Origin: JALXCG01 sp026991065 [NCBI: Gemmatimonadota bacterium]
GTDB taxonomy: Bacteria > GCA-2686955
NCBI GenBank assembly: GCA_026991065.1
Contig: JALXCG010000531.1
Coordinates: 1 to 5,338, forward strand
DNA length: 5,338 nucleotides
Direction: 5' to 3'
Position 1 is the stretch's first letter. Every line of letters begins with the position of its first letter. The notes under the pieces were generated by a model that saw only the letters and a program-made list of their open reading frames with translations, ran no database searches and was not told the DNA's origin. Made by a program: the position numbers and the translations under genes. Positions 1 through 5,338 of this stretch are shown here, piece by piece.

Positions 1-296
1 CAATGGTGCAGGGGCTGATGGCCGCCTTCTCCGACACGCTGCGGGTCCGGCGCGATGCCGACATCGCCAAACTCGCCAAACTCTACAACTCCATGAAGCC
101 ATCGGACGCCGCCCGCGTACTCAACGGCCTTGATTCTCATCTCGCGGCGGAAGTTTTGGCACGCCTGAAACCCAGGCAAAGTGCGCGCATCCTGGCGGCA
201 CTCGACTCTCCGCGGGCAGTGGAACTCTCCAACCTACTCTCCGGTGCACCGCTGCCAACAGATCCAGTCGGCAAGGAGGTCAGCGATGGCCGTTGA
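1..296 (+). CDS. MotE/YlxF-like flagellar protein, C-terminal part (5' truncated by window edge)
   Basis: This is the 3' end of a gene that begins outside the window. The frame is open to the left edge, and the first complete codon, at base 3, happens to be ATG. Nothing marks that ATG as a real start. The visible 97 residues form short amphipathic helices in the MgtE_N/MotE style: LAKLYNSMKPSDAARVLNGL (about residues 24-43), then a repeat-like LAAEVLARLKPRQSARILAAL and a closing helix with SPRAVELSNLL. Known family members (B. subtilis YlxF, alphaproteobacterial MotE) carry an N-terminal membrane helix and a coiled coil, which here would lie upstream. MotE is a periplasmic chaperone of the MotC stator protein in rhizobia; in other lineages the role is unclear. 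The position directly before fliK matches the fla/che operon of B. subtilis. The gene overlaps fliK by 11 nt and contains its ribosome binding site. The family call is good; the exact role is open. Confidence 0.8.
   Translation, partial: MVQGLMAAFSDTLRVRRDADIAKLAKLYNSMKPSDAARVLNGLDSHLAAEVLARLKPRQSARILAALDSPRAVELSNLLSGAPLPTDPVGKEVSDGR
273..280 (+). promoter_or_regulatory. Strong ribosome binding site setting the fliK start
   Basis: AAGGAGGT lies 5 nt before the ATG at 286 and matches the anti-Shine-Dalgarno sequence almost perfectly. It sits inside the coding end of the upstream MotE-like gene. It favours ATG 286 over the in-frame GTG at 181, which would give 35 extra residues and has no comparable site. 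Confidence 0.85.
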
Positions 297-1866
297 TTGG
301 ATCTCCCCCCAAGAGCCAGGCAAGCGCACTCGGCAATCGGTGAGTTCCGTTGTGACAGAGCCAACGGATGATGCCGCGCCGCCCTTTGGCGCCATCATGA
401 TCGCCATGCTGCATCGCGACGAAGCCCCCCGCGCGCAAAGTGGCACCCCAATGGTCACGGAGAGTGAAACGGACCGGCCAGCAGCGGTGCCCTCGGCCTC
501 TGCGGAACGTACTGAAGCAATGGCGACAGTCAGCGCCGGCGGCTCCCAAGGTGCGACAGCGGAACCCGGTGTTCAGGCATCGATCGTGAAACATGCACCC
601 GTGACGAGCGGTTCCCAAGCGTCAAGAGAGCTGGAAAGCGGGTCGGAGGCTACGCCCGACATCGGTTCTGCAGGTGCCAAGGCTGCCGGTCACGCCCCGA
701 ATCCGTCCATGCGCTCAACCATACCGGATCTGTCCAGCGGGCCTCCGCCGACAGAAAAAACAACCGCTGCTGCACCGATTCCCCCTTCCCCATCTCTCGG
801 GCGCACCCAGGCCGCTGCAACCGCAAGCGTCACTTCACCTCCGTCAGCAGTGCCAGCCACCGAGGCCCTCTTGGCCTCCACTCTGGCCTCGGTTACCGAG
901 ACTCCTTCAAGCTTTGAAGTCACACGGCTTCTTGGCATGAACCCCGGCGCGCCAGTGTCCGGCCCGGAACCCGCTGATTCCGGACCGGTTCCGCCCGTGC
1001 CGCCCCACCCCGCGGCCGCGGCCACACCCGCCAACCCGATCTCCTTGAACACTTCGCCCGCTCCCCATGCCCCAGCCGCGACTCCAAGAGCGACCGAACC
1101 GTCGATGGTCACACCCACCGCTCTTGCTGCCCCGGCAGTGACCACCCCACCGGCGACGCCTGAGGTCGTTCCGCCTGACTCAGAGTTCGCATCCAGGGCA
1201 GTCGATTCCCAACCGGCGGACGTCTCGCCAGCAGCATCGGCCGCCGCCACGCCAACAGCACCGGACGATGCTTCGCCCAGCGCCGACCGTTCGGCTGAAG
1301 AAGGTGCGCCTGACACAACTTCCGCCAACCTTGTCCCGCCGCTCCAAGAGAACGATGGTGCCGCGCTACCGCGGCAGCAGACCGCCCATCATCAAACCAC
1401 CCCCACACTCTTCGGTGCTACCTCCCACACCGCTCCATCCCGACCGCCAAACGGCGCAGTCCCAATGATCGAACTGCTCACAGAGTTGACGCGGCGCGCC
1501 AACCTGCGAGTCCTATCCCAGGGACGGCAGGTTCGCCTGCAACTTGAGCCGCATGATCTCGGCCGCCTGCGGATGGCGCTGGAGAACGACGCCGACGGGC
1601 GCATCGTGGCCCATGTCCAGGTAGAAACCGAAGCGGCCCGCGTGGCGGTCGAATCCCGTCTTGGTGCGCTGGGAGCCGCGCTCAGTGCCAACGGGTTTTC
1701 CCTGGCTGACCTACAAGTATCGGTCGGGCAGCGGGAATCCGATCCAGCGTCCGATTTCACCCCCGAAACGTCGAATACCGACAGCGAAACCGAGGAGCGC
1801 GCGCCCCTCCTGACCGACCGCCCTCCGACGACAGTCGCCCGGGGACGGTTGGACATCGTTGTCTAG
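286..1866 (+). CDS. fliK: Flagellar hook-length control protein FliK
   Basis: A 526-residue protein starting at ATG 286 (MAVDWISPQEPGK), chosen for its strong Shine-Dalgarno site. FliK is a secreted ruler that measures the hook and, through its C-terminal domain, makes FlhB switch export from rod/hook to filament substrates. Residues about 30-390 are low-complexity, rich in Pro, Ala, Thr and Ser, and likely extended, as expected for a ruler. Residues about 405-480 form the Flg_hook domain (PF02120 type). Its hallmark is LEPHDLGRLRMAL (420-432), followed by a V-x-V strand (HVQVETE), a helix with two leucine-rich turns (ESRLGALGAALSANG), and a final LQVSV strand. A polar acidic tail of about 45 residues ends in LDIVV. 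There is no cysteine and only one tryptophan (residue 5). Salmonella FliK has about 405 residues, so this one is long. It overlaps the upstream gene by 11 nt and lies 21 nt before flgD. The ruler half is too degenerate for homology, so the call rests on the C-terminal domain and the neighbours. Confidence 0.93.
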   Translation: MAVDWISPQEPGKRTRQSVSSVVTEPTDDAAPPFGAIMIAMLHRDEAPRAQSGTPMVTESETDRPAAVPSASAERTEAMATVSAGGSQGATAEPGVQASIVKHAPVTSGSQASRELESGSEATPDIGSAGAKAAGHAPNPSMRSTIPDLSSGPPPTEKTTAAAPIPPSPSLGRTQAAATASVTSPPSAVPATEALLASTLASVTETPSSFEVTRLLGMNPGAPVSGPEPADSGPVPPVPPHPAAAATPANPISLNTSPAPHAPAATPRATEPSMVTPTALAAPAVTTPPATPEVVPPDSEFASRAVDSQPADVSPAASAAATPTAPDDASPSADRSAEEGAPDTTSANLVPPLQENDGAALPRQQTAHHQTTPTLFGATSHTAPSRPPNGAVPMIELLTELTRRANLRVLSQGRQVRLQLEPHDLGRLRMALENDADGRIVAHVQVETEAARVAVESRLGALGAALSANGFSLADLQVSVGQRESDPASDFTPETSNTDSETEERAPLLTDRPPTTVARGRLDIVV

Positions 1867-1875
1867 TTTCAGTTC

Positions 1876-1881
1876 AGGAGA
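1876..1881 (+). promoter_or_regulatory. Ribosome binding site of flgD
   Basis: AGGAGA lies 6 nt before ATG 1888, inside the 21-nt gap between fliK and flgD. It supports ATG 1888 over the ATG at 1859, which is in another frame and overlaps the end of fliK. Confidence 0.75.
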
Positions 1882-1887
1882 CTCTCT

Positions 1888-2601
1888 ATGGAAGTCAATG
1901 CGACCTCGCCGCCGACCGGCGGTACTCTGCTGCCTCAAACCGGCGCCCCCGACATGGGTGAAGATGAGTTCTTGCAACTCCTGGTCGCCCAGCTCAAACA
2001 CCAAGACCCACTCTCGCCCATGGACAACACCGACTTTGTTGCCCAGTTGGCACAGTTCTCGTCGCTTGAACAGGTCACGCTGGTCAACGAGAACCTCCAA
2101 GCCCAAGAGGATCTACTCCAAGGCAATACCAATGCCATGACGGCGAACTTCATCGGCAAAGAAGTACTCGCGGTTGGCGACACGATCGATGTCAACAGCC
2201 CGGGCTCTCCCCAATCGCTTGATTTCGAGATCGAGGCAGATGCCGATGTGCTGATCACCATCAGCAACAGCGCCGGTGCAGTCGTCCGCACCCTGCAAGC
2301 AGAAGGTCTCAGCAGCGGCCGCAATGCGCTTGAATGGGATGGACTGGATGCGCAGGGCAACCCCGTGGCCCCCGGGACCTACAGCTTCAGCGCCGCGGCG
2401 ACTGACGCCGAGGGCCTGCCGGTGGGTGCCCAAACCTACACCAGCGGAGTTGTCACCGGCGTTCGCTACGGCGGCGGCGGCAGCGTGCTCTTGCTCGATG
2501 ACCAGGTCGTGTTGCTTGCCAACGTTCTGGAGATTACCGACCCGGCGTCCGACTCATCCGATCCGTTCGCCTTCGACCAAGAGAGCGATGAGGAGATATA
2601 G
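1888..2601 (+). CDS. flgD: Flagellar hook capping/assembly protein FlgD
   Basis: A 237-residue protein, close to the E. coli length (231). FlgD is exported by the flagellar type III apparatus and forms the temporary cap under which FlgE subunits assemble into the hook. The N-terminal FlgD domain (PF03963 type, residues about 20-90) is unmistakable: FLQLLVAQLKHQDPLSPMDN (28-47), then FVAQLAQFSSLEQ and FIGKEV (88-93). The FlgD Ig-like domain follows (about 110-175), with ITISNSAGAVVRTL and the signature EWDGLDAQGNPVAPGTYSF (149-167). The C-terminal strand region (about 180-216) contains a GGGG run before SVLLLDDQVVLL. The last 20 residues are an unusual acidic tail with eight Asp/Glu and no basic residue. 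The whole protein has 37 acidic residues against five Lys/Arg, and no cysteine. It sits 21 nt after fliK and 3 nt before the next gene, so co-transcription is nearly certain. Confidence 0.96.
   Translation: MEVNATSPPTGGTLLPQTGAPDMGEDEFLQLLVAQLKHQDPLSPMDNTDFVAQLAQFSSLEQVTLVNENLQAQEDLLQGNTNAMTANFIGKEVLAVGDTIDVNSPGSPQSLDFEIEADADVLITISNSAGAVVRTLQAEGLSSGRNALEWDGLDAQGNPVAPGTYSFSAAATDAEGLPVGAQTYTSGVVTGVRYGGGGSVLLLDDQVVLLANVLEITDPASDSSDPFAFDQESDEEI
2591..2597 (+). promoter_or_regulatory. Ribosome binding site of the TIGR02530-type gene, inside flgD
   Basis: AGGAGAT, 7 nt before ATG 2605, is made from the last codons of flgD. Ribosomes finishing flgD therefore stop on top of the next initiation site, an arrangement that suggests translational coupling. 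Confidence 0.7.
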
Positions 2602-2604
2602 GCC

Positions 2605-2991
2605 ATGGACCCAATCACCCTGGCGCGGATCAGCGGCGTAGGTACTGCGCCCTCGGTCTCACCGTCCCGGCACCCGAGCCCACCTCCCGGGCAAGTTCCC
2701 GGCGACTTCCAGGATGCACTGCAAGCGCAACTCGAACGACCCGTGCGTTTTTCCGCGCACGCTTCGGCTCGCCTGCGAAGCCGCGGAATTCACCTGACAC
2801 CCGCCGATCGCAGCGCTCTGAGCGCCGGCGTCGACGCCGCGGCAGCCAAGGGCGCGCGCGACGCGGTGCTGCTCCAGGCAGACCGCGCTTTCGTCGTCAA
2901 TGTCCCAAACCGAGTGGTCATCACCGCTCACACCAACGCGGAAGCGCGCGCCAGAGTCTACTCCGGCATCGACGCCGCAGTGGTTCTCTAG
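2605..2991 (+). CDS. Conserved flagellar operon protein, TIGR02530/PF12611 (Flagellar_put) type
   Basis: A 128-residue protein of a family found between flgD and flgE in many non-enteric flagellar operons; I know of no established function. After a short N-terminal segment and a Pro/Ser-rich linker (about residues 17-33), the conserved domain spans about 47-128. It begins with FSAHASARLRSRGIHL (49-64), the family's S-x-H-A-x-x-R-x-x-x-R-x-I motif. A helix with AAAAKGARDAVLLQ follows, then strands AFVVNV and NRVVITA (102-108), ending in VYSGIDAAVVL, which matches the usual F/Y-x-x-I-D-x-A-V end. There is no signal peptide, membrane segment or cysteine. The protein is net basic (14 Arg/Lys, 10 Asp/Glu), unlike the very acidic FlgD and FlgE on either side, which hints at a cytoplasmic rather than structural role. 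It starts 3 nt after flgD and is followed by the 224-nt flgE leader. The family assignment is confident from the motifs; the function is not. Confidence 0.88.
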   Translation: MDPITLARISGVGTAPSVSPSRHPSPPPGQVPGDFQDALQAQLERPVRFSAHASARLRSRGIHLTPADRSALSAGVDAAAAKGARDAVLLQADRAFVVNVPNRVVITAHTNAEARARVYSGIDAAVVL

Positions 2992-3029
2992 GAGCCTGTC
3001 ACACTCACTCCCAAGCAAAACAACTTCCC

Positions 3030-3061
3030 GGGCTGGACTCCGAACGCATTCGGAGAGGCCC
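3030..3061 (+). other. Interrupted stem-loop after the TIGR02530-type gene (possible attenuator or terminator without a U tract)
   Basis: CTCCGAA (3038-3044) and TTCGGAG (3049-3055) are perfect 7-bp complements around a CGCA loop. Outside them GGGC (3030-3033) can pair with GCCC (3058-3061) across a 4x2 internal loop. The stem begins 38 nt after the upstream stop codon. No run of T follows, so it is not a standard intrinsic terminator. It could stabilise the 3' end of the upstream message, mark an RNA processing point, or attenuate transcription. The pairing is seen directly; the role is inferred. Confidence 0.4.
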
Positions 3062-3119
3062 ACCGCCCCGCCGACCGACTGACGCGGGGAGCAACAAGCG
3101 ACACTTTCCATTGACAATT

Positions 3120-3132
3120 CTCGGCGACCGAG
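3120..3132 (+). repeat. Small inverted repeat in the flgE leader
   Basis: CTCGG (3120-3124) and CCGAG (3128-3132) are perfect 5-bp complements around CGA, just after the TTGACA at 3111. An alternative pairing of TTCTC (3118-3122) with GAGAA (3142-3146) competes with it. Short GC-rich stems like this arise often by chance. Confidence 0.3.
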
Positions 3133-3160
3133 TCGAGGCGAGAGAACCTGCTTGCGATCG

Positions 3161-3172
3161 ACCGCGCGCGGT
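3161..3172. repeat. Perfect 12-bp palindrome, possible operator, upstream of flgE
   Basis: ACCGCGCGCGGT reads the same on both strands and ends 43 nt before the flgE start. It is a candidate site for a dimeric regulator, or could fold near the ribosome binding site. The weak -10-like TACCAT at 3172-3177 begins on its last base and would place an operator over the promoter if that hexamer is used. Alternating CG in GC-rich DNA is prone to chance palindromes. Confidence 0.3.
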
Positions 3173-3200
3173 ACCATCTCTTCCCGCCACTCGTTTCCGC

Positions 3201-3207
3201 CGGAGGG
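3201..3207 (+). promoter_or_regulatory. Ribosome binding site of flgE
   Basis: CGGAGGG lies 8 nt before ATG 3216 and 11 nt before the adjacent second ATG at 3219. Spacing favours 3216. An in-frame TTG at 3210 is too close to be used. Confidence 0.75.
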
Positions 3208-3215
3208 CCTTGATC

Positions 3216-5338
3216 ATGATGCGTTCTCTCTATAGTGGAGTCTCCGGTCTGCGCAATCACCAGACGCGAATGGATGTTATTGGCAACAACATCGCCAACA
3301 TCAACACCTTTGGGTTCAAGTCCGGGCGCGTGGCCTTCAGCGATATCATGTCGCAGACCTTGCGCAACGGGACCTCTCCCAGAGGTGTCCGTGGCGGTGT
3401 GAACCCGATTCAGGTGGGGCTGGGCGTCGGTGTCGCATCAGTCGGTGAACGGTTTCTGCAGGGCTCAATCATGTCGACCGGAATGACCACCGATCTGGCG
3501 ATTCAGGGCGACGCTTTCTTCGTGGTCTCTGACGGCACCGCCGACTACTACACCCGCACCAACATGTTCCAGTTCGACGGTTCCGGCGCTTTGGTCGACC
3601 CGGCCACAGGCTTGGTTCTGCAGGGAACCATGGCCGACGACAATGGCGACCTCATCGCCCCGGGAAGCTTGGGCGACATCTCTCTGCCCTTTGGTCAGGA
3701 ATACCCCGCCAAGGCAACCTCGGAAGTGACCTGGAACGGTAATCTGGACGCTTCGATTGCGCCACTGGAGTCGATTCTGCAATCGTCACGGGTGCTTGCG
3801 ATTCCCGAAGATACCGACAATCTGTTTGACATGTACAATGGGAGCGGAATTGCTCTCGACATCATGGAAGGGGATCAAGTCTATTTCCGCTCCCTGGCCA
3901 GTGATGGCACGACAATCGACCAACTCTACAATGGCGCCCACACCTCTCTTGGACTCCAGTATGGTGATTCACTGGTCATCTCCGGCCTGCTGGACGACAT
4001 CGAATCTACCCAGCTCGACCCAGCCAACTTCCTTTCCAACGAGATCACCTTCAGCATCGACGTGACCGACCAGCAGGCGGGTACCGGTCCCGACTCCTCC
4101 ACCGTCACCATTCCGCCCCTGAGCGGCAAAACCGTTACCGAAGCGGTGGACGCCATCGTCCAGGCCATCAAAGAGTCCGGCGCAGCCGTCAAAGTGGTCG
4201 ACGAGGGCAGCACCTATCGCATCGAACCGCTCAACCAGACAACCAAACTGGAGATCATCGCACCACCGACCGAGATCGACACGATCGGTCTCGACCCGGC
4301 GGGAGAAGTCACCAATCCGCAGTTCACCGAGGTGAACTTCGGCACGGGTCAAGGCGAAATCGAGACTCTTGGCGACCTGGTCGCCGTAATCCAGGCGGAC
4401 CTCAACACAACCGCGGGCTTTGCCGGCAATGAGATCAGCGTCATTCAGGAGGATGACGGCTCACTGCGCATTCAGAATGACCACGCAACCGACGATATCC
4501 ACGTCGAAATCCGTACCTCCAGCGATAACGCCACCTTTGCCAACGCGATCCGGGAACTCCAGGGAGAAGTCGATGCAGGGGACCGAACCAGCCGTTCCGA
4601 TCGATTCACTTTTCAGAGCAGTTTCATCGCGGGAGATGACTTCAGCGACCTCAATGACCTCGCCGGACGCATCGAGCGCGCCATGCAGGAAGTGAGTGCT
4701 ACAGCCGCGGTAACCGTGACGAGCAATGGTAAGCTGGACTACGGTAATGTCAGTGGAGCCGGCTCCTACACGATCCAGGACATGGAGATCACCATCGAGC
4801 CCACCGGCCGCAGCGTGTTTGAGCGTGCCCTGGGACTGGACAACGAAGATCTCGAAGTCAACGGCTCGCTCCTTTCCGACCGTTTCCTGCGAACCGCGAT
4901 CGGTGATGACGATCTGACCGACCTCTACTCGACCAGTGGCGAATACCTCGATTTGAACACGGGCGACACGATCGACATCAGTGCTACCGTCGGCGGCGTC
5001 GAACTGACTCCGGTTTCAGTTCGTGTCGGCACCGAAGTCACGACCTACGATGATCTCGCCAAGACCATTGAAACCACGCTCAACATCTCTAGTGGTGATG
5101 GGGTAACCATTCAGAGCGATGGCTCACTCTATATCGACGGTGACCCCGGGGAAGAGGACTCCCTGGACTCACTGGCGATTACCGAAGCGGGCAATGCCGT
5201 GCTCGGCGACGCACTTGCATTCAACACTCTGCAAGAAGCTGAAAACGCTGTCGCGGTGAGTTCGGTGATCGCCTATGACACACTCGGTAATGCACATACG
5301 GTGGTCCTTACTTTCAACAAGAGCGAAATCGCCAACTA
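3216..5338 (+). CDS. flgE: Flagellar hook protein FlgE, enlarged, 3' end beyond the window
   Basis: The frame is open from ATG 3216 to the right edge: 707 full codons with no stop. FlgE is exported and polymerises into the hook, the universal joint between rod and filament. The N-terminal rod/hook domain (PF00460 type) reads MMRSLYSGVSGLRNHQTRMD, then IGNNIANINTFGFKSGRVAF. The D1 core follows with TDLAIQGDAFFVV (92-104), YYTRTNMFQFD (111-121) and WNGNLDAS (173-180). The conserved return segment VIAYDTLGNAHTVVLTFNKS appears only at 684-703; the visible sequence ends soon after it. In E. coli FlgE (402 residues in all) these two landmarks are a few tens of residues apart; here about 500 lie between. 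That insert contains four helix-hairpin units like the flagellin/hook IN motif (PF07196 type) and three copies of an L-Y...G-D motif. The visible part has about nine lysines, many Asp/Glu and no cysteine. It lies 224 nt after the TIGR02530-type gene, behind its own ribosome binding site, so it may have a separate promoter. A C-terminal Flg_bbr_C domain is expected beyond the edge. Confidence 0.95.
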   Translation, partial: MMRSLYSGVSGLRNHQTRMDVIGNNIANINTFGFKSGRVAFSDIMSQTLRNGTSPRGVRGGVNPIQVGLGVGVASVGERFLQGSIMSTGMTTDLAIQGDAFFVVSDGTADYYTRTNMFQFDGSGALVDPATGLVLQGTMADDNGDLIAPGSLGDISLPFGQEYPAKATSEVTWNGNLDASIAPLESILQSSRVLAIPEDTDNLFDMYNGSGIALDIMEGDQVYFRSLASDGTTIDQLYNGAHTSLGLQYGDSLVISGLLDDIESTQLDPANFLSNEITFSIDVTDQQAGTGPDSSTVTIPPLSGKTVTEAVDAIVQAIKESGAAVKVVDEGSTYRIEPLNQTTKLEIIAPPTEIDTIGLDPAGEVTNPQFTEVNFGTGQGEIETLGDLVAVIQADLNTTAGFAGNEISVIQEDDGSLRIQNDHATDDIHVEIRTSSDNATFANAIRELQGEVDAGDRTSRSDRFTFQSSFIAGDDFSDLNDLAGRIERAMQEVSATAAVTVTSNGKLDYGNVSGAGSYTIQDMEITIEPTGRSVFERALGLDNEDLEVNGSLLSDRFLRTAIGDDDLTDLYSTSGEYLDLNTGDTIDISATVGGVELTPVSVRVGTEVTTYDDLAKTIETTLNISSGDGVTIQSDGSLYIDGDPGEEDSLDSLAITEAGNAVLGDALAFNTLQEAENAVAVSSVIAYDTLGNAHTVVLTFNKSEIAN
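3822..3986 (+). repeat. Two L-Y...L...GD motif copies at the start of the FlgE insert
   Basis: FlgE residues 203-226 (from LFDMYNGSGIALDIMEGDQV) and 237-257 (LYNGAHTSLGLQYGDSLVIS plus G) share the pattern aromatic-x2-to-3-G-x-x-L-x-L/I-x-x-G-D-x-hydrophobic. The third copy lies about 310 residues later at 4923-4982. The similarity is at protein level; codons differ, so the duplication is old or the unit is a recurring structural element. Confidence 0.55.
4131..4232 (+). repeat. Hook-IN-like unit 1 in FlgE
   Basis: FlgE residues 306-339: a helix (TVTEAVDAIVQAIKESG) followed by a hairpin (AVKVVDEGSTYRIEPL). The pattern of T-x2-4-L/V-x2-I-x3-I, then a strand, a D/E-G turn and a strand resembles the flagellin hook IN motif. 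It is the most divergent of the four copies. Confidence 0.5.
4362..4478 (+). repeat. Hook-IN-like unit 2 in FlgE
   Basis: FlgE residues 383-421: helix ETLGDLVAVIQADLN, a short loop, then the hairpin ISVIQEDDGSLRIQN. This is the clearest copy. The GSL turn is coded by GGCTCACTG, and GGCTCACT recurs in unit 4. Confidence 0.6.
4638..4748 (+). repeat. Hook-IN-like unit 3 in FlgE
   Basis: FlgE residues 475-511: helix DFSDLNDLAGRIERAMQEV, then hairpin AVTVTSNGKLDYGN. N-G replaces D-G at the turn. It follows a more variable stretch containing FTFQSSF. Confidence 0.5.
4923..4982 (+). repeat. Third L-Y...GD motif copy in FlgE
   Basis: FlgE residues 570-589, LYSTSGEYLDLNTGDTIDIS, match the two copies at 3822-3986. 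It directly precedes IN-like unit 4, so motif and unit together may form one composite module. Confidence 0.55.
5040..5144 (+). repeat. Hook-IN-like unit 4 in FlgE
   Basis: FlgE residues 609-643: helix TTYDDLAKTIETTLN, then hairpin GVTIQSDGSLYIDGD. It matches unit 2 closely in protein pattern (L-x3-I-x3-L-N, then I-Q-x1-2-D-G-S-L-x-I). It lies about 40 residues before the hook core resumes. Confidence 0.6.

What the first reader, a model, noticed from the sequence alone, without database searches (positions are those of the whole stretch)
3757..5264. Very large insert in the outer part of the hook protein
The two landmarks of the FlgE core, LDAS (177-180) and VIAYDTLGN (684-692), are normally separated by a few tens of residues in the E. 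coli type. Here about 500 acidic, Asp/Thr/Ser-rich residues lie between them, so the full protein should exceed about 850 residues. Long FlgE proteins are known, for example in Campylobacter, where extra outer domains contact neighbouring subunits. The insert probably forms added surface domains that stiffen or shield the hook, or change its diameter.
Basis: partly seen in the sequence, partly recalled or inferred. Interest (0 to 1): 0.6.

Follow-up and report, generated by a model that had tools for sequence, protein, structure and literature searches.

The report
Oversized hook protein built from modules
This bacterium's flagellar hook protein carries about 500 extra residues that look like a stack of repeated surface modules, of the kind also seen in flagellar cap and filament proteins; large hook proteins are common, but growth by whole modules may be a testable rule for many of them.

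Summary
FlgE starts at 3216 and runs off the contig; its end lies on contig C551. The full protein is 911 aa, with 503 residues between LDAS and VIAYDTLGN. A sister genome encodes a co-linear 903-aa protein, so it is no assembly artefact. Size alone is not remarkable: 16 of 106 other genomes that I tabulated have a frame of at least 911 aa at FlgE, and one phylum reaches 1459.

The insert sits where Campylobacter D3-D4 sits. It has no confident Pfam or PDB sequence match, but it folds confidently in prediction (pLDDT 84.7). Its best solved matches are Campylobacter FlgE (Z 12.4 over 140 residues) and FliD D2 (Z 9.9). It contains three clear, probably four, copies of a beta-alpha-beta-beta-beta module that profile comparison links to the Flagellin_IN motif. 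FlgE-trained profiles find it in some FliD, flagellin and hook-associated-type proteins.

Among 58 FlgE inserts, most carry the module and its number rises with length, but 13-14 lack it, and two very large FlgE of other genomes show none. The likely role, extra subunit contacts, a thicker hook and shielding, is inferred from Campylobacter.

The parts
3216..5338 (+). flgE, 5' 707 codons of 911; the rest is on contig C551
3216..3755 (+). FlgE residues 1-180: D0, L-stretch and N-terminal half of D1, up to the LDAS landmark
   Evidence: Pfam Flg_bb_rod and LlgE_F_G_D1; 74% identical to G001
3756..5264 (+). Outer insert, FlgE residues 181-683
3804..4217 (+). Module M1 (about residues 197-334): a hairpin part like the start of M4, then a predicted beta-alpha-beta-beta unit. 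Weakest copy
   Evidence: hhalign of residues 197-262 to M4 95%, E 3e-8; the second half alone gives about 1% or less against the others; HMM 274-334 E 0.11; helix 307-321 in the model
4278..4544 (+). Module M2 (residues 355-443)
   Evidence: E 4e-10; held-out HMM E 7e-6
4578..4826 (+). Module M3 (residues 455-537)
   Evidence: E 3e-15; held-out HMM E 3e-7
4962..5204 (+). Module M4 (residues 583-663), next to the hook core in sequence
   Evidence: E 7e-20; held-out HMM E 3e-18
5265..5338 (+). Re-entry into the FlgE D2 core (VIAYDTLGN...), cut by the contig end
   Evidence: weak FlgE_D2 match at 668-704 (E 0.16); continues on C551
1888..2601 (+). flgD, hook cap/assembly protein
2605..2991 (+). 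TIGR02530 'flg_new' flagellar protein, 78.2 bits against a cut-off of 83.2
181..1866 (+). fliK-like hook-length control ORF (true start not determined)
   Evidence: Pfam Flg_hook E 2e-12

Best explanation
This is an ordinary flgE, the only one found in an 84%-complete genome. Its outer region, inserted into domain D2, has been enlarged to about 500 residues by stacking three to four copies of an IN-type beta-alpha-beta-beta-beta module. The copies are read as nested surface domains outside D2. By analogy with Campylobacter D3-D4 they should widen the hook and add contacts within and between protofilaments, making it stiffer and more break-resistant, while the faster-changing part (M1b-M2) faces the medium. 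Shown: gene, insert, module copies, conservation in the sister genome; predicted: fold. Inferred: nesting, contacts, diameter, stiffness.
For: Full-length gene and co-linear sister protein. Predicted fold, pLDDT 84.7. Best solved matches: C. jejuni FlgE, Z 12.4, 2.4 A, 140 residues; FliD D2, Z 9.9, 2.5 A, 108 residues; H. pylori FlgE2, Z 9.5, 178 residues but 7.1 A. Foldseek also ranks the two C. jejuni FlgE entries first, E 2e-4. Internal repeats: M1a-M4 95%, M3-M4 96%, M2-M4 79%, M2-M3 72%. The iterated module HMM hits 44 of 58 inserts of 90 aa or more at E <= 0.01, against 2 of 58 reversed, 0 of 58 shuffled and 0 of 58 cores of the same proteins; the seed HMM 45, 3, 0 and 0; at E <= 0.1 the iterated HMM 45, 5, 0 and 1. 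An HMM trained without the window, its sister and the Deferribacterales-type and L130 rows still finds M2, M3 and M4. Identity to G001 falls from 74% and 70% in the core parts to 63% (M3), 55% (M4) and 41-43% (M1b, M2). In C. jejuni the insert lies at the same point in D2, and deleting D3-D4 gives very poor motility and broken flagella (PMC5097172 section 11).
Against: No sequence profile reaches a solved flagellar structure. Flagellin_IN does not score on the window's own insert; 4 of 26 relatives match it, best E 0.0075, below its cut-off, while an unrelated-looking family (OTU1_UBXL) matches 6 of 26, best E 9e-4. M1 shows no profile likeness to M2 or M3. Parts of the tip have low confidence (model 81-89, 160-187). 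13-14 of 58 inserts lack the module, five of them 243-423 aa long, and the module profile finds nothing at FlgE in G069 and G383, whose FlgE frames exceed 1100 aa, so it is not the only way to enlarge FlgE. No assembly was modelled.
Confidence: 0.75

Rival explanations
1. The insert is mainly a variable surface coat (shielding against phage, grazers or immunity, or a binding surface) with little mechanical role. Its length drifts by gain and loss of modules.
For: The middle of the insert changes fastest. FlgE frames that hold both ends vary from 805 to 1459 aa within one phylum. Campylobacter D3-D4 variation was proposed to be antigenic (PMC5097172 passages).
Against: The architecture is kept whole between two genera at 52% identity over the insert. 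The nearest solved case has a mechanical phenotype on deletion.
Confidence: 0.3
2. The length is an assembly artefact joining two genes.
For: The assembly is fragmented (902 contigs) and flgE lies across a contig end.
Against: One open frame; 177-nt overlap with the continuing contig; co-linear sister protein split at a different place; co-linear 951-959-aa homologues in genomes of another lineage.
Confidence: 0.01
3. The insert is the Campylobacter D3-D4 pair itself, inherited vertically or by transfer.
For: Same insertion point; top structural match; L023, a close relative of the C. jejuni protein (E 2e-96), has two modules by HMMs that were not trained on it.
Against: The structural match covers about 140 of 503 residues. 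The profiles of the insert and of the modules do not find C. jejuni FlgE by sequence. The number of modules differs.
Confidence: 0.15

Closest known systems
Campylobacter jejuni FlgE with outer domains D3 and D4 (PDB 5jxl, 5az4)
   Same: Insertion in D2 at the same place; large protein (851-864 aa); top structural match.
   Different: The window's insert is longer (503 aa between landmarks, against about 386 aa for D3-D4 as given in PMC5069557). Only part of it superposes, and no sequence match was found.
Flagellin_IN motif (PF07196) of flagellins and FliD
   Same: The pooled FlgE module profile aligns to nine IN rows over the Pfam cut-off (91.7%, E 8e-7; 50 column shuffles at most 0.4%, reversed 1.5%). 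The two profiles land on the same stretches in FliD of G191, a flagellin of G097 (FlgE profile only E 0.035) and a hook-associated-type protein of G417. Flagellin_IN's best hits in G080 (E 0.02) and G075 (E 0.5) fall on FlgE modules.
   Different: The module is longer (89 model positions against 55), and FlgE copies score below the Pfam cut-off.
951-959-aa FlgE of Deferribacterales-type genomes (L049, L143, L144)
   Same: Co-linear over all 911 residues; four module hits, one of them partial (L143, L144).
   Different: Insert about 520 aa; low identity over the aligned insert.
About 680-aa FlgE of KSB1-type genomes (L042-L044, L046)
   Same: Core and M3+M4 are homologous.
   Different: Lack most of M1 and all of M2.

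Membership tests
FlgE hook protein | N-terminal rod/hook motif and D1 | tested here: met
   Pfam Flg_bb_rod E 1e-10 and LlgE_F_G_D1 E 6e-7; NCBIfam FlgE models hit the N-terminal part, below full-length cut-offs as the protein is cut
FlgE hook protein | FlgE/F/G C-terminal domain | tested here: met
   Flg_bbr_C on C551, E 7e-17, in the frame that continues flgE
FlgE hook protein | Setting among hook genes | tested here: met
   fliK-flgD-flg_new upstream by models; on C551, frames that read like MotA, MotB, FliL, FliM and FliN follow (these names are by eye, not from a model)
Campylobacter-type D3-D4 hook | Large insert in D2 at the same site | tested here: met
   Landmarks at 177-180 and 684-692, against Campylobacter residues about 193-618
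Campylobacter-type D3-D4 hook | Same outer fold | tested here: inconclusive
   Z 12.4 over 140 residues only; tip poorly modelled
Campylobacter-type D3-D4 hook | Extra contacts between subunits; wider hook | not testable with these tools
   needs a hook structure
Flagellin_IN (PF07196) | Pfam score above the gathering cut-off | tested here: not met
   No hit on the window insert; best E among 26 members 0.0075. So it is described as IN-like, not filed as a member
Flagellin_IN (PF07196) | Profile-level kinship | tested here: met
   91.7% for the pooled module profile with nine IN rows over the cut-off, against at most 0.4% in 50 shuffles; single modules M3 68%, M4 58%, M1a, M1b and M2 under 1%. 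So it is met for the pooled module, M3 and M4, not for M1 and M2 alone

The most novel reading that the evidence does not exclude
Much of the outer surface of the bacterial flagellum is built from one exchangeable module. FlgE, FliD, flagellin and junction proteins draw on the same IN-type unit, and in many phyla hook thickness is set by how many copies FlgE carries, so that module number would predict hook diameter and stiffness from sequence. (Lowered from 0.3 to 0.25 on re-checking: two FlgE frames of over 1100 aa show no module.)
Probability: 0.25. Interest if true: 0.7.

Novelty: new variant of a known kind. Interest (0 to 1): 0.42.

Why it matters
FlgE outer regions have been described as hypervariable in size and structure (PMC5069557 abstract). 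If the size of many of them comes from counting copies of one module, hook dimensions become predictable from genomes for those lineages. The mechanical role seen in Campylobacter could then be tested as a graded series, one module at a time.

Tried and rejected
Rejected: assembly artefact. Rejected: exceptional size. The lengths are stop-to-stop frames; some are cut by contig ends or may be FlgG-like (223-287 aa), and they can include upstream codons.

No result: insert against Pfam and PDB by sequence; pooled module profile against PDB, where the best rows are chance-like and no flagellar protein appears. BLAST self-comparison of the insert showed no internal repeat; only profiles did. The IN link of single modules depends on the rows used: with 14 IN rows, five of them under the Pfam cut-off, M3 93% and M4 86%; with the nine over it, 68% and 58%. 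Sub-threshold Flagellin_IN hits are common (10 of 14 control genomes ring at E <= 10), so the G075 hit (E 0.5) proves little; the modules of G080 and G075 FlgE were also among the rows of the FlgE profile. The second structure job (residues 262-446) was run without an alignment, a poor choice of mine, and gave pLDDT 54.6, so the tip was not searched alone.

The sample of FlgE inserts is biased: loci were fetched by likeness to the window, related genomes are not independent, and the Spearman value of 0.81 is descriptive. The rise with length is a trend with overlaps: with the held-out HMM the ranges are 134-347 aa for one module, 263-520 for two and 374-520 for three, and it misses M2 in G001. 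Of the papers I saw abstracts, passages or single sections, none whole. For large outer domains, modules or the IN motif in FlgE I searched the library and saw no title or abstract opening on IN modules in FlgE; four of these listings were cut (20 of 129, 20 of 51, 20 of 104, 10 of 26), and many journals are not in that library.

Full report
What is there. The window is the whole of contig C531 of a 902-contig, 84%-complete genome. Its plus strand carries a fliK-like frame, flgD, a TIGR02530-type gene and flgE. flgE starts at 3216 and runs off the end. Contig C551 overlaps the window by 177 nt with one mismatch and carries the last part, including the FlgE/F/G C-terminal domain. The joined protein has 911 residues and no cysteine. 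Between LDAS (177-180) and VIAYDTLGN (684-692) lie 503 residues, rich in Asp, Thr and Ser. The one other genome held for this phylum, G001, encodes a co-linear protein of 903 residues, split between contigs at another point. The long insert is therefore real.

How unusual. Not very in size. In 386 genomes sampled around the window, 156 have a match to the FlgE N-terminus at E <= 1e-15, while 18 of 386 match the insert at E <= 1e-3. Among 106 other genomes for which I tabulated the best FlgE-like frame, 16 have a frame of at least 911 aa (biases are told under Tried and rejected). In the phylum of G112, 47 of 50 genomes matched its FlgE at E <= 1e-20, and frames that hold both ends range from 805 to 1459 aa. 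Two frames, of 1451 and 1373 aa, carry four Pfam domains of FlgE. G112 is taken to be Deferribacterales-like because a named locus, L049, has the same 951-aa co-linear FlgE.

What the insert is made of. It has no confident match by sequence in Pfam or the PDB. Predicted with an alignment of 26 rows, it folds with mean pLDDT 84.7. Four helices, at residues 307-321, 385-398, 479-491 and 611-621, are each followed by two or three strands. Profile comparison of the parts shows internal repeats: M1a to M4 95%, M3 to M4 96%, M2 to M4 79%, M2 to M3 72%; M1 to M2 and M1 to M3 gave about 1% or less. A module HMM finds M2, M3 and M4 at E 4e-10, 3e-15 and 7e-20, and M1 only at 0.11. Trained without the window, its sister, the Deferribacterales-type rows and L130, it still finds M2, M3 and M4 at 7e-6, 3e-7 and 3e-18. 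Three copies are therefore firm and the fourth is probable.

A rise by modules. I took 92 FlgE frames with both landmarks, 82 of them distinct, 58 with an insert of 90 aa or more. With the iterated HMM the module occurs in 44 of 58 at E <= 0.01, against 2 of 58 reversed inserts, 0 of 58 shuffled inserts and 0 of 58 core parts of the same proteins; at E <= 0.1 the figures are 45, 5, 0 and 1. Typically inserts of 134-155 aa have one module, 263-320 aa two, 373-429 aa three, and 495-520 aa three or four. There are exceptions. Thirteen inserts have none at E <= 0.1: eight of 100-145 aa and five of 243-423 aa. Two of 227-229 aa have one, two in the two-module range show one, and one of 374 aa shows four with a marginal hit. 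With the held-out HMM the length ranges overlap. And in 14 genomes searched with the module profile, G069 and G383, whose FlgE frames exceed 1100 aa, show no hit at FlgE. The module is thus one common way, not the only way, to enlarge FlgE.

Kinship with other flagellar proteins. The predicted insert matches C. jejuni FlgE (Z 12.4, 2.4 A, 140 residues), FliD D2 (Z 9.9, 2.5 A, 108 residues) and, at a level that may mean only a common arrangement, flagellin FliC (Z 6.8, 3.2 A, 100 residues). The pooled FlgE module profile aligns with nine Flagellin_IN rows at 91.7%, against at most 0.4% in 50 column shuffles. The FlgE-trained profile finds FliD of G191 (E 1e-10), a second FlgE-type protein of G097 (E 2e-8), a 1450-aa frame of G417 (E 5e-6) and a flagellin of G383 (E 2e-4). 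Reversed copies of these proteins give no hit at E < 0.1. FliD, the flagellin and the second FlgE-type protein are named by Pfam. The 1450-aa frame is called hook-associated only from its C-terminal letters, by recall. In FliD of G191, in the 1450-aa frame and weakly in a flagellin of G097, the FlgE profile and Flagellin_IN fall on the same stretch. Flagellin_IN is the domain most often found in flagellin hypervariable regions in one survey (PMC5595980, table seen in passages). Against this, the window's own insert gives no Flagellin_IN hit, M1 and M2 alone show no IN kinship, and no PDB chain of a flagellar protein is found by sequence.

How it probably works. In C. jejuni, D3 and D4 sit at the same point of D2 and add contacts within and between protofilaments; the hook is 280 A wide, against 180 A in Salmonella (PMC5097172 passages; PMC5069557 passages). 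Removing them leaves cells very poorly motile, with more than 90% of cells showing short flagellar stubs (section 11). I infer the same for this protein, with M4 and M3 nearer the core and M1 and M2 towards the tip. The conservation gradient fits: 74% and 70% in the core parts, 55-63% in M4 and M3, 41-43% in M1b and M2. None of the mechanical steps is shown here.

Verdict. The object is a large-hook FlgE of a known kind, with a module arrangement that the solved ones match only in part. The wider pattern, hook proteins growing by a module shared with cap and filament proteins, is the part worth following.

Noticed in passing
L213:551-4903 (G417) and G419:C83: FlgE frames of 1451 and 1459 aa, about 540 residues longer than the window's protein; the 1451-aa one was confirmed as FlgE by four Pfam domains, the other only by similarity at both ends.
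   Followed up: partly
L212:1128-3611 (G191 FliD), L211:946-3486 (G383 flagellin), L210:2006-5500 (G417): Proteins other than FlgE that carry modules found by the FlgE-trained profile.
   Followed up: partly
FlgE modules in general: Weak, sub-threshold hits of modules and model often go to what I recall as ubiquitin-like folds (Pfam OTU1_UBXL in 6 of 26 members, PB1, CIDE-N; PDB plexin RBD complex, doublecortin). It may reflect a beta-grasp-like shape or chance.
   Followed up: no
PDB 7kh1 (phage XM1 baseplate entry): A chain of this entry matches the model (Z 7.7, 3.3 A, 110 residues) and is a weak hit of the module profile (E 0.09).
   Followed up: no
window 3-296: Frame upstream of fliK with an MgtE_N match (E 1e-8); possibly a MotE-like flagellar protein (recalled).
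   Followed up: no
L051, L060, L031, L032, L095; FlgE of G069 and G383: FlgE inserts of 243-423 aa without any module hit, and two FlgE frames of over 1100 aa without one: large hooks apparently built from other domains.
   Followed up: no
window 5161-5338 and C551 end: The two contigs overlap by 177 nt with one T/C difference that leaves the protein unchanged, perhaps strain variation that broke the assembly.
   Followed up: partly
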